A stretch of DNA of 64,000 nt from Pseudomonas hamedanensis (lineage in GTDB: Bacteria > Pseudomonadota > Gammaproteobacteria > Pseudomonadales > Pseudomonadaceae), in contig NZ_CP077091.1 in NCBI RefSeq assembly GCF_014268595.2, positions 1,634,501 to 1,698,500 on the forward strand. Reading direction: 5' to 3'. Position 1 is the first letter of the stretch, and each line of letters starts with the position of its first letter. This document shows positions 1-64,000 of the stretch, one piece after another. Below the pieces are notes generated by a model. The model made no database searches. It saw nothing but the letters and a program-made list of their open reading frames with translations, and was not told the origin of the DNA. The translations under genes were made by a program, and so were the position numbers.

Positions 1-838
1 CTTCGGCTTGATGTTCATCTATCTGCCGATGCTGATCCTGGTCATTTACTCGTTCAACGCCTCAAAGCTGGTGACGGTCTGGGGCGGCTGGTCGGTGAAG
101 TGGTATGTCGGCCTGCTCGACAACACGCAACTGATGGGTTCGGTGGTGCGCTCACTGGAGATCGCCTGCTACACCGCGATTGCGGCGGTGGCGCTGGGTA
201 CGCTGGCGGCGTTCGTGCTGACCCGCGTGACGCGCTTCAAGGGCCGCACGCTGTTCGGGGGGCTGGTGACGGCGCCGTTGGTGATGCCTGAGGTGATTAC
301 CGGTCTGTCGTTGTTGCTGCTGTTCGTGGCGATGGCGCAGTTGATCGGCTGGCCGCAGGAACGTGGCATCGTGACGATCTGGATCGCACACACCACGTTT
401 TGTGCCGCTTATGTAGCAGTGGTGGTCTCCGCCCGTCTGCGGGAGCTGGACCTGTCGATCGAAGAAGCGGCGATGGATCTCGGCGCCAAACCGTTCAAGG
501 TGTTTTTCCTGATCACCATTCCGATGATCGCGCCGTCGCTGGCGGCAGGCGGGATGATGTCCTTCGCCCTCTCGCTGGACGACCTGGTGCTGGCGAGTTT
601 CGTTTCCGGGCCGGGTTCCACCACCCTGCCGATGGAAGTGTTCTCGGCGGTACGTCTGGGCGTCAAGCCTGAGATCAACGCCGTGGCCAGCCTGATTCTG
701 CTGGCGGTGTCGATGGTGACTTTCCTCGTCTGGTACTTCGGCCGTCAGGCAGAAGCCAACCGCAAGCGGGCGATTCAGGAAGCGATGGAGCAGACCGCAA
801 ACGAGTCGTGGCAGCCGCAACGTGCGGCGACCGCCTAA
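1..838 (+). CDS. potI: Putrescine ABC transporter permease PotI (5' truncated)
   Basis: Inner-membrane permease of a type I ABC importer for putrescine. The reading frame is already open at base 2, so the N-terminus lies outside the window. The visible part has several hydrophobic spans and the EAA cytoplasmic loop (EEAAMDLGAKPFKVFF), which contacts the ATPase. It closely resembles E. coli PotI as remembered, for example the ITGLSLLLLFVA and SLDDLVLASFVSGPG stretches. The likely partners, PotH and PotG, should lie upstream. The substrate-binding gene potF follows about 200 bp downstream on the same strand, separated by a REP-type inverted repeat. Substrate choice (putrescine versus another polyamine) is inferred from family. 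Confidence 0.93.
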   Translation, partial: FGLMFIYLPMLILVIYSFNASKLVTVWGGWSVKWYVGLLDNTQLMGSVVRSLEIACYTAIAAVALGTLAAFVLTRVTRFKGRTLFGGLVTAPLVMPEVITGLSLLLLFVAMAQLIGWPQERGIVTIWIAHTTFCAAYVAVVVSARLRELDLSIEEAAMDLGAKPFKVFFLITIPMIAPSLAAGGMMSFALSLDDLVLASFVSGPGSTTLPMEVFSAVRLGVKPEINAVASLILLAVSMVTFLVWYFGRQAEANRKRAIQEAMEQTANESWQPQRAATA

Positions 839-856
839 GCAACATTGATGAATAAC

Positions 857-977
857 TGTGGCGAGGGGATTCATCCCCGTTGGGCTGCGAAGCAGACCCA
901 GCAGTTCTACCTGAAAACTCTGTATTCGGGTTTTGCGACTGCTTCGCAGCCGAGCGGGGATAAATCCCCTCGCCACA
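857..977. repeat. REP-type inverted repeat pair (GTGGCGAGGGGATT family)
   Basis: Two arms in inverted orientation, TGTGGCGAGGGGATTCATCC on the left and its near-complement ending in CCCCTCGCCACA on the right, separated by about 75 bp. It sits between potI and potF, where it could form a long hairpin in the mRNA and lower or stabilise expression of one side. A related pair with the same GTGGCGAGGG outer arm lies at 62513-62644. Confidence 0.85.
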
Positions 978-1038
978 AGGTTTATGTGCACCGGGTTTTG
1001 GCTTTGTGTTTTTGAATAAGAAGAATGGAGTTGTACCG

Positions 1039-2136
1039 ATGAAAATGTTTGGCAGGACTCTGCTGATACTGTCCTTAACGGGCGCAATGGTCATGGGCGC
1101 CCAGGCCAACGACAAGGTGCTGCGTGTTTACAACTGGTCCGATTACATCGCGCCAGACACCGTGAAGAAGTTTGAAGACGAAACCGGCATCCGCGTGACC
1201 TACGACGTTTTCGACAGCAACGAAACCCTTGAGGCGCGCTTGCTGGCGGGCAAATCCGGTTACGACATTGTCGTGCCGTCGAACAGTTTTCTGGCCAAGC
1301 AGATCAAGGCCGGCGTTTACCAGCCGCTGGACAAATCAAAACTGCCGAACTGGAAGAATCTCAACCCGGTGCTGCTGAAAAACGCCGCCGCCAGCGATCC
1401 GGACAACGCCCATGCGTTCCCGTACATGTGGGGCTCGATCGGCATCGGTTTTAATCCGGCCAAGGTCAAGGAGGTGCTCGGCGCCAACGCCCCGACCAAT
1501 TCCTGGGACTTGCTGTTCAAACCCGAGAACGCTGAAAAGCTCAAAGCCTGCGGTATCAGTTTCCTCGATTCGCCGACCGAAATGCTCCCGGCCGCGCTGC
1601 ATTACCTGGGCTATCCGGTGAACGACAAGGACAAGGCCCACATCGCCGAAGCCGAAGCGCTGTTCATGAAGATCCGTCCCTACGTGGCGTATTTCCATTC
1701 CTCCAAGTACATCTCGGATCTGGCCAACGGCAACATCTGCGTGGCCGTCGGTTACTCCGGCGACGTGTTGCAGGCCAAGGCCCGCGCGGTGGAATCGGGC
1801 AACCACGTGGTGATCGACTACAGCATTCCCAAGGAAGGCGCCGGCAGCTTCTACGACATGGTCGCCATCCCGCGCGATGCGGCGAACGTCGACAATGCCT
1901 ATCTGTTCATGGATTTCCTGATGCGGCCTGACATCATCGCCGAAGTCACCAACAGCATCGGCTACAGCAACGCCAATGCCGCCGCGACGCCGTTGGTCGA
2001 TGAAGCGATCCGCAACGAGCCGGGCTCGTACCCGTCGCAAGCGGTGATGGCGACGCTGTATGCGGTGCCCGATCAGCCGATCGCTACGCAGCGGATCATG
2101 ACCCGGGGTTGGACCCGGGTGAAGCTCGGTAAATAA
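1039..2136 (+). CDS. potF: Putrescine-binding periplasmic protein PotF
   Basis: Periplasmic solute-binding protein of the polyamine ABC importer, 365 aa. The ATG at 1039 is chosen because a GGAG lies 8 bases upstream and the protein then starts with a clean Sec signal peptide ([20 protein letters not shown], cleaved near AQA-ND). The mature start [20 protein letters not shown] is the hallmark of the PotD/PotF family. Length matches the family (about 365-370 aa). It follows potI on the same strand, so the gene order places the binding protein last. An alternative start 33 bases upstream would destroy the signal peptide. Confidence 0.95.
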
Positions 2137-2160
2137 GCAAGCTAGTCAACGCCGATCGAC

Positions 2161-2269
2161 TGATCGTTCCCACGCTCCGCGTGGGAATGCCTCAATGGAC
2201 GCTCTGCGTCCGCTTTGGGACGCGGAGCGTCCCGGGCTGCATTTCCACGCGGAGCGTGGGAACGATCAG
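2161..2269. repeat. Inverted repeat, CGTTCCCACGCTCCGCGTGG family
   Basis: Arms beginning TGATCGTTCCCACGCTCCGC and ending in the complement GCGTGGGAACGATCA, with a second nested palindrome (GACGCTCTGCGTCC / GGACGCGGAGCGTCC) in the middle. Further copies occur at 40118-40221 and, decayed, at 57273-57345. It is a dispersed non-coding repeat after potF. Confidence 0.85.
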
Positions 2270-2271
2270 TG

Positions 2272-2384
2272 TGAGAATTTTCCGTTCACGCAGCGCCTTA
2301 CCACCGCTGCACTCTGCTCTGAACGGCCTCACCCGGCTCCCTCGGCTCGGGTGAATTTGCAGGCGCCTTCGTGCGCCTTTTTTT
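2272..2384 (+). ncRNA. Candidate small RNA or structured 3' UTR ending in an intrinsic terminator
   Basis: The stretch between the repeat after potF and the 3' end of thpR can fold into a CTCACCCG/CGGGTGA hairpin (about 2331-2354), followed by AGGCGC-CTTCGT-GCGCCT and a run of seven T (2361-2384). A -10-like CTGCACT sits at about 2309. No protein frame with a ribosome site fits. The element could be an independent sRNA or the folded tail of the potF transcript; I do not match it to a named sRNA family. Confidence 0.35.
2361..2384 (+). terminator. Intrinsic terminator after potF / candidate sRNA
   Basis: Six-base GC-rich stem AGGCGC/GCGCCT with a six-base loop, followed directly by TTTTTTT. 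The T-run lies on the plus strand, so it stops plus-strand transcripts; it does not serve thpR, which is on the opposite strand. Confidence 0.8.
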
Positions 2385-2390
2385 ATGCGG

Positions 2391-2930
2391 TCAGATCAGC
2401 GACCAGTCCTGCAACACCCGATAGCGCCCCTTGTGTGATTCGAACAAAGCGAAGCGTTCAGCGCGCAGCAAGAATTCCGGCGGTGTGCTTGCTTCCGGTT
2501 CCGCTGCTCGGAATTCGCGCGCCAGGGTCAGGTGCGGGCGGAACTCACGGGTGGACTCTTCAAAGCCGAATGGCAACATCGCCTGCTCCAGGGCGTAGAC
2601 CAGACGCAACAACGCCGGCGGTGCCTGCTCGGGTGCCAGCGATAAAACCCCCGCACGTTGCCAGACCTGTAAACGATCCAGCGCAACCCTCAACGCCTGC
2701 CCCGGCGTGCGCACGCTGCCAGCCGCTTCGCAGACGCCATGAATCTGCGCTAACGGCACCGCGCCGAGAAACAGCAGGGTCAGATGAAAATTGTCGGCCG
2801 GCACCGGTTTACCGCTTCGCAAACCCAACTGCGCACGCCATTGCGCAATCGCCTTGCGCTGAGCCGGCGGGCAGTCGAGGGCGAAAAACAGCCGCTTCGA
2901 CGGTTCGTCCCTGCGCACCTCATCCATCAT
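2391..2930 (-). CDS. thpR: RNA 2',3'-cyclic phosphodiesterase / 2'-5' RNA ligase
   Basis: Member of the 2H phosphoesterase superfamily (LigT/ThpR), 179 aa, cytoplasmic. Both catalytic HxTx signatures are present: FHLTLLFLG near residue 48 and RPHLTLAR near residue 134. These are the two histidines that hydrolyse 2',3'-cyclic phosphate ends or reversibly join 2'-5' RNA linkages. The length is usual for the family. The gene is alone on the minus strand, diverging from the small gene at 3037, and its physiological substrate is not shown by context. Confidence 0.93.
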   Translation of the reverse strand: MMDEVRRDEPSKRLFFALDCPPAQRKAIAQWRAQLGLRSGKPVPADNFHLTLLFLGAVPLAQIHGVCEAAGSVRTPGQALRVALDRLQVWQRAGVLSLAPEQAPPALLRLVYALEQAMLPFGFEESTREFRPHLTLAREFRAAEPEASTPPEFLLRAERFALFESHKGRYRVLQDWSLI

Positions 2931-2987
2931 CGCCCTGCCTCCTTCTCATTGTGATACGTGCGATTCTACACAGCCTGTTCTGACGAC

Positions 2988-3030
2988 TTGCGACAGGAAG
3001 CTATAGTTCAAGGATTGCCAATAACCGGAG
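2988..3030 (+). promoter_or_regulatory. Candidate promoter of the small gene at 3037
   Basis: GCTATAGTT at about 3000-3008 resembles the CTATACT -10 element favoured by sigma S/sigma 70 in Pseudomonas, and would start transcription about 25 bases before the ATG. There is no well-spaced -35, which is compatible with a sigma S promoter. The ribosome site CCGGAGG follows at about 3025-3031. Confidence 0.35.
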
Positions 3031-3036
3031 GCTGCC

Positions 3037-3231
3037 ATGCGCACAATCCTCAGCAAAGAACCCTGGTGGGCCCGGCCACCGCACCCCGGGCAGGACGAAA
3101 GCGAACTGGAATGGGGCTGGCTGGTGCACTACAGCGAGGGTGAACCCCGCTTTGAATTCGTGCGCGAGCGTCCAAGCGACGAGGACATTCGCCAGCGCAA
3201 AAGCTGCCGCATCACCCCCTCACCCGAGTGA
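3037..3231 (+). CDS. Small conserved-looking hypothetical protein
   Basis: 64 aa, soluble, no signal peptide and no domain I recognise. The start is supported by a good Shine-Dalgarno sequence (CCGGAGG, about 7 bases upstream) and a plausible -10 just before it. The protein is acidic and tryptophan-rich (EPWWARPP, ELEWGWLVHYSEGEPRFEF), which suggests a compact beta-rich fold. It is monocistronic, followed by a cluster of REP elements. Function unknown. Confidence 0.7.
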   Translation: MRTILSKEPWWARPPHPGQDESELEWGWLVHYSEGEPRFEFVRERPSDEDIRQRKSCRITPSPE

Positions 3232-3254
3232 ATACAGCCCGTGGACACTCATCC

Positions 3255-3412
3255 TGTGGGAGTGGGCTTGCCCACGAATGCAGTGCGTCAGATGGCAAAA
3301 AGGTGACTGATTCACCGCCTTCGCGAGCAAGCCCGCTCCCACAGGGTCTTGTTGTGTGATTACTGTTTCGGCAATCCACAGATCCTGTGGGAGTGGGGCT
3401 TGCCCGCGAAAG
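3255..3412. repeat. Cluster of three REP elements (GTGGGAGTGGGCTTGCCC family)
   Basis: Three copies of the common Pseudomonas REP: TGTGGGAGTGGGCTTGCCCA at about 3256, the inverted form TTCGCGAGCAAGCCCGCTCC at about 3322, and a third forward copy at about 3386. They fill the space between the convergent genes at 3037 and 3437. A single isolated copy also lies at 4600-4629. Confidence 0.85.
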
Positions 3413-3436
3413 CGGTGGTTCAGACACCGACTTCTT

Positions 3437-4519
3437 TCATTCTCCTTGCATGCCGGGTTCGATCGGTTGACTGATAGACTGCCCTGGGCGCCATTCGACA
3501 CGGTTCACCCCCAGCCCCACCGGTGACTCATCAGCCGCACCGAGACTGCGCTCGATGTGCCCGGCCATGTGCAGCGTGCCGGCCATGACCCCGGTCGTCG
3601 GGTTTTGCACCAGCTTCAGCCAGGCCTTGTCGAAGGTATTACCCAAGCTGCTGCGAATCAGCGCTTCGCTGTCGGGGCGGTCGTTGGCCTGGATAATTGC
3701 GCGAATACCGGCCACCCCCACTGAGATCATCGCCCCGGCGAGCTTTCCCGCGGCAGCGGCTACTGCGCTGGCCGCGCCGCGCGGGGCCATTTCCGCTTCG
3801 ATGCGCTGGCTGGCGCGCTTGGCGACCGGGGCCATCGCCGCATCGGTAGAGGAAATGCCCTTGGCGCCGCCGTCGGTGTGGATCTTGTCAATCAGCGCGG
3901 CATAGGCCGGCAGGGTGTTCAGCGGCTCGGTGCTGATCACCTTGAACAAGGAAGCGTCGCGCGCAGGCGGCGGCCCAAGGGCGATGGCGGGAATCTTCTG
4001 CAAGCGCCCGTTGAGTTGCGCCACCGGCACGCCATGGCGCTGGGCGATGAGCGGCATCTGCTGCGCCATCAGTTGCGCATAGAACGCCGTGGCCTGGGCA
4101 AGAATCGCATCCGGATCGATCTCTACAGCGACGGGGGCCAGCACTCTTTCCTGATATTGCTCAAGCAGATACGCCGCCAGCCGTTTCGCCGAAGCGTCCT
4201 GCTCGCCGCCGGCGCTGATCGTGTACCAACTGACCTTCATCGACAGCCATTCCTGGGTCCAGTAGCTGCTGAACCACGGGATGAAATTTTCTTCAGTTTG
4301 CTGATAGACCCGCGTGCGCCAATGTTCCATCGAACCACGGGCGAACAGCTTGACCTGCTCGGTGGCCTGCTGCGAGGCGCTGAGGATGTCGCGGTCGATT
4401 TGCTGCCAGGTTTGCGGTGACACCACCACAGTTTGCGGCGCACTCACCGGCGCCCGGGCCGAAGAGGCGCAGCCGGCCAGCAGAAACAGTGCGACGACGA
4501 CCAGCGCGCGGGGGTTCAC
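3437..4519 (-). CDS. Putative outer-membrane or periplasmic lipoprotein
   Basis: 360 aa with a lipoprotein signal (LFLLAGC, lipidated Cys17). The body is predicted mostly helical and contains an Ala/Gly-rich hydrophobic stretch at about residues 245-275 (AASAVAAAAGKLAGAMISVG) that could insert into or cross a membrane. I recognise no catalytic motif. Conserved tryptophans cluster in the first 100 residues (WQQ, HWRTRVYQQTEENFIPWFSSYW). It stands alone, flanked by REP elements. Function unknown; a role in the envelope is inferred only from the lipobox. Confidence 0.85.
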   Translation of the reverse strand: MNPRALVVVALFLLAGCASSARAPVSAPQTVVVSPQTWQQIDRDILSASQQATEQVKLFARGSMEHWRTRVYQQTEENFIPWFSSYWTQEWLSMKVSWYTISAGGEQDASAKRLAAYLLEQYQERVLAPVAVEIDPDAILAQATAFYAQLMAQQMPLIAQRHGVPVAQLNGRLQKIPAIALGPPPARDASLFKVISTEPLNTLPAYAALIDKIHTDGGAKGISSTDAAMAPVAKRASQRIEAEMAPRGAASAVAAAAGKLAGAMISVGVAGIRAIIQANDRPDSEALIRSSLGNTFDKAWLKLVQNPTTGVMAGTLHMAGHIERSLGAADESPVGLGVNRVEWRPGQSISQPIEPGMQGE

Positions 4520-4599
4520 GGTGGCGGTGTCCTTTGGATGAGGGAGATGCAGGTTTGAGTATAGGTGGGTCAGTAAAAGGTGATGGTCGATGCAGCGGC

Positions 4600-4629
4600 C
4601 TCTTCGCGAGCAGGCTCGCTCCCACAGGG
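4600..4629. repeat. Single REP element
   Basis: One unpaired arm, TTCGCGAGCAGGCTCGCTCC followed by CACAGGG, between the lipoprotein at 3437 and the small gene at 4740. Confidence 0.75.
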
Positions 4630-4739
4630 ATCTTCGCTAACCATCACTGTTGTCGATATCCACCATCGCCACGATTGCCTTCCGCCCATCGTTCATGAAA
4701 GGCACGATTAGCTCATCCGACACACAACGAGGCGTTCAC

Positions 4740-5018
4740 ATGAAGATGCATACCCCAATCACCCTCTGCGTGAGTTTCCCGGTGTTCGGCAGCAACTACT
4801 ACGAACAGCATGTGGTGAACCGCAAGGTGCCGACCCTGGTGTTCAACGAAGATTTCGAAGATCTGCTGATGCCCGCCGCGAGCAATCATTTCAGCAATGA
4901 AGTGGTCGGCCTCAACGATCAGTTCCGCTTTCTGAGCGACATCCTCGCCACCCATTTGCTGGACATCGAGGCCGCCGTGCCTGCGCGATCCAGCGTCCGG
5001 GCGAGCGCTCGTTTTTAA
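4740..5018 (+). CDS. Small hypothetical protein
   Basis: 92 aa from the ATG at 4740, preceded by CGAGG about 8 bases upstream; a longer frame from 4650 lacks a ribosome site. The protein contains no signal peptide or recognised motif (MKMHTPITLCVSFPVFGSNY). It is mildly acidic, with a hydrophobic C-terminal half. It ends just before a strong bidirectional terminator shared with the opposing small lipoprotein gene. Function unknown. Confidence 0.65.
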   Translation: MKMHTPITLCVSFPVFGSNYYEQHVVNRKVPTLVFNEDFEDLLMPAASNHFSNEVVGLNDQFRFLSDILATHLLDIEAAVPARSSVRASARF

Positions 5019-5023
5019 CCGTT

Positions 5024-5059
5024 GAGGGCGTTCCCCTTTCGGATGAACGCCCTCTTTTT
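5024..5059. terminator. Bidirectional intrinsic terminator
   Basis: Stem GAGGGCGTTC/GAACGCCCTC with a short loop and a T-run on the plus strand. It lies between the convergent genes at 4740 and 5067 and can serve the plus-strand gene strongly and the minus-strand gene more weakly. Confidence 0.8.
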
Positions 5060-5066
5060 CATTCAA

Positions 5067-5273
5067 TCAGTCATCGTCGCGATCACGGTAATAACGACGC
5101 CCGTCGCGGCGATCGTCATCGCGGTCATCCCAGCGCCGGTCATGATCGTAATAGCGGCCATGATCACGGTCGTAATGCCGGCCATGCCGGTGGTCATCAT
5201 CAAAGTCTGCAATACAGCCGCCGAGCAGTACGGCGGCGCAAACGGTCAGCAGCATCGTTGTCGCGCGCTTCAT
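5067..5273 (-). CDS. Small Asp/Arg/His-rich lipoprotein
   Basis: 68 aa with a lipobox (LLGGC, Cys20). The mature 48 residues are almost entirely D, R, H and Y in alternating clusters (for example HYDRDHGRYYDHDRRWDDRD). This low-complexity, highly charged tail could bind metal ions or anionic surfaces, or be disordered; that is inference. It diverges from the permease at 5517. Confidence 0.7.
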   Translation of the reverse strand: MKRATTMLLTVCAAVLLGGCIADFDDDHRHGRHYDRDHGRYYDHDRRWDDRDDDRRDGRRYYRDRDDD

Positions 5274-5372
5274 TCAACACTTCCCTAAAACCAAGGTCTT
5301 GACGACGGAAATCGCCGCGCTGCCCGTGTCTTCGAAACACGCTGCGCGCAGCCGCAGATACGACCGGGCAAT

Positions 5373-5403
5373 CGGTCGATGATTCAGTGGCCACTATCGA
5401 CCG
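5373..5403. promoter_or_regulatory. Dyad upstream of the lactate permease
   Basis: Inverted repeat CGGTCGAT-N15-ATCGACCG, enclosing a perfect 10-bp palindrome AGTGGCCACT (5386-5395). It lies in the divergent region between the small lipoprotein and the permease, about 115 bp before the permease start, so it is a candidate regulator site. It does not match the LldR consensus I know. Confidence 0.3.
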
Positions 5404-5516
5404 TTTGTCGCCCCGCCTGCGCTGACCGAACAGCGGCGAAATGCCTCCTATACTGCTTGCAACCAACCCCCACGCAACGGATCTGCGCCCTCAATAACAA
5501 CAAGCAGAGGTGGACC

Positions 5517-7268
5517 ATGGTCTGGCAGCAAATTTATGACCCGTTCGGCAACCCGGTGCTCTCCACATTGATGGCCGCCGTGCCGGTGGTGGTGATGCTC
5601 GCGGCACTGGCGTTTTTTCACGTCAAGGCGCATCTGGCAGCGTTGCTGGCGCTGGCTTCAGCGTTGCTCATTTCGATCTTTGCCTTCGACATGCCGGCGG
5701 GCATGGCCGGTTCGGCGGCGTTGTTCGGCGCGGCGAATGGCTTGCTGCCGATCGGCTGGATCGTCCTTAACATCATCTTTTTGCATCGCCTGACCACCGA
5801 GAACGGTTCGTTCAAAGTGCTGCAGGACTCTCTGGCGCGCATCACCGATGACCGCCGCTTGCAGCTGTTGCTGATCGCCTTCTGCTTCGGCGCGTTCTTC
5901 GAAGGCGCGGCGGGCTTCGGCACCCCGGTGGCGGTGACCGGGGCGATTCTGATCGGCCTGGGTTTTTCGCCGCTGGCGGCATCAGGCCTGGCGCTGATCG
6001 CCAACACCGCGCCGGTCGCGTTTGGTGCGCTGGGCACGCCGATCATCACCTTGGCCAAAGTCACCGGGCTGGACGAAATGGAGCTGTCGATGATGGTCGG
6101 GCGGCAGTTGCCATTCTTCTCGGTGCTGGTGCCGTTCTGGTTGATCTGGGCCTTTGCCGGGTGGCGCAAGATGCTTGAGGTGTGGCCGGCGATTCTGGTG
6201 GCCGGCGTCAGTTTCGCCATCCCGCAATTCGTCGTGTCGAACTACCACGGGCCGATGCTGGTGGATGTGATCGCCGCGCTGATTTCCATGGCCTGCCTGA
6301 CGCTGTTCTTGAAAGTCTGGAAACCGGCGACCATTCACACCTCGGCGGCGTTGTCCGGCCGCGTCGACAATTCAAAGGTTGATGAAGAAAACATCACCGC
6401 CAGCGCCGCATTCAGCGATCAGGCGCGCCCCGCGGTGATGCGCGCGTGGATGCCGTGGATCATCCTCACCGTGTTCGTGTTTGCCTGGGGCACCCAGGGT
6501 TTCAAAAACATGTTCGATACGCGCCCGGTGATTGATCCGGTCACGCAGTCGGCCAAGCTTGATGCGCACGGCAAACCCATGCGCGAGGCCAATCCGCTCT
6601 TCGCCCCCGCAGTGACCTTTACCAGCCTGCACCTGCAAATCGAAAAAGTCCCGCCAGTGGTCGCGGCTCCGAAAGCCGAGGAAGCGGTGTACAAATTCAC
6701 TTGGCTGACCGCGACCGGCAGCGGGATTTTGCTGGCGGCGATCGTTGGCGGCTTGCTGATGGGCTATTCGATCCCGCAGTTGATCAGGCAGTACCTGCGC
6801 ACGTTGTGGGTGGTGCGGTTTTCGCTGATTACCATTGCGGCGATGCTTGCGCTGGGCTTCCTCACGCGGTATTCGGGGCTGGACGCGACGATGGGGCTGG
6901 CGTTCGCCGCGACGGGGATTTTCTACCCGATGTTCGGCACCCTGCTCGGCTGGCTCGGGGTGGCACTGACCGGTTCCGATACCGCGTCGAACGTGCTGTT
7001 CGGCGGCTTGCAACGGGTGACCTCGGAACAGCTCGGGATCAGCCCGGTGCTGATGGCGGCAGCGAACAGTTCCGGCGGGGTGATGGGCAAAATGGTCGAC
7101 GCGCAATCCATCGTCGTCGCCTCCACCGCGACCCGCTGGTACGGGCATGAGGGCGAGATTCTGCGTTACGTGTTCTTCCACTCCATCGTGCTGGCGATCC
7201 TGGTTGGCGGGCTGGTGACATTGCAGGCGTATGTGCCGCCGTTTACTTCGATGGTGGTAGGGCATTAA
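5517..7268 (+). CDS. lldP: L-lactate/glycolate permease (LctP family)
   Basis: 583 aa polytopic inner-membrane symporter of the lactate permease family, with a dozen or more hydrophobic spans. The ATG at 5517 has GAGGTGG just upstream and gives the family's typical N-terminus (MVWQQIYDPFGNPVLSTLMA). Conserved signatures include AFCFGAFFEGAAGFGTPVAV near residue 125 and GVALTGSDTASNVLFGGLQ near residue 485. Length agrees with LldP/GlcA. No lactate dehydrogenase or lldR gene is adjacent, so lactate versus glycolate cannot be decided here; the glcD gene at the end of the window is 55 kb away. Confidence 0.9.
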   Translation: MVWQQIYDPFGNPVLSTLMAAVPVVVMLAALAFFHVKAHLAALLALASALLISIFAFDMPAGMAGSAALFGAANGLLPIGWIVLNIIFLHRLTTENGSFKVLQDSLARITDDRRLQLLLIAFCFGAFFEGAAGFGTPVAVTGAILIGLGFSPLAASGLALIANTAPVAFGALGTPIITLAKVTGLDEMELSMMVGRQLPFFSVLVPFWLIWAFAGWRKMLEVWPAILVAGVSFAIPQFVVSNYHGPMLVDVIAALISMACLTLFLKVWKPATIHTSAALSGRVDNSKVDEENITASAAFSDQARPAVMRAWMPWIILTVFVFAWGTQGFKNMFDTRPVIDPVTQSAKLDAHGKPMREANPLFAPAVTFTSLHLQIEKVPPVVAAPKAEEAVYKFTWLTATGSGILLAAIVGGLLMGYSIPQLIRQYLRTLWVVRFSLITIAAMLALGFLTRYSGLDATMGLAFAATGIFYPMFGTLLGWLGVALTGSDTASNVLFGGLQRVTSEQLGISPVLMAAANSSGGVMGKMVDAQSIVVASTATRWYGHEGEILRYVFFHSIVLAILVGGLVTLQAYVPPFTSMVVGH

Positions 7269-7287
7269 CTGGAGAAACACATCTCCA

Positions 7288-7379
7288 CTGTAGGAGCGAG
7301 CCTGCTCGCGATAGCGGTGTGTCAGTCAAATCAATATCAACTGACAGACGGCTATCGCGAGCAGGCTCACGCCTACAGG
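7288..7379. repeat. REPIN-like inverted pair (CTGTAGGAGCGAGCCTGCTC family)
   Basis: Two REP arms in inverted orientation with a spacer that itself holds TGTCAGT/ACTGACA. Similar pairs with the same arms occur at 27790, 39051, 43053 and 58737. Confidence 0.85.
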
Positions 7380-7553
7380 GGGTTTGTGTTGTTTTGAAGA
7401 TTGATGAATCCAGCACATAACCCTTTAGCGCAAATCCGACAAAACCTTTTCCCCTCTCCGGCGGTCACTCCCTAATGAGACTGGCATGCATGCCGGCGCG
7501 CCCCTTTGGGCCTTTTTGCAATCCTGCCGCCCGATGAGACAAGGAATCGAATC

Positions 7554-8177
7554 ATGCCGATTTCCCGACGCAACTTCATGATCCTCGGCGCCGTAACCGC
7601 GACGGCGTTCGCAATGCCTCCTTTCATCAGCCTCAAGGCCTACGCGGCCAGTCTGGAGCAACCGGCCATGAGCAAAGTCACCCTGCACGTCAACGGTAAA
7701 CCGCAAACGCTGGATGTCGACAACCGCACCACCCTGCTCGACGCCCTGCGCGAACACCTGCACCTGACCGGCACCAAGAAAGGCTGCGACCACGGCCAGT
7801 GCGGCGCCTGCACGGTGATCGCCGACGGGCGGCGGATCAATGCCTGCCTGACCCTGGCGGTCATGCACGAGGGCAGCGAGGTCACCACCATTGAAGGCCT
7901 CGGCATGCCGGACAAACTGCATCCGATGCAAGCCGCATTCATCAAGCACGACGGTTATCAATGCGGCTATTGCACGCCGGGGCAGATCTGCTCGGCGGTC
8001 GCCGTGCTCAAGGAAATCCGCGACGGCATTCCCAGCCACGTCAGCCCGAGCCTGACCGAGCCGCCGAAGCTGATCGCCGCCGAATTGCAGGAGCGCATGA
8101 GCGGCAACATCTGCCGCTGCGGCGCTTACTCGAACATCATCGAAGCCATCACTGAAGTCGCGGAGGTGCCGGCATGA
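7554..8177 (+). CDS. paoA: Periplasmic aldehyde oxidoreductase, [2Fe-2S] subunit
   Basis: 207 aa iron-sulfur subunit of the xanthine-oxidase-family aldehyde dehydrogenase PaoABC, which oxidises a range of aldehydes (aromatic ones well) in the periplasm. The N-terminus carries a Tat signal (SRRNFMILG) that exports the folded complex. Eight cluster ligands are visible: Cys78, 83, 86 and 98 (plant-ferredoxin-type cluster) and Cys137, 140, 187 and 189 (second cluster). The start at 7554 has AAGGAA upstream and begins just before the Tat motif. Its stop overlaps the start of paoB by 4 bases. Confidence 0.93.
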
Positions 8178-9130
8178 GAGCCTTCAATTACAGCCGCGCC
8201 GACTCGCCTGCCGCAGCCGCCGCACAAGCTGCGCAAGTCCAGGGCGCCAAGTTCATCGCTGGCGGCACCAACCTGCTCGACCTGATGAAACTCGACATCG
8301 AAACCCCGGTGCACCTGATCGACATCAACCACCTCGGTCTGGATCAGATCGAAGCCACGCCCGAGGGCGGACTGCGCATCGGCGCATTGGTGCGCAACAC
8401 CGACCTGGCCGCCGATACCCGCGTGCGCAAGGATTACGCGCTGCTTTCCCGCGCCCTCCTCGCCGGCGCGTCCGGGCAACTGCGCAACATGGCGACAACC
8501 GCCGGCAACCTGTTGCAGCGCACCCGCTGCCCGTACTTTTACGACACGCACCAAGCCTGCAACAAACGCAATCCCGGCAGCGGCTGCGCAGCCATCGGCG
8601 GGGTCACACGGCAATTGGCGATCATCGGCGTCAGCGACGCGTGCATTGCCACCCACCCAAGCGACATGGCTATCGCCATGCGTGCCCTCGATGCGCAGAT
8701 TGAAACGGTGAAACCCGACGGCAGCACGCGCAGTATCCCGATGGCTGACTTTCATCAGTTGCCGGGCAACACACCGAATATCGAAACCAGCCTCACGCCC
8801 GGCGAATTCATCACTGCCGTAACGCTGCCGCCTCCGGTCGGTGGCACGCACATTTATCACAAGGTGCGCGATCGCTCGTCCTACGCCTTTGCGCTGGTCT
8901 CGGTGGGTTTGATCCTGCAAAAGGACGGCACAGGCCGCGTGGCGGTCGGCGGCATCGCGCCGAAACCGTGGCGGGTCGAAGCGGCAGACGCCCTGCTGCC
9001 AAAAGGCGCAAAAGCGGTCAGCGAACGCCTGCTCGAAGGCGCGACACCCACCGCTGACAACCAATTCAAACTGACACTGGTCGAGCGCACGCTGGCCTCG
9101 GTGTTGGCGCAAGCGAGGGAAACGGCATGA
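8174..9130 (+). CDS. paoB: Periplasmic aldehyde oxidoreductase, FAD subunit
   Basis: 318 aa FAD-binding subunit of the same complex. The FAD pyrophosphate-loop signature [11 protein letters not shown] is at residues 29-40. A cysteine-rich insertion (Cys119, 129, 138 and 157, context [20 protein letters not shown]) is the feature that in E. coli PaoB binds an additional [4Fe-4S] cluster and distinguishes this group from ordinary xanthine dehydrogenases. Start and stop overlap paoA and paoC by 4 bases each (ATGA), indicating translational coupling. It has no export signal and presumably hitch-hikes with PaoA. Confidence 0.93.
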
Positions 9131-11325
9131 AATTCGACACGCCCGCCACCACCAACCCCATCGACCGCCTGAAGGTCGTCGGCCAACCCACCGAGCGCAT
9201 CGAAGGTCCGCTGAAAACCAGTGGCCAAGCCACTTATGCCTACGAGCAACATGAGGCAGCAGCCAACCAGGCTTACGGCTTCATGGTCGATTCGGCCATC
9301 GCCAAAGGCCGGATCAAAGCGATTCATCTGGACGAGGCCAAAGCCGCGCCGGGCGTGCTGGCGATCGTCACCGCCGAGAACGCCGGCAAGCTCGCCAAGG
9401 GCGATTACAACGCTGCGCACCTACTCGCCGGGCCTGAAGTCCAGCACTATCAGCAGGCCGTCGCACTGGTCGTCGCCGAGACCTTCGAACAAGCCCGCGC
9501 CGCCGCGCAATGGGTCAAGGTTGATTACGAAACCACGGAAGGCAAGTTCGATCTGGCCAGCGTCAAAGATCTGGGCGTCGAGCCGAAAGACGAGTTGCCT
9601 GACGTCAATCACGGTGATTTTGACAAGGCGTTTGCCGCGGCGCCGGTGCAGTTCGATCAGACCTACACCACCCCTGACCAGTCCCACGCGATGATGGAAC
9701 CGCACGCGACACTGGCCGCATGGGAAGGCGATCAGCTGACCGTGTGGACGTCGAACCAGATGGTCGCCTGGAGTGTCGGTGACATCGCGAAAACCCTCGG
9801 CCTGCCGAAGGAAAATGTCCGTTTGGTCTCGCCGTACATCGGCGGTGGTTTTGGCGGCAAGTTGTTCATCCGCGCCGACGTGATCCTGGCCGCCCTCGGG
9901 GCGCGCATGGCCGGCAGACCGGTGAAAGTCGCCCTGGCCCGCCCGCAGATGGCGAATAACACCACCCACCGCCCGGCGACGATTCAGCGCATCCGCATGG
10001 GTGCAACCGCTGACGGCAAGCTCACGGCCATTGCCCACGAAGGCTGGTCGGGCAACCTGGCTGACGGCAAGGTCGAACTCGCCGCGCAGCCGAGCCAACT
10101 GCTCTACGCCGCGCAAAACCGCCGCGTCAGCATGCGCCTGGCGCCGCTCGACTTGCCCGAGGGCAACGCCATGCGCGCGCCCGGCGAAGCGCCGGGGCTG
10201 ATGGTGCTGGAAATCGCCATGGACGAAATGGCCGAACAGCTGAACATGGACCCGGTGCAATTTCGCATTCTCAACGACACCCAGGTCGATCCGGTGAAAA
10301 CCGAGCGGCCATTCTCCCAACGCCAACTGATCAAATGCCTGCAGACCGGTGCCGAGAAGTTCGGCTGGAATCAGCGCAAGGCGAAGCCGGGCACGCACCG
10401 AGAAGGCCGTTGGCTGATCGGCATGGGCGTCGCCGCGGCGTTTCGCAACAACCTGCTGGTCAAGTCCGGCGCCCGCGTACGGCTGGAGCGCGATGGCAAA
10501 GTCGTCGTGGAAACCGACATGACCGACATCGGCACCGGTAGCTACACGATCATCGCGCAGACGGCGGCCGAAATGATGGGCGTTGGCCTCGATGATGTGG
10601 TGGTGCGTCTGGGTGATTCAAACTTTCCGGTGTCAGCCGGCTCCGGCGGCCAGTTCGGCGGTAACTGCTCGACCGCAGGCGTCTACGCTGCCTGCGTAAA
10701 ACTGCGCGAAGCGGTGGCGGCCAGACTGGGGCTGGCGGCGGATCAGGCCGAATTCGTCGACGGGCAAGTGCGCGTCGGCAGCCAAAGCCTGCCGCTGCGC
10801 AACGCGGCGGCAAACGGCGCACTGGTCGGCGAGGACAGCATCGAGTTCGGTGATCTGGCCGAGAAATACCAGCAATCGACCTTCGGCGCGCACTTTGTCG
10901 AAGTCGCCGTCGATGCCGCCACCGGCGAAGTGCGCGTGCGGCGCATGCTTGCGGTGTGCGCTGCCGGGCGGATTCTCAACCCGACGTCGGCACGCAGTCA
11001 GGTGATCGGCGCGATGACCATGGGCGTCGGCGCGGCATTGATGGAAGAACTGGCGGTGGACAAACGCCTGGGCTTTTTCGTCAACCATGATCTGGCTGGA
11101 TATGAAGTGCCGGTGCATGCCGACATTCCGCATCAGGAAGTGATTTTCCTGGATGAAACCGACCCGATTTCTTCGCCGATGAAGGCCAAGGGTGTCGGTG
11201 AGTTGGGGATTTGCGGCGTGAGTGCGGCGGTGGCGAATGCGATCTATAACGCCACCGGGGCGCGGGTCAGGGAATATCCGATTACGCTGGACAAGCTTCT
11301 TGATTCGTTGCCGGAGATGATCTGA
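9127..11325 (+). CDS. paoC: Periplasmic aldehyde oxidoreductase, molybdenum subunit
   Basis: 732 aa catalytic subunit holding the molybdenum cofactor (MCD form in E. coli). The catalytic glutamate is Glu692 in [10 protein letters not shown], at the same position number as remembered for E. coli PaoC. Glycine-rich cofactor loops GGGFGGKLF (about residue 240) and [12 protein letters not shown] (about 505) are intact. It is the last gene of the operon. The maturation chaperone PaoD (XdhC family) that follows in E. coli is absent here; an aldo/keto reductase on the other strand follows instead. Confidence 0.93.
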
Positions 11326-11330
11326 AAACG

Positions 11331-11427
11331 TCCCTGTGGGCGCTGCGGCACGCTGCGATTTTTTGATCTTCAAAGCAAGATCAAAAGATCGCAGCCTCGT
11401 TGCACTCGACAGCTCCTACAGGTGGCG
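11331..11427. repeat. Composite repeat with 44-bp hairpin
   Basis: GCTGCGATTTTTTGATCTT and its complement AAGATCAAAAGATCGCAGC (11352-11395) form a long hairpin around CAAAGC, flanked by half-arms CCCTGTGGG and CTCCTACAGG of the commoner REP families. A fragment of the same element (GGCTGCGATCTTTTGAT) recurs at 26030-26046. Confidence 0.75.
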
Positions 11428-11491
11428 CCACTTCACGGTAATTGCGTTGTTGCTCGAAGCGTTACGCTGGGGCAGCAACGTTTGTGCGGGG

Positions 11492-12451
11492 TCAGCCCAC
11501 CAGTGCAATCAACTGATGCCGCTGCGCATCGGTCAACATCGGCCCGAACCCCGCCCCGGCGTTATCGGCCATGTAACGCGGATTGCCGGTCCCCGGTATC
11601 ACACAGGTCACCGCTGGATGTGCCAGCAGAAATTTCAGCGCCAGTTGCGGCCAACTGTTGACCTGCACATCCGAGACCCACGCCGGCAGGGCTTTGCCCT
11701 TGAGCCGGGCGAGCAAATCGCCGCCACCAAACGGCCGGTTGCAAATCACCGCCACTCCACGTTCGCGACACAGCGGCAGAATGCGTTTCTCGACACCTCG
11801 GTCGTCGAGGGCGTAATTGATTTGCAGAAAATCGAGCTTTTCGGCTTTCAGGACGGCTTCAACTTCGTCGTAGGCCGAGGAGGTGTAATGCGTGATGCCG
11901 ATATAGCGAATCCGCCCCTGCTCTTTCCATTCGCGCAGCGTCGGCAAATGGGTTTTCCAGTCGAGCAGGTTATGGATCTGCATCAAGTCGATGCGTTCGG
12001 TTTGCAGCAGGTTGAACGACTGCTCCATCTGCGCGATGCCCTCCTCGCGTCCACGGGTCCACACTTTGGTTGCCAGAAAGGCCGGCGAGCGCGGTTCGTG
12101 AATCGACAGCAACTCGCCGGTGGTCTGCTCGGCGCGGCCGTACATGGGCGAGCTGTCGACCACCGTGCCGCCCTTGCGAAACAGCTCGCTGAGTACCGCC
12201 GGTAACTGTTTGTAAGCCGGATCACCCGGGGCGACGTCGAAACCGCGATAAGTGCCCAACCCGACCATGGGCAGCGACTCGGAGCTGGAAGGGATGGTAC
12301 GGGTCTGCATAGTCTGCTCTCCTGCCTTGTCCGGCGAAGTGAGGGTCGGCGGCAAGACAGCGGCCAGCGCTCGATCAACCGTAAAAACCGCCGTCGCCTC
12401 GGCAGCCAGCCTCAGCAAGCGACGACGGGAGTAACCCTCAGTGTGGCGCAT
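11492..12451 (-). CDS. Tat-exported aldo/keto reductase
   Basis: 319 aa. The start at 12451 is supported by a perfect AGGAGG and yields a twin-arginine signal (SRRRLLRLAAEATAVF) followed by the reductase domain from about residue 50. The catalytic tetrad is visible: Asp and Tyr in VVDSSPMYGRAE, Lys in ATKVWTRG and His in MQIHNL. The family reduces aldehydes or ketones with NADPH in the cytoplasm, so a periplasmic member raises the question of cofactor supply. It lies convergent to paoABC, another Tat-exported aldehyde enzyme; a functional link is inference. If the start were at the inner Met near residue 41, it would be cytoplasmic. Confidence 0.85.
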   Translation of the reverse strand: MRHTEGYSRRRLLRLAAEATAVFTVDRALAAVLPPTLTSPDKAGEQTMQTRTIPSSSESLPMVGLGTYRGFDVAPGDPAYKQLPAVLSELFRKGGTVVDSSPMYGRAEQTTGELLSIHEPRSPAFLATKVWTRGREEGIAQMEQSFNLLQTERIDLMQIHNLLDWKTHLPTLREWKEQGRIRYIGITHYTSSAYDEVEAVLKAEKLDFLQINYALDDRGVEKRILPLCRERGVAVICNRPFGGGDLLARLKGKALPAWVSDVQVNSWPQLALKFLLAHPAVTCVIPGTGNPRYMADNAGAGFGPMLTDAQRHQLIALVG

Positions 12452-12562
12452 GCGGGTCCTCCTGCTGCGCGGATCTGTTGCATGTTGTGTGCGACGGCTG
12501 TCTGGCGCAGTCGCTGAACTACACTGCGACAGCAAACCCCTCACCCCGTTAAAAGTAGCCGA

Positions 12563-13333
12563 ATGTCCCGAACGCTGATGTCACTCGTCGTTTTCATCGT
12601 TGCCGTGTACCTGGTGCTGTGTGCGGCGCTGTTCGTGTTTCAGCGTTCGCTGATCTATTTTCCACAGCCTGCCGCAGTAACCTCAGAAGATTCACGGCTG
12701 AAGCTGTCGATGCCGGACGCGGAGGTTTGGGTGACCACTCGCGAGCGCAGCGGATCGCGGGCACTGATCTATTTCGGCGGCAATGCCGAAGACGTTTCGC
12801 GCAATCTTGAGGAATTTGCCGAGGCGTTTCCCGATTACGCGCTGTATTTTTTGCACTACCGGGGCTTTGGCGGCAGCACCGGCTCACCTTCCGAAGCGGC
12901 GATTGCCGAAGATGCGCTGGCATTGTTCGATCAGGTGTATGCGAGCCACCCGCAAATTACCGTGGTCGGACGAAGTCTGGGCTCGGGCGTGGCGGTGCGT
13001 CTGGTCAGCCAGCGGCCGGTGCAGAAGCTGATATTGGTGACGCCGTTCAACAGCTTCAAGGAAATCGCCGGGCAGCAATACCCATGGGTGCCGGTGAAGT
13101 GGTTACTCAAGGATCGTTTCGAATCGGGCAAGTACGCGGCGCATATCCGCGTGCCGACGTTGTTGTTGGCGGCCAGTGATGACGAAGTGATTGGACGCAG
13201 CAGCACGCAGCGGTTGTTCGAAAGCTTCCCTCAAGGCGTGGCGACGCTGAAGGTGGTACCGGATTCGGGGCATAACTCGATTTCCGGGCGGGGGGAATAT
13301 TGGCGGTGGATGGGGGATGTGTTGAATCGCTGA
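12563..13333 (+). CDS. Membrane-anchored alpha/beta hydrolase (BEM46/ABHD13-like)
   Basis: 256 aa. One N-terminal membrane span (residues 5-28) is followed by an alpha/beta hydrolase fold. Nucleophile elbow GRSLGSG (Ser about 140), acid residue in AASDDEV and His in DSGHNS complete a serine-hydrolase triad. The substrate is unknown; relatives are called BEM46-like esterases or peptidases. The ribosome site is weak. It diverges from the aldo/keto reductase with a 111-bp gap. Confidence 0.85.
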   Translation: MSRTLMSLVVFIVAVYLVLCAALFVFQRSLIYFPQPAAVTSEDSRLKLSMPDAEVWVTTRERSGSRALIYFGGNAEDVSRNLEEFAEAFPDYALYFLHYRGFGGSTGSPSEAAIAEDALALFDQVYASHPQITVVGRSLGSGVAVRLVSQRPVQKLILVTPFNSFKEIAGQQYPWVPVKWLLKDRFESGKYAAHIRVPTLLLAASDDEVIGRSSTQRLFESFPQGVATLKVVPDSGHNSISGRGEYWRWMGDVLNR

Positions 13334-13370
13334 GGTCGGGCCTGAGTGAGGTGTTGTTTCCACTGGCCCT

Positions 13371-13442
13371 ATCGCGAGCAGGCTCACTCCTACATTTGGC
13401 GTGCCTTGCACCTGTGGGAGCGAGCCTGCTCGCGAAGGCGTC
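13371..13442. repeat. Pair of REP elements
   Basis: ATCGCGAGCAGGCTCACTCC followed 30 bp later by TGTGGGAGCGAGCCTGCTCG in the opposite orientation. The arms come from two slightly different REP families. Confidence 0.8.
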
Positions 13443-13579
13443 GGTCCAGACGACACCATTCTGCGAGTTTAAAAATGCCCCCGCCGCCCCTGAACCAAGT
13501 CCGCAAACCCCAGTCCTATTCGCGCCGCCCTGCGCGGCTCTCCCACTTTAGCGCTGTCCCCCCTTGAGCTGCCCGTCCC

Positions 13580-14446
13580 ATGCGCCACGCCGTTCGTTCG
13601 TCTCGCCTGCTTTCGCTGTGCCTGCTGATTCTGTCGCCACTGTTTGTGCCAACCGCCCATGCCGGAGCGGAGCGACAATTGGTGGCCGCCATCAACGACT
13701 ATCGTGCGCATCCGCAGCGCTGCGAGCGCCGGCCGGGACACCGCCTGGCGCCGCTGACGTTGCAGGCGAATCTGGCCTTGCCAATCGGCTATCGCTATGG
13801 CGGCGGCATGCGGGAAGCGTTGAAGTCGTCCGGGTATTCGGCCGTCGCGGTGCGCAGCATTCGCATTGTCGGTGCCGAGGACGCCGACGAGGCTTTCGAC
13901 CTGTTGCAGAGTGATTACTGCGCCGCCTTGCTGGACGCCAGCTATGCCGATATCGGCGTCAGCCGCTCGCGCAATCAGTGGCAAGTGGTGCTCGCGCAAC
14001 CGGTGCTCGACCGTCGCGTCGGCGATAACCGCAGCGTTGGCAAAGCCTTGCTCGCCGAGGTCAACGCCGCCCGCGCCCGTCCGCGGATGTGCGGACGCCA
14101 GCGTTTCGCCGCGGCCCGGCCACTGAGCTGGAATGCCGCACTGGGCGCAGCGGCACAGGGACACAGCAAAGCCATGGCGTATGGCAACTACTTTGCCCAC
14201 CGCGACCCTGACGGCGATATGCCCGCCGATCGCGCCCGGGCTGCCGGTTATCGTGGTCGGCAAGTGGGCGAGAACATTGCCGCCGGACAAAGCTCGCCCG
14301 GCAAGGCGATGGCGGGCTGGCTGGCCAGCCCGGGCCATTGCGCCAACCTGATGAGCCCGATCTTCACGCAGGTGGGCGCTGGGTTCACCAGTGAATCGCG
14401 CAGTGATAAAGGCGTCTACTGGACGATGCTGTTCGGCGCGCCGTAA
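13580..14446 (+). CDS. Secreted protein with tandem CAP (SCP-like) domains
   Basis: 288 aa with a Sec signal (cleavage near AHA-GA, residue 27). Residues about 155-285 are a typical bacterial CAP domain: NAARARPRMCG, then AAQGHSKAMAYGNYFAHRDPDG, RAAGYRGRQVGENIAAGQ and WLASPGHCANLMSP, with the His/Glu cavity residues present. Residues about 30-150 look like a second, degenerate copy (LVAAINDYRAHPQRC parallels LLAEVNAARARPRMC) lacking the HRDP and GENIA motifs. Bacterial CAP proteins are extracytoplasmic with mostly unknown roles. The ribosome site is weak. Confidence 0.85.
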   Translation: MRHAVRSSRLLSLCLLILSPLFVPTAHAGAERQLVAAINDYRAHPQRCERRPGHRLAPLTLQANLALPIGYRYGGGMREALKSSGYSAVAVRSIRIVGAEDADEAFDLLQSDYCAALLDASYADIGVSRSRNQWQVVLAQPVLDRRVGDNRSVGKALLAEVNAARARPRMCGRQRFAAARPLSWNAALGAAAQGHSKAMAYGNYFAHRDPDGDMPADRARAAGYRGRQVGENIAAGQSSPGKAMAGWLASPGHCANLMSPIFTQVGAGFTSESRSDKGVYWTMLFGAP

Positions 14447-14447
14447 G

Positions 14448-15251
14448 TCACGGCTGGCTGCGGGCGTTTTCATCGCCGGGGGTGGCCGGGCGCGGCATGA
14501 CGTGCTGATGTCCGGTCGGATCCTTGATCTGCACAACGTTGCCCTTCTGCCAGGCGTCAGCCCCAGGCGCAACAGGCGCCGGTTTGATCCCGGCGCGAGC
14601 CTGTTTCTTCTCGGCGCTGTCGACGCCCAGACGCTGATCGCGCTGGCGGACCATTTGCGCATCCGCTTGACCGTCAGCAGTGAAGCCCATCATCAATTGC
14701 GGCACGCCCAAAGGCAGTTGCTTGTCCTGATCGGTGTGCCAGGTGTGCCAGGTCTTGCCGTAGGTATTGGCGAGTTTTTCCATCAGACGGGTTTCCGCCA
14801 CTTGTGGAATGCCTGGCGCGATCAGCTGACCTGAGGTGACTTCATGCGCGTGACTGTGCCACAGCGCCTTTTCCTTGGCAGGCAACTGCGTGAACAGACG
14901 CTGGCTGATGATGTACTCCACGCCCATCAACTTGGCTTCGGTGGTGTTGCCATCGTAGATCACGCACTGAAACACTTCTTCGTTGAGCGCCGAACAGTAG
15001 TGATGCGCTTCCATCTGGGCGTCAGGATGGCCGTTGTAGAAATGGAAGCCATCCAGGTACATGTTCAACGCACGGATCGGCGGCTTGTCCTGCAGCCATT
15101 GCGCGCCCACCTCAAGCATCTCCGTGTCGGATGCCTTGGCTTGACCGGGCGTCTGCACCGGCGAATCGGTGTTGCTCATCGCGCAACCGGTCAGGGCCGC
15201 AACCATCAAGCCCACGGGAACCCAACGTCCCTGCAAGGTCGTGCTACGCAT
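14448..15251 (-). CDS. DUF1264/OBAP-like lipoprotein
   Basis: 267 aa from the ATG at 15251, preceded by GAGGAG. It has a lipobox (ALTGC, Cys23). The body carries the oil-body-associated-protein signature: FHFYNGHPDAQMEAHHYCSALNEE in pieces, then FQCVIYDGN and KALWHSHAHEV. Plant relatives sit on oil bodies; the bacterial role is unknown. The many conserved histidines (HHYC, HSHAHE, HTWH) suggest metal binding (inference). It is convergent with the CAP gene, with only one base between them. The C-terminus is Pro/Gly/Gln-rich. Confidence 0.85.
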   Translation of the reverse strand: MRSTTLQGRWVPVGLMVAALTGCAMSNTDSPVQTPGQAKASDTEMLEVGAQWLQDKPPIRALNMYLDGFHFYNGHPDAQMEAHHYCSALNEEVFQCVIYDGNTTEAKLMGVEYIISQRLFTQLPAKEKALWHSHAHEVTSGQLIAPGIPQVAETRLMEKLANTYGKTWHTWHTDQDKQLPLGVPQLMMGFTADGQADAQMVRQRDQRLGVDSAEKKQARAGIKPAPVAPGADAWQKGNVVQIKDPTGHQHVMPRPATPGDENARSQP

Positions 15252-15344
15252 GTTTCGCTCCTCGATCATTCAGTGGCGGGCTGATTTGCCCTGTTCTGCA
15301 ACTGAAAGCAGGAGAACGACAGAGTTCGAAAAAATGCGCCGGGA

Positions 15345-15428
15345 TCAGACCGGAGAAATCGTTGCGAGGACACCAATCAGAATGGTCAGGGTCAGAAAAC
15401 CGCCGAGAAAAAACGCCATCTTGTACAT
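15345..15428 (-). CDS. 27-residue membrane peptide
   Basis: ATG at 15428 preceded by GAGGAGAG at ideal spacing. The frame encodes MYKMAFFLGGFLTLTILIG and continues VLATISPV, then stops at 15345. It is one hydrophobic helix with a short positively charged N-terminus, so it should insert in the inner membrane. It lies 94 bp upstream of the DUF1264 lipoprotein on the same strand, possibly as the first gene of that transcript. The size, strong ribosome site and clean single helix argue for a real small protein; no family name is known to me. Confidence 0.55.
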   Translation of the reverse strand: MYKMAFFLGGFLTLTILIGVLATISPV

Positions 15429-15561
15429 ACAGCTCTCCTCAATGCCAAACCTGCGGTGCACCGGACGCTTCGGGATGAAGATTTGTCGCGAGTGACCGCA
15501 CTGCCGGGCATTTTGAGCGTGTGGCTGTGTTAGATACAGAGGCAGATGAGACTGAAAAATA

Positions 15562-15585
15562 CGGATCAGATGCGCATCTGATCCG
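15562..15585. promoter_or_regulatory. Perfect 24-bp palindrome
   Basis: CGGATCAGATGC followed by its exact complement GCATCTGATCCG. It lies 133 bp upstream of the membrane peptide and 104 bp upstream of the SnoaL-like gene, in their divergent region. There is no T-run, so it is more likely an operator or a repeat remnant than a terminator. Confidence 0.4.
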
Positions 15586-15689
15586 CTTCCGACATAGGCA
15601 GGTATTCAATTTTATATTCAAGGATCCCATTTCAGCCGGACTGATCTAGAGTCATTGCCGTCGAACAACAATAAAAAACAGGAGTGACC

Positions 15690-16118
15690 ATGCCCGATCT
15701 CGCCTTACAGCCCAATGTCAGCGCATCCCTCGAGCGCTGGCACGAGATGATTCGCAGCGGCAATCTCACCGCCCTTCCCGAACTGCTTGATCCGCAAGCC
15801 GTGTTTCGCTCGCCCATGGCCCACACGCCCTACCCTGGCGCGCCGGTGGTGGCCATGATCCTTAACACCGTGTTCGAGGTCTTTGAGGATTTCACCTATC
15901 ACCGCGAGCTGGCCACCGCCGATGGCTTGAACGTGATTCTTGAATTCAGCGCCAGGGTCGGTACGAAAGAACTCAAAGGCATCGACATGATTCGCTTCGA
16001 CGACAGCGGCAAGATTATCGAGTTTGAAGTGATGGTGCGGCCGCTGAGCGGGTTGCAGGCGTTGGGCGAGGAAATGGGCCGGCGGTTGGGTGCCTACCTG
16101 GCGAACGCGAAAATCTGA
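15690..16118 (+). CDS. SnoaL/NTF2-like protein
   Basis: 142 aa cytoplasmic protein of the NTF2-like cone fold (SnoaL-type): N-terminal helices with WHEMIRSGNLTALPELLDPQAVFRSP, then a curved sheet (NVILEFSARVGTKELKGIDMIRFDDSGKIIEFEVMVRP). Such proteins are isomerases, dehydratases or binding proteins; the residues here do not settle which. Start supported by AGGAG 5-9 bases upstream. Convergent with mqo, sharing a terminator. Confidence 0.85.
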   Translation: MPDLALQPNVSASLERWHEMIRSGNLTALPELLDPQAVFRSPMAHTPYPGAPVVAMILNTVFEVFEDFTYHRELATADGLNVILEFSARVGTKELKGIDMIRFDDSGKIIEFEVMVRPLSGLQALGEEMGRRLGAYLANAKI

Positions 16119-16148
16119 ATTCATCCCTACGCGACCAAATCCAGGCCA

Positions 16149-16190
16149 CAAAAAAACCCACTGACCGTCGCCGGCTCAGTGGGTTTTGTG
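16149..16190. terminator. Bidirectional terminator between SnoaL-like gene and mqo
   Basis: Stem ACCCACTGA/TCAGTGGGT flanked by an A-run on the left (T-run for the minus strand, serving mqo) and TTTT on the right (serving the plus-strand gene). Confidence 0.85.
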
Positions 16191-16204
16191 TGTCAGGGTT
16201 CTAG

Positions 16205-17854
16205 TTACAGAGCCATGTCACGTGCAGCGCTTTCCTTCGGTGCCACAGCCTTCTGAGCCGCAGCGCCGGCTGCCGGAGCAGCGGCCTGACCGATCACCGG
16301 AGGCGTCGGCAGTTCGAGGATCTTGGCGGTGTAGGCCCACTCTGCGGCCACTTTGGCCGGATCGCTGTTCAGCTGGGTGCCGTAGCTAGGCACGATCTGG
16401 TGCAGCTTGGTCTGCCACTCAGGGGTCGCGACTTTGTCTTTGAAGACTTTCTGCAGCACGCTCAGCATGATCGGTGCAGCGGTCGACGCGCCTGGCGATG
16501 CGCCCAGCAGGCCGGCGATGGAACCGTCTTGCGAGGTAACGATCTCGGTGCCCAGTTTCAGCACGCCGCCCGCGGCTTCATCACGCTTGATGATTTGCAC
16601 GCGCTGGCCGGCTTGCCACAGGCGCCAGTCTTCAGCCTTGGCGTTCGGGAAGTACTCCTTCAGCGCGTTCAGACGGTCTTCATCCGACAGCATCAGTTGA
16701 CCGGCAAGGTACTCGACCAGCGGGTATTCCTTGATGCCGACCTTGGTCATTGGCCAGATGTTGTGGGTGGTGGTGCTGGTCAGCAGGTCCAGGTACGAGC
16801 CTTCCTTGAGGAACTTGGTGCTGAAGGTCGCGAACGGGCCAAACAGGATGACGCGCTTGCCGTCCAGGACACGGGTGTCCAGGTGCGGAACGGACATCGG
16901 TGGCGCGCCAACCGAGGCTTTACCGTAGGCCTTGGCCAGATGCTGTTCGGCAATGGTCGGGTTCTCGGTCACCAGGAACGAGCCACCCACCGGGAAGCCT
17001 GCGTATTCCTTGGCTTCAGGAATGCCCGACTTTTGCAGCAGGTGCAGGGCACCGCCGCCAGCGCCGATGAACACGAACTTGGCGTCGGTTTCGGTTTTGC
17101 TGCCGTCTTTGAGGTTTTTGTAGCTGACGCGCCAGGTGCCGTCGGCGTTCTTGGTGATGTCCTCGACTTCGCTCGACAGTTTCAAGTCGAAGTTAGGCTT
17201 GGTCTGCAGGTGCGCGGCGAACTGGCGGGTGATTTCGCCGAAGTTCATGTCCGTTCCCAGCGGGCTCCAGGTGGCCGCGATTTTCTGGTTCGGGTCACGC
17301 CCTTCCATCATCAACGGGACCCACTTCTTGATCACAGCCGGGTCTTCGGAGTATTGCATGCCAGCGAACAGCGGGCTCGCTTGCAGGGCTTCGTAGCGCT
17401 TTTTCAGGAACTTGATGTTGTCATCGCCCCACACGAAGCTCATGTGCGGAGTTGTGTTGATGAACGAGCGCGGGTTCTTCAGAACGCCTTGCTGAACCTG
17501 CCAGGCCCAGAACTGACGGGACACCTGGAACGCTTCGTTGATCTCGACAGCTTTCGGGATCGTCACGTTGCCTTTGTCGTCTTCCGGGGTGTAGTTCAGC
17601 TCGGCGAGCGCCGAGTGACCGGTACCGGCGTTGTTCCAGCCATTGGAGCTTTCCAGGGCGACGCCATCGAGGCGCTCGACCATTTCCATCGACCAGCTCG
17701 GCTCCAGCTCATTGATCCACACACCCAGGGTGGTGCTCATGATGCCGCCGCCGATCAGCAGGACGTCAACTTTCTTTGCTTCTTCAGCATTGGCGGACGA
17801 CATCCCCATCGCCAAAGCCAGCCCCAGCAAGGCTGTGTTCACTTTTTTAAACAT
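16205..17854 (-). CDS. mqo: Malate:quinone oxidoreductase
   Basis: 549 aa FAD enzyme that oxidises malate to oxaloacetate and reduces the quinone pool. The dinucleotide-binding motif [18 protein letters not shown] begins near residue 29, followed by the family's [19 protein letters not shown]. The ATG at 17854 has AGGTG 6 bases upstream; a GTG three codons earlier is the alternative. Before the Rossmann motif is a 23-residue segment with all features of a Sec signal ([22 protein letters not shown]), unusual for a peripheral cytoplasmic-face enzyme. The C-terminus has an Ala/Pro-rich tail of about 35 residues. Single gene. Confidence 0.93.
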
Positions 17855-18317
17855 CTGTTGCACCTATGGATAAAACGCCTTCCGCCCGCCGCTGTTATCT
17901 GTATGCGCTCCGCTTGGCTGACGCTCAGGCTCGCGTCGCGGATGACGGCACACTTCAATATTGACGGGTGGGCACACAAGGCCGACATGCCGCATCGACC
18001 CCAGTTAATGTCCCTTCTGAACTGACTTCTTATCGTTATTGGCTTCAGCTGCTTGAGCGACAGGGATCCCGTCGGCCCGCCCCAAAAGGCAGGCCAACCG
18101 AATTAGGTCAAACCAAGTTGGCGCGAAGAATATCACGTCAGGGCAAACTCGCGCGTCGCTTCCTGACCTGAAAGTCTTTTTGCACTCAGGCACTTATCGG
18201 CCGACAAGCGCCGAACATGACCCGCCGACGCTGCACAATCCCGAAAGAACCTGCTACGTTGTACGATGACTGACGAATTCAGCAGTCAACAACCCATAAC
18301 AACAAGGAAAATCTTCA
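17855..18317. other. 463-bp intergenic region, divergent promoters of mqo and 18318
   Basis: It holds no convincing protein frame and no REP element. The right part (18250-18300) has a -10-like TACGAT before the gene at 18318. The part next to mqo would be its leader. I see no further structure that stands out. Confidence 0.5.
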
Positions 18318-18749
18318 ATGAACAAGACCCGCCTCCTGATCGGTTTTCTCTGCGCCTTTAGCGGCTACGCCCTCGCCGCCCCTGCCCCGGCCGAGAAAGA
18401 TGTCGCCCAAGCGGTTGATCACCTGACCCAGGCGATGCTGCACAAGGACATCGCCGAGCTCAACGCACTCACCGCGCCCAACCTGACTTATGGCCACTCC
18501 AGCGGCAAAATTCAGGACAAAAAGGAATTCATCGCCGACATCGAAACCGGCCGAAGTGCATTCAAGACCCTTGAAATGCAAAAACAGACCATCACTCTGT
18601 CTGGCGATACCGCGCTGGTGCGTAACCATTTTTCCGCGCAGGCATTGAAGGGTACCGAGGTGGTTCCGACTGAGATCGAAAATTTTCAGATCTGGCAGAA
18701 GCAGGATGGCAAGTGGTTGTTGATCGGGCGGCAGGCGTTCAAGTTCTGA
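18318..18749 (+). CDS. Exported NTF2-like protein (DUF4440 type)
   Basis: 143 aa with a Sec signal (cleavage near ALA-AP, residue 20). The mature part is an NTF2-like fold: AVDHLTQAMLHKDIAELNAL, NLTYGHSSGKIQDKKEFIAD, then sheets ending in IWQKQDGKWLLIGRQAFKF. The His in YGHSSG is the conserved residue of the nuclear-transport-factor-like, DUF4440 relatives. A periplasmic binding or small-molecule role is possible. AAGGAAAA precedes the start. Stand-alone gene. Confidence 0.82.
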   Translation: MNKTRLLIGFLCAFSGYALAAPAPAEKDVAQAVDHLTQAMLHKDIAELNALTAPNLTYGHSSGKIQDKKEFIADIETGRSAFKTLEMQKQTITLSGDTALVRNHFSAQALKGTEVVPTEIENFQIWQKQDGKWLLIGRQAFKF

Positions 18750-18790
18750 TCGAAGGTCAATTGGCCTGATTCAATGTTGCCTGGGCGGGC

Positions 18791-18862
18791 CTCTTCGCGG
18801 GCAAGCCCGCTCCCACAGGAGAACGCATTCCAATGTGGGAGCGAGCCTGCTCGCGAAGGCGG
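18791..18862. repeat. Pair of REP elements
   Basis: CTTCGCGGGCAAGCCCGCTC followed by TGTGGGAGCGAGCCTGCTCG in opposite orientation, between the NTF2-like gene and the 3' end of the chemoreceptor. Confidence 0.8.
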
Positions 18863-18901
18863 CCGGCCAGGCACTACAAAACCGCCTGACTCTATTGAAT
18901 T

Positions 18902-20515
18902 TCAAAGACGAAACCGATCCACCGACTGCGCCAACTGCCCCGCCAGATTCGACAACTCATCTGTCGTCGTAGCTGTCTGCCCGATCACCCGACTATTGCC
19001 CTCGGACATCCCGGCAATCATTTCCACCTGATGAGCAATCTCATTGCTGGCGTGACTCTGCTCGCCAATGGTGCGGGTGATGTCGTTGACCAGTTGCGTA
19101 GTGTTCAGTGTGGCTTGGAGAATTTCGCGGATCGCCCGCTCCACGTCGGCCGTCACCGCCATGCCCTTGTCGACTTGCGCCACGCCGGCCTCCATGCTGG
19201 TGACCGCTTCGCGCGTGCTGTTTTGAATGCGCGCGACCATCGCGGCAATCTCTTGGGTCGACGCGCTCGTGCGAGCGGCGAGACTGCGGACTTCATCGGC
19301 CACCACGGCAAAACCGCGGCCCTGTTCACCCGCCCGGGCTGCCTCGATTGCGGCATTGAGCGCCAGCAGGTTGGTCTGGTCGGCGATGCTCTTGATCACT
19401 TGAATGATGTTGAAGATCGCCTCGGATTCCTGGTCCAGCGTGCGAATCACCTGCGCCGACTGTTGCGCCGAACGCGCGATGTCGTCCATATCGCTGACCA
19501 CTTGATGAATCACCCCGCCGCCCTCCTTGGCCAGGGTTTCGGCCTGATTGGCCATGTGCAGGGCACGTTCGGCGTGGCGGGTGATTTCTTCGATGCTGGC
19601 GGTCATCTGGCTGGCGGCGGCCGCCATCGTACCGGCGGCGACACTTTGTTGCTGACTGCTGTCGGCGACCTGATGGCAGCCCTGACTGAGTTGCTCGCTC
19701 ATGCCGCTGACGCCGTGGGCGTTGCGCCGCACCACATCGATCATGTTGCGCAAATCCCGTTGCATCGTCGCCAGCGTGCGGATCAGAACACTGGCTTCGT
19801 CTTTACCGGCGGGTTCGATGATCGGTTCGCTGAGATTGCCATGGGCGATGCTTTCAGCGATGCGGCTGGCGGACTTGAGCGGGCCCATGATACTCAGGAT
19901 GACCCAGCGCCCCTGCCCCAGCAGCAACACAAGGCCAGCAATCAGCACCACGCCCAACGCGAGGTTGGCGTGGCGGATGGCAGCTTCGGTGCCTTCGCTG
20001 GTGTGCAGGGTGTTGCTTTCGATCAGTTCGCTGAGCGCGCCCATTTGCTCTTCGAGCTGGGTAAACGCGCTATTGAAGGTGCCAAGCTGTTGCTGGGCGG
20101 CGTCCGGATTGTCCAGCGCCACCGCGACGATCTGTTCGCCGGTCTTGATGTAGGTGTCGAGGCTCGGCTTGATTTGCTCCAGCGCCGTGCGCAAGGTCGG
20201 GTTGATCGGCAGTTTCAGGTTGTCTTCGAGCACTTGGTGAAAATGCCCGGCGTGCTCGGCAATCGACTCACGCACTTCAGCGGCGGTACTGGTGCTTTTG
20301 CCCAGGCCGACCAGCAGCGCCGAATAAACATCGGCGCGCAGGGCGTCGTGCATCATGTCCGCTTCCATGTGGTTGCGCAGCGCACTCATGCTGGCGGCAT
20401 TGTCGCTGACGGCGGCAGCCATCCGCTGGTTACCGACATAACTGACCAGACTCACGATCAGCGCCGTCAACAGACTGGTCGCAATCAGCAACACCAAACG
20501 CAGTTTGATCGACAC
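18902..20515 (-). CDS. Methyl-accepting chemotaxis protein
   Basis: 537 aa transmembrane chemoreceptor. The GTG at 20515 has GGGGAG upstream and gives the standard short cytoplasmic tail before TM1 ([20 protein letters not shown]). A four-helix-bundle-like periplasmic sensor of about 150 residues follows, then TM2 ([16 protein letters not shown]), a HAMP domain and the signalling domain with the invariant hairpin tip ([34 protein letters not shown]). The ligand cannot be read from sequence. There is no C-terminal CheR-tethering pentapeptide (it ends SVDRFRL). Not near other che genes. Confidence 0.93.
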
Positions 20516-20758
20516 CGTGGAATCTCCCCTGGACACGCGGAATTGCGCTTGTCGGGTTTCAGTTAAGCCTATTTCGCTATACCTGCCGACACAGAGCGTA
20601 TCGGCTGATGTCAGCACCGACTTGAATCCGGCAAAACTTTTGCTTTGAGCGACCAGTCACATTTTGCAGCGCCGATGGATACGCCTTCATCGCCGGTTAA
20701 CTCAGGCAAGGTATCGAGTCCGTCGTCAAGAACACTCATGCAGCTAAAGGAAACGCTA

Positions 20759-21280
20759 ATGAAACGCGCATTGTGGTTAGGTCTGCTCGGCACCTTCGCC
20801 ATCGGTTCGGCACAGGCAGCAACGGAAAAAGTCGCGATCAACCTGGTCAGTGCCGACGGTGCGCCGCAGGCGATCGGCTCGATCACGGTCAGCGAGACCC
20901 CGTATGGTCTGCTGTTCACGCCCGATCTGAAATCGCTGCCGGCCGGCATTCACGGCTTTCACGTCCATGAAAACGGCAGTTGCGAAGCCGGCGTGAAGGA
21001 CGGCGTCAGAGGTGCAGCATTGGCGGCTGGCGGACATTTTGATCCGAAGAAAACCGGCAAGCACCTCGGCCCCTACGCCGACGGCCATCTGGGGGACTTG
21101 CCAGCGGTGTACGTGACGGCGGACGGCGTGGCCAACTATCCGGTGCTCGCCCCGCGCCTGAAAAAAATCGCCGAGATCAAAGGCCACGCGCTGATGATTC
21201 ACGCCGGTGGCGACAACCACTCCGATACGCCCAAACCACTGGGCGGTGGCGGCGATCGCATGGCTTGTGGGGTGATCTGA
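20759..21280 (+). CDS. sodC: Periplasmic Cu/Zn superoxide dismutase
   Basis: 173 aa. Sec signal peptide ([20 protein letters not shown]), then the SodC beta-barrel. Copper and zinc ligands are visible: [34 protein letters not shown] and [11 protein letters not shown]. The disulfide cysteines are in GSCEAG and MACGVI. It dismutates superoxide in the periplasm. The ATG at 20759 has AAAGGAAA upstream and is the one that starts the signal. Single gene, followed convergently by yjdF. Confidence 0.95.
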
Positions 21281-21284
21281 GCCT

Positions 21285-21938
21285 TCAGCGCGGCGCTCGG
21301 CGCCAACCTGCCAATACCAGCAAAGACAGCCCGGCGCCGAACAGCGCCAGGGCCATGTCTTTCTGCGAATCCCACGGATCGTTCTGCGCGCCGACGAACG
21401 CCTGGCCGGTGTCATCCCCCAGATAGGCGCCGCCCACCCACTCGATCAATTCGTACAACGCCGAGGTTGCGAGGACCACGTTCAAGGTCAGCAGCGTCAG
21501 CCAGGCGCCGCGCAATGGCGTCAGGCGCAGCAGCACTTCGCGTATCGGCCAGACCAACAGCAATCCGTAACTCAGGTGCACCAGCCGATCATAGTGATTG
21601 CGTTCCAGGCCTAGGGTCTTGTTGACACTGACGCCGGTCAGCAGCGTGCTCCACTGATCGTAAGGCACTCGCGAATAGGTGTAATGGGCGCCTACTTCAT
21701 GGATGCACAGGAAGGCGAAGATCATCCCCAGCGACAGTGTCGACAGGCGAAAACGTCGATGCGCCAGCAGCAGGGTCAACACCAGCGCCACCGCGAGGAC
21801 ATTCTCCAGCAACCAGTCGACGCGGCTGCGCGGGGCAATGCCGAGCACGATGGTAAGCAGGACAAATGCGCCGAACAATGCGGCTTCGATTCGCGGATCT
21901 GCGGGGCGTACAACGTTGTGGCTGACTCTGACGAGCAT
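21285..21938 (-). CDS. yjdF: YjdF-like inner-membrane protein (DUF2238)
   Basis: 217 aa polytopic membrane protein of the DUF2238/YjdF family, with six or so hydrophobic spans. Family signatures are FLCIHEVGAHYTYSRVPYD, ERNHYDRLVHLSYGLL and ALYELIEWVGGAYLGDDTGQAF (long stretches given here in parts). It carries conserved His/Glu residues within the membrane (HEVGAHYTY, NHYDRLVH, YELIEW). The function is unknown. Start at 21938, chosen as the first Met before the first span. Diverges from the DUF2388 gene. Confidence 0.88.
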   Translation of the reverse strand: MLVRVSHNVVRPADPRIEAALFGAFVLLTIVLGIAPRSRVDWLLENVLAVALVLTLLLAHRRFRLSTLSLGMIFAFLCIHEVGAHYTYSRVPYDQWSTLLTGVSVNKTLGLERNHYDRLVHLSYGLLLVWPIREVLLRLTPLRGAWLTLLTLNVVLATSALYELIEWVGGAYLGDDTGQAFVGAQNDPWDSQKDMALALFGAGLSLLVLAGWRRAPR

Positions 21939-22098
21939 GATTCGTTTCTCGGCAATGCAGGCATGCGGTAGACCCTTCGCCGCTTCGCCCGGTTCCTCAC
22001 CGTTGCGTTTTCGTCGCGTACGGAACTCCCGCGCGCGGTTCACCTCTGACGTTATGCAGTCCCTTCCTTTTTGCTTCGCGCTTGTGGAGGAACACGTC

Positions 22099-22413
22099 AT
22101 GCGCAAGTTAGTCCTGGTTTCTTCTTTACTTCTCTGCCTGCCGGTCGGTTCGGCGCTGGCCCGCGTCGATGCGGGTGATGTTGCCACCTCGGCGGGTGTC
22201 TCCGCGTCGCTGTACTCGACCTTCAAGGACGACAAAATGGTGATTCCGGCCCGTGACGACGTGTCTGCCTTTGTCGCCAGCGGCGGGGCCATCCGTGGGG
22301 TTTATCTTGAGTCGGTGCTGCAACAGGTGCGCCAGGCCAACCCTGGCCTCAATGCCAGTGACGAAGATCTGGCCAACGCCATTCTGGTGCAATACGAAGG
22401 CTTGCATCAGTAG
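22099..22413 (+). CDS. Exported DUF2388 protein
   Basis: 104 aa. Strong GGAGG before the ATG at 22099; Sec signal ending near ALA-RV (residue 22). The mature domain (SAGVSASLYSTFKDDKMVIP, ARDDVSAFVASGGAIRGVYLES) is the DUF2388 family, common in pseudomonads and sometimes mislabelled as a helicase or holliday-junction protein. Role unknown, presumably periplasmic. Confidence 0.85.
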   Translation: MRKLVLVSSLLLCLPVGSALARVDAGDVATSAGVSASLYSTFKDDKMVIPARDDVSAFVASGGAIRGVYLESVLQQVRQANPGLNASDEDLANAILVQYEGLHQ

Positions 22414-22481
22414 CCACGAGGGAAGCTGCGGCCGATGGACGGCCGCTGAGTGCACATAGGCAAAACTGTCCGACGGCCTCT

Positions 22482-22895
22482 ATGATGGAGGCCATGACGA
22501 CGAACGTGCCCCTGCGCTCTCCCTGCCCACCCGGCGCCTGCATCTGCGGGCGCGATCCGTTGCTGGAAACGCCCGGTGCGGATCTGCGCATTCTGCGCCT
22601 GACTCGCGCCGAGGAAAAAATCCTCCTGGCGCGCCTGGAACAACTCAAAGACCTCGACGATCTCAAACGCCTGCAGCAGCGCATGTTTGAGCAATTGGGC
22701 ATCCGCGTCGACGTTGCTCCCGGCTTCAACGAAGTGCGCACCATGCGCGGTATCGCCATTCAAATCGACCACTTGCCCGGCCTGTGCCGCAAGACCCGCG
22801 CGGCGATCCCGGCGGCGATTCGCAAGGGCCTGGAAAACCACCCGCAAATCGCCTTCGAACTGCTCAACGCCCACGACTTGCTACGCGATACCTGA
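22482..22895 (+). CDS. Hypothetical protein with N-terminal Cys motif, next to ligD
   Basis: 137 aa (133 if it starts at the Met at 22494). The N-terminus has CPPGACICGRDPLL, a compact CX4CXC group that could bind a metal or iron-sulfur cluster. A charged helical middle (AEEKILLARLEQLKDLDDLK, likely coiled) and a C-terminal domain ending LLNAHDLLRDT follow. The start is uncertain: 22482 lacks a ribosome site, whereas 22494 has GGAGG only 2-3 bases upstream. It ends exactly at the base before the convergent ligD stop. Function unknown. Confidence 0.7.
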   Translation: MMEAMTTNVPLRSPCPPGACICGRDPLLETPGADLRILRLTRAEEKILLARLEQLKDLDDLKRLQQRMFEQLGIRVDVAPGFNEVRTMRGIAIQIDHLPGLCRKTRAAIPAAIRKGLENHPQIAFELLNAHDLLRDT

Positions 22896-25517
22896 TCATT
22901 TTTTCAGGCCGACGCGTTTACGCATTTCTGCGGTAATGGTCTGTCGGGTTTTCTTCAGGTCCGCCCAAGGCTCCTCGCCGACCTCGGCCAGGCGCTCATG
23001 GACGTTGTGGATGTTCCAGTGATTGCCGCCCTTGATCTCGGCGACTTCCTCGCGAAACACCGGCACGGACACCGGCATGCCTTCGCGCGCGCGCGCCGCG
23101 TAGGCACAAATAGTGGTGGCGCCCAGACCGTTGCGCAGGTAATCGATGAAGATCCGCCCTACGCGGTTTTTCGGCCCGGACACCGCAGAAAAACGGTCCG
23201 GCAACAGCTTGGCCATGTGGCTGACAATGGCGTGGCTGAAGTCCTTCACTTCGTCCCAGCCGTGCTTGCGGGTCAGCGGCACCACCAGGTGGATGCCCTT
23301 GCCGCCGCTGGTTTTCAGAAAGGCCTTGAGGCCCAATTCGTCCAGCACGGTGAGAGTCAGCGCGGTGGCTTCGACCATGCTTTTCCACGGCAACGCCGGG
23401 TCCGGGTCAAGGTCGAGGACAAAGCGATCAGGCTTGTCCAGGTCGACGGTCGTGCCGTTCCAGGTGTGCAATTCGACCGTACTCATCTGCACCGCACCAA
23501 TCAGCGCCTCGGCATTGTTGATCAGCATTACGGGCTGGCCGGTGAGGTCCTTGTCCAGCGAAGTGATGCCGGGGATCGCCAGGCGTTCGGCGTTCTTCTG
23601 GAAGAACAGTTCGCCAGCGATGCCATCCGGCGCACGCACCAGCGCCACGGGGCGATCCTTGAGTTGCGGCAGGATATATTCGGCAACGCTGGCGTAATAC
23701 TGCGCCAGTTGCATTTTGGTGGTGCCGCTGACCGCGTCGATTACCCGATCCGGGTGGGTGATGCGCACCTTGCCGCCGGCCAGCCCCGATTGCGACGGCG
23801 CGGTTTCGGCTTTGCTGGCAGCGGCTTTCTTTGCCGGTTTCTTCGCGGCGGTTTTGGTTGTTCCGCCCTTTGCGGATTTTTCAGATTTGGCAGCTTTCAC
23901 AGGCTTCGCTCGCTCCTCTGTAATGTCCTTGGCCGGCTTGTCGTCGCGCAATCCATGGAATACGGCGTGGCGCACCGAGCCGTCCTTGGTCATTTCCGCG
24001 AACGCCACTTCGGCCAGTAACCTGGGTTTCAGCCAGTGCACGCCTTTGGCCTCGAAACCGCTGGGCGGGTTGACCACCGCGGCGCTTTTGGCGTGCAACG
24101 GTTTGAGCTGGGCGAGGATGCTTTTCAACGTGGTTTCGTTGAAGCCGGTGCCGACCTTGCCGGCGTAGCGCAACTCGCCACTGTCACGGTCATGCAAGCC
24201 AAGCAGCAGGGCCCCGAACGCACTGCGCGCACCTTTCGGATCGGTGTAGCCGACGATGACGAACTCCTGGCGATGTTTGCACTTGAGCTTGATCCAGTCA
24301 CCGCTGCGCCGCGACACGTAGGGCGAGCCGAGGCGTTTGCCGATCAGACCTTCCATCTGCATCTGGCAAGCGCTATTGAGCAGCGCATCAGGAGTTTCTT
24401 CGAAGGCTTCGGAAAAGCGCAGCAGCGAGGATTCTGGCTGAGCGCCGAGGATGGTGCTCAGCGCGGCGCGACGCTCTTCGACCGGCACGTCGCGCAGGTC
24501 AACGCCGTTGAGATACGGCACGTCGAACAGGTAATAAACGATGTTGCCACTGCGTCCGGCATCGAAGGCGTTTTGCAGGGCCTGAAAATCCGGCACGCCC
24601 TGCTCGTTGGCGACGACCATTTCGCCGTCGAGCCAGGCCGACTCCAGACCCAACGCGGCCAGGGCCTTGGCCTGTTGCGGCAGTTTGTGCGTCCAGTCAT
24701 GGCCGTTGCGGGTGAACAGCTGAACCTCATCGTGGTCGATCCGCGCCATGATCCGGTAGCCGTCAAATTTGATCTCGTAGCTCCACTGCCCTTCGGGCGC
24801 GCTGTCGACCAGGGTCGCCAGTTCCGGCTTGATCAGCGCCGGCAGCTTGGCCTTGCGCGCACCGGTGAGCTGGCCGGACGCTTGCTTGCGCGGCTTGGCC
24901 GGGGCCTTCTTCACCGGTTTGGCCTTATCGGCGGCGGGCGCAGATTTACCGACAATCGTGCGCTCGCTGAGCACGCTGTCGGGCTCGGCGACCAATACGT
25001 CGAAGTCATCCTGCGGGCGCGCGGCGTTGTCCTGATGCTTGATCAGGAACCACTGCTCTTTCTTGCCCGGCATGTGCGTGCGCACCAGATTCCACACCCC
25101 GGCCAGTTTCTCGCCCTGCAATTCGAACTTGAGCCGGCCCTTGGCGTAGGCCTTGTGCGGATCCTCGAGAGGAATCCATACACCGCGATCCCAGACAATC
25201 ACGTCACCGGCGCCATAGTGCCCCTCGGGAATGCTGCCCTCGAACGTGGCGTAATCCAGTGGATGATCCTCGACGTGAATCGCCAGGCGCTTGACCTTGG
25301 GGTCCAGTGAAGGCCCTTTCGGCACCGCCCAGCTCTTGAGGGCGCCATCAAGCTCCAGACGAAAGTCGTAATGCAGGTGCGAAGCGTCGTGCTTCTGGAT
25401 GCAGAACTGCAAGGCATGGTCTTTGGCGGCCCTGCGACCGGGGCGCTTGACCGCCGCCGGTTCCGAAGTCGCCGAAAAATCGCGCATACGGTTGTAATCG
25501 TCGAGGTTGCTGTTCAT
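22896..25517 (-). CDS. ligD: ATP-dependent DNA ligase D (PE-LIG-POL)
   Basis: 873 aa end-joining ligase. Three domains in Pseudomonas order: 3'-phosphoesterase (about 1-175; catalytic His43, His49 and Asp51 in QKHDASHLHYD), ATP ligase (about 225-540; nucleophile Lys250 in EIKFDGYR), then a Lys/Ala/Thr-rich linker (about 540-590), and an archaeo-eukaryotic-primase polymerase domain (about 590-873; metal site DLDPD, SGGKGIH motif). It seals double-strand breaks with Ku. No ku gene lies in the window. A terminator on the minus strand (25588-25622) isolates it from upstream transcription. Confidence 0.96.
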   Translation of the reverse strand: MNSNLDDYNRMRDFSATSEPAAVKRPGRRAAKDHALQFCIQKHDASHLHYDFRLELDGALKSWAVPKGPSLDPKVKRLAIHVEDHPLDYATFEGSIPEGHYGAGDVIVWDRGVWIPLEDPHKAYAKGRLKFELQGEKLAGVWNLVRTHMPGKKEQWFLIKHQDNAARPQDDFDVLVAEPDSVLSERTIVGKSAPAADKAKPVKKAPAKPRKQASGQLTGARKAKLPALIKPELATLVDSAPEGQWSYEIKFDGYRIMARIDHDEVQLFTRNGHDWTHKLPQQAKALAALGLESAWLDGEMVVANEQGVPDFQALQNAFDAGRSGNIVYYLFDVPYLNGVDLRDVPVEERRAALSTILGAQPESSLLRFSEAFEETPDALLNSACQMQMEGLIGKRLGSPYVSRRSGDWIKLKCKHRQEFVIVGYTDPKGARSAFGALLLGLHDRDSGELRYAGKVGTGFNETTLKSILAQLKPLHAKSAAVVNPPSGFEAKGVHWLKPRLLAEVAFAEMTKDGSVRHAVFHGLRDDKPAKDITEERAKPVKAAKSEKSAKGGTTKTAAKKPAKKAAASKAETAPSQSGLAGGKVRITHPDRVIDAVSGTTKMQLAQYYASVAEYILPQLKDRPVALVRAPDGIAGELFFQKNAERLAIPGITSLDKDLTGQPVMLINNAEALIGAVQMSTVELHTWNGTTVDLDKPDRFVLDLDPDPALPWKSMVEATALTLTVLDELGLKAFLKTSGGKGIHLVVPLTRKHGWDEVKDFSHAIVSHMAKLLPDRFSAVSGPKNRVGRIFIDYLRNGLGATTICAYAARAREGMPVSVPVFREEVAEIKGGNHWNIHNVHERLAEVGEEPWADLKKTRQTITAEMRKRVGLKK

Positions 25518-25587
25518 GGGCGCACCGATTGCAGACGGGTTCTGTTATGCAGAAGAGCGACACGGCAGCGGAAAAATTCAATCGACG

Positions 25588-25622
25588 TAAAAAAGCCCCG
25601 GACGGATGGAGCGGCCGGGGCT
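25588..25622 (-). terminator. Intrinsic terminator, minus strand
   Basis: Stem AGCCCCGG/CCGGGGCT with a run of A on the left side of the plus strand (T on the minus strand). It stops minus-strand transcripts coming from the 26052 gene before ligD. Confidence 0.75.
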
Positions 25623-25664
25623 GGTAGCGACACATCCAGTAATTGCATCGGCTGGCAAAAAATT

Positions 25665-25985
25665 CCCTGTGGGGGCGGACTTGGTCGCGAAGGCGTCAGC
25701 TCAGACACATGGATGGAGAATGCTCCGGCCCCTTCGTGAGCAAGCTCACTCCCACACGGGTCCTGAGCCAGCCAGAAAATCCCCGAACATCGCCGGTACC
25801 CTGTGGGAGCGGGCTTGCTCCGGGCGGCGTTCCGACGAAGGCGTCAGGTCAGACACATCGGTAGTGAATGCTCCGGCCCCTTCGTGAGCAAGCCCACTCC
25901 CACACGGGTCCCGTGCCAGCCAGAAAATCCCCGAACATCGCCGGTACCCTGTGGAGCGGGCTTGCTCGCGAAAGCGTCAGCCATC
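25665..25985. repeat. Tandem array of REP-containing units
   Basis: CCCTGTGGG(A)GCGG-type arms recur at 25665, 25799 and 25947 (spacing 134 and 148 bp). Between them are near-identical inter-arm sequences, including GAATGCTCCGGCCCCTTCGT, CCAGCCAGAAAATCCCCGAA and GCGTCAG(C/G)TCAGACACAT. This is two full tandem units plus a third start. The second unit carries a small insertion after the arm. The array fills most of the 534-bp gap between ligD and the gene at 26052. Confidence 0.85.
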
Positions 25986-26051
25986 CTGCTCGCGCCGTAT
26001 CGTTGCGCTAGGGGGATTACCCTTTATGGGCTGCGATCTTTTGATGTTGCT

Positions 26052-26798
26052 TCAGGCTCGCCGTTTGGCCTGGTGTTCCAGATGCACTTGCAGGTCAGGA
26101 TCGATTTTTAACGCTGACGCAAGCCCATCGAGATAGCTGCGTTCGGCGTCCTGTTGATCGTCGACCAGCATGACGCTCGCCAGATACATTTCGGCGGCTA
26201 CGGCTGGGTCATTTTGCGCAGACTGCGCTACTTCAGCAGGATTCAGCGGTTTGGCGACTTCAGCGTCGAGCCATTGCTGCAATTGCGGATCGGCGGTGTG
26301 CTTGCCGATTTCACTGCTGATCCGGTGCTTTTCCGATGCGTCGATGCGTCCGTCAGCCTTGGCGGCGGCGATCAAGGCGCGCAGTACCGCGTGGCTGTGG
26401 GTTTCGATTTGTGGGCCGGCGAGCAAGTCGGCGGTTTGTGGCATCTGTTGCGGCGCCGTGCTGGCCTGGCTGCGTTGCCAGGCTTGATACGCTTGGTAGG
26501 CCATCATTCCCAGCGAGGCCAATGCTGCGTAGTTGCTGCCACCGGCGCGGTTTCGACTGCCGCCGCCCAGTGCACCGCCGAGCCCGCCACCGCCGAGCAA
26601 GCCACCGAGTAAACCGCCCAGGCCGCCAAGCCCGCCAGAAGAAGTCGCACCACCCGCCCCGGCCTGACTGCCGCCGCCCAACAGGCCGCCGAGCAATCCG
26701 CCCAGTCCGCCCAAACCGTCACTGGCCGAAGCCCCGCGTTGTTGTCCCGCCGAGGCCTGGCCTCGCAGTAATTGTTCGAGCAAATCGCTGGTATTCAT
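26052..26798 (-). CDS. TerB-like DUF533 protein with Gly-rich linker
   Basis: 248 aa from the Met at 26798 (GAGAAAG upstream). Residues 25-85 are a Gly/Leu repeat (GLGGLGGLLGGLLGGG, twice), then a short hydrophobic region (YAALASLGMMAYQAYQAW) and a C-terminal TerB-like helical domain from about residue 120 (ALIAAAKADGRIDASEKHRI, LASVMLVDDQQDAERSYLDG). The acidic DGxxxxxE pattern is typical of the DUF533/tellurite-resistance-TerB superfamily. The Gly/Leu repeat is encoded by internally repeated DNA and may vary in length. Function unknown; E. coli YebE is a relative. Confidence 0.85.
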   Translation of the reverse strand: MNTSDLLEQLLRGQASAGQQRGASASDGLGGLGGLLGGLLGGGSQAGAGGATSSGGLGGLGGLLGGLLGGGGLGGALGGGSRNRAGGSNYAALASLGMMAYQAYQAWQRSQASTAPQQMPQTADLLAGPQIETHSHAVLRALIAAAKADGRIDASEKHRISSEIGKHTADPQLQQWLDAEVAKPLNPAEVAQSAQNDPAVAAEMYLASVMLVDDQQDAERSYLDGLASALKIDPDLQVHLEHQAKRRA

Positions 26799-27055
26799 GA
26801 CGTCTTTCTCAAGGGCCTTGCCCCATTGCGTCAGGCAACGATAGACCGCCGTGGCCACAGCGCCAGCACCGTTGGGCTGACGCCGGCTCGCCGATGGCTT
26901 GTCACGCAGGACATTTTTCGTCAGCGAGCTAAGATTCAAGGGTGGTGAACCTTATCCCGGCCAGACCGGTCGATAGCTGCAACCCGACCCGGTTTGCCGA
27001 CGCCCTTTTTCCCAGGGCGATACCCGGCTTGCTTCACTTTTTGGAGAACGCCCCC

Positions 27056-27778
27056 GTGATATCGACCGTACACATTGCCAGGCTCAAAGCATGGGGCGCC
27101 CATGGCTTTACCGCGACCGGCGTGGTGACCGCCTTCCTCGCCACCCTGGCCCTGCTGGAAAACCAGCCGATCCATTGCCTGATGTGGCTGGGCGTAGCGC
27201 TGATCGTCGACGGCCTCGATGGCGCGCTGGCGCGCAAGGTCAACGTGCAATCGGTACTGCCGAGTTTCGACGGTTCGATCCTCGATCTGGTGATCGATTA
27301 CCTGACCTACGTTTTCATCCCGGCGCTGTTTATCTATCGCTACATTCCCCTGCCTGAATACACCTTGCTGCTGACAGTGTCGCTGATTCTGGTGTCGTCG
27401 CTGTTCTGCTTCTGCAACGTCAACATGAAGAGCAAGGACAACTACTTTGTCGGCTTCCCGGCAGCCTGGAACGTGGTTGCCTTGTGTCTGTACATCATTG
27501 GCCCGGGGCCATGGATTACCTTTCTCACGGTGATCGGTCTGGCATTGCTGACCGTGACGCGGATGAAGTTTCTGCACCCGTTCCGCGTACGCCGGTTCAT
27601 GCCGATCAACATTGCGGTGACGGCGATCTGGCTGTTGTGCAGCTTGTCACTGGTGCTCAATCACCCGGTGATCAACCCGCTGGTGATGGGCTTGTGGTTG
27701 TTGATGTCGGCTTACTTCCTGGGGATCTGCATCTGGCGCACTGCGCTGGAGTGGTTTGATCGGCCGCAGATGAAATAA
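27056..27778 (+). CDS. pcs: Phosphatidylcholine synthase
   Basis: 240 aa integral membrane enzyme that condenses CDP-diacylglycerol with choline. The CDP-alcohol phosphotransferase motif is intact but of the Pcs type: VDGLDGALARKVNVQSVLPS then FDGSILDLVIDYLTY near residues 46-80. About eight hydrophobic spans. The GTG at 27056 has TTGGAGAA 9 bases upstream; a longer frame from 26942 lacks a ribosome site. Single gene, diverging from the DUF533 gene. Confidence 0.93.
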   Translation: MISTVHIARLKAWGAHGFTATGVVTAFLATLALLENQPIHCLMWLGVALIVDGLDGALARKVNVQSVLPSFDGSILDLVIDYLTYVFIPALFIYRYIPLPEYTLLLTVSLILVSSLFCFCNVNMKSKDNYFVGFPAAWNVVALCLYIIGPGPWITFLTVIGLALLTVTRMKFLHPFRVRRFMPINIAVTAIWLLCSLSLVLNHPVINPLVMGLWLLMSAYFLGICIWRTALEWFDRPQMK

Positions 27779-27789
27779 TCACATCTCCC

Positions 27790-27883
27790 CTGTAGGAGTG
27801 AGCCTGCTCGCGATAGCGGTGTGTCAGCCAACCATTATCTGACTCATACACCGCTATCGCGAGCAGGCTCACTCCTACAGGGG
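27790..27883. repeat. REPIN-like inverted pair
   Basis: CCTGTAGGAGTGAGCCTGCT and its inverted copy, with extended arms through GCGATAGCGGTGT / ACACCGCTATCGC, around a 20-bp centre. It lies between the convergent pcs and methyltransferase genes. Confidence 0.85.
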
Positions 27884-27901
27884 ATCTCCGTTAATCCAAA
27901 G

Positions 27902-28714
27902 TCAGCGCTTGGTAATCACCACTTCCAGATATTCGCTCGGCACCACCAGCGAATCCTCCCCCGCCCGGTTCGAGCGATTGAGCAACGCCGTCAAATCGTC
28001 CTCCAGCGCCTGCCCACCCTCCCCCGGCAACACCGCGAACGCTTTGTGCACAGGGCCGTACCAGTGGCGAAAAACCTCAATGAAATGCGCCGCCGAGCGG
28101 TAGCGAAAATTGAAGTGACTACGGGTCACGCGGACGACAAAGTCGCGATCATCGAAGTGCTTGTGCAGCCACGCATCCGAGCCCCAATTGGACGGTGGCT
28201 GAGCAACGGCTGGCGGTGGCAGATGCTGGCCGAGCGTTTTGAACATCTGGCCGACGAAACCTTCCGGCGTCCAGTTGGCCAGACCGATGCGTCCGCCGCG
28301 TCGGCATACCCGCCCCAGTTCAGCAGCGGCCGCGACCTGATCGGGTGCGAACATCACGCCGAACGTCGACAGTACAGCGTCGTAACTCTCATCGGGAAAA
28401 GGCAGCGCTTCGGCATCGGCCACCTGAAATATCACCTCGAGATGCTCGGCCCGGGCACGATCCTGGCCGCGCTCCAGCAGTGCCGCGACGTAATCGGTCG
28501 AGGTCACCACACAACCGCGCCGCGCCGCCGCCAGCGTCGCATTGCCATTGCCGGCCGCGACATCCAGCACCTGTTCATCACAGCGCAGGTCGCAGGCCTC
28601 GGCGAGGTTTTCGCCGACGATTTGCAAGGTGGTGCCGATCACGGCGTAGTCGCCACTGGCCCAGGCGACTTTCTGACGTTCCTTTAAGGTAGTGAGATCA
28701 ATCGGGGTACTCAT
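27902..28714 (-). CDS. Class I SAM-dependent methyltransferase
   Basis: 270 aa. Motif I VLDVAAGNGNATLAAA (residues 49-64), motif II region TSTDYVAALLERG and motif III DAEALPFPDESYDAVLS are those of the UbiE/COQ5-like small-molecule methyltransferases. The acceptor cannot be deduced. GGAG lies about 11 bases upstream of the start. The DUF4242 gene follows 33 bp upstream on the same strand, so the two may be cotranscribed (28748 first). Confidence 0.85.
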   Translation of the reverse strand: MSTPIDLTTLKERQKVAWASGDYAVIGTTLQIVGENLAEACDLRCDEQVLDVAAGNGNATLAAARRGCVVTSTDYVAALLERGQDRARAEHLEVIFQVADAEALPFPDESYDAVLSTFGVMFAPDQVAAAAELGRVCRRGGRIGLANWTPEGFVGQMFKTLGQHLPPPAVAQPPSNWGSDAWLHKHFDDRDFVVRVTRSHFNFRYRSAAHFIEVFRHWYGPVHKAFAVLPGEGGQALEDDLTALLNRSNRAGEDSLVVPSEYLEVVITKR

Positions 28715-28747
28715 GGCTTCGAGCTCCGCTACAGATTGGGTATGCCG

Positions 28748-29020
28748 TTACTCGGCCGTGGTCGGGTCGATGACCCGCATCACCCGTGCCACGCTGTTGG
28801 CGGGAAACCCACCCAGCCGGGCATGCTCGCGCACCTGGTCTTCATCGGGTGCAATGTAGACGCAATAGATTTTGTCGGCGGTAACGTAGCTGTGCAGCCA
28901 CTGCACCTGCGGCCCGAGTTCACGCAATACCTGGCAGGAGGTCTGTGACACTGTTTTGAGCTGTTGTTCCGACAGCGTCCCTGCACCCGGAATCTCGCGT
29001 TCAATCACGAATCTGGGCAT
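28748..29020 (-). CDS. DUF4242 (SCO4226-like) small protein
   Basis: 90 aa, cytoplasmic. MPRFVIEREIPGAGTLSEQQ, GPQVQWLHSYVTADKIYCVYIAPD and EHARLGGFPANSVARVMRVI match the DUF4242 family of ferredoxin-like dimers, one of which (Streptomyces SCO4226) binds nickel. GAGG precedes the start. Immediately upstream of the methyltransferase in the same direction. Confidence 0.85.
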   Translation of the reverse strand: MPRFVIEREIPGAGTLSEQQLKTVSQTSCQVLRELGPQVQWLHSYVTADKIYCVYIAPDEDQVREHARLGGFPANSVARVMRVIDPTTAE

Positions 29021-29187
29021 GGCAACCTCGCGTTCTTGCTGTGTCGCAGGGTCGGCAGTGGCCCTGCTCCCTCACTATCGCGCCGAGGCGCTGCGGCGTC
29101 CTTGCCGATCGTCCGGCAGAGCAGTAAAACAGCGGCTTTGCCGATGAGTGGTGGCAATCTGTTAAGCCGCTGCAACAGGTTGTGGGT

Positions 29188-30399
29188 TTACGCCTCGGGC
29201 GCCTTCGCTTCTTTCAGCAACTGCTGGATCATTTGCTCCTGCGCCTCGTAGCGACCTTCGCCAAAGTGGCTGTAACGCACCTGGCCCTTGGCGTCGATCA
29301 GGTAATGCGCCGGCCAGTATTGATTGTTGAAGTTGCGCCAGATCACATAGTTGTTGTCGATGGCTACCGGGTAAGTGATACCGAGCTTTTTCACCTGATC
29401 CTTGACGTTGTTGATAATGCGCTCGTAGCCATATTCGGGAGTGTGGACACCGATTACCACCAGGCCATCCTTCTCGTATTTCCTGGCCCACTCTTTGACG
29501 TACGGCAGGGTGTTCTGACAGTTGATGCAGTCGTAGGTCCAGAAATCCACCAGTACCACTTTGCCGCGCAAAGACTCGGGGCTCAGCTCCGGCGAATTGA
29601 GCCACTGCACGGCGCCGGACAGCGACGGCATGGCGCCTTTGGCTTCATCCATCATCGAGTCGGCGCGGACCTTGCTGACGAAGTAATCGACCACTTTCGG
29701 TACGTTTTCCAGAACGTTTTTCTCGACACTGGCAATGCCCTCGGAGGACGTGCCGGCGAGCAGGGTTTTGTCTGCGCCCGTCGAGATCACTGCAACGGTC
29801 GCAAGTACCGCCACCCCGGCACCGTGGCGCAACCAGCCGCTGAACGGGATCGACGGTTTCAGCCGATTGACCAGACCGCGCCCGGCGAAAATCAATGTCC
29901 CCAGCGACAAGGCGCTGCCGGCGCCGTAAGCCAGCAGCAACAGGCTGGTCTGCGCATTGGCACCTTGCAGCATCGCTCCGGTGAGAATCACCCCGAGGAT
30001 CGGCCCCGCACACGGCGCCCACAGCAGACCGGTAGCGACGCCAAGCATGATCGAGCCCATCGGGCCGGCGCGTTTACGGGTGTCCTGGTCGAGGCGATTG
30101 CCCAGCGCAACAAAGGGCCGGGTCAGCCAGTCGCCGACGCGTGCCGAGATCAGCGATAGGGCAAACAGCGCCATCACGACCAAGGCAACGTGGCGGCCGG
30201 TGTTACTGGCCTGAATCACCCACTCGCTGCTGACCACGGCGATGCTTGAGATCAGCGCGAAGGTCAGCGCCATGCCGCCGAGGGTCAGCAAGATCGAGGA
30301 ACGCGTACGGTTGGCGCCAGCGAACAGAAACGGCACCACCGGCAGGATGCAGGGACTGAGGACGGTCAGCAGACCGCCGAGAAATGCAATGAGGTACAT
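29188..30399 (-). CDS. dipZ: DipZ-like CcdA-thioredoxin fusion
   Basis: 403 aa. Residues 1-205 are a six-span CcdA/DsbD-type electron carrier with the paired membrane cysteines Cys17 (LSPCILP) and Cys130 (LWAPCAGP). Residues 260-400 form a TlpA-like thioredoxin domain with active site Cys291-Ile-Asn-Cys294 (TYDCINCQNTLPYV). Such proteins pass reductant from the cytoplasm to extracytoplasmic thiols. It is the last of three minus-strand genes (after 30901 and 30488), all exported or membrane-bound, and diverges from a two-component system. Confidence 0.92.
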   Translation of the reverse strand: MYLIAFLGGLLTVLSPCILPVVPFLFAGANRTRSSILLTLGGMALTFALISSIAVVSSEWVIQASNTGRHVALVVMALFALSLISARVGDWLTRPFVALGNRLDQDTRKRAGPMGSIMLGVATGLLWAPCAGPILGVILTGAMLQGANAQTSLLLLAYGAGSALSLGTLIFAGRGLVNRLKPSIPFSGWLRHGAGVAVLATVAVISTGADKTLLAGTSSEGIASVEKNVLENVPKVVDYFVSKVRADSMMDEAKGAMPSLSGAVQWLNSPELSPESLRGKVVLVDFWTYDCINCQNTLPYVKEWARKYEKDGLVVIGVHTPEYGYERIINNVKDQVKKLGITYPVAIDNNYVIWRNFNNQYWPAHYLIDAKGQVRYSHFGEGRYEAQEQMIQQLLKEAKAPEA

Positions 30400-30487
30400 A
30401 GGGGGGTCACCTTGAATGAGGGCTGGGCACGCAACCGGCCAGCGAGGGAAACACCCCCTCGCTAGCTCGCTTTATTGACGCCGTGAC

Positions 30488-30868
30488 TCATACGTTCTGG
30501 CCGTCGAGCAACTGCCCTTGAGGCGTGCGACTGGTACCGTTTTCTGCGACCAGTTGGCCTTGAGGTGTGCGGCTGGAGCCATCCGCGGCGAGGGTCTGGC
30601 CTTGTGGCGTGCGGCTGGAGCCATCAGCGGCGACCAACTGGCCCTGCGGTGTGCGGCTGGACCCATCGGCGGCGACCATCTGGCCCTGCGGCGTGCGGCT
30701 GGAACCATCGGCCGCGATCAGTGCATCGCTGCCCTCCTTCGCCACCGTCGTCAGCTGGAAGCAGGTGCTGCTGGCGCAACTGCTCTGTTCGACGGCGCTG
30801 TTGGCATGGGCCGCAACACCGGCGAAGGAAAAGGCAACAGCGGTTAAAAAGCGCGAGACGTTGTTCAT
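30488..30868 (-). CDS. Secreted protein of five 14-residue repeats
   Basis: 126 aa with a Sec signal (cleavage near AHA-NS, residue 22). After a short region with a Cys31-X4-Cys36 pair come five tandem copies of a 14-residue unit, AADGSSRTPQGQ plus two variable hydrophobic residues (MV, LV, TL, LV, LL), spanning residues 52-121. The last copy is AENGTSRTPQGQ. GGAG precedes the start. It sits 32 bp after the DUF2790 gene and 88 bp before dipZ in the same direction. I do not recognise a family; the repeats could be a solenoid or a disordered binding strip. Confidence 0.85.
   Translation of the reverse strand: MNNVSRFLTAVAFSFAGVAAHANSAVEQSSCASSTCFQLTTVAKEGSDALIAADGSSRTPQGQMVAADGSSRTPQGQLVAADGSSRTPQGQTLAADGSSRTPQGQLVAENGTSRTPQGQLLDGQNV
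30506..30715. repeat. Tandem 42-bp coding repeat (5 copies)
   Basis: In-frame repeat inside the secreted protein at 30488. On the plus strand each unit begins GCCCTGCGGTGTGCGGCTGG or a close variant. Copies are very similar but not identical at DNA level, so copy number may vary between strains. Confidence 0.85.
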
Positions 30869-30900
30869 GGCAAAACTCCTTGCAGAAAGTTGGGGATGAC

Positions 30901-31164
30901 TCAGTTCTGGTTGTTGCAGCCGTCAGCGAATTTGCTGTAATCCAGCTCGCGGGTCTTGCCGGCGGAATCGAGGTAGGTCATGCGCGCCTCGGTGATGCCG
31001 CAAGTCACCGAGGTGTCCTCAGTCATCGACAGCACTTTCTGGATATCCAGATGCGTGCCGTAGGTGTAGGTTTGCCGGCTGACGTCAGCTTCGGCGTGGG
31101 CCGACAGAGTGCAGATGTTCAGCGCGGCGAACAGGCAGGCGGCGAATACGGATTTGTTGTTCAT
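30901..31164 (-). CDS. Exported DUF2790 protein
   Basis: 87 aa, Sec signal (cleavage near AHA-EA, residue 24). The mature part (QTYTYGTHLDIQKVLSMTED, CGITEARMTYLDSAGKTREL, DYSKFADGC) is the DUF2790 family, small periplasmic proteins frequent in Pseudomonas. Two cysteines (VTCG and DGCNN) could form one disulfide, which would fit a DipZ neighbour. It is the first gene of the likely three-gene operon. Function unknown. Confidence 0.85.
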   Translation of the reverse strand: MNNKSVFAACLFAALNICTLSAHAEADVSRQTYTYGTHLDIQKVLSMTEDTSVTCGITEARMTYLDSAGKTRELDYSKFADGCNNQN

Positions 31165-31285
31165 GGTGGTGTCCTCAAGGCTTCAGTGGGTTTGAGCCGA
31201 GGCGATCTGTGTGTGCCTCGATGGAGCCTATTTGAGGCTCTTGAGGTATCGCGTCTGTGTCAGGAAAGGACGAGAATCACTCGCT

Positions 31286-31390
31286 GTGTATCCACGTCCG
31301 GCATAGATACACAGCGATACAAAACCCCGAAAAAATCGCGTTTTTGCGTCATCGTGTATCCGCCGTTGCGGCAGATACACTGCAATACAA
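31286..31390. promoter_or_regulatory. Duplicated dyad in the divergent promoter region
   Basis: Two copies of GTGTATC-N13-GATACAC, at 31286-31312 and 31354-31380, start 68 bp apart. Each is followed exactly 10 bp later by a third half-site (GATACAA at 31316, AATACAA at 31384). The region separates the DUF2790-repeat protein-dipZ operon from the two-component system. Ten-bp-spaced direct half-sites are typical for OmpR-family regulators, so the adjacent regulator is the obvious candidate ligand (inference). Confidence 0.6.
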
Positions 31391-31462
31391 AGGCAGGCAG
31401 GCGTGCGGTTAACGGCGCTATAGACTGCACGGCATTCCCCCTTCCCACAGAGGCTGCAACCG

Positions 31463-32203
31463 ATGGAACATGTCGATCACATTCTCATCGTCGACGACGA
31501 TCGCGAGATCCGTGAACTGGTGGGTAACTACCTGAAGAAAAACGGCCTGCGTACCACAGTGGTCGCCGATGGCCGGCAGATGCGCAGTTTTCTCGAAGCC
31601 AATACCGTCGACCTGATCGTGCTCGACATCATGATGCCCGGCGACGATGGCCTGCAGCTGTGTCGGGAACTGCGCGTCGGCAAGCACAAGGCTACGCCAG
31701 TGTTGATGCTCACCGCGCGCAACGATGAAACCGACCGCATCATCGGCCTGGAAATGGGCGCCGACGATTACCTGACCAAGCCGTTCGCCGCCCGTGAATT
31801 GTTGGCGCGCATCAACGCCGTGCTGCGCCGCACACGGATGTTGCCGCCAAATCTGGTGGTCACTGAAGCCGGGCGCTTGCTCGCCTTTGGCCGCTGGCAA
31901 CTGGACACCTCGGCCCGCCATTTGCTGGACAAGGACGGCACCATGGTCGCCCTCAGCGGCGCCGAATATCGCTTGCTGCGGGTGTTTCTCGATCACCCGC
32001 AACGGGTCCTCAGCCGCGATCAACTGCTGAACCTGACCCAGGGCCGCGACGCCGATCTGTTCGACCGTTCCATCGACTTGCTGGTCAGCCGCCTGCGTCA
32101 GCGTCTGCTCGACGATGCCCGCGAGCCGGCCTACATCAAGACCGTGCGCAGTGAGGGGTATGTGTTTTCCCTGCCGGTTGAACTGCTCGGGGCGCCGGCA
32201 TGA
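31463..32203 (+). CDS. OmpR-family response regulator
   Basis: 246 aa. Receiver domain 1-120 with acidic pocket Asp11-13, phosphoacceptor Asp55 (VLDIMMPG) and Lys in DYLTKPF. The winged-helix DNA-binding domain occupies about 145-240 (LSGAEYRLLRVFLDHPQRVL, YIKTVRSEGYVF). The kinase gene follows with a 4-base overlap (ATGA). Likely activates or autoregulates from the duplicated dyad just upstream. Confidence 0.93.
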   Translation: MEHVDHILIVDDDREIRELVGNYLKKNGLRTTVVADGRQMRSFLEANTVDLIVLDIMMPGDDGLQLCRELRVGKHKATPVLMLTARNDETDRIIGLEMGADDYLTKPFAARELLARINAVLRRTRMLPPNLVVTEAGRLLAFGRWQLDTSARHLLDKDGTMVALSGAEYRLLRVFLDHPQRVLSRDQLLNLTQGRDADLFDRSIDLLVSRLRQRLLDDAREPAYIKTVRSEGYVFSLPVELLGAPA

Positions 32204-33510
32204 ATTTCAAGCTGCAATGGCCGCGCACCCTCGCCTCGCGTCTGTCGCTGATTTTCCTGATCGGGCTGATTCTGGCCCAGGGTCTGTCGTTCGGCGCGCA
32301 GTATTACGAGCGTTACCAGAGCGCCAAAAGCACCATGCTCGGCAATCTCGAAACCGATGTTGCGACCTCGATGGCGATCCTCGATCGCTTGCCCGCCGCC
32401 GAGCGCGAGGCTTGGCTGCCGCGCCTGGCGCGGCGTAATTACGCCTACCTGCTCAATGAAGGCGAGCCGGGCATGCCGGTCACCTCAGGGGATGAATCGG
32501 TGGCCATCGCCTCGATCACCGCCGCCATTGGCGCCACCTACCCGGTGGTCTTTACCGAAATTCCCGGTGGGCCAAGGCGGCATTTCCAGGGCCACCTGCG
32601 CCTGAGTGACGGCAGCCCGGTGACCATTGATATACGTCCGGCGATGGTGCCACTTTCACCGTGGTTGCCGGTGGTGCTGCTGGGCCAATTGGCGCTGCTG
32701 ATCCTGTGCACCTGGCTTGCCGTGCGCATCGCCATCCGCCCCCTCACTCGCCTCGCCAACGCGGTGGAAACCCTTGACCCCAACGCGCACCCGATCAAGC
32801 TCGACGAGCATGGCCCGACCGAGGTGGTCCACGCGGCGCGGGCGTTCAACGCCATGCAGACGCGCATCGCTGCCTACCTGAAGGAACGCATGCAGTTGCT
32901 CGCAGCGATTTCCCACGACCTGCAAACACCGATCACGCGGATGAAACTGCGCGCCGAATTCATGGACGACTCGGTGGAGAAAGACAAGCTGAGCAGCGAC
33001 CTCGGCGAGATCGAGCATCTGGTGCGTGAAGGCGTGGCCTACGCCCGCAGTATTCACGGTGCCACCGAGGAAAGTCGGCGCACCGATCTCGGCTCGTTTT
33101 TAGACAGCCTGGTGTTCGATTACCAGGACATGGGCAAGGACGTGCAGCTCGGCGGCAAAAGCAAAGCCGTGATCGACACCCGCCCGCAGGCTCTGCGCCG
33201 GGTGCTGGTGAACCTGACCGATAACGCGCTGAAATTTGCCGGCGCCGCGCAATTGCGGGTCGAAGCGGATGGCAACAGTCTGTCGGTGAAAGTCCTGGAT
33301 CGTGGCCCGGGCATCGCCGAGGATGAGCTGGCGCAGGTGATGGAGCCATTCTACCGCGTGGAGAACTCGCGCAACCGCGACACTGGTGGTACCGGCCTGG
33401 GCCTGGCGATTGCCCAGCAACTGGCCATGGCGCTGGGCGGGTCTCTGAGTTTGAGCAACCGCGACGGCGGCGGACTGTGTGCCGAACTCAAATTACCGCT
33501 GCATGGCTAA
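32200..33510 (+). CDS. Sensor histidine kinase
   Basis: 436 aa inner-membrane kinase. TM1 about 16-34, a periplasmic sensor of about 120 residues, TM2 about 155-176 and HAMP 177-228. The phosphoacceptor is His239 in AAISHDLQTPITRMK, followed by an ATPase domain with N box (NLTDNALKF), G1 (DRGPGIAEDEL) and G2 (GGTGLGLAI). Partner of the regulator at 31463. The periplasmic sensor has no cysteine pair; the signal is unknown, though the divergent operon is exported redox proteins. Confidence 0.93.
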   Translation: MNFKLQWPRTLASRLSLIFLIGLILAQGLSFGAQYYERYQSAKSTMLGNLETDVATSMAILDRLPAAEREAWLPRLARRNYAYLLNEGEPGMPVTSGDESVAIASITAAIGATYPVVFTEIPGGPRRHFQGHLRLSDGSPVTIDIRPAMVPLSPWLPVVLLGQLALLILCTWLAVRIAIRPLTRLANAVETLDPNAHPIKLDEHGPTEVVHAARAFNAMQTRIAAYLKERMQLLAAISHDLQTPITRMKLRAEFMDDSVEKDKLSSDLGEIEHLVREGVAYARSIHGATEESRRTDLGSFLDSLVFDYQDMGKDVQLGGKSKAVIDTRPQALRRVLVNLTDNALKFAGAAQLRVEADGNSLSVKVLDRGPGIAEDELAQVMEPFYRVENSRNRDTGGTGLGLAIAQQLAMALGGSLSLSNRDGGGLCAELKLPLHG

Positions 33511-33656
33511 GCTTTCGAACCCTCGTGTTTAAAGCTGTTCCGCACGCCACCCCTGCACCGACAACACCTTGGGCATGCGCCTACAGCCTCGCCGGAATCG
33601 ACCGACTGTTGCGCTTGAGCAAAGGGCATTACTGTTGATGGCGTGACCCTCACGCC

Positions 33657-33684
33657 CCGCTACTGTCAGATCTGACAGTAGCGG
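33657..33684. promoter_or_regulatory. Perfect 28-bp palindrome upstream of the LodA-like gene
   Basis: CCGCTACTGTCAGA followed by its exact complement TCTGACAGTAGCGG, ending 56 bp before the ATG at 33741. No T-run follows. It is placed where an operator or a leader hairpin would control the LodA/LodB-like pair; it could also stop transcription from the kinase gene. Confidence 0.5.
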
Positions 33685-33740
33685 CCCACAGCGCTCTGCT
33701 GTCTCATGACGATTCGCCCGAATCGTACCGAGGTGCCGCC

Positions 33741-35924
33741 ATGGCTCTGCTCGAATCCGTCACTCAGATCTGTCGGCGACTGGCACCCGGCGGCTGGCAT
33801 TCGCTGATGCTGGCCCATGGGCTGGACCTGCTCGCTGAACCGCTGGCGGCTGAATTGGGCCGAACGCTGGCCATCAACCGAGCGCTGCCAGGATTTGAAG
33901 ACTTCGCCGCGGACGGTGAGCGCGCAGTAACAGCGGCGGCGCCTTCGCGCAGCTTGCTGTATCACGCGCTGGCGTCGCCACGGGTGACGGTCGATGACAA
34001 AGGTCAGGCCCTGCAGCTTTTTCCCACGGCGGGTGAAATCGAGACCGTTCTGAACTATGTCTACAGCCTTGATCCGCCCACGCTGGAGCAACTGCGCCTG
34101 ACCGCCCGGGGCGCGCCGCTGGCGGTGGTCGCGTTTGCCAGCGAGTATCGCTGCGCCGCCGACACCGTGCATGGCCGACACGCCGACCTGTGCTTTTCGC
34201 GCACCGGCATCACCCGTGTCGGCACCGCGCCCGCCCGCTATGACGCCAGGCTGCGCAGCTTTCTGCCGTTTGTCGACAACGACGCCCACGGCATCCGCGT
34301 GATGCCGGTACGCTACAGCGCCTGGGTTGCCATGCAGTTGCCCGGCGATGCCCAGCGTTTTGGGCCAATGGACTTTCAGGATGAGGTCGATCCCGGCCTG
34401 GAGTTCTGGGTGCCGCTGCACAAACTGTTCGATGGCCCGCAATGCCTGGCCTGCATGGCACTGGTGGTAACGCTGGAGAATCATCAGGTCAACGAAAAGC
34501 TGCGCCACGTCCATTTGCGTCACAGCGGCACGGGCTGGCAAGAACCGGAAATCAGCCAGCCGCCTTTCGTCGTGAGTGCGGGGCTGGCCCACTGGGCAGA
34601 CGCCGAAGACTTCGGCCCGGGTCTGCTGCTGCCGCAACCGCGAACGCGCCTGGTCGAACCCGTCGAGTTTCAGGGCCAGCCGCTGTCATTCCTGATGCCG
34701 GCCAACACCGGCGGGATGGTCCACGGTCGCCACAAGGTCACAGAGGACGGCCGTATCGAGGACCTTAACCAGCGCGAGGACGTCGAAGCGCTCGTGCGCC
34801 AGGGTGGCTATCGGGCCTTGCATTATCAGGACGCCACAGCCGATGGCTGGGTGCGGCCGCATTGTCCGGCGCTGGCGGACAGCTTGCCAGCAATCGCCGC
34901 CTATTCGGTGATCGGCCCTCCCGACTTTTACCCACTGTGCACGCAGCGCAAATTGCTGCAATGGGTTAACGACGAACCGATACTCACAAGCCCCGATATC
35001 TGGCATGCCCGACTGCAAGCGCTATCTAATGTGCGCTACTGCGCCAACCTCGACTTGAAAGACCAGTTATTTTCGCCCGCCGATCGCGGCGTGACGGCAA
35101 TCGTCGCGCTGGCCGAGCATGGCGACCCGGCTCAAGGCCAGAAGTCACTTCCCGAGGTCTTGCGCCCGTCTTCGCTGCCCGACAGCGCTGCCGGCGTTTT
35201 TGGCCCGGGGTGGGAAGTCGGCTGGGTTCGGCGGCCAGCAGCCGATGCGCAATGGCTCAACATTCTGGCCGGCTATCAGATGGCCAGCCCATTCCCCGAA
35301 GATGCGAAAATCTGCGCGGCATTGGGTTCCTTCTGGCCGGGGGTGGCACCGGATTCGGCGCGAGTCTTCGAACCCCGCTCAAGCCTGCACAGCATTATTC
35401 CGCTGACGGATCAGGAAATCGGTGGGGACGGCGCGGTTGCCTGGGACGATCAGCGCGGGCCACAACTGATCGTCCAGGAGGATCGGCTGATTGCTCAGTA
35501 TCGCGCCTATGCCTACGCCGACTACACCCAGGTAGCCCTCGACGGCCGTTTCTCCCTGAGCATGACCGGCAAAACGTCGCAGCGGGCCTATGAGCAGCGT
35601 GTCTTGTCGATGTATCGGGTGTACCGCGCGCTCGGCGCTGATAACGACAAAACCCTGCGCAACGCCTGGCCCCTGTTGTCGCTGCGCGATGTGCAGCGTC
35701 CCGACAGTGAACTGGACACGGCGCAACAGGAAGCCGGACTGATCCTCGAAGGTTGGGTGTTGCGTTTTTTCATGTACAAGCGCGGCGCCGTGCAGATTGC
35801 CGAAGAGGACTTCAAGTTGCGCAACGTCGAGGTCGAAGAACAGGTGATTCTGCTGGTCAGCGCCGATGCCATTTTGATGAAACCTGACGCTTTGCCCTGG
35901 CAGGTCGCCATTGACGCAGTTTGA
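33741..35924 (+). CDS. Divergent LodA/GoxA-like amine/amino-acid oxidase
   Basis: 727 aa. Several regions resemble the LodA/GoxA quinoprotein family: FSRTGITRVGTAPARYD (152-168) like the family's N-terminal GIARVGNSP motif, DFYPLCTQRKLLQWVND (395-411), the FGPGWEVGW segment (487-495) and SFWPGVAPD (530-538) near the cofactor tryptophan. Family members oxidise free amino acids using a cysteine tryptophylquinone made with help from the flavoprotein LodB, which here is the next gene. In my by-eye alignment the cofactor Cys position is Ser482 (PDSAAGVFGPG) while Trp532 remains. An N-terminal extension of about 145 residues is unusual. GAGG precedes the start. Substrate unknown; homology is judged by eye. 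Confidence 0.6.
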   Translation: MALLESVTQICRRLAPGGWHSLMLAHGLDLLAEPLAAELGRTLAINRALPGFEDFAADGERAVTAAAPSRSLLYHALASPRVTVDDKGQALQLFPTAGEIETVLNYVYSLDPPTLEQLRLTARGAPLAVVAFASEYRCAADTVHGRHADLCFSRTGITRVGTAPARYDARLRSFLPFVDNDAHGIRVMPVRYSAWVAMQLPGDAQRFGPMDFQDEVDPGLEFWVPLHKLFDGPQCLACMALVVTLENHQVNEKLRHVHLRHSGTGWQEPEISQPPFVVSAGLAHWADAEDFGPGLLLPQPRTRLVEPVEFQGQPLSFLMPANTGGMVHGRHKVTEDGRIEDLNQREDVEALVRQGGYRALHYQDATADGWVRPHCPALADSLPAIAAYSVIGPPDFYPLCTQRKLLQWVNDEPILTSPDIWHARLQALSNVRYCANLDLKDQLFSPADRGVTAIVALAEHGDPAQGQKSLPEVLRPSSLPDSAAGVFGPGWEVGWVRRPAADAQWLNILAGYQMASPFPEDAKICAALGSFWPGVAPDSARVFEPRSSLHSIIPLTDQEIGGDGAVAWDDQRGPQLIVQEDRLIAQYRAYAYADYTQVALDGRFSLSMTGKTSQRAYEQRVLSMYRVYRALGADNDKTLRNAWPLLSLRDVQRPDSELDTAQQEAGLILEGWVLRFFMYKRGAVQIAEEDFKLRNVEVEEQVILLVSADAILMKPDALPWQVAIDAV

Positions 35925-36963
35925 TGTCGTTGTCGTCGGCGCCGGTCCCGCAGGCTGCGCCTGTGCGATCAGTTGCGCCCAGCGAGGCCTGCGGGTGGCT
36001 TTGGTCGAACGCCAGCCGTTCCCACGATATCGCCCCGGCGAAAGTCTGCATCCGGGCATTGAGCCGTTGTTGCAACACCTCGGCGTCGCCGGACAATTAT
36101 ACTCCCCGCCAGCCATGCGTTTTGACGGGCACTGGATACACTGGGACGGCCCGCCGCGTTTCAGCCCCTTTGGCGCGGATGAGAATGGCCCGTGGCGGGG
36201 TTTCCAGATTGCCCGGGCCGACCTCGATGGCGCCTTGCTGCAACAAGCACGGCGGCTCGGCGTGCATGTGCGCCAGCCGTGCCGCGCGAGCAGAGTGCTC
36301 ACTCTCGATGCCCGCGTGACAGGCCTGGAAACTGACAGCGGTTGCCTGCACGCTGCCTGGCTGGTCGATGCCAGCGGCGCCACTGGCTGGCTGGGCCGGC
36401 AATTGGCGCTGCCGGATCAAGCGGGTTCACCGCCGCTCCAGGTGCGCTATGGTTATCTCCACGGCTGTCTCGGTCCTTACGCAAACACCCCGCACCTGCT
36501 GGCCGGGCCTTACGGCTGGACCTGGATCACTCAGGTCCAGACACAATTGCTGCACTGGACAAACCTGGCATTCGCAACTGATCGGGCGCAAAACGCTGAC
36601 CGGCAAATGCTGCCCGAAGCGCTGCGCGTATTGCCGCAAGCCGGTCCGATCCGCGGCGCCGACGTCAGCTGGCGTATCAGCAAGGCCGCCGCCGGCAACG
36701 GCTATTTCCTGGTCGGTGACTGCGCAAGCCGGCTCGATCCGGCGGCGTCACACGGTGTGCTCAAGGCGCTGATGAGCGGCATGCAGGCGGCACAAGCGGT
36801 TCACGACTGCCTTCGGCGGCCTATATTAGAAGCGGCGGTACAGGCGCAATACCGGCAATGGCTGCATGCCTGGTTTGAACGCGACGCGACCCAACTGCGC
36901 CACTTCTACCGCCAGCATCCCTACCCGCCACAATGGCTCGGTTGCCCGGCAAAACCGAGCTAG
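35911..36963 (+). CDS. LodB-like FAD-dependent oxidoreductase
   Basis: 350 aa flavoprotein starting with TTG at 35911, overlapping the LodA-like gene by 14 bases. The FAD Rossmann motif (FDVVVVGAGPAGCACAIS) is at residues 4-21 and the GD motif (GNGYFLVGDCASRLDPAASH) near residue 265; it resembles halogenase/geranylgeranyl-reductase-type monooxygenases. In the LodA system such a protein modifies the tryptophan of the oxidase. The tight overlap supports a dedicated maturation role. No other start with a better ribosome site is seen. Confidence 0.8.
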   Translation: MTQFDVVVVGAGPAGCACAISCAQRGLRVALVERQPFPRYRPGESLHPGIEPLLQHLGVAGQLYSPPAMRFDGHWIHWDGPPRFSPFGADENGPWRGFQIARADLDGALLQQARRLGVHVRQPCRASRVLTLDARVTGLETDSGCLHAAWLVDASGATGWLGRQLALPDQAGSPPLQVRYGYLHGCLGPYANTPHLLAGPYGWTWITQVQTQLLHWTNLAFATDRAQNADRQMLPEALRVLPQAGPIRGADVSWRISKAAAGNGYFLVGDCASRLDPAASHGVLKALMSGMQAAQAVHDCLRRPILEAAVQAQYRQWLHAWFERDATQLRHFYRQHPYPPQWLGCPAKPS

Positions 36964-37097
36964 ACTCATTCATTACCCAGTCGAGGGGGACGCAGGACTT
37001 CAGCGGTGCCCTGCCCTAATCCGTGACCACCGCCCGGTGGCGCCTGCCTCGACACTCAACGCCGCCGGACGGTGATCCTGTTTCAGGAGCACACGTG

Positions 37098-38144
37098 ATG
37101 AATGAGGCGAAACTCAACGAATTCATGGGCAAATTGCTCAACGATATGGGCGGCGCGGCCATGCTGGCCAATGTCATCGTCGGCGAAGAGCTCGGCTTGT
37201 ACCGGGCCATGGCCGACAGCCAACCGATCAGCCCCGAAGCCCTCGCCGCGAAAACCACCTGCAACCCGCGTCTGGTGCGCGAATGGCTCAGCGCACACGC
37301 GGCGTCCGGCTACATGGAACACCGTGACGGCCAGTTCCGTTTGCCGGAAGAACAAGCGCTGGCGCTGGCGGTGGAAGACTCGCCGGTGTATGTCGCCGGC
37401 GGGCTCGGGGTGGTGGCGTCGTTTTTCCATGACAAGGACAAACTGGTCAAAGCCATGCGCGGCAACGGCGCCCTGCCGTGGGGCGATCACCATCCATGCA
37501 TGTTCTCCGGCACCGAACGGTTCTTCCGCCCCGGCTACAAGGGCCACCTGATCGCCGAATGGCTGCCGGCGCTGGACGGCGTAGTGGCCAAACTCGAACG
37601 CGGTGGCAAAGTCGCCGACATCGGCTGCGGCCACGGCGCCTCGACGGTGATCATGGCTCAGGCCTTTCCAAGGTCGCAGTTTGTCGGTTTCGACTTTCAT
37701 GCGCCGTCGATCGCGGTCGCCACCCAACGGGCCGAAGAAGGTGGTGTCGGCAACCGGGCCGGCTTCTTCGAGGCCACGGCAAAAAACTACCCCGGCGACG
37801 ACTACGATCTGATCTGTTTTTTCGATTGCCTGCACGACATGGGCGACCCAGTCGGAGCCGCACGCCACGCTTACGACTCGCTGAAAGACGATGGCACCGT
37901 GTTGCTGGTCGAACCGTTCGCCAACGACAAGCTGGACGATAATTTCAACGCGGTCGGACGGTTGTTTTATGCGGCTTCGACGTTCATTTGCACCCCCAAC
38001 TCGCTGTCCCAGGAAGTCGGCCTCGGCCTCGGTGCGCAAGCCGGCGAAATGCGCCTGCGCAAAGTGTTCACCGAGGCCGGATTCAAGCAGTTCCGTCGGG
38101 CCACGCAGACGCCGTTCAACCTGATTCTGGAGGCGCGCAAGTAG
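37098..38144 (+). CDS. SAM-dependent methyltransferase with N-terminal winged helix
   Basis: 348 aa. CAGGAG precedes the ATG at 37098. The N-terminal winged-helix domain (LGLYRAMADSQPISPEALAA, NPRLVREWLSAHAASGYM) is the type used for dimerisation in O-methyltransferases. The Rossmann domain has motif I VADIGCGHGASTVIMAQ (about 174-190) and FFDCLHDMGDP. The substrate is unknown; relatives include the ubiquinone-type and O-methyltransferase families. It starts 135 bp after the LodB-like gene and may or may not share its transcript. Confidence 0.88.
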   Translation: MNEAKLNEFMGKLLNDMGGAAMLANVIVGEELGLYRAMADSQPISPEALAAKTTCNPRLVREWLSAHAASGYMEHRDGQFRLPEEQALALAVEDSPVYVAGGLGVVASFFHDKDKLVKAMRGNGALPWGDHHPCMFSGTERFFRPGYKGHLIAEWLPALDGVVAKLERGGKVADIGCGHGASTVIMAQAFPRSQFVGFDFHAPSIAVATQRAEEGGVGNRAGFFEATAKNYPGDDYDLICFFDCLHDMGDPVGAARHAYDSLKDDGTVLLVEPFANDKLDDNFNAVGRLFYAASTFICTPNSLSQEVGLGLGAQAGEMRLRKVFTEAGFKQFRRATQTPFNLILEARK

Positions 38145-38198
38145 ACGATGCGGATCGCGTGCTAACCTGCTGGCACTGCCCACTCTGGAGTGCTGACC

Positions 38199-39038
38199 AT
38201 GCTCGACAGCCCGACCCGCGACCTCGATACACTGCAACAGGCGATGGCCGATGGCGATTTTCTCGTACTGACCGGGGCCGGGATCAGCACGCCATCGGGC
38301 ATTCCCGATTACCGTGACAGCGACGGCGTACGCCGTGGCCGGCAGCCGATGATGTATCAGGAATTCCTCGCGGCTGCGGAGTCTCGTCGTCGCTACTGGG
38401 CGCGGGCCATGCTCGGCTGGCCGAAGGTGCGCCAGGCGCAGCCGAATGCGGCGCACCAGGCCTTGGCCGCGCTGCAGCGCCATGGGCTGCTCCGCGACCT
38501 CATCACGCAAAACGTCGACGCCCTGCACGATCAGGCCGGCAGTGTTGACGTGATCGAACTGCATGGCAACTTGCACCGTGTGCTGTGCCTGGATTGCGGC
38601 CAGCGCAGTGAGCGCGACGCAATTCAGCAGTTGTTGGAGCGGCAAAACCCGTATCTGGCGGGCGTAGATGCCGTGCAGGCACCCGATGGCGACACCCTGC
38701 TCGACCCGGCATTCGAGGCGCGCTTCGAGGTGCCGCATTGCCCTCATTGTGCCGGCGAGCGGTTGAAACCGGATGTCGTATTTTTCGGTGAGAACGTCGC
38801 GCAACACACCGCCGCCCGTGCGATGGCCGCGGCAGAGCATGCCGCGGGAATGTTGGTGGTAGGTTCTTCGTTGATGGCGTATTCGGCGTTTCGCCTGTGC
38901 CGGGTCATCTCTGACCGCGGCAAGCCGCTGATTGCGCTCAATCTGGGCAAGACTCGCGCGGACGATTTGCTCGACCTGAAGATCGAAGCGTCTTGCGAAC
39001 AGCTGTTACCGCTGCTGACCGAACGCCTCCTTTCCTGA
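38199..39038 (+). CDS. NAD-dependent protein deacylase (sirtuin)
   Basis: 279 aa Sir2-family enzyme. NAD motifs GAGISTPSGIPDYRD (26-40) and TQNVDALH (103-110), catalytic His122 (ELHGN), and a zinc site Cys130-X2-Cys133 and Cys181-X2-Cys184. The PDYRD and long zinc insertion place it with the class II (SIRT4-like) bacterial sirtuins rather than CobB. GGAG lies upstream of 38199. Substrates unknown (lysine acyl groups). Confidence 0.93.
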   Translation: MLDSPTRDLDTLQQAMADGDFLVLTGAGISTPSGIPDYRDSDGVRRGRQPMMYQEFLAAAESRRRYWARAMLGWPKVRQAQPNAAHQALAALQRHGLLRDLITQNVDALHDQAGSVDVIELHGNLHRVLCLDCGQRSERDAIQQLLERQNPYLAGVDAVQAPDGDTLLDPAFEARFEVPHCPHCAGERLKPDVVFFGENVAQHTAARAMAAAEHAAGMLVVGSSLMAYSAFRLCRVISDRGKPLIALNLGKTRADDLLDLKIEASCEQLLPLLTERLLS

Positions 39039-39050
39039 CCACACTATTCC

Positions 39051-39146
39051 CCCTGTAGGAGTGAGCCTGCTCGCGAAGGGGCCTGCACCGTCAACATCCC
39101 CGCCGCCTGACCCACCGCCTTCGCGAGCAGGCTCACTCCTACAGGG
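39051..39146. repeat. REPIN-like inverted pair
   Basis: CCCTGTAGGAGTGAGCCTGC and its complement GCAGGCTCACTCCTACAGGG around a roughly 45-bp centre, between the convergent sirtuin and LysR genes. Confidence 0.85.
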
Positions 39147-39157
39147 GATCGGGGCGA

Positions 39158-40054
39158 TCAGGAAGGCAGGCGTTCACTCAGGTTTTCCTGCTGGAGAATG
39201 TCGAATAATGCTTGCGCCGCTGCCGACAGTTCATTGCCCGGTTCGGTCAGCACACCGATGGCGCGCTCCACCGAGTCCTTCAAGGTCAGACAGTGCGCGC
39301 CCAGCTCCTGCATTTGCCCGGCACACAATGCCGGAACCGCACTGACGCCCAGGCCACTGGCGACCATTCTGCCGACGGTCGCCAATTGGTGGCTTTCGAA
39401 TTCCACCGGCAATTTCATCCCCCGCGCCTGCAAATGCTCTTCCAGCATCACCCGCACCGTCGACGGTCGCTGCAAGGTAATAAATGGCTCTTGCAGCAAT
39501 GTCTGCCAATCGATCTCGCCGCGCTGCGCCAACGGCGAATCCATCGGCACCACCGCCACGAAGCGATCCCGGTACAACGGCGTGAAGGTCATCGAGGTGT
39601 TTTGCATGGGCTCAAATGCCACGCCCAGTTCAACCTGACGATCGCGGACCATTTCCAGCACCTGCTCGTTGATCACGTCGTTGACCGTGACGTTAACGTT
39701 GGGATAGCGCGCGCGAAAGGTCTTCAGGATCGGCGGCAGCAAATTGCCGGCAAACGACGGCATCGCCGCCAGCGTCACGCGCCCGCGTTGCAGGCTGAAG
39801 CGTTGACGCATTTCGTCTTCGGCGTTGTCCCAGTCGGCAATCAGCCGCCGCGCCAGTGGCAGCAAGGATTCGCCTTCGGCCGTCAGTGCCACATTACGTG
39901 TGTTGCGGCTGAACAGGCGCCCACCCAGGCCTTCTTCCAGCGCCTTGATGGTCAGGCTCAACGCCGATTGAGATAAATGCAGACGCTCGCAGGCCACGGC
40001 GAAACTCAGGCTTTGGGCCACGGCGAGAAAGGCGCGGATCTGTTTTATGGTCAT
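39158..40054 (-). CDS. dhcR: LysR-family regulator of the CoA-transferase operon
   Basis: 298 aa. N-terminal winged HTH (IKQIRAFLAVAQSLSFAVAC, ERLHLSQSALSLTIKALEEG), C-terminal periplasmic-binding-like co-inducer domain. Divergent from the dhcAB-atoB operon, exactly as the LysR gene PA1998 (dhcR) lies beside PA1999-PA2001 in P. aeruginosa. It probably activates that operon in response to a carnitine or 3-oxoacid metabolite (inference from the P. aeruginosa case). Confidence 0.85.
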   Translation of the reverse strand: MTIKQIRAFLAVAQSLSFAVACERLHLSQSALSLTIKALEEGLGGRLFSRNTRNVALTAEGESLLPLARRLIADWDNAEDEMRQRFSLQRGRVTLAAMPSFAGNLLPPILKTFRARYPNVNVTVNDVINEQVLEMVRDRQVELGVAFEPMQNTSMTFTPLYRDRFVAVVPMDSPLAQRGEIDWQTLLQEPFITLQRPSTVRVMLEEHLQARGMKLPVEFESHQLATVGRMVASGLGVSAVPALCAGQMQELGAHCLTLKDSVERAIGVLTEPGNELSAAAQALFDILQQENLSERLPS

Positions 40055-40117
40055 GGTCGCTTCGTTCCAGTTGTAAGCTGCAAGCGTCAAGCTGCAAGCC
40101 ACAACGCGGTTGATTGT

Positions 40118-40221
40118 TGATCATTCCCACGCTCCGGCGTGGGAATGCAGCCCGTGACGCTCCGCATCACTGGACGCGGAGCGTCCTAGAGGCGTTCCCA
40201 CCCGGAGCGTGGGAACGATCA
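40118..40221. repeat. Inverted repeat, CGTTCCCACGCTCCGCGTGG family
   Basis: Second copy of the element at 2161-2269, here with ATTCCCACGCTCCGGCGTGG on the left arm and GGAGCGTGGGAACGATC on the right. It lies between dhcR and the A+T-rich promoter region of dhcA. Confidence 0.8.
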
Positions 40222-40342
40222 AAGCGTTATTGAGTTTTATCAATCAATCAACCGTAAAAATCAACTTAACAAATATATTTCACAGAGAGACACTCAAACC
40301 ATTCGGCTAGCCAGCCGCCCGCAAATAATAAAAGAGGTGCCT
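40222..40342 (+). promoter_or_regulatory. A+T-rich promoter region of dhcAB-atoB
   Basis: A markedly A+T-rich stretch (for example TTATCAATCAATCAACCG and AACAAATATATTTCACAG) between the repeat and dhcA. It is the only space for the divergent promoters and the DhcR site; I cannot assign exact boxes. Confidence 0.5.
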
Positions 40343-41041
40343 ATGGCAGGTTTCGACAAGCGTGTGAGTTCCTACGAGGAAGCCCTGGCCGGGCTTGAGG
40401 ATGGCATGACCGTCATCGCCGGCGGCTTCGGCTTGTGTGGCATTCCGGAAAACCTGATCGCCGAGATCAAGCGCAAGGGCACCCGCGACCTCACAGTGGT
40501 TTCCAACAACTGCGGCGTCGATGGCTTCGGTCTTGGCGTGCTGCTCACCGACCGTCAGATCAGCAAGGTCGTCGCCTCTTACGTTGGCGAGAACAAGCTG
40601 TTCGAAGAGCAACTGCTCAAGGGCGAAATCGAGGTCATCCTCACGCCGCAGGGCACCCTCGCCGAGAAGATGCGCGCGGGCGGCGCCGGCATTCCGGCGT
40701 TCTTCACCGCCACCGGGGTCGGCACCCCGGTCGCCGAAGGCAAGGAAGTGCGTGAATTCAACGGGCGCAAATACCTGATGGAAGAATCCATCACCGGTGA
40801 CTTCGCCATCGTCAAAGGCTGGAAAGCCGACCACTTCGGTAACGTCGTCTACCGCCACACCGCGCAGAACTTCAACCCGCTGGCCGCCACCGCCGGCAGA
40901 ATCACCGTGGTCGAAGTCGAAGAAATCGTCGAGCCCGGCGAGCTGGACCCGAGCCAGATCCACACCCCGGGCATTTACGTCGATCGGGTCATTTGCGGCA
41001 CGTTCGAAAAACGCATCGAACAGCGCACCGTCCGCAAATAA
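40343..41041 (+). CDS. dhcA: Dehydrocarnitine/3-oxoacid CoA-transferase, subunit A
   Basis: 232 aa alpha subunit of a family I CoA-transferase. The glycine-rich [14 protein letters not shown] (residues 27-40) and [20 protein letters not shown] are typical. With DhcB it moves CoA from a donor (succinyl- or acetyl-CoA) to 3-dehydrocarnitine or an acetoacetate-like acid. GAGGTG precedes the start. Gene order LysR / A / B / thiolase equals the P. aeruginosa dhc locus; activity on plain acetoacetate (ScoA-like) cannot be excluded. Confidence 0.9.
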
Positions 41042-41065
41042 TTCAGGGCTACGGAGAACAACAAC

Positions 41066-41731
41066 ATGGCACTTACCCGCGAACAAATGGCTCAGCGCGT
41101 CGCCCGCGAAATGCAGGACGGCTACTACGTCAACCTCGGCATCGGCATTCCGACCCTGGTCGCCAACTATATTCCCGAAGGCATGGAAGTCATGCTGCAA
41201 TCGGAAAACGGCCTGCTCGGCATGGGACCTTTTCCTACCGAAGAAACCATCGATGCCGACATGATCAACGCCGGCAAACAAACCGTGACTGCACGCATTG
41301 GCGCGTCGATCTTCAATTCCGCCGAATCCTTTGCGATGATCCGCGGCGGCCACGTTGACCTGACCGTGCTTGGCGCATTCGAAGTGGACGTCGAGGGCAA
41401 CATCGCCTCGTGGATGATCCCCGGCAAACTGGTGAAAGGCATGGGCGGCGCGATGGATCTGGTGGCCGGTGCCGATAACATCATTGTCATCATGACCCAT
41501 GCGTCCAAAGACGGTGAGTCCAAGCTGTTAGCCAAGTGCAGCCTGCCATTGACCGGTGCCGGCTGTATCAAGCGTGTGCTGACCGACCTCGCCTATCTGG
41601 AAATCGAGAACGGCGCGTTCGTTCTCAAAGAGCGCGCGCCGGGCGTCAGCGTCGAAGAGATCGTGGCCAAAACCGCCGGCAAACTGATTGTGCCTGACCA
41701 CGTACCGGAAATGCAGTTCGCTGCCCAGTGA
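41066..41731 (+). CDS. dhcB: Dehydrocarnitine/3-oxoacid CoA-transferase, subunit B
   Basis: 221 aa beta subunit. The catalytic glutamate that forms the CoA thioester is Glu47 in [12 protein letters not shown]. Partner of DhcA; the genes are 24 bp apart with GGAG before the start. Typical length. Confidence 0.92.
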
Positions 41732-41742
41732 GGAATTTGAAA

Positions 41743-42924
41743 ATGCAAGACGTCGTCATTGTTGCCGCCACGCGTACCGCGATCGGCAGTTTCCAGGGTG
41801 CCCTGGCCAATGTTTCCGCGGTGGATCTGGGCGCGGCGGTGATCCGCCAGTTGCTTGAACAGACCGGTCTGGACGGTGCGCAGGTCGATGAGGTGATCAT
41901 GGGCCAGGTGTTGACCGCCGGTGCCGGCCAGAACCCGGCGCGTCAGGCCGCAATCAAGGCCGGCCTGCCCCACGCCGTACCGGCCATGACCCTGAACAAG
42001 GTCTGCGGCTCGGGCCTCAAGGCTTTGCACCTCGGTGCACAAGCGATCCGTTGCGGCGACGCTGAGGTGATCATCGCTGGCGGTCAGGAGAACATGAGCC
42101 TGTCCAACTACATCATGCCGGGCGCGCGCACCGGTCTGCGCATGGGCCACGCGCAAATCGTCGATACCATGATCAGCGATGGCCTGTGGGACGCCTTCAA
42201 CGATTACCACATGGGCATCACCGCCGAAAATCTGGTCGACAAATATGAGATCAGCCGCGAGCAACAGGACGCGTTTGCTGCCGCGTCTCAGCAAAAAGCG
42301 GCTGCCGCGATTGAGGCTGGTCGCTTCGTTGATGAAATCACCCCGATTCTGATCCCGCAGCGCAAGGGCGAGCCTGTCGCCTTCCAGGTTGACGAACAGC
42401 CACGCGGCGAGACCACCGCCGAGTCTCTGGCGAAACTGCGCCCGGCATTCAAGAAGGACGGCAGCGTCACCGCTGGCAACGCTTCGTCGTTGAACGACGG
42501 CGCCGCCGCAGTGATTCTGATGAGCGCCGAGAAAGCCAAAGCCCTGGGCCTGCCCGTGCTGGCAACCATCGCCGCTTACGCCAATGCCGGTGTTGACCCG
42601 GCGATCATGGGCATCGGCCCGGTTTCGGCGACGCGCCGTTGCCTGGACAAGGCCGGCTGGACCCTTGACCAACTCGACCTGATCGAAGCCAACGAAGCGT
42701 TCGCCGCACAATCGCTGGCGGTGGCCAAGGATCTGCAATGGGACCTGGACAAGGTCAACGTCAACGGCGGCGCCATCGCCCTCGGCCACCCGATCGGTGC
42801 CTCGGGCTGCCGCGTGCTGGTGACGTTGCTGCATGAAATGATCAAGCGCGATGCCAAAAAAGGTCTGGCGACCTTGTGCATCGGTGGCGGTCAGGGTGTG
42901 GCGCTGGCGCTGGAACGCGCCTGA
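41743..42924 (+). CDS. atoB: Acetyl-CoA C-acetyltransferase (thiolase)
   Basis: 393 aa biosynthetic/degradative thiolase. Catalytic Cys88 ([11 protein letters not shown]), His in [14 protein letters not shown], and the second Cys in [11 protein letters not shown]. It cleaves the acetoacetyl-CoA made by the transferase into two acetyl-CoA. The ATG at 41743 has GAGGA upstream and starts only 11 bases after dhcB. An operon terminator follows at 42976. Confidence 0.94.
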
Positions 42925-42975
42925 TACAGCGTTAAAGGCCAATCGCGGATCCACGACATCGGCGGTGGGCTGGCA

Positions 42976-43019
42976 ACAAAAAACCCGGTGCGACTGGCGT
43001 TGCGCCGGGTTTCTTTTTG
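42976..43019 (+). terminator. Terminator of the dhcAB-atoB operon
   Basis: Stem AACCCGGTGC/GCGCCGGGTT with TTCTTTTT after it on the plus strand and an A-run before it. Confidence 0.85.
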
Positions 43020-43052
43020 CTGTTCAGAATCTGTGGTGAATGTGCCGCCGTC

Positions 43053-43126
43053 ATCGCGAGCAGGCTCACTCCTACATTTGAATTGTGAACCCAGTCAATT
43101 GTAGGAGTGAGCCTGCTCGCGATAGC
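43053..43126. repeat. REPIN-like inverted pair
   Basis: ATCGCGAGCAGGCTCACTCC and its inverted copy; the centre is shorter (about 28 bp) and holds CAATT-rich sequence. It lies between atoB and cobF. Confidence 0.8.
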
Positions 43127-43147
43127 GCCGGCACGTCTACTGACCAT

Positions 43148-43903
43148 TCAGGGCTTACGCAGCAAATAGGTATCCATGATCCACCCATGCTGCGCCCGCG
43201 CCGCCTTGCGCACCCGTTCAATCTCGTCTGCGACATCCGCCAGCCGGCCGCTGAGCAGAATTTCGTCCGGCGTGCCCAGGTAAGCCCCCCAAAAAATCTC
43301 CGTCTGCCGATCCGCCACCCGCTGATACGCGTCCTCGGCGTCAAGCATCACCACCAGACTGTCCGCCTCACTCGCCTGCCCCGCCGCCAGGCGACGTCCC
43401 GTGGTGATTTCCACCGAGCGCCCGATCGCGTTCAGCGGCACTTTGTGTTGCGCCGCCAAGGCCTGAACGCTGGTGATGCCAGGAATGACGTCAAAATCAA
43501 AGACACACGTCCCGGCAGCCAGGATCGCCTGGAGGATGCGCACCGTGCTGTCGTATAACGCCGGGTCGCCCCACACCAGAAAACCGCCGCACTGACCGTC
43601 GGCCAATTCGTCATTGATCAGACGCTCGAAGGTCTGCTGCCGGGCGCGGTTCAGCTCATCGACGCTTATGGCGTAGTCGACATCGCCACGCTCGCGTTCC
43701 GGGCTGTGCGCTTCGACGAAGCGGTACGTGGGCTGCGTGATGTAGCGCTCGCAGATCTCGCGGCGCAAATCGATCAGCTTGTGCTTGCGCTGACCTTTAT
43801 CCATCAGGAAGAACACATCGACCCGATTCAGCGCTTTCACTGCCTGCATTGTGATGTAGTCCGGATTCCCGGCACCGATACCGATCACCAGCAAGTGTTT
43901 CAT
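43148..43903 (-). CDS. cobF: Precorrin-6A synthase (deacetylating)
   Basis: 251 aa SAM-dependent tetrapyrrole methylase. In the aerobic cobalamin pathway CobF methylates C-1 of precorrin-5 and releases acetate. The fold's start MKHLLVIGIGAGNPDYITMQ and the SAM loop FLVWGDPALYDSTVRIL are clear. It overlaps the phosphatase gene at 43903 by one base. No other cob gene is in the window, so it is an isolated cobalamin gene here. Confidence 0.93.
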   Translation of the reverse strand: MKHLLVIGIGAGNPDYITMQAVKALNRVDVFFLMDKGQRKHKLIDLRREICERYITQPTYRFVEAHSPERERGDVDYAISVDELNRARQQTFERLINDELADGQCGGFLVWGDPALYDSTVRILQAILAAGTCVFDFDVIPGITSVQALAAQHKVPLNAIGRSVEITTGRRLAAGQASEADSLVVMLDAEDAYQRVADRQTEIFWGAYLGTPDEILLSGRLADVADEIERVRKAARAQHGWIMDTYLLRKP

Positions 43904-44472
43904 CAGCGTGCTCCTTGGAGGTCAGCCCCAGGCAAACGTAACCGCCAGAGACCGTTGAACTGCAACTCGATAGTCGACAGCGGTTCGACATCAATCGCAT
44001 TGAACGCCGCGCCCTGCATCACGTGTAGCAAAGCCGCACGCATGACGTAAGGATGGGTCACAGCAACCACATGCCCCGGATTGAGCTGAACTTCACACAA
44101 CCAATTCGCGACCCGTGCACGCAACTGCGCCACTGACTCGCCGCCATGAGGGGCGGCCTGCGGATCGCTCAGCCAGCGCTGCAACGCATCGGCCTCGCTC
44201 GCCTGCAAATCCTTGAGCGTTCGGCCCTGCCAGCGCCCCCAATCGCAATCGCGCAACGCTCGCTCCACTTGAGCATCCGCACCGAACCACGCGGCAGTCT
44301 GCCGGGTACGCAGTTCCGGACCGCAGATCAGCCGGCGTGCGGCGCTGAAACGTGCAGGAAAAAAGTCGGTCCCCTGACAGGAATTTTCAACAGGCTCATC
44401 AGTAGGAAATATCGCCAATTTTTGTGCGACGGTTCGCGCATGGCAGATCAATGTCAAACGGCTGCTTTGCAC
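43903..44472 (-). CDS. Histidine phosphatase family protein coupled to cobF
   Basis: 189 aa. Phosphoglycerate-mutase-like fold: the N-terminal motif reads LICHARTVAQ instead of the usual RHGxT, so the first phosphate-binding Arg is Cys and Gly is Ala, while the catalytic His is kept. Later GPELRTRQTA, GGESVAQL and the second His in VAVTHPYVMRAAL are present. The position upstream of and overlapping cobF suggests a role in corrinoid metabolism such as alpha-ribazole phosphate removal (inference). It starts with GTG at 44472, with GAGTGAAAG upstream. Confidence 0.8.
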   Translation of the reverse strand: MQSSRLTLICHARTVAQKLAIFPTDEPVENSCQGTDFFPARFSAARRLICGPELRTRQTAAWFGADAQVERALRDCDWGRWQGRTLKDLQASEADALQRWLSDPQAAPHGGESVAQLRARVANWLCEVQLNPGHVVAVTHPYVMRAALLHVMQGAAFNAIDVEPLSTIELQFNGLWRLRLPGADLQGAR

Positions 44473-44794
44473 ATGCTTTCACTCGGTTGAAGGTTATTGA
44501 AAATCAAGGAGGTACCGCCGTTTTTTGGAGTAGACCGACGGAAACAGGGGGCCTCATGGTTATGCACTGTAGCGCTGGCAAGCGCAAAGACGGCAATTTC
44601 GCACACTGTCGTAGGCGATGGACTACAAGGTAGATCGACTTACGTGTAGCCCTTTTGATACGGGCTGCTTGCCCTGTTTCGGGGCCGCTTAAACAGCTAC
44701 AAAAATTCACTAGACATGTAGCCACAGTTACATAAATACTCTTTTAACGGATTGTGAAGCGAATTCAACAACCCCTCATCCAGCAGGAGCCCGG
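44473..44794. other. 322-bp divergent regulatory region before the RpiR gene
   Basis: Lower G+C than its surroundings, no convincing gene. It holds several TGTAGC/GCTACA elements: an inverted pair GCTACA-N15-TGTAGC at 44696-44722, a TGTAGC at 44645-44650 followed by GGGCTGC, and ACTACAAGGTAG at about 44625. RpiR-family regulators often bind near their own gene, so these are candidate operators. I see no cobalamin riboswitch consensus on the cobF side. Confidence 0.4.
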
Positions 44795-45649
44795 ATGCCC
44801 CCTCTTAGAGATCTGATCACCAACCCCGGCCTGGATCTTACGCCGTCGGAGCGCAAAGTCGTTCGCGCGCCGCTTGATCAGTATCCACGCAATGGCCTTG
44901 GCCCGATGGCGCGGCTGGCCGAACACGCCGGCGTCAGTGACCCGACCATCGTCCGGCTGGTAAAAAAGCTCGGTTTCAGCGGCTATGCCGAATTTCAGGA
45001 TGCCTTGCTCAGCGACATGGACCATCGCCTGCGTTCGCCACGCACGCTGTTGCAACCGCGCGCCCAGCACAATAAAGACGACGTCTGGGGCCATTATCTG
45101 GGCGAGAGCCATCGCTTGCTGGTAGACACCCAATCGCTGACCCAGCCGGAAGACGTGCGCATCCTCACCGAATGGCTGCTCGACACCCGGCATCAGGTGT
45201 ATTGCTTTGGCGGTCGCTTCAGCAGCCTGATGGCCACCTACCTGCTCAACCATCTGCGTCTGCTGCGTCCGGGCTGTTTTGCTTTGGAAGACAACGCACT
45301 GCTGCCTGACCGGCTGTTCGACCTGCAACGTCAGGACGTGGTCCTGGTGTTCGACTATCGCCGCTATCAGACCCAGGCCCTGCGCGTGGCCGCGGCGGCA
45401 AAAAACCACAATGCCCGGGTGGTGTTGTTCACCGACATTTATGCCTCGCCACTGCGCGAAATGGCCGACCTGATCATCAGCGCACCGGTGGAATCGGCGT
45501 CGCCCTTCGACACCATGGTGCCGGCGCTGGCACAGGTCGAGGCGCTGATTGCCTGCCTGACCCAGCGCGGCCCGGATCTGGCCGATCGCCTGGAAGGCAT
45601 CGACGCCCTGCGCAACGACTTCGCCACCCACCTGCTGGAGGATAAATAA
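44795..45649 (+). CDS. MurR/RpiR-family transcriptional regulator
   Basis: 284 aa. N-terminal HTH_6 domain (1-75; MARLAEHAGVSDPTIVRLVK, KLGFSGYAEFQDAL) and a C-terminal SIS domain (about 120-260; VYCFGGRFSSLMATYLLNHL) that would bind a ligand. It heads a same-strand cluster running to 52021, with 2 bases to the next gene, and presumably senses its substrate. The SIS ligand is classically a sugar phosphate, but RpiR proteins beside amino-acid genes are also known. Confidence 0.9.
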   Translation: MPPLRDLITNPGLDLTPSERKVVRAPLDQYPRNGLGPMARLAEHAGVSDPTIVRLVKKLGFSGYAEFQDALLSDMDHRLRSPRTLLQPRAQHNKDDVWGHYLGESHRLLVDTQSLTQPEDVRILTEWLLDTRHQVYCFGGRFSSLMATYLLNHLRLLRPGCFALEDNALLPDRLFDLQRQDVVLVFDYRRYQTQALRVAAAAKNHNARVVLFTDIYASPLREMADLIISAPVESASPFDTMVPALAQVEALIACLTQRGPDLADRLEGIDALRNDFATHLLEDK

Positions 45650-45651
45650 GG

Positions 45652-46296
45652 ATGTTCAGCCTTCCCCACCGCTCGCCGCGGGATCTGCCGTTTGTCACCG
45701 ATCACACGGCATTGCTCCTGGTTGACATGCAGCGTGCCTGGCTCGAACCACAGTTCGATCCCCACCTCAATGACCCGGACGCGGCGTATTTCCTTGGGCG
45801 TGCCCGTGGGCAGGTCATACCCAATCAGCGGCGCTTGCTCGGGGCTTTTCGTCAGGCCCGGCAAAACGTCCTGCATACCTTGATCGAAAGCCTGACCGCC
45901 GATGGCCGCGACCGCTCGCTGGACCACAAGCTGTCGGACATGCACCTGCCCAAGGGCAGCCCGCAGGCACAGGTAATCGCCGAGCTGACTCCGCTGGAAA
46001 ATGAAGTCGTCTTGCCGAAGACCTCCTCCGGCGTGTTCAACTCGACCGCCATCGACTATGTGCTGCGCAACCTCGAAACCCGCCACCTGATCATTGCCGG
46101 CATCGTCACCGACCAGTGCGTCGACATGGCCGTGCGCGACGCCGCCGACCGTGGCTACCTGGTGACGCTGGTCGAAGACGCCTGCGCCACCTACAGCGCC
46201 GAACGCCATCACGCCTGTCTGAATGCAATCAAGGGTTACTGCTGGATCACCGACACCGCCACTGTGCTCGGCCGTCTCCAGGAGATGCAGCCATGA
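45652..46296 (+). CDS. Isochorismatase-family cysteine amidohydrolase
   Basis: 214 aa. The catalytic triad of the cysteine-hydrolase family is visible: Asp25 (LLVDMQRAW), Lys123 (LPKTSSGVF) and Cys156 (TDQCVDMAVRDA). Cys rather than Asp/Gly at that site points to a C-N hydrolase (nicotinamidase, N-carbamoyl-sarcosine or biuret hydrolase type) rather than a true isochorismatase. Translationally coupled to the neighbours (2-base gap before, 4-base overlap after). The substrate is probably an amide or ureide handled by this cluster. Confidence 0.88.
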   Translation: MFSLPHRSPRDLPFVTDHTALLLVDMQRAWLEPQFDPHLNDPDAAYFLGRARGQVIPNQRRLLGAFRQARQNVLHTLIESLTADGRDRSLDHKLSDMHLPKGSPQAQVIAELTPLENEVVLPKTSSGVFNSTAIDYVLRNLETRHLIIAGIVTDQCVDMAVRDAADRGYLVTLVEDACATYSAERHHACLNAIKGYCWITDTATVLGRLQEMQP

Positions 46297-47624
46297 GCGC
46301 CCGCCTGACGCCGCTGCCGATGACGACCCTGGTGACCACCGACCTGATCGGCATCACCCGGGGCCGCTCGTTTCCCACCGATGAGCTGGAGCATTATGAA
46401 GTGGCCGGTTGCGGCTGGGTGCCGGCCAACAGCGCGTTGACCCCGCAAGACATCATTGCCTCAACCAACCCGTGGGGCGCGTATGGCGACTTGCGCCTGA
46501 TTCCCGACCTGAGCAGCCGCGTCACCGTCGGCACTGGCCCGGACGCCGACGCGCCGACGCTGGACTTCATTCACGGCGACATTCGCGAGACCGATGGCCG
46601 ACCGTGGGGCGCCTGCCCGCGCACGTTGCTGCGCGATGAAATCGAGCGTTATCGCGAGACGCTGGGCTTGCAGGTCAATGCTGCCTTCGAACACGAATTC
46701 AACCTGCACGCGGGCGTTGCCGAACATTCGGCATTTTCCCTGGAAGCGCAACGTCAGGGCGCCGAATTCGGCGGCTGGCTGCTCAGCGCTTTACGCGCCG
46801 GCGGAGTCGAGCCGGAAATGTTCCTGCCTGAATACGGCAAGCATCAATACGAAATCACCTGCCGGCCGACGCTCGGCGTGGCCGCGGCAGACCGCGCGGT
46901 GAACGTGCGCGAGATCAGCCGCGAGATCGCCCGGCAGATGGGCCTGGCGCTGAGTTTCGCGCCGAAGACCGCCGCCAATGCCGTGTGCAACGGCGTGCAT
47001 TTGCACATCAGTCTGCTCGACCTCGCCGGCCAGCCGGTGCTGTACGACGCCGGCACCATCAATGGCCTGTCGCAGATTGGCCAACACTGGGCCGCTGGCG
47101 TCTTGCACTATTTGCCGGCCTTGTGTGCGTTCACTGCACCGACGCCGGTGTCGTACGAGCGCTTGCAGCCGCATCACTGGAGCGCGTCCTACGCCTGCCT
47201 GGGGCAACAGAACCGTGAAGCGGCGCTGCGCATCTGCCCGACGGTGACCCTGGGCGGCAAGTCCGTGGCCCGGCAGTTCAACCTGGAGTTCCGCGCCATG
47301 GACGCCACCGCCTCGCCACACCTGGCCATGGCGGCACTGCTGATCGCCGGCCGCCTGGGCATTGAGCAACGGCTGGCGCTGAACGCAATCACCGACGAGA
47401 TTCCCGATTCACTCAACGACGAGCAACGCAAGGCCCGGGGCATTGTTGCCCTGCCCGCCTCGCTGGCGCAGGCACTGGATTGCCTGCGCGACAGCGGCGC
47501 CTTCAACGAATGGCTGCCCAAGCCGTTGCTCGACACCTACCACGCCCTTAAAACCGAGGAACTGGCGCTGACGGAACAGCTCTCGCCCGCTGACTTGTGT
47601 GAGCACTATGCACGCCTGTACTGA
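46293..47624 (+). CDS. Glutamine-synthetase-like gamma-glutamyl ligase
   Basis: 443 aa. GS-fold ligase with the acid-rich metal site (NAAFEHEFNLH), HLHISLLD and the family end motif EFRAMDATASPHLAMAALLIAG. The N-terminal beta-grasp is short (TTDLIGITRGRSFP). In pseudomonads such GlnA paralogues (PauA/SpuI type) attach gamma-glutamate to amines for catabolism; this one is likely a ligase for a polyamine, amino acid or other amine. Start at 46293 overlaps the hydrolase (ATGA). The amine is not identifiable from sequence. Confidence 0.85.
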   Translation: MSARLTPLPMTTLVTTDLIGITRGRSFPTDELEHYEVAGCGWVPANSALTPQDIIASTNPWGAYGDLRLIPDLSSRVTVGTGPDADAPTLDFIHGDIRETDGRPWGACPRTLLRDEIERYRETLGLQVNAAFEHEFNLHAGVAEHSAFSLEAQRQGAEFGGWLLSALRAGGVEPEMFLPEYGKHQYEITCRPTLGVAAADRAVNVREISREIARQMGLALSFAPKTAANAVCNGVHLHISLLDLAGQPVLYDAGTINGLSQIGQHWAAGVLHYLPALCAFTAPTPVSYERLQPHHWSASYACLGQQNREAALRICPTVTLGGKSVARQFNLEFRAMDATASPHLAMAALLIAGRLGIEQRLALNAITDEIPDSLNDEQRKARGIVALPASLAQALDCLRDSGAFNEWLPKPLLDTYHALKTEELALTEQLSPADLCEHYARLY

Positions 47625-48360
47625 ATCCGCCGAACTGGGGTTATACACCCGACCGGTCTATAACCTTAGTCGCGAGCAGTCGACGACGCCGTTGATTCTC
47701 GTGTGCGAGCACGCCAGTCGCTACATCCCCAAGGCCCTGAACAATCTGGGCCTGGACGATGCCGCGGCGGCTGAACACATCGCCTGGGACATTGGCGCCC
47801 TCGAACTGGCCGAGCAACTGTCGCAGCAACTGAATGCGACGCTGTTGAGCGCCAACTACTCGCGACTGCTGATCGACCTCAACCGCCCACGCCACGCGCC
47901 CGACAGTATTCCGACGCAGAGCGAGATCTATCAGATTCCGGGCAACCGCGAGCTCGACGAAGCCACCCGCGAGTACCGCCGGCAGAAGCTGTTCAAGCCG
48001 TTTCATGCGCGCTTGCAGACGCTGATCGACGAGCGCATTGCCCAAGGCCAACCGGTGCGGGTCGTAGGGATTCACAGTTTCACCCCGGTGTATTACGGCC
48101 AGCCGCGACCGCTGGAAATCGGCGTGCTGTTCGGCCAGGCGCAGGCCTACGCCCAACGCGTACTCGACGGTCTCGACAAACACTCGCTGAAAGTGGCGGG
48201 CAACCAGCCGTACCGGATCGACCCGCTGGGCGATATGACAGTGCCGGTTCACGGTGATGCCCGGGGCCTGGACTCGGTGCTGATCGAGGTGCGCAACGAT
48301 CTGCTGCGCAACCGCGAAGACGTGTCGCGCTGGGCCGATTACCTCGCACCACTGTTGTAG
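47608..48360 (+). CDS. N-formylglutamate amidohydrolase-like enzyme
   Basis: 250 aa (253 from a GTG at 47599). The Zn-dependent FGase/HutG-II fold is marked by VCEHASRYIPK (31-41), LIDLNRPRHAPD and VGIHSFTPVYYG. The family removes the N-acyl group from glutamate. The start overlaps the ligase gene by 17 bases. Histidine-utilisation genes are absent here, so the physiological acyl group may be something else, such as the succinyl group made by the downstream transferases (inference). Confidence 0.88.
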   Translation: MHACTESAELGLYTRPVYNLSREQSTTPLILVCEHASRYIPKALNNLGLDDAAAAEHIAWDIGALELAEQLSQQLNATLLSANYSRLLIDLNRPRHAPDSIPTQSEIYQIPGNRELDEATREYRRQKLFKPFHARLQTLIDERIAQGQPVRVVGIHSFTPVYYGQPRPLEIGVLFGQAQAYAQRVLDGLDKHSLKVAGNQPYRIDPLGDMTVPVHGDARGLDSVLIEVRNDLLRNREDVSRWADYLAPLL

Positions 48361-48439
48361 GAAAACTCTGCTGACGCTGTAAATGATCGACCGCCATAAC
48401 AACTGAAACGACCGATTGCCAGACAAGGAGTTGCGCTTC

Positions 48440-49789
48440 ATGGAAATTGAAGAATTCGGCTACAAACAAGAGTTGAAACGGAGTCTGACCCTCACCGATC
48501 TGGTGGTTTACGGGATGATCTTCATGATCCCCATCGCCCCGTTCGGTGTGTATGGCTACGTCAACGCCGAAGCGCCGGGCATGGTGCCGCTGGCGTACAT
48601 CATCGGCATGGTGGCAATGCTGTTCACGGCGCTGAGCTACGGCAGCATGGCCCGCGCTTTTCCGATTGCGGGCTCGGTGTATTCCTACGCGCAGCGCGGC
48701 CTGAATCAACACGTCGGTTTCATCGCCGGCTGGCTGATGCTGCTCGACTACCTGCTGATTCCGCCGCTGCTGTATGTGTATGCGGCGATGGCGCTGAACC
48801 ATCTGTATCCGGACATTCCCAAGGTCGGCTTCATTCTGGCGTTCCTGGTCAGCGCGACGTTCGTCAACCTGCGCGGCATCACCTTCACAGCGCGGATGAA
48901 CATTGTCTTTCTGCTCGCGCAGTTGGTGGTCCTCGGCATTTTTCTGTTCTACGCCTGGAATGCCCTGCACAGCGGCGGCGGCAATGGTGAGTTGACGCTG
49001 GCGCCGCTGTATCACCCGGAAACCTTCAACTTCGCCCTGCTAATGCAAGCGGTGTCGATTGCGGTGCTGTCATTCCTGGGCTTCGATGCGATTTCCACGC
49101 TTGCCGAGGAAATCAAGGGCGACCCGGGCAAGAGCGTCGGCAAAGCGGCGTTGATCACGCTATTGGTGATGGGGGTGATATTTGTCGCGCAAACCTGGAT
49201 CGCCACCGACCTGGCGGCCGGCATGGGCTTCAAGTCCGCCGACACCGCGTTCTATGAAATCGCCGAAATCGCCGCCGGCAGTTGGCTGGCCACGCTGACC
49301 GCCGTGGCAACCGCTCTGGCCTGGGGCGTCGCCGTGGCAATCACGTCGCAGGCTGCGGTGTCGCGCCTGCTGTTTGGCATGGCCCGCGACGGCAAACTGC
49401 CAAAAGTGCTCGCCAGGGTTCATCCGAAACACAACACACCGTACCTGAGCATCTATCTGGTGGCGGTGCTGTCGCTGGTGATCTGCTATCTGTTCATCAA
49501 CTCGGTCGACACCCTCACCTCGCTGGTCAACTTCGGCGCGCTCAGCGGTTTCATGCTGCTGCATCTGACGGTCATCAACTACTACTGGCGTCGGCAGAAG
49601 TCCGGTCGGGTGGTACGCCATCTGCTCTGCCCGGCGATCGGCTTCAGCATCGTTGCGGCCATCATGTACAACATGGGCGTCGATGCCCAGAAACTCGGGC
49701 TGATCTGGATTGCGTTGGGTCTGGTCTATCTGTTTTTCCTCAACAAGCTTGGCGCCAGTACGGCGCTGCCTGACCCGAGCAACGGCTGA
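48440..49789 (+). CDS. APC-superfamily amino acid/amine permease
   Basis: 449 aa with 12 hydrophobic spans. N-terminal RSLTLTDLVVYGMIFMIPIA and the loop ALSYGSMARAFPIAGSVYSY match PuuP-like/APC transporters. AAGGAG lies 10 bases before the ATG at 48440. It follows the amidohydrolase by 79 bp and is the import step of the cluster. Its mid-protein signature SFLGFDAISTLAEEIKGDPG is typical. Substrate probably an amino acid, amine or polyamine. Confidence 0.92.
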   Translation: MEIEEFGYKQELKRSLTLTDLVVYGMIFMIPIAPFGVYGYVNAEAPGMVPLAYIIGMVAMLFTALSYGSMARAFPIAGSVYSYAQRGLNQHVGFIAGWLMLLDYLLIPPLLYVYAAMALNHLYPDIPKVGFILAFLVSATFVNLRGITFTARMNIVFLLAQLVVLGIFLFYAWNALHSGGGNGELTLAPLYHPETFNFALLMQAVSIAVLSFLGFDAISTLAEEIKGDPGKSVGKAALITLLVMGVIFVAQTWIATDLAAGMGFKSADTAFYEIAEIAAGSWLATLTAVATALAWGVAVAITSQAAVSRLLFGMARDGKLPKVLARVHPKHNTPYLSIYLVAVLSLVICYLFINSVDTLTSLVNFGALSGFMLLHLTVINYYWRRQKSGRVVRHLLCPAIGFSIVAAIMYNMGVDAQKLGLIWIALGLVYLFFLNKLGASTALPDPSNG

Positions 49790-49863
49790 CAAGAAAAAGA
49801 GCGGCGTCTGACAACAAATCAGGCGACCGCCGATTTATCGCGTGGACACCGACAGTGATAGTC

Positions 49864-49890
49864 AGGCTTGGCGAACGCGCCAAGCCTTTT
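49864..49890 (+). terminator. Intrinsic terminator inside the cluster
   Basis: Perfect 10-bp stem AGGCTTGGCG/CGCCAAGCCT around AACG, then TTTT, 19 bases before the first succinyltransferase-like start. It would cut or attenuate read-through from the permease. Confidence 0.7.
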
Positions 49891-49908
49891 GATACAGGAG
49901 TTACATCC

Positions 49909-50925
49909 ATGCTGGTCTTACGCCCGGTCGAGCAGAGCGACCTGCCCCAGCTACAGCAACTGGCCCGCGACAGTCTGGTCGGCGTGACCTCGTTGCCTGA
50001 CGACCGCGAACGCCTGCGCGACAAGATTGCCGCCTCCTGCGCTTCGTTCGACAGCGAAGCGGCAGCGCAGGGCCCGGAGAACTATTTTTTCGTCCTGCAA
50101 GACCTCGACAGCCAACAACTGCTCGGCTGCTCGGAGATCCTCGCCACCGCCGGTTTCAACGAGCCGTTCTACAGCCTGCGCAACCGTCACTTCACCAGTG
50201 CCTCGCGGGAGCTGAACATCGAACACGGGGTGCCGGCATTGTCGTTGTGCCATGACCTCAGCGGCCACACCTTGCTGCGCGGTTTCCACATCGATGCGAA
50301 GCTGGTGCGCACAGTATTTTCCGAGCTGCTGTCGCGGGCGCGCCTGCTGTTCATCGCCGCACACGCGCCACGCTTTGCCGAGACGGTGATTACCGAAATC
50401 GTCGGTTACAGCGACGCAGACGGCCATTCACCGTTCTGGGATGCACTGGGCAAACATTTCTTCGACTTGCCCTACCTCGAAGCCGAACGTCTGTGCGGAT
50501 TGCAGAGCCGGACATTCCTCGCCGAACTGATGCCGCAATACCCGATTTACGTGCCGATGTTGCCGCAAGCGGCGCAGGACTGTATTGGCAAGATTCACCC
50601 GGACGGCCAGGAAGCGTTCGACATCCTGGCGCGGGAAGGTTTTGAGACCAACAGCTACATCGACCTGTTCGATGCCGGCCCGACGCTGTATGCGCGCACG
50701 GCGAACATCCGCTCGATCGCACGCAGCCAAATTGTCGCGGTGCAACAACAGCCACGCATCGATGCGCGCGGGCGTTACCTGCTGAGCAACGATGCACTGC
50801 ACGGTTTTCGAGCCGTTGTGGCCGAACTCGATTATCAACCCGATCAACCGCTGTGCCTCACCCCCGCCCTCTGTGCGGCGCTGAACGTGACCGAGGGCAG
50901 CCCGATCCGGCTGATTGCCCTGTGA
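49909..50925 (+). CDS. Arginine N-succinyltransferase-like subunit (AruF type)
   Basis: 338 aa AstA-family acyltransferase (GNAT-like). MLVLRPVEQSDLPQLQQLAR, LVGVTSLPDDRERLRDKI and GYSDADGHSPFWDALGKHFF align by memory with P. aeruginosa AruF, the alpha subunit of the arginine/ornithine succinyltransferase. ACAGGAG precedes the start. It is followed by an AruG-type subunit but not by aruD, aruB or aruE homologues, so it is a second copy outside the arginine operon. The acceptor may not be arginine. Confidence 0.88.
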   Translation: MLVLRPVEQSDLPQLQQLARDSLVGVTSLPDDRERLRDKIAASCASFDSEAAAQGPENYFFVLQDLDSQQLLGCSEILATAGFNEPFYSLRNRHFTSASRELNIEHGVPALSLCHDLSGHTLLRGFHIDAKLVRTVFSELLSRARLLFIAAHAPRFAETVITEIVGYSDADGHSPFWDALGKHFFDLPYLEAERLCGLQSRTFLAELMPQYPIYVPMLPQAAQDCIGKIHPDGQEAFDILAREGFETNSYIDLFDAGPTLYARTANIRSIARSQIVAVQQQPRIDARGRYLLSNDALHGFRAVVAELDYQPDQPLCLTPALCAALNVTEGSPIRLIAL

Positions 50926-50986
50926 ACCGCGCCCGGTTCCGAACCCCACGACAGCGCCCCGCCAGGCGCGCAAAAGGAGTTACAGC

Positions 50987-52021
50987 ATGATTGTCCGTCC
51001 GGTCAAAGTCAGCGACCTGCCCGCCTTGATGACCCTGGTGCAGCAGGCGGGCCCGGGGTTCACGACCCTGCCGGCCAACGAAGACCGCCTCGCTCACCGG
51101 GTGCGCTGGGCACAGCGCGCTTTCGCCGAACAGGTGGAGCGCGCCGACGCCGATTATCTGTTTGTGCTCGAGGACGACGAATCGCGCGTGGTCGGCGTCA
51201 GCGCGATGGCCGGCGCCATCGGCCTGCGCGAGCCCTGGTACAACTACCGGCTCGGCGTAACCGTCAGTTCAGCGCCGGACCTGGGCATTCAAAGGCAAAT
51301 ACCGACGTTATTTCTCAATAACGAGCTGACCGGCCAATCGGAGCTGTGCTCGCTGTTCCTGCGCCATGACCAGCGCGTCGGCAGTAACGGCCGCCTGCTA
51401 TCGCTAGGCCGTCTGCTGTTCGTCGCCGAGTTTCCTCACCTGTTTGGCGAAAAGATGATTGCCGAACTGCGCGGCAATGCCGACGAGCAAGGCTGTTCGC
51501 CGTTCTGGGACAGCCTGGGCCGGCACTTCTTCCAGATGGACTTCAGCCATGCCGACCACTTGTCGGGATTGGGCAACAAAGCCTTTATTGCCGAACTGAT
51601 GCCGCGCCAGCCGCTGTACACCTGCCTGCTCACCGAGGCGGCTCAGGCGGCTATCGGCCAGACGCATCCGAACACTGAACCTGCGCTGAAAATCCTCCAG
51701 GCCGAGGGGTTTGCCCACAAAGGCTACATCGATATTTTTGACGGTGGCCCGGTGATCGAAGCGCCGGTGCGCAATATCCGCACCGTGCGCGACAGCCTTG
51801 AACTGACCCTGAGCCTCGGCAGCCCGGACGATCAGGCGCCGTTGTGGCTGATCCACAACCGCCGTCTGGAGAATTGCCGAATCACCGTGGCCCGCGCCCG
51901 ACGAGTCGGCGACAGCCTGGCGATCGACCGCCTCACCGCCAAACGCCTGCAGTTGCAACCGGGCAATTCGGTGCGGGCGGTGATGCTGCCCCATCAGCAA
52001 CAGCAGGCCGCCGCTGCCTGA
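50987..52021 (+). CDS. Arginine N-succinyltransferase-like subunit (AruG type)
   Basis: 344 aa, homologous to the preceding gene and to AruG (MIVRPVKVSDLPALMTLVQQ, GPGFTTLPANEDRLAHRV, GCSPFWDSLGRHFFQMDF). AAAAGGAG precedes the start. The two subunits are expected to form a heteromer that succinylates the amino group of a substrate using succinyl-CoA. It ends the cluster; the C-terminus is Gln/Ala-rich. Confidence 0.88.
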   Translation: MIVRPVKVSDLPALMTLVQQAGPGFTTLPANEDRLAHRVRWAQRAFAEQVERADADYLFVLEDDESRVVGVSAMAGAIGLREPWYNYRLGVTVSSAPDLGIQRQIPTLFLNNELTGQSELCSLFLRHDQRVGSNGRLLSLGRLLFVAEFPHLFGEKMIAELRGNADEQGCSPFWDSLGRHFFQMDFSHADHLSGLGNKAFIAELMPRQPLYTCLLTEAAQAAIGQTHPNTEPALKILQAEGFAHKGYIDIFDGGPVIEAPVRNIRTVRDSLELTLSLGSPDDQAPLWLIHNRRLENCRITVARARRVGDSLAIDRLTAKRLQLQPGNSVRAVMLPHQQQQAAAA

Positions 52022-52210
52022 GACGCCGCTCCCCCCGTGGCGAGGACTTGCTCGCGTTCGAAGATGAATCCTTTCAGCTCGGGACTGCCATAAACGGCTC
52101 CCCGACAAATTCGTCATGATTATTGACCCACCCGCGTGATAGCCTTTTCACTCTTCGGCGTTGACACCTTTGCTCAAGCCTTTCCATTCCTTTGTATTGG
52201 TGGAACTCGT

Positions 52211-53080
52211 ATGACCAGGCTTTCTCATCAAGATTTGCGCCGTAATTTTCGTCAGTTACTGGCCTCCGACACCTGCTACCACACGGCCTCGGTGTTTGAT
52301 CCCATGTCGGCGCGCATCGCGGCCGACCTCGGTTTTGAAGTGGGGATTCTCGGTGGATCGGTGGCTTCGTTGCAGGTGCTGGGTGCACCGGACTTTGCCC
52401 TGATCACCCTCAGCGAATTCGCCGAACAGGCCACACGCATCGGCCGCGTCGCCCAGTTGCCGGTGATCGCCGACGCCGACCACGGTTACGGCAACGCCCT
52501 CAACGTGATGCGCACCATTGTCGAACTGGAACGCGCCGGCATTGCCGCCCTGACCATCGAAGACACCCTGCTGCCTGCGCAATTTGGCCGCAAATCCACT
52601 GACCTGATCACCGTCGCCGAAGGCGTTGGCAAGATCCGCGCGGCACTGGAAGCCCGGGTCGACACGGAAATGGCGATCATCGCCCGCACCAACGCCGGCA
52701 TCCTGCCGATCCAGGAAATCATCAGCCGCACCCGCCAATATCAAGCCGCGGGCGCCGATGGCATCTGCATGGTCGGCGTGCAGGATTTCGATCAACTGGA
52801 GCAAATCGCCGAACACCTGACGGTACCGCTGATGCTGGTGACTTACGGCAACCCGGCGCTGCACGACGACAAGCGCCTGGCCGAACTCGGCGTGCGCGTA
52901 ACCATCGACGGGCATGGCGCCTATTTTGCGGCGATCAAGGCAACCTACGACAGCCTGCGCGAACAGCGGCAGATCTTCACCCAGGCCTCCGACCTGAGCG
53001 CCACCGAGTTGACGCACACTTATACCCAGCCGGAGGAATACATTCTCTGGGCCAAGGAATACATGAGCGTCAAGGAGTAA
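52211..53080 (+). CDS. Oxaloacetate decarboxylase (PEP mutase/isocitrate lyase superfamily)
   Basis: 289 aa. Very close by memory to P. aeruginosa PA4872, an oxaloacetate decarboxylase: [52 protein letters not shown] and LVTYGNPAL. It lacks the KKCGH catalytic signature of isocitrate and methylisocitrate lyases, consistent with the decarboxylase group. It converts oxaloacetate to pyruvate and CO2 with Mg2+. Start at 52211 after TGGTGGAA. Confidence 0.92.
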
Positions 53081-53099
53081 TGTGAACGCCCTACCGGCG

Positions 53100-53197
53100 C
53101 CTTCGCGAGCAGGCTCGCTCCCACATTTGGTCCGTGGCGGACCCAAAACCTGTGGCCACTTAAGATCCCTGTGGGAGCGAGCCTGCTCGCGAAGGCC
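53100..53197. repeat. Pair of REP elements
   Basis: CCTTCGCGAGCAGGCTCGCT and, about 70 bp on, CTGTGGGAGCGAGCCTGCTC in opposite orientation, between the decarboxylase and the Ig-repeat gene. Confidence 0.8.
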
Positions 53198-53346
53198 AAC
53201 GCTCAGTCACCTTGCTTCTTGACAAGCACAACTCGAACCCGCACCACCCGTCGGATTCAAGCCCGCACCTGTCAGATCCTACAGGTGCGCAAGCCCTCCA
53301 ATACGCGTTAACTCACTCCGTCACCTTTGCCCACGGAGTCAGCGCC

Positions 53347-56300
53347 ATGTCCAGCCCCAGCGAGCCTCTCGTCCTCGCGGAACTCGATATCCCCGGTCGC
53401 ACCGGCCCGGTAGCGGAAACTCCGGTGAAAATCTGGGGCATCAACATCGCGGCCGCGCTGGGCAATTTTCCACTTAATGGTCTGCTGTGCCAGGCGGGTC
53501 CGTGGGGGAACATGGCGGTTGGCGACACATTGACCCTCTATTGGGGCACCGGGCAAAACGTGTGGGTTGAAACCGTCGACAAGATCGAGGTCAACACGCA
53601 GCTCCGTATGTTCGTACCTTCCCGACACATGGTCGATGGCAGGTTCGCAGTGTCGTATACGGTCAAGCCCTTGGGCGGCACGGATCAACCGTCCGAAGTC
53701 ATGCAGGTGCAGGTCAAGCTCACTCGCCCGGGCGGGCACGATGACAACGATGACAGTGGGCATTCCAAGCTGATCATGACGATTCCCAAGGAGATTGCTG
53801 ACGGCGGTATCGACAAGGAAAACGTGGCCGAGGGCGTGCCGATCACCATCGGCAACAACGATGGCACGCCGCCTTATCCCTTTGCCGCGGCGGGCGATGT
53901 TATACGCATCAGCTGGGGTGGCGTTTTTATGTTCAGTGAGCCGCTGACCCAGGAACAGGCCGAAGGCAAAGCGCCGATCATCGTGACCATCACCGAAGCC
54001 GTCATCCGCGAGGCCGGTGATGCGGACTCTCCCGGCGTGGCCGTGGTGTTCGAGGTATACGACTGCGTATTCAACCGCTCCGAGGACTGGAGCCCCGAGC
54101 AGCGTGTGCCGGTGGCGGTGGATGCGACTCGGGCGGACGCGCCGTTGCTCAAGGAAACGCTGAACAATGTACTGGACGTCGACAAGCTGGGCGACGCCAA
54201 TGGCACCGTGCAGATTATCGCCATGGATAAGAACAAGTTCGAGGTCGGTGACCTTGTATTCATCAGGATCAAGGGCACGCCCGTCGAAGGGCCGCCGATT
54301 GATTGGGAACCATCAGCAGGCGTGAAGCTGGAAAGTGTGCCGAGCGTTATGGAAATCATGGCGCCCAACGCCGTGCTGCGCCAGTTGGCCAAGTCGCAGA
54401 TCACCTTGTCCTACCGCCTGGAAAAAGCCGATGCCTCTGCCGATTTACGCTCCAAAAGCCAGTTCATCCATGCCATCGGCGAAATCCGGCGGCTGGCCGC
54501 GCCGATCATGCTGGACGAGAACTCCGGGGCGCTGGACCCGACACTGCTGCAAATCAGTCTCGAGATTCCCTTCGACAAATCCTTTGTCGAAGGCCAGGTC
54601 CTCAAGATAGTCATGCTCGGCACCACGCCAGGCCTCAAGCCCTACCTGCCTGACCTGCCAACGCGCCCCATCACCCACAACGACATCGTCGAGGCGAAAC
54701 CGTTGCAGCACAAGATTGACGGCGAGCATCTGACCCCGGTCAACGGTGGCACGGCCGAGTTCTATTACCAGCAACTGGTCGCCGCCGCGGTGCTTGCCAC
54801 ACTGGACCCGTTCGAGGCCACCCGGGCCGTTCGCGAGTCGATTCACACAAAGATCCTGCAAGTCGGCGAACCGCGCCTGGAACTGCCTGAACCGGTGGTG
54901 GCCGGCGTGGTGGACGGTGTGCTGCCCGCCGACACTGCCGGCACCACCTCGACCGTGCCGTACATCGAAACGGTCGCCGGCGACGAAGTCTTCATGTTCT
55001 GGATCGGTTCGCTCACCGGTGAGTACACCGACTCGATCAAGCTGAACGAGTTCACCGCCGGCAAGGAAGTACCGTTCAACATCGAAGCCAAGTTGATCAA
55101 GAACAATGAAGGCGGAGCGGTGATCGCCCGGTACGAAATCAAGCGCACGGCGGGCGGGACGAGTTATGCCGAGCCGCTGGAGTTCAGTGTTGGGATGGCG
55201 CTGGATCTCACCGCACCCGGTATCAAGGAAGCGCCGAACGGCACCAGCCTCGACCCGTTTGCGGCCAAGGAAGCCCTGACTGCGGTTGTTCCAGCCTTCG
55301 ACAACATGGTCGGCACCCAGTTGAGCGTGACCTGGACCGGCACGGCTGGGCATGGTAGCCACACCACTGTGGCGATCACCGTGACCACGCAAGGGCCTCA
55401 AAACATTGTGTTACCCAACTCGCTTGTCGCACACAACTTGAGCGCATCAGTGACGGTGACCTACAGGGTGATCCACAATGACACGCCCTGGGATTCCAAG
55501 CCGTTTGTCCTGACCGTGCAGCCCATTGCACCGGGCGATACAAACCTGCCGGTTCCGAACATCAATGGAGCGGTGGGCAGCCAGCTGGATGTGGCCAATC
55601 TCGCGGATGACGCGAAAATACAGGTCGCCAAATGGCCCCTCCAGCTCTCCGGCCAGACCATCTGGCTGCGTTACGACGGCATCGGCAAAACGGGTAGCCC
55701 GGTAGAACTCGTGTTCTGGGCCGGGGCAGCGCATCACTATACGGACGGCTTGGTTTATGCCGCGCAGGTTGCATGGCTCCGTGAACTCAAAGATGGCAGT
55801 TCGCTGACGATCACCTTCAAGGTGAATTTTAATGGTGTGGCCGATGCCGGTACGGCGGTGAGTTTTCCGGTGAGGACTTACTTGATCGGCAATGCTATTG
55901 AGCTGGAGCCGCCAAGTATCAAAGAGGCTATCGGCAATTCACTGAATCCGTTTGCCGCCAAGGACACTCTGACTGCGGTTATCCCAGCCTACGACGACAT
56001 GGTCGGCACCCAGTTGAGCGTGACCTGGACCGGCACGGCTGGGCATGGTAGCCACACCACTGTGGCGATCACCGTGACCACGCAAGGGCCTCAGAGCGTT
56101 CCGCTGCCCAACTCGGTGGTGCCCTTCAACCTGGGCAAGCCGGTGACAGTAATCTACACAATAATCAGCAATGGCACGCCCAAGGACTCCAAGCCCTTCC
56201 TCCTGGCGGTGCAACCGATTGCGCATGGCGATCCGCAGCTGGGCATGCCTCTGATCACGCAAGCGACTAACGGCGGTGCGGGTCCCGAGTTCGATGTCAG

Positions 56301-57258
56301 ACAGTTGACCGCGGACGCGACCATCCGTGTAAATAGTTGGCCGCTGATTGCGCTACGGCAATATGTCTGGTTGGAGCTGGAAGGCACCAACAAAGATGAC
56401 AGCGTTTATGCGAAAACATTCTGGCAGCCGCCTGGCGGAACAACCAACGACAGGTGGATCAGCCAAGGCTATTACACGCATCCGATTCCACTGGCCGATC
56501 TGAAGAATCTGAAGGACGGCAGTGAGTTGAACGTGATATTCAAGGCAGGGCTTGTCGGCAGTCAAGCGGTCGGCGAAGCGGTGAGTTTTCCGGTAAAAAT
56601 CTATACCGTTAAGGTCTCCACATTGGAGATCGATACCACTCCTATGGTGCTGGATGGACTTCATGCGTACCTAGCTCCCGCCCCATATACTCCACCCTTT
56701 GAAAAAACACAGTACTTCTTAAGCCTAAACACCCATCAAACCCGTCACGCACAGGGTGGCAGCCCGCCTTACGAGTATGTCTCGTCGGATCCTACCGTCG
56801 CCTCTGTTACAAAAGGCTTAGTGGTGTCGACCGGAAATGGAACGGCAACCATCAGCGTGCACGATACGAAGGATGCAATTGTCAGCTACCAGGTTACCTG
56901 CGAGAACGTCTATGAACTGGTAATGGGACCATCCCCGCAAAACTATGCTCAGGCAATCGCCTGGTTATCAAACATAGGTGCGTCCCTAATTCCGCTCCAA
57001 CCCCCCTTTAATTTAATATTGGCTTATGGTTTTCAACAGACAACCGGACCGCGAGTCGAATATTGGGCAAACTCCAGCAGCTCAGTTTATTATAAAACGT
57101 ATAGTACCGGTCTCCCTGCACAATGGACGCAAGTGCCATTCGTTGCAGCGTTCAACGCCGAAGCCCCCCAGTCGGGTAATTCACTTTTTGTTCCTTTGGG
57201 GTATAGACCAAAGAGTGGAAAAAAATCACAGGTGCCCGACATGCGAGGCATTGAATGA
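53347..57258 (+). CDS. Large Ig-like repeat protein
   Basis: 1303 aa. The ATG at 53347 has ACGGAG upstream; no signal peptide or membrane anchor is visible at either end. The protein is a string of beta-sandwich-like modules rich in Thr, Val and Gly. Two modules of about 231 residues near residues 620-850 and 850-1085 are clear duplicates (each with LTAV(V/I)PA, then VGTQLSVTWTG, then TAGHGSHTTVAITV). Near the C-terminus a bacterial-Ig type 2-like motif (SSDPTVASVTKGLVVSTGNG) appears, followed by a tail of about 120 residues that is more A+T-rich in DNA. It could be a surface or structural protein, but the export route is not visible. Stand-alone gene. Confidence 0.8.
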   Translation: MSSPSEPLVLAELDIPGRTGPVAETPVKIWGINIAAALGNFPLNGLLCQAGPWGNMAVGDTLTLYWGTGQNVWVETVDKIEVNTQLRMFVPSRHMVDGRFAVSYTVKPLGGTDQPSEVMQVQVKLTRPGGHDDNDDSGHSKLIMTIPKEIADGGIDKENVAEGVPITIGNNDGTPPYPFAAAGDVIRISWGGVFMFSEPLTQEQAEGKAPIIVTITEAVIREAGDADSPGVAVVFEVYDCVFNRSEDWSPEQRVPVAVDATRADAPLLKETLNNVLDVDKLGDANGTVQIIAMDKNKFEVGDLVFIRIKGTPVEGPPIDWEPSAGVKLESVPSVMEIMAPNAVLRQLAKSQITLSYRLEKADASADLRSKSQFIHAIGEIRRLAAPIMLDENSGALDPTLLQISLEIPFDKSFVEGQVLKIVMLGTTPGLKPYLPDLPTRPITHNDIVEAKPLQHKIDGEHLTPVNGGTAEFYYQQLVAAAVLATLDPFEATRAVRESIHTKILQVGEPRLELPEPVVAGVVDGVLPADTAGTTSTVPYIETVAGDEVFMFWIGSLTGEYTDSIKLNEFTAGKEVPFNIEAKLIKNNEGGAVIARYEIKRTAGGTSYAEPLEFSVGMALDLTAPGIKEAPNGTSLDPFAAKEALTAVVPAFDNMVGTQLSVTWTGTAGHGSHTTVAITVTTQGPQNIVLPNSLVAHNLSASVTVTYRVIHNDTPWDSKPFVLTVQPIAPGDTNLPVPNINGAVGSQLDVANLADDAKIQVAKWPLQLSGQTIWLRYDGIGKTGSPVELVFWAGAAHHYTDGLVYAAQVAWLRELKDGSSLTITFKVNFNGVADAGTAVSFPVRTYLIGNAIELEPPSIKEAIGNSLNPFAAKDTLTAVIPAYDDMVGTQLSVTWTGTAGHGSHTTVAITVTTQGPQSVPLPNSVVPFNLGKPVTVIYTIISNGTPKDSKPFLLAVQPIAHGDPQLGMPLITQATNGGAGPEFDVRQLTADATIRVNSWPLIALRQYVWLELEGTNKDDSVYAKTFWQPPGGTTNDRWISQGYYTHPIPLADLKNLKDGSELNVIFKAGLVGSQAVGEAVSFPVKIYTVKVSTLEIDTTPMVLDGLHAYLAPAPYTPPFEKTQYFLSLNTHQTRHAQGGSPPYEYVSSDPTVASVTKGLVVSTGNGTATISVHDTKDAIVSYQVTCENVYELVMGPSPQNYAQAIAWLSNIGASLIPLQPPFNLILAYGFQQTTGPRVEYWANSSSSVYYKTYSTGLPAQWTQVPFVAAFNAEAPQSGNSLFVPLGYRPKSGKKSQVPDMRGIE
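55304..56093. repeat. Internal duplication with 97-bp identical block
   Basis: Bases 55304-55400 are identical to 55997-56093 (period 693 bp, 231 codons), while the flanking parts of the two modules have diverged. This indicates recent gene conversion or purifying recombination between the modules. Confidence 0.85.
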
Positions 57259-57272
57259 ACGACACGACTTTT

Positions 57273-57345
57273 TGATCATTCCCACGCTACGCGTGGGAAT
57301 GCAGCCCGGAACGATCCGCGCCCCATCCAGAGCCGAACGCGGAGT
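57273..57345. repeat. Decayed copy of the CGTTCCCACGCTCCGCG repeat
   Basis: TGATCATTCCCACGCTACGC is intact, but the right arm is reduced to AACGCGGAGTGTCCG. Third copy of the family at 2161 and 40118. Confidence 0.65.
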
Positions 57346-57387
57346 GTCCGTCGAAACATCCCTTTGCCGCACGTGGGGACGTCCTCC

Positions 57388-58626
57388 TCACCTCGCCTTC
57401 GCCAACTCCATAATCATCCGCGACAACAGATAAATCCTTGGCGCCACGCTCGCCACCTCGGCATATTCTTCCGGCGTGTGAATATTGCCGCCGACAATCC
57501 CGAAGCCATCCAGCGTTGGCGTGCCCACCCCAGCCGACAGACTGGCATCCGCCGCGCCACCACTGCCCTCCTCGGTCAGTTTGCGGCCAATCTCGCCGTA
57601 AATTCCCTGGGCCATGGCCATCAAGCGATCCGATTCAGCCGTCTGCGGCATCGGCGGCAAACCGCGCTGCAACGACGTTTTCACTTGCGTCTCGGCAATC
57701 AATTTGTCCTGCGAGACCCGCGCCAGATCTTTTTCGATGCGGTCGAATTCTTCTGGCACGGCGGCGCGCACGTCAGCCTTGGCCGTGGCCTGATCAGGAA
57801 TCACGTTGGTGCGATCACCCGCCTTGAGCACGGTGAAGTTGATGGTGGTTTTCTTCGCTTCATCACCCAGTTTGCCCAGTTGCAGAATCTGGTGCGCGGC
57901 TTCCATGGCGGCGTTGCGCCCCAGCTCCGGTGCGACACCGGCGTGCGCGGCTTTGCCCTTGACCTCGACCAGTGCCGTCGCGCTGCCCTTGCGCCACACC
58001 ACCAGACCATCGGCGGGGCGACCCGGTTCGAGGTTGAGGGTCACGTCGTGCTGTTTGGCGGTTTTCTTGATCAGGTCGGTGGCGACGTCGGAGCCGGTTT
58101 CTTCGCTGGCGTCGAGCAGAAAGGTGATCTGCGCGTAGTCCTTGAAGTCGAGATTCTTCAGCACTTTCAGCGCGTAGATGCCGGCGACGATGCCGCCCTT
58201 GTCATCCATCACCCCCGGCCCATAAGCGCGGCCATCCTTGATGTGGAATGGCCGTTCGGCGGCGGAGCCTTCCTTGAACACCGTGTCCATGTGCGCCATC
58301 AGCAGGATTTTTGCCTTGCCGGTGCCTTTGAGCGTGGCGAGTACATGGTTGGACTTTTCCGGGGTGTTGGGCACCCGTTCGATGCTGGCGCCAAGCTTTT
58401 TCAGCTCATCGATAGCGATCTCGCTGACTTGCTTGAGACCGGGTTCGTAACCGGAACCGGAATCGATATTGACCAGGCGCTCCAGCAGTTTCAGCGCTTC
58501 AGGCTGGTATTGCTCGGCATCGGCGAGCATTTGTTTATGCGGTTCTGCGGAGGCGCTGGCGGCCGAGATTGCGAGGGACAGGCCAAGGCTGGCGGCGAGC
58601 AGCGAGCGGGGAAATGAGAACGTCAT
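57388..58626 (-). CDS. Carboxypeptidase G2-like M20 metallopeptidase
   Basis: 412 aa. Sec signal (cleavage near ASA-EP, residue 27) and M20 catalytic domain: zinc ligands in LMAHMDTVFK, GPGVMDDKGG, DASEETGSD and the C-terminal GGNIHTPEEY. It resembles Pseudomonas carboxypeptidase G2, which removes C-terminal glutamate from folates and peptides in the periplasm. Dimerisation domain between (AHAGVAPELGRNAAMEAAHQ). Single gene. Exact substrate unconfirmed. Confidence 0.92.
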   Translation of the reverse strand: MTFSFPRSLLAASLGLSLAISAASASAEPHKQMLADAEQYQPEALKLLERLVNIDSGSGYEPGLKQVSEIAIDELKKLGASIERVPNTPEKSNHVLATLKGTGKAKILLMAHMDTVFKEGSAAERPFHIKDGRAYGPGVMDDKGGIVAGIYALKVLKNLDFKDYAQITFLLDASEETGSDVATDLIKKTAKQHDVTLNLEPGRPADGLVVWRKGSATALVEVKGKAAHAGVAPELGRNAAMEAAHQILQLGKLGDEAKKTTINFTVLKAGDRTNVIPDQATAKADVRAAVPEEFDRIEKDLARVSQDKLIAETQVKTSLQRGLPPMPQTAESDRLMAMAQGIYGEIGRKLTEEGSGGAADASLSAGVGTPTLDGFGIVGGNIHTPEEYAEVASVAPRIYLLSRMIMELAKAR

Positions 58627-58736
58627 GAAGCAGTCCTTGTTTCGTGTCGGAGGGATTCAACCGTAACCGACATTGGCGCAAGGCTCTATAGCGGATGCGA
58701 CACGCTCAAGACCGACACCGAACAAACCTGTAGGAG

Positions 58737-58818
58737 TGAGCCTGCTCGCGATAGCGTTGTGTCAGTTAGCAGTTAAATCACTGACAGATTGCTATCGCGA
58801 GCAGGCTCACTCCTACAG
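58737..58818. repeat. REPIN-like inverted pair
   Basis: CCTGTAGGAGTGAGCCTGCT and its inverted copy; the centre contains TGTCAGT and ACTGACA, as at 7288. Confidence 0.85.
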
Positions 58819-58838
58819 TTTTAATCGGCGGTGTCCCT

Positions 58839-59912
58839 TCAAACCGAATCCAGCACCGCCTGCCGGGGTTTGCTGTCGCTGTTGCAAATCACCCGGTTGC
58901 GTCCACTCGCCTTGGCTTCATACAAGGCCTGATCGGCATCATCCAGCCAGCGTGTGGCGTCGGCATGGCTCGGGTCATACGCGGCCAGGCCGATACTCAA
59001 GCTGACCTTTAATGCCGGGTTCTGCTCATACCCCAGAACTGCAAAACGCTCGCGCAAGGCTTCCATGGCCTGAGCGGCGTTGAACAGCGGCAATTCCGGC
59101 AGAATCACGCAGAACTCATCACCGCCGTATCGCCCGGCCACGTCGGTGGCGCGCAGATTCTGCTTGAGCAGTTTGCTCAACTGGCGCAACACAATATCCC
59201 CGGCGACGTGACCGTAGGTGTCGTTGATCGCCTTGAAATGATCGATGTCGATCAACGCAATCGCCGCACCCTGCTGCTGGCGTTTGCAGCGCTGAAAGGC
59301 GAGATCAAGTTGATCCTTCCACGCACCGTGATTAAGCAGGCCAGTCAGGCTGTCAGTTCGGCTTAACGCCAGCAGCTCGCGCTTGTGCCGCCCAAGGGTG
59401 TCGGCCTGACGAAAGCAGATCCAGCCCAGCGCCAATGGATACAGCAACAGCAACGGTAAGCAGGCGTAAAGCTGCAACGGTGATGTCGCCGGGATGAACG
59501 CTGGCATAAACACCACCAGCCCGACGCCGACGCCCAACAGTTGTGCTGCCGTCCCGGCGAGCAGAAATCGCCCACCACCGATGGCGACATTGTTCATCGC
59601 CATCATCGAAACAGTGGTCGCCGTGGGCAAGGGATTGAACTGCATGGCGGCGACCCAGAAGCCGCCCATGATCGCGTCGATCAGCAAATTGCGGTGTTCG
59701 GCGCGATACGGAATGCTCGAACGGCGTGCCCATTGAAACGCCAGATGCGGCCAGACCAGGCCGTTGAACAGCATCAGACTCCACACCCACAGCGGCGGAT
59801 CGAGCGGGTACATCGCCACGCTGACACACATCAGCCCGAGCAGCAGCCCGAACACCCGCGACTTGTACAGCCTCCTTGCCAGTGAAAGTCCCTTTCCTCG
59901 CGTATTTCCCAT
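58839..59912 (-). CDS. MASE2-GGDEF diguanylate cyclase
   Basis: 357 aa. The N-terminal half is a MASE2 membrane sensor (LARRLYKSRVFGLLLGLMCV and four or five further spans). The C-terminal GGDEF domain has an intact active site (GRYGGDEFCVILP) and the inhibitory RxxD site exactly 5 residues before it (RATD), so it should make c-di-GMP under product control. GAGG precedes the Met at 59912. An AdrA-like arrangement; the signal is unknown. Confidence 0.92.
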   Translation of the reverse strand: MGNTRGKGLSLARRLYKSRVFGLLLGLMCVSVAMYPLDPPLWVWSLMLFNGLVWPHLAFQWARRSSIPYRAEHRNLLIDAIMGGFWVAAMQFNPLPTATTVSMMAMNNVAIGGGRFLLAGTAAQLLGVGVGLVVFMPAFIPATSPLQLYACLPLLLLYPLALGWICFRQADTLGRHKRELLALSRTDSLTGLLNHGAWKDQLDLAFQRCKRQQQGAAIALIDIDHFKAINDTYGHVAGDIVLRQLSKLLKQNLRATDVAGRYGGDEFCVILPELPLFNAAQAMEALRERFAVLGYEQNPALKVSLSIGLAAYDPSHADATRWLDDADQALYEAKASGRNRVICNSDSKPRQAVLDSV

Positions 59913-60101
59913 AGGGGCCTCGACCGCGCGATGCAATGGTTACACCCCGACACGGATGTGTTCGGAGTCTATCAGGGTGGAGTTAAATAGCCATCACCGG
60001 CCAGCGGCCTGAATAGAGCGCTATCAGCACCGCACACGCGGCCCAGAGTTGGCTATAACTGAAACAGGGGAAATGGAAAAACAACTATAAGAAGGGGGTC
60101 C

Positions 60102-61556
60102 ATGCACACCTACCATGTGTTGATCATCGGCAGCGGCTTCGGCGGCCAGTGTGCGGCGGTCAACCTGCTCAAGGCCGGGTTCGATGACTTTCGGATACTG
60201 GAGCGACGCGAGTTTTTCGGCGGTACCTGGTGCCAGAACACCTACCCCGGCGCAGCGGTGGACGTGCCGTCGCCGCTGTACTCGCTGTCATTCGCGCCCT
60301 ACCGCTGGTCGCAGATGTTTGCCGGCCAGGCAGAACTGCGGCGCTACACCGAGCAGGTGATCGAGCGATTCGGCCTGCGTGAACGGGTGGAGCTGCAAGC
60401 CGAGGTCGAGCGCGTCGCATGGGACGAGGCGGAAAAACGCTGGGCGGTGCATACCCGCGCCAAGGGCAGCTTTTACGCGCAGTTCCTGGTCAATGCCACA
60501 GGGCCGTTGAGTCAGCCGGTCATCCCGCGCTTTCCTGGGCAAGATCGCTTTCAGGGCAAGACGTTTCATACAAACCATTGGGATCACAGCTACGATTATC
60601 GCGGTAAACGCGTGGCGATTGTCGGCAGCGGCGCCAGCGCGGCGCAGGTCATTCCGGCGATTGCGCCGCAGGTCGAACACCTGCATGTGTTTCAGCGCAC
60701 ACCGCACTGGGTGCTGCCGCGCGCTGATCGCACATTCGGCCGTTTCCAACGCTGGCTGCTCGGTTTGAAACCGGCCTATACGCTGCTGCGCTGGCTGATT
60801 TACTGGCAGTTCGAGACCCGGGTGATCGCCTTCAAATACTCGAAACCGGCGATTCGTCTGGTGCAACAACAGGCGTTGCGCTTTCTCAAGCGCCAGGTGC
60901 CGGACCCGGTGCTGCGACAGAAACTCACCCCTGACTTCACCATCGGCTGCAAACGGGTGCTGGTGTCCAGCACGTATTACCCGGCGCTGAACCGCGCCAA
61001 CGTTACGCTGCACAATCGCGAGCAAGGCATCGCCTCGATTGATGAAACCGGGATAAACACCGAGGACGACCGGCACATCGAAGTGGACCTGATCGTTTGG
61101 TCGACCGGTTACGACGCCACCGATGGCGTCATTTCCTACCCGGTCAGCGGCAAAAACGCCGTGCAACTCAGAGAGGTCTGGGCCGAATACCCGCGCGCCT
61201 ATCTGGGTACCAGCCTGCCGGACTTTCCTAACCTGTTCATCGTTACAGGCCCCAACACCGGCATCGGTCATACCTCGGCGCTGTTCATCATCGAATCACA
61301 GATGAACTACATCCTCGACTGCATTCGCACCGTGCAGGCCAACGGCTTGCGCAGCATCGAAGTGCGCCATGACGCGGAACGTACCTACACTGCAATGATC
61401 CACCGGGAAATGCAGCGCACGGTTTGGAAGTCCGGCGGCTGCCACAGTTGGTACCAGAGCAGGAGCGGTCATGTGATCGCCATGTTTCCCGGCTTCAGTT
61501 TCAGTTATCACCGGCTGACCCGGGCACTGAAACCGGCCGACCATATTTTCTCTTGA
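60102..61556 (+). CDS. Flavin-containing (Baeyer-Villiger type) monooxygenase
   Basis: 484 aa. Two Rossmann folds: FAD GSGFGGQCAA (residues 10-19) and NADPH VAIVGSGASAAQV (about 172-184). Between them the BVMO fingerprint FQGKTFHTNHWDHS appears (FxGxxxHxxxW form with D for P). It inserts oxygen next to a carbonyl, making an ester or lactone. A GAAGGGGG ribosome site precedes the start. The alpha/beta hydrolase follows 21 bp later in the same direction, which would cleave the ester. Confidence 0.92.
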   Translation: MHTYHVLIIGSGFGGQCAAVNLLKAGFDDFRILERREFFGGTWCQNTYPGAAVDVPSPLYSLSFAPYRWSQMFAGQAELRRYTEQVIERFGLRERVELQAEVERVAWDEAEKRWAVHTRAKGSFYAQFLVNATGPLSQPVIPRFPGQDRFQGKTFHTNHWDHSYDYRGKRVAIVGSGASAAQVIPAIAPQVEHLHVFQRTPHWVLPRADRTFGRFQRWLLGLKPAYTLLRWLIYWQFETRVIAFKYSKPAIRLVQQQALRFLKRQVPDPVLRQKLTPDFTIGCKRVLVSSTYYPALNRANVTLHNREQGIASIDETGINTEDDRHIEVDLIVWSTGYDATDGVISYPVSGKNAVQLREVWAEYPRAYLGTSLPDFPNLFIVTGPNTGIGHTSALFIIESQMNYILDCIRTVQANGLRSIEVRHDAERTYTAMIHREMQRTVWKSGGCHSWYQSRSGHVIAMFPGFSFSYHRLTRALKPADHIFS

Positions 61557-61577
61557 ACACGTAAAAGGAAGACGTCG

Positions 61578-62504
61578 ATGCTTTTGCTGTTTGTCGCTCT
61601 CGCGGTTTTCCTGGCCTGGAGCTGGTTGAGTTATCCGGCGGTCGGCCACTGGCTGTATGACCTGAGCATGGCGATCGAGGCCAAGCTGTACAAATTGCAC
61701 AAGATCGACGTGCCCATCGCCGAGATGAGCGTGTCGACCTGGCAGGGCGGGCCGTATGAAGCGTCGAGCGCGATTCTGATGCTCCACGGCTTCAGCGCCG
61801 ACAAGAACCTGTGGCTGCGCTGCGCGCGGCATTTCGTCCGCCAGTATCGGGTGATCATTCCGGACCTGGCCGGCCACGGCGAAACCGGCTTCAAGGCCGG
61901 CGGCGGCTACGACATCCCGGTTCAGGCCAAGCGCATGATTCAACTGCTCGATGTCTGCGGCGTGGAGAAAGTCCATGTGGTCGGCAATTCCATGGGCGGC
62001 TACATCGCAGCGTGGCTGGCGGCGACCTATCCGGAGCGGATCGCCTCGGTCGCACTGATCGACCCGGCTGGCGTCACCGCACCGCAGCCGAGCGACATGG
62101 AACGTCACCTGGCCCGGGGGCACAATCCGTTTCTGATTGATTCCCGCGAGGATTTCCAGCGCTTGTACGCCATGACCATGGAATCGCCTCCGTGGGTGCC
62201 GAAACTGGTGCTGGATGCCGTTGCCCAGCGTTACGAGCAGCAACGCGATGAACTCGAGGAGATCTTCCGCGACTTTCATGCCAGCCCGCCGATGGAGCCA
62301 AAGCTGCCCGAAATCAAATGCCCGGCGCTGTTGCTGTGGGGGCGCAAGGATCGCTTGATCGACGTCAGCAGCGTGCCGGTCTGGAGCAAGGGCATCGCCA
62401 ATCTGCGGGTCGATGTCTGGGATCACGTCGGGCACATGCCGATGGTCGAGCAGCCGGGGAATACCGCGCGGCTGTATGAAGAATTCCTGCGAGGTCAAAA
62501 ATGA
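61578..62504 (+). CDS. Membrane-anchored alpha/beta hydrolase (ABHD6-like lipase/esterase)
   Basis: 308 aa. N-terminal span (1-17), then an alpha/beta fold with oxyanion stretch LMLHGFSADKNLW, nucleophile elbow GNSMGG (Ser about 141), acid in WGRKDRLIDV and His in HVGHMPMVEQP. Resembles Moraxella lipase 3/monoacylglycerol-lipase-like enzymes. Cotranscribed with the monooxygenase, so it may hydrolyse the ester product. AAAAGGAAG precedes the start. Confidence 0.9.
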   Translation: MLLLFVALAVFLAWSWLSYPAVGHWLYDLSMAIEAKLYKLHKIDVPIAEMSVSTWQGGPYEASSAILMLHGFSADKNLWLRCARHFVRQYRVIIPDLAGHGETGFKAGGGYDIPVQAKRMIQLLDVCGVEKVHVVGNSMGGYIAAWLAATYPERIASVALIDPAGVTAPQPSDMERHLARGHNPFLIDSREDFQRLYAMTMESPPWVPKLVLDAVAQRYEQQRDELEEIFRDFHASPPMEPKLPEIKCPALLLWGRKDRLIDVSSVPVWSKGIANLRVDVWDHVGHMPMVEQPGNTARLYEEFLRGQK

Positions 62505-62512
62505 CAGTGCAC

Positions 62513-62644
62513 CCTGTGGCGAGGGAGCTTGCTCCCGCTGGGGCGCGAAGCGGCCCCGATCCTGCAAACGCGATGTTTGTGTTTGGACATGCTGGCATTG
62601 GGTCTGCTGCGCAGCCCAGCGGGAGCAAGCTCCCTCGCCACAGG
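62513..62644. repeat. REP-type inverted pair (TGTGGCGAGGGAGCTTGCTC family)
   Basis: CCTGTGGCGAGGGAGCTTGC and its inverted copy GCAAGCTCCCTCGCCACAGG, 90 bp apart. It lies between the esterase and glcD. Confidence 0.85.
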
Positions 62645-62679
62645 TGGGTATTTCTGTTCCAGGCAATCGGCGGCTGACC

Positions 62680-64000
62680 ATGAACATCCTTTACGACGAG
62701 CGCCTCGACGGACCACTCCCCGAGGTGAACAAGGCCGAACTGCTCAAGAGCTTGCAGCAGGCGCTGCCGGATCTGGACATTCTGTGGCGCGAGGACGAAC
62801 TCAAACCCTACGAATGCGACGGTCTCTCCGCCTACCGCACCACACCGATGCTGGTGGTCCTGCCCCGTCGACTCGAGCAGGTGCAAACCCTGCTCAGGCT
62901 CTGTCATGAACATCACATTCCGGTGGTTGCCCGTGGCGCAGGCACCGGTTTGTCCGGTGGCGCCTTGCCCCTGGAAAAAGGCGTGCTGCTGGTCATGGCG
63001 CGGTTCAACAACATCCTGCACATCGACTCGGCCGCCCGCACCGCACGGGTCCAGCCAGGGGTGCGCAATCTCGCCATATCCCAGGCCGCCGCGCCTTTCG
63101 GGCTGTATTACGCGCCCGACCCGTCCTCGCAGATCGCCTGCTCGATTGGCGGCAATGTCGCGGAAAATGCCGGCGGCGTGCATTGCCTCAAGTACGGTCT
63201 GACCGTGCACAACCTGCTGAAAATCGAAGTGCTGACCATCGAAGGAGAGCGCCTGACCTTGGGGTCCGAGGCCCTTGATTCGCCGGGCTTCGACTTGCTC
63301 GCACTGTTCACCGGTTCCGAAGGATTGCTGGGGATCATCACCGAAGTCACAGTCAAACTGCTGCCCCGCCCGCAAGTCGCCAAGGTGCTGCTGGGCAGTT
63401 TCGATTCGGTGGAAAAAGCCGGCCGCGCGGTCGCCGACATCATCGCCGCCGGGATTATTCCCGGCGGCCTGGAGATGATGGACAACCTCGCCATCCGCGC
63501 CGCCGAGGACTTTATCCACGCCGGCTACCCGGTCGATGCCGAGGCCATTCTGCTGTGCGAACTCGATGGCGTGGAGGCCGATGTCCACGACGATTGCCAA
63601 CGGGTGCGCGAAGTCATGACCCGCGCCGGCGCCAGCGAAGTGCGCCAGGCCCGGGACGAAGCCGAACGTGTGCGTTTCTGGGCCGGGCGTAAAAATGCCT
63701 TTCCGGCCATCGGGCGTCTGTCTCCCGATTATTACTGCATGGACGGCACCATCCCGCGCCGCGAATTGCCCGCCGTTTTGCAGGGCATCGCCCGTCTCGG
63801 CGAGGAATATGGCTTGCGCGTGGCGAATGTGTTCCATGCCGGTGACGGCAACATGCACCCGCTGATTCTGTTCGACGCCAACCAGCCAGGTGAACTGCAT
63901 CGCGCCGAGGCGCTGGGTGGCAAAATTCTTGAATTGTGCGTGCAGGTCGGCGGTAGCATTACCGGTGAACACGGGGTGGGCCGAGAGAAAATCAATCAGA
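62680..64000 (+). CDS. glcD: Glycolate oxidase FAD subunit GlcD (3' truncated)
   Basis: 440 codons visible; the frame runs off the window. FAD_binding_4 domain with ARGAGTGLSGGALPLEKGV and SIGGNVAENAGGVHCLKYG, then the FAD-oxidase C-terminal domain (GDGNMHPLILFDANQPGEL, TGEHGVGREK). It oxidises glycolate (or D-lactate) to glyoxylate with GlcE and GlcF, presumably encoded downstream. Expected full length about 500 aa. The REP pair before it leaves about 35 bp for a leader. Confidence 0.95.
   Translation, partial: MNILYDERLDGPLPEVNKAELLKSLQQALPDLDILWREDELKPYECDGLSAYRTTPMLVVLPRRLEQVQTLLRLCHEHHIPVVARGAGTGLSGGALPLEKGVLLVMARFNNILHIDSAARTARVQPGVRNLAISQAAAPFGLYYAPDPSSQIACSIGGNVAENAGGVHCLKYGLTVHNLLKIEVLTIEGERLTLGSEALDSPGFDLLALFTGSEGLLGIITEVTVKLLPRPQVAKVLLGSFDSVEKAGRAVADIIAAGIIPGGLEMMDNLAIRAAEDFIHAGYPVDAEAILLCELDGVEADVHDDCQRVREVMTRAGASEVRQARDEAERVRFWAGRKNAFPAIGRLSPDYYCMDGTIPRRELPAVLQGIARLGEEYGLRVANVFHAGDGNMHPLILFDANQPGELHRAEALGGKILELCVQVGGSITGEHGVGREKINQ

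Follow-up and report, generated by a model that had tools for sequence, protein, structure and literature searches.

Two adjacent Pseudomonas gene units, probably under separate control: a predicted gamma-glutamyl amine ligase operon and a paralogous AruFG-type pair

Do the seven genes at positions 44795 to 52021 of a 64,000-nucleotide stretch of the Pseudomonas hamedanensis chromosome (contig NZ_CP077091.1; the window below) encode a single catabolic pathway? An earlier note, made from the bare sequence, had described them as genes on one strand with short gaps or overlaps and had inferred a new route that joins import, glutamylation, N-succinylation and N-deacylation. The layout was confirmed, with seven intact open reading frames (ORFs) on the plus strand, and Pfam matched every one of them in agreement with the families assigned earlier. 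The genes are as follows.

44795..45649, plus strand: RpiR-family regulator (HTH_6 and SIS; ORF, Pfam)
45652..46296, plus strand: isochorismatase-type cysteine hydrolase (ORF, Pfam; D25, K123 and C156 conserved)
46293..47624, plus strand: GS-like gamma-glutamyl amine ligase (predicted), PA5508/PauA7 homologue with W296
47608..48360, plus strand: FGase-family hydrolase, proposed deglutamylase (the longest ORF starts at GTG 47599)
48440..49789, plus strand: APC permease (ORF, Pfam)
49909..50925, plus strand: AruF' (AstA family), paralogous to the aruF of this genome
50987..52021, plus strand: AruG' (AstA family), paralogous to the aruG of this genome

The junctions are, in order, a gap of 2 bases, overlaps of 4 and 17 bases, and gaps of 79, 119 and 61 bases. 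A conserved leader lies in the 119-base gap, between the APC gene and AruF'. The gene order was compared across pseudomonads, as the earlier note had called for. All 80 named Pseudomonas loci examined had the order RpiR, cysteine hydrolase, GS-like ligase, FGase, APC, AruF', which is thus not due to chance; these are the best 80 of 277 relatives, so that the sample is biased towards close relatives. AruG' follows AruF' in 79 of the 80, and the remaining locus, L178, is a shortened stretch without an AruG' match.

We then considered the first five genes (RpiR regulator to APC permease) as unit 1 and AruF'G' as unit 2. A joint pathway, in which the same route both glutamylates and N-succinylates an amine, would fit the presence of AruG' in 44 of 47 ligase-bearing genomes among 199 Pseudomonas genomes (raw counts, ignoring kinship). 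It would also fit the usual adjacency of the two units in Pseudomonas (besides G061, G172 and the counterpart of our own genome, 41 genomes harboured both units, and the DNA of 20 of these was examined). Pseudomonas fluorescens FW300-N2E3 (locus L183), for instance, carries both. On the other hand, AruG' was found in 58 of the 199 genomes, in 14 of them alone, and the ligase occurred alone in 3. In G172 the units lie at different places, and unit 1 and AruF' are preceded by different conserved upstream elements. Outside the pseudomonads, tblastn (E no higher than 1e-8, with at least 40% of the query matched) detected AruF/AruG near the ligase in 0 of 57 loci, while the cysteine hydrolase was present in 52, the FGase in 48, RpiR in 43 and all three in 41 of the 57. 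One of the searches for relatives returned 71 matches, 7 of which were already in the sample; 40 of the other 64 were added, mostly by score. As the units occur apart, are unlinked in G172, have upstream elements of their own and are not associated elsewhere, a joint pathway is very unlikely, and the locus very probably consists of two adjacent, separately controlled units. The part of the earlier proposal that linked glutamylation to N-succinylation is therefore not supported, and a glutamylation-based operon without a named pathway is what is left of the new route; in the open-licence literature, as far as its text was accessible, no paper named a pathway for unit 1. Treating the succinyltransferases as a separate unit avoids drawing a wrong pathway. 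A gamma-glutamylation unit 1 beside a separate AruF'G' unit 2 is our best explanation of the whole, held with slightly less than even confidence.

The upstream elements were examined individually. Three features were identified.

44711..44740, plus strand: candidate unit 1 promoter TAGACA-18-AATACT, with the palindrome ATGTAGCCACAGTTACAT in its spacer
44716-44733: palindrome ATGTAGCCACAGTTACAT, candidate RpiR operator, between -35 and -10
49838..49914, plus strand: conserved AruF' leader, with a CGACAGTGAT core and a covarying hairpin, reaching into the start codon

The promoter candidate before rpiR was the only match in a scan of 44300-53300; shuffled sequences gave 1.7 matches on average, so that the count alone is uninformative. 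The pattern TGTA-N8-TACA was present in 94 of 105 rpiR upstream regions (stretches shorter than 150 bases left out, some species occurring twice among the loci), in 0 of 116 AruF' regions and in 0 of 105 APC regions. Genome-wide there was 1 perfect site, and with one mismatch 12 rows compared to 26 in the reversed control, which makes only the perfect site meaningful. The palindrome is thus a candidate operator, at which RpiR would control the operon.

The hairpin of the AruF' leader lies directly 5' of the ribosome-binding site, and its covariation was seen in alignments of 37 leaders, one of which used 36 of the 37 (L083 left out). An Rfam search of 43900-53400 with E up to 1 gave no match at the leader, two sub-threshold miRNA matches being located at 53.1 kb, and the hairpin was absent from the list of a terminator scan. 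The leader core was rejected as a multi-copy site, since the genome has 1 perfect copy; when 3 mismatches were allowed, this loose pattern gave 58 matches on both strands against 10 for the reversed control. The leader looks new, and we regard it as a candidate for a new regulatory RNA located on a gene of amino-acid catabolism. Separately, AANAANAA, a Crc-type site, has 1 match just 3' of the APC gene, at 49791.

The primary structures of the unit 1 enzymes were then examined. The ligase matched PA5508/PauA7 (4hpp) with 629 bits. Each of the residues E133, E135, E180, E187, H236, H238, R290, R313 and R334, whose roles in metal, glutamate and ATP binding have been assigned (PMC6529630), is retained by 97% or more of the 82 sequences compared. 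Gamma-glutamyl amine ligases have lost the ammonium-activating Glu (E327), PA5508 carrying W296, and our protein likewise retains the GS-fold residues and has W296 in place of this Glu, as expected on both counts for the PauA7/GoaS type. Homology and W296 together support the prediction of a gamma-glutamyl amine ligase of this type; the glutamylation half of the earlier idea is thus supported, and is already known at the protein level. The protein was rejected as a gamma-glutamylputrescine synthetase (PuuA)/polyamine ligase (253.8 bits against the NF045547 cut-off of 650), as was the FGase-like protein as HutG (38.8 bits against the TIGR02017 cut-off of 278.75). Catalytic positions are retained in the enzymes of both units.

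Unit 1 corresponds to PA5506-PA5510 of Pseudomonas aeruginosa, in which PA5508 is the ligase homologue, PA5506 is of the rpiR type and PA5510 is an APC-family transporter. We take PA5507 and PA5509 to be the homologues of the unit 1 hydrolase and FGase, and AruF'G' presumably is not part of that cluster. PA5506-PA5509 are reportedly over-expressed together in P. aeruginosa, and the structure of PA5508 was solved in a paper of 2012; in the literature, as far as its text was accessible, no physiological substrate is assigned to it. The ethanolamine route of Streptomyces coelicolor (GlnA4) and Chromohalobacter salexigens also combines a GS-like ligase with a protein of the FGase family, for which release of glutamate has been proposed, and provides a precedent for our scheme. 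It differs in that alcohol and aldehyde dehydrogenases are listed and a cysteine hydrolase is not, whereas unit 1 displays the reverse.

In unit 1, a small amine is probably tagged with glutamate, cut, and freed of the tag again. The APC permease would import the amine, the PauA7-type ligase would use ATP to attach a gamma-glutamyl group to its amino group, the cysteine hydrolase would cleave an amide-type C-N bond of the glutamylated product, and finally the glutamyl group would be taken off by the FGase-type enzyme. The sequences themselves establish the make-up of the two units, their separability, the type of the ligase and the conservation of the operator-like site and the leader, while the succession of steps, the substrate, the action of RpiR and the specificities of the hydrolases are deduced. 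The top models for the hydrolase were biuret amidohydrolase (83.3 bits) and RutB (70.1 bits), and biuret and ureidoacrylate hydrolases were among its best structure matches, which raises the possibility that a ureido compound is degraded, the hydrolase removing a carbamoyl group while glutamylation shields a reactive amine. We consider this quite improbable, taking into account that the scores are far below the equivalog cut-offs (370 and 377.95 bits, respectively) and that a racemase association, described next, would be left unexplained.

In L223, unit 1 ends with a racemase that scored 781 bits against 6gio, the aminocaprolactam/amino acid amide racemase of Ochrobactrum anthropi, a very close homologue; L221 and L222 carry relatives of it. 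Racemase relatives were present in 15 of the 57 non-pseudomonad loci and absent in 42 (raw neighbourhood counts), and relatives of less than 42% identity were tallied apart (9 loci). In the Pseudomonas loci searched, unit 1 has no counterpart of this racemase. The open-licence literature, where its text was accessible, gave no physiological role for the 6gio enzyme. The link, which looks new, makes an alpha-amino amide or an alpha-amino lactam the likeliest substrate of unit 1, a tentative proposal. Unit 1 would then be an undescribed protect-hydrolyse-deprotect route for alpha-amino amides, lactams or lactones, such as aminocaprolactam and ornithine lactam and perhaps also homoserine lactone from signal degradation. 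It would run from gamma-glutamylation through opening by the cysteine hydrolase to release by the FGase-type enzyme, rhizobial relatives having added a racemase, and AruF' would be under a cis-acting RNA leader, likewise undescribed, in which the start codon may be hidden; this combination we regard as possible but doubtful. Together, the set of partners conserved across Pseudomonadota and the racemase-like neighbour that recurs beside them form a joint testable hypothesis for these enzymes.

Alternatively, unit 1 may serve the use or detoxification of primary amines that are bulky or aromatic, in which case the hydrolase and the FGase would act later, on the glutamyl conjugate. According to the part of PMC6478659 that was accessible, PA5508 prefers bulky amines, including catecholamines, over linear polyamines and is the sole paralogue not induced by polyamines, a preference that counts against the amide/lactam explanation. 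However, an amine-to-acid route needs an amine oxidase or dehydrogenase, none of which is encoded among the ORFs of the Pseudomonas unit 1, and the amide/lactam racemase association is not explained. We therefore consider a role in bulky amine metabolism unlikely.

Concerning unit 2, AruF' shows 57.7% and AruG' 61.3% identity to its counterpart in the aru cluster of this genome, and the two were duplicated as a pair. The usual partners of AruFG and of FGase are indeed missing at the locus, as had been noted earlier, but not on the chromosome: aruC-F-G-D-B are immediate neighbours near 5.05 Mb, and a second PF05013 protein, presumably HutG, is encoded at 3.65 Mb (251 bits, against 150 for the unit 1 FGase). 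AruF' scored 420.5 bits, below the cut-off of 458.8 of the alpha-subunit model TIGR03245 (canonical AruF, 552.7), and exceeded that of the subfamily model TIGR03243 (385.1 against 284.35 bits); AruG' exceeded that of the AstA model TIGR03244 (440.9 against 391 bits). In common with AruFG (1yle), both subunit types and the His of the catalytic region (H230 and H227) are present, a residue that we assume to be catalytic. AruF'G' differs from AruFG in lying outside the aru cluster and in having its own leader. From sequence, AruF'G' is predicted to be a second arginine/ornithine-type N-succinyltransferase, which may serve the aru route or act on a close substrate analogue. As ctlX often adjoins aruG (PMC9007349), an ORF was sought between AruG' and the PA4872 homologue. 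Several relatives encode a product of about 257 amino acids there; the one examined, from L110, gave no Pfam match and does not look like CtlX (citrullinase), a reading that was therefore dropped.

The seven ORFs described in the earlier note were all present as described, every one on the + strand, with Pfam matches to HTH_6/SIS, isochorismatase, GS (N_2 and C), FGase, amino-acid permease and, twice, AstA. On the opposite strand, 5' of the seven ORFs, lie CobF and a histidine-phosphatase-family gene. The features considered are as follows.

Window 44795-49789, + strand: unit 1 (RpiR regulator, cysteine hydrolase, GS-like ligase, FGase-like hydrolase, APC permease)
Window 49838-49914, + strand: leader of AruF', running into its start
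Window 49909-52021, + strand: AruF'G', two AstA-family genes
Window 52208-53080, + strand: homologue of PA4872 (oxaloacetate decarboxylase; 468 bits), directly 3' of AruF'G'

We examined the co-occurrence of the two units in 199 Pseudomonas genomes. AruG' was counted as the window type at 74% identity or more, or at 67% when linked (G061), the next group reaching 65% at most. AruG' was found in 58 genomes and the ligase in 47; 44 had both and 138 neither, leaving 14 genomes with AruG' alone and three with the ligase alone (G048, G059 and G073). Among the 40 loci read, both units stood together in 21, AruF'G' lacked a nearby ligase in 15 and unit 1 lacked AruF'G' in four. Genome G172 harbours both apart, AruF'G' at L089 (one of those 15) and unit 1 at L090. 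The occurrence of the units apart argues against the single pathway joining glutamylation and N-succinylation that had been proposed for this cluster. At L084, AruF' is preceded by an open FGase frame, ahead of which 42 residues match the end of the ligase at 48% identity, as would be expected had unit 1 been lost from this place.

The ligase was then traced outside the genus. In a scan of the phylum, the matches listed comprised 23 in 21 of 397 genomes, three of them in the genus, and the other 20 were read. RpiR, cysteine hydrolase, ligase, FGase and APC permease were present in two loci of the same family and one of the same order. The remaining 17 were combined with 40 out of 64 additional matches in the order to which a rhizobial relative belongs, where 62 of 297 genomes had a match, to give a set of 57 loci. 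In raw counts, the stretches fetched around these ligases contained a cysteine hydrolase in 52, an FGase in 48, an RpiR regulator in 43 and all three in 41. A LivH-type permease was present in 35, whereas neither AruF nor AruG was found in any of the 57. Gene orders and strands vary by lineage, and therefore the association exceeds one inherited arrangement. Judged from these genomic comparisons, unit 1 is a coherent gene set. Under a stricter cut-off (E of 1e-90), searching 274 genomes of the class yielded a match in the genome under study alone.

The ligase aligned with PA5508 (4hpp) over residues 4-443 at 629.5 bits; the genome encodes seven other GS-family proteins. The flap glutamate E327 of a GlnA-type protein of the same genome (L011) aligns with Trp296 of the ligase. 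At least 97% of the 82 relatives aligned share this residue, and so, according to excerpts of two reports, does PA5508 itself (PMC6529630, PMC5403932). PA5508 is described in part of a further source as favouring bulky amines and as not induced by polyamines (PMC6478659). A precedent for a GS-like ligase combined with FGase-type deglutamylation is the use of ethanolamine by S. coelicolor, a route also put forward for C. salexigens, in which the FGase step is likewise predicted. Excerpts of expression studies report joint over-expression of PA5506-PA5509 in plasmid carriers (PMC6246594), PA5507 and PA5509 changing together in an nrdR mutant (PMC4409342), PA5508 and PA5510 in a Crc table (PMC6235884), and PA5506 as rpiR-type (PMC13101494).

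A clue to the substrate came from L223, a locus outside the pseudomonads where unit 1 ends in a class-III PLP enzyme. This protein scored 781 bits to 6gio, an 'amino acid amide racemase' of Ochrobactrum anthropi, followed by unnamed class-III aminotransferases (501-505 bits) and two alpha-amino-epsilon-caprolactam racemase entries (490 bits). Close relatives were present in L221 and L222 (85 and 93% identity), and relatives at 42% identity or more in 15 of the 57 loci, several adjoining the ligase, FGase or a second cysteine hydrolase. Other steps vary, as some loci carry a DAO-type oxidoreductase (4 of 57) or, beside the ligase, a protein in which APH kinase, peptidase M23 and class-III aminotransferase domains are fused (3 of 57; L224, L226 and L228). 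No racemase of this kind was found in the Pseudomonas loci read, and a search of the genome under study gave class-III relatives at 33% identity at best. What remains of interest is a probable glutamylation operon that is conserved across many lineages and for which a substrate can be concretely hypothesised, along with the AruF' leader.

Concerning AruF'G', a second AstA pair is located at 5.05 Mb on the same chromosome, in a run of aruC, aruF, aruG, aruD and aruB (the genes searched for) all above curated family cut-offs. Identities of AruF' to AruF (57.7%) and AruG' to AruG (61.3%) exceed those between F and G types (34-37%), indicating that the genes were duplicated as a pair. AruG' scored above the AstA equivalog cut-off; AruF' fell below that of the alpha subunit and above that of the subfamily model. 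According to part of one report, the use of citrulline and ornithine by FW300-N2E3 and WCS417 is linked to aruFG, that part not specifying which of two aruFG copies is meant (PMC9007349). A second PF05013 protein, at 3.65 Mb, is presumably HutG.

As for regulation of unit 1, ATGTAGCCACAGTTACAT sits between TAGACA and AATACT 5' of rpiR. A promoter scan of 9 kb found one site against 1.7 expected, so that this count alone is no evidence. Upstream of rpiR, TGTA-N8-TACA occurred in 94 of 105 regions, versus 0 of 116 for AruF' and 0 of 105 for APC. Ten of the other 11 rpiR regions carry, at roughly the same position, a variant with one or two changes, and in the eleventh (L149) the form is less clear. 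The perfect palindrome occurs once in the genome, and we infer that RpiR binds this candidate operator.

The leader of AruF' comprises some 77 bases, extends over the start and is conserved whether unit 1 is present or absent. It consists of CGACAGTGAT (found in 115 of 116 AruF' upstream regions), a hairpin, a short T run and a ribosome-binding site, in this order. Compensatory changes were observed in all eight pairs of the hairpin. The whole structure gave 43 compensatory cells, whereas shuffles gave 9.1 and slid versions no more than 14; this comparison is biased towards the structure, which was derived from the same sequences. GCGTGG is able to base-pair with the region around the start codon; conservation in 94.9% of cells with zero compensatory change is only suggestive of such a helix. 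A covariance model scored at least 58.9 bits in the same 58 genomes as AruG', other matches listed scoring below 26 bits, and the single leader sequence of the window had a folding z-score of -2.0. An Rfam search at the leader matched no family. The leader may act as an attenuator, bind a protein or belong to a promoter. Farther upstream, between the APC gene and AruF' (window 49790-49860, + strand), many loci also conserve a second stretch that resembles a hairpin.

The PA4872 homologue follows AruG' in the majority of the Pseudomonas loci read, whether unit 1 is there or not. In L110, a protein of about 257 residues without a match in a Pfam search (14196-14966) lies between the two, and similar ORFs occur in several relatives. 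Window 53212-57258 (+ strand) holds a 1348-residue ORF that contains internal repeats and matched nothing in Pfam at E 0.01. At window 53095-53198 (- strand), two Rfam miRNA matches scored far under threshold and probably reflect an intergenic palindromic repeat.
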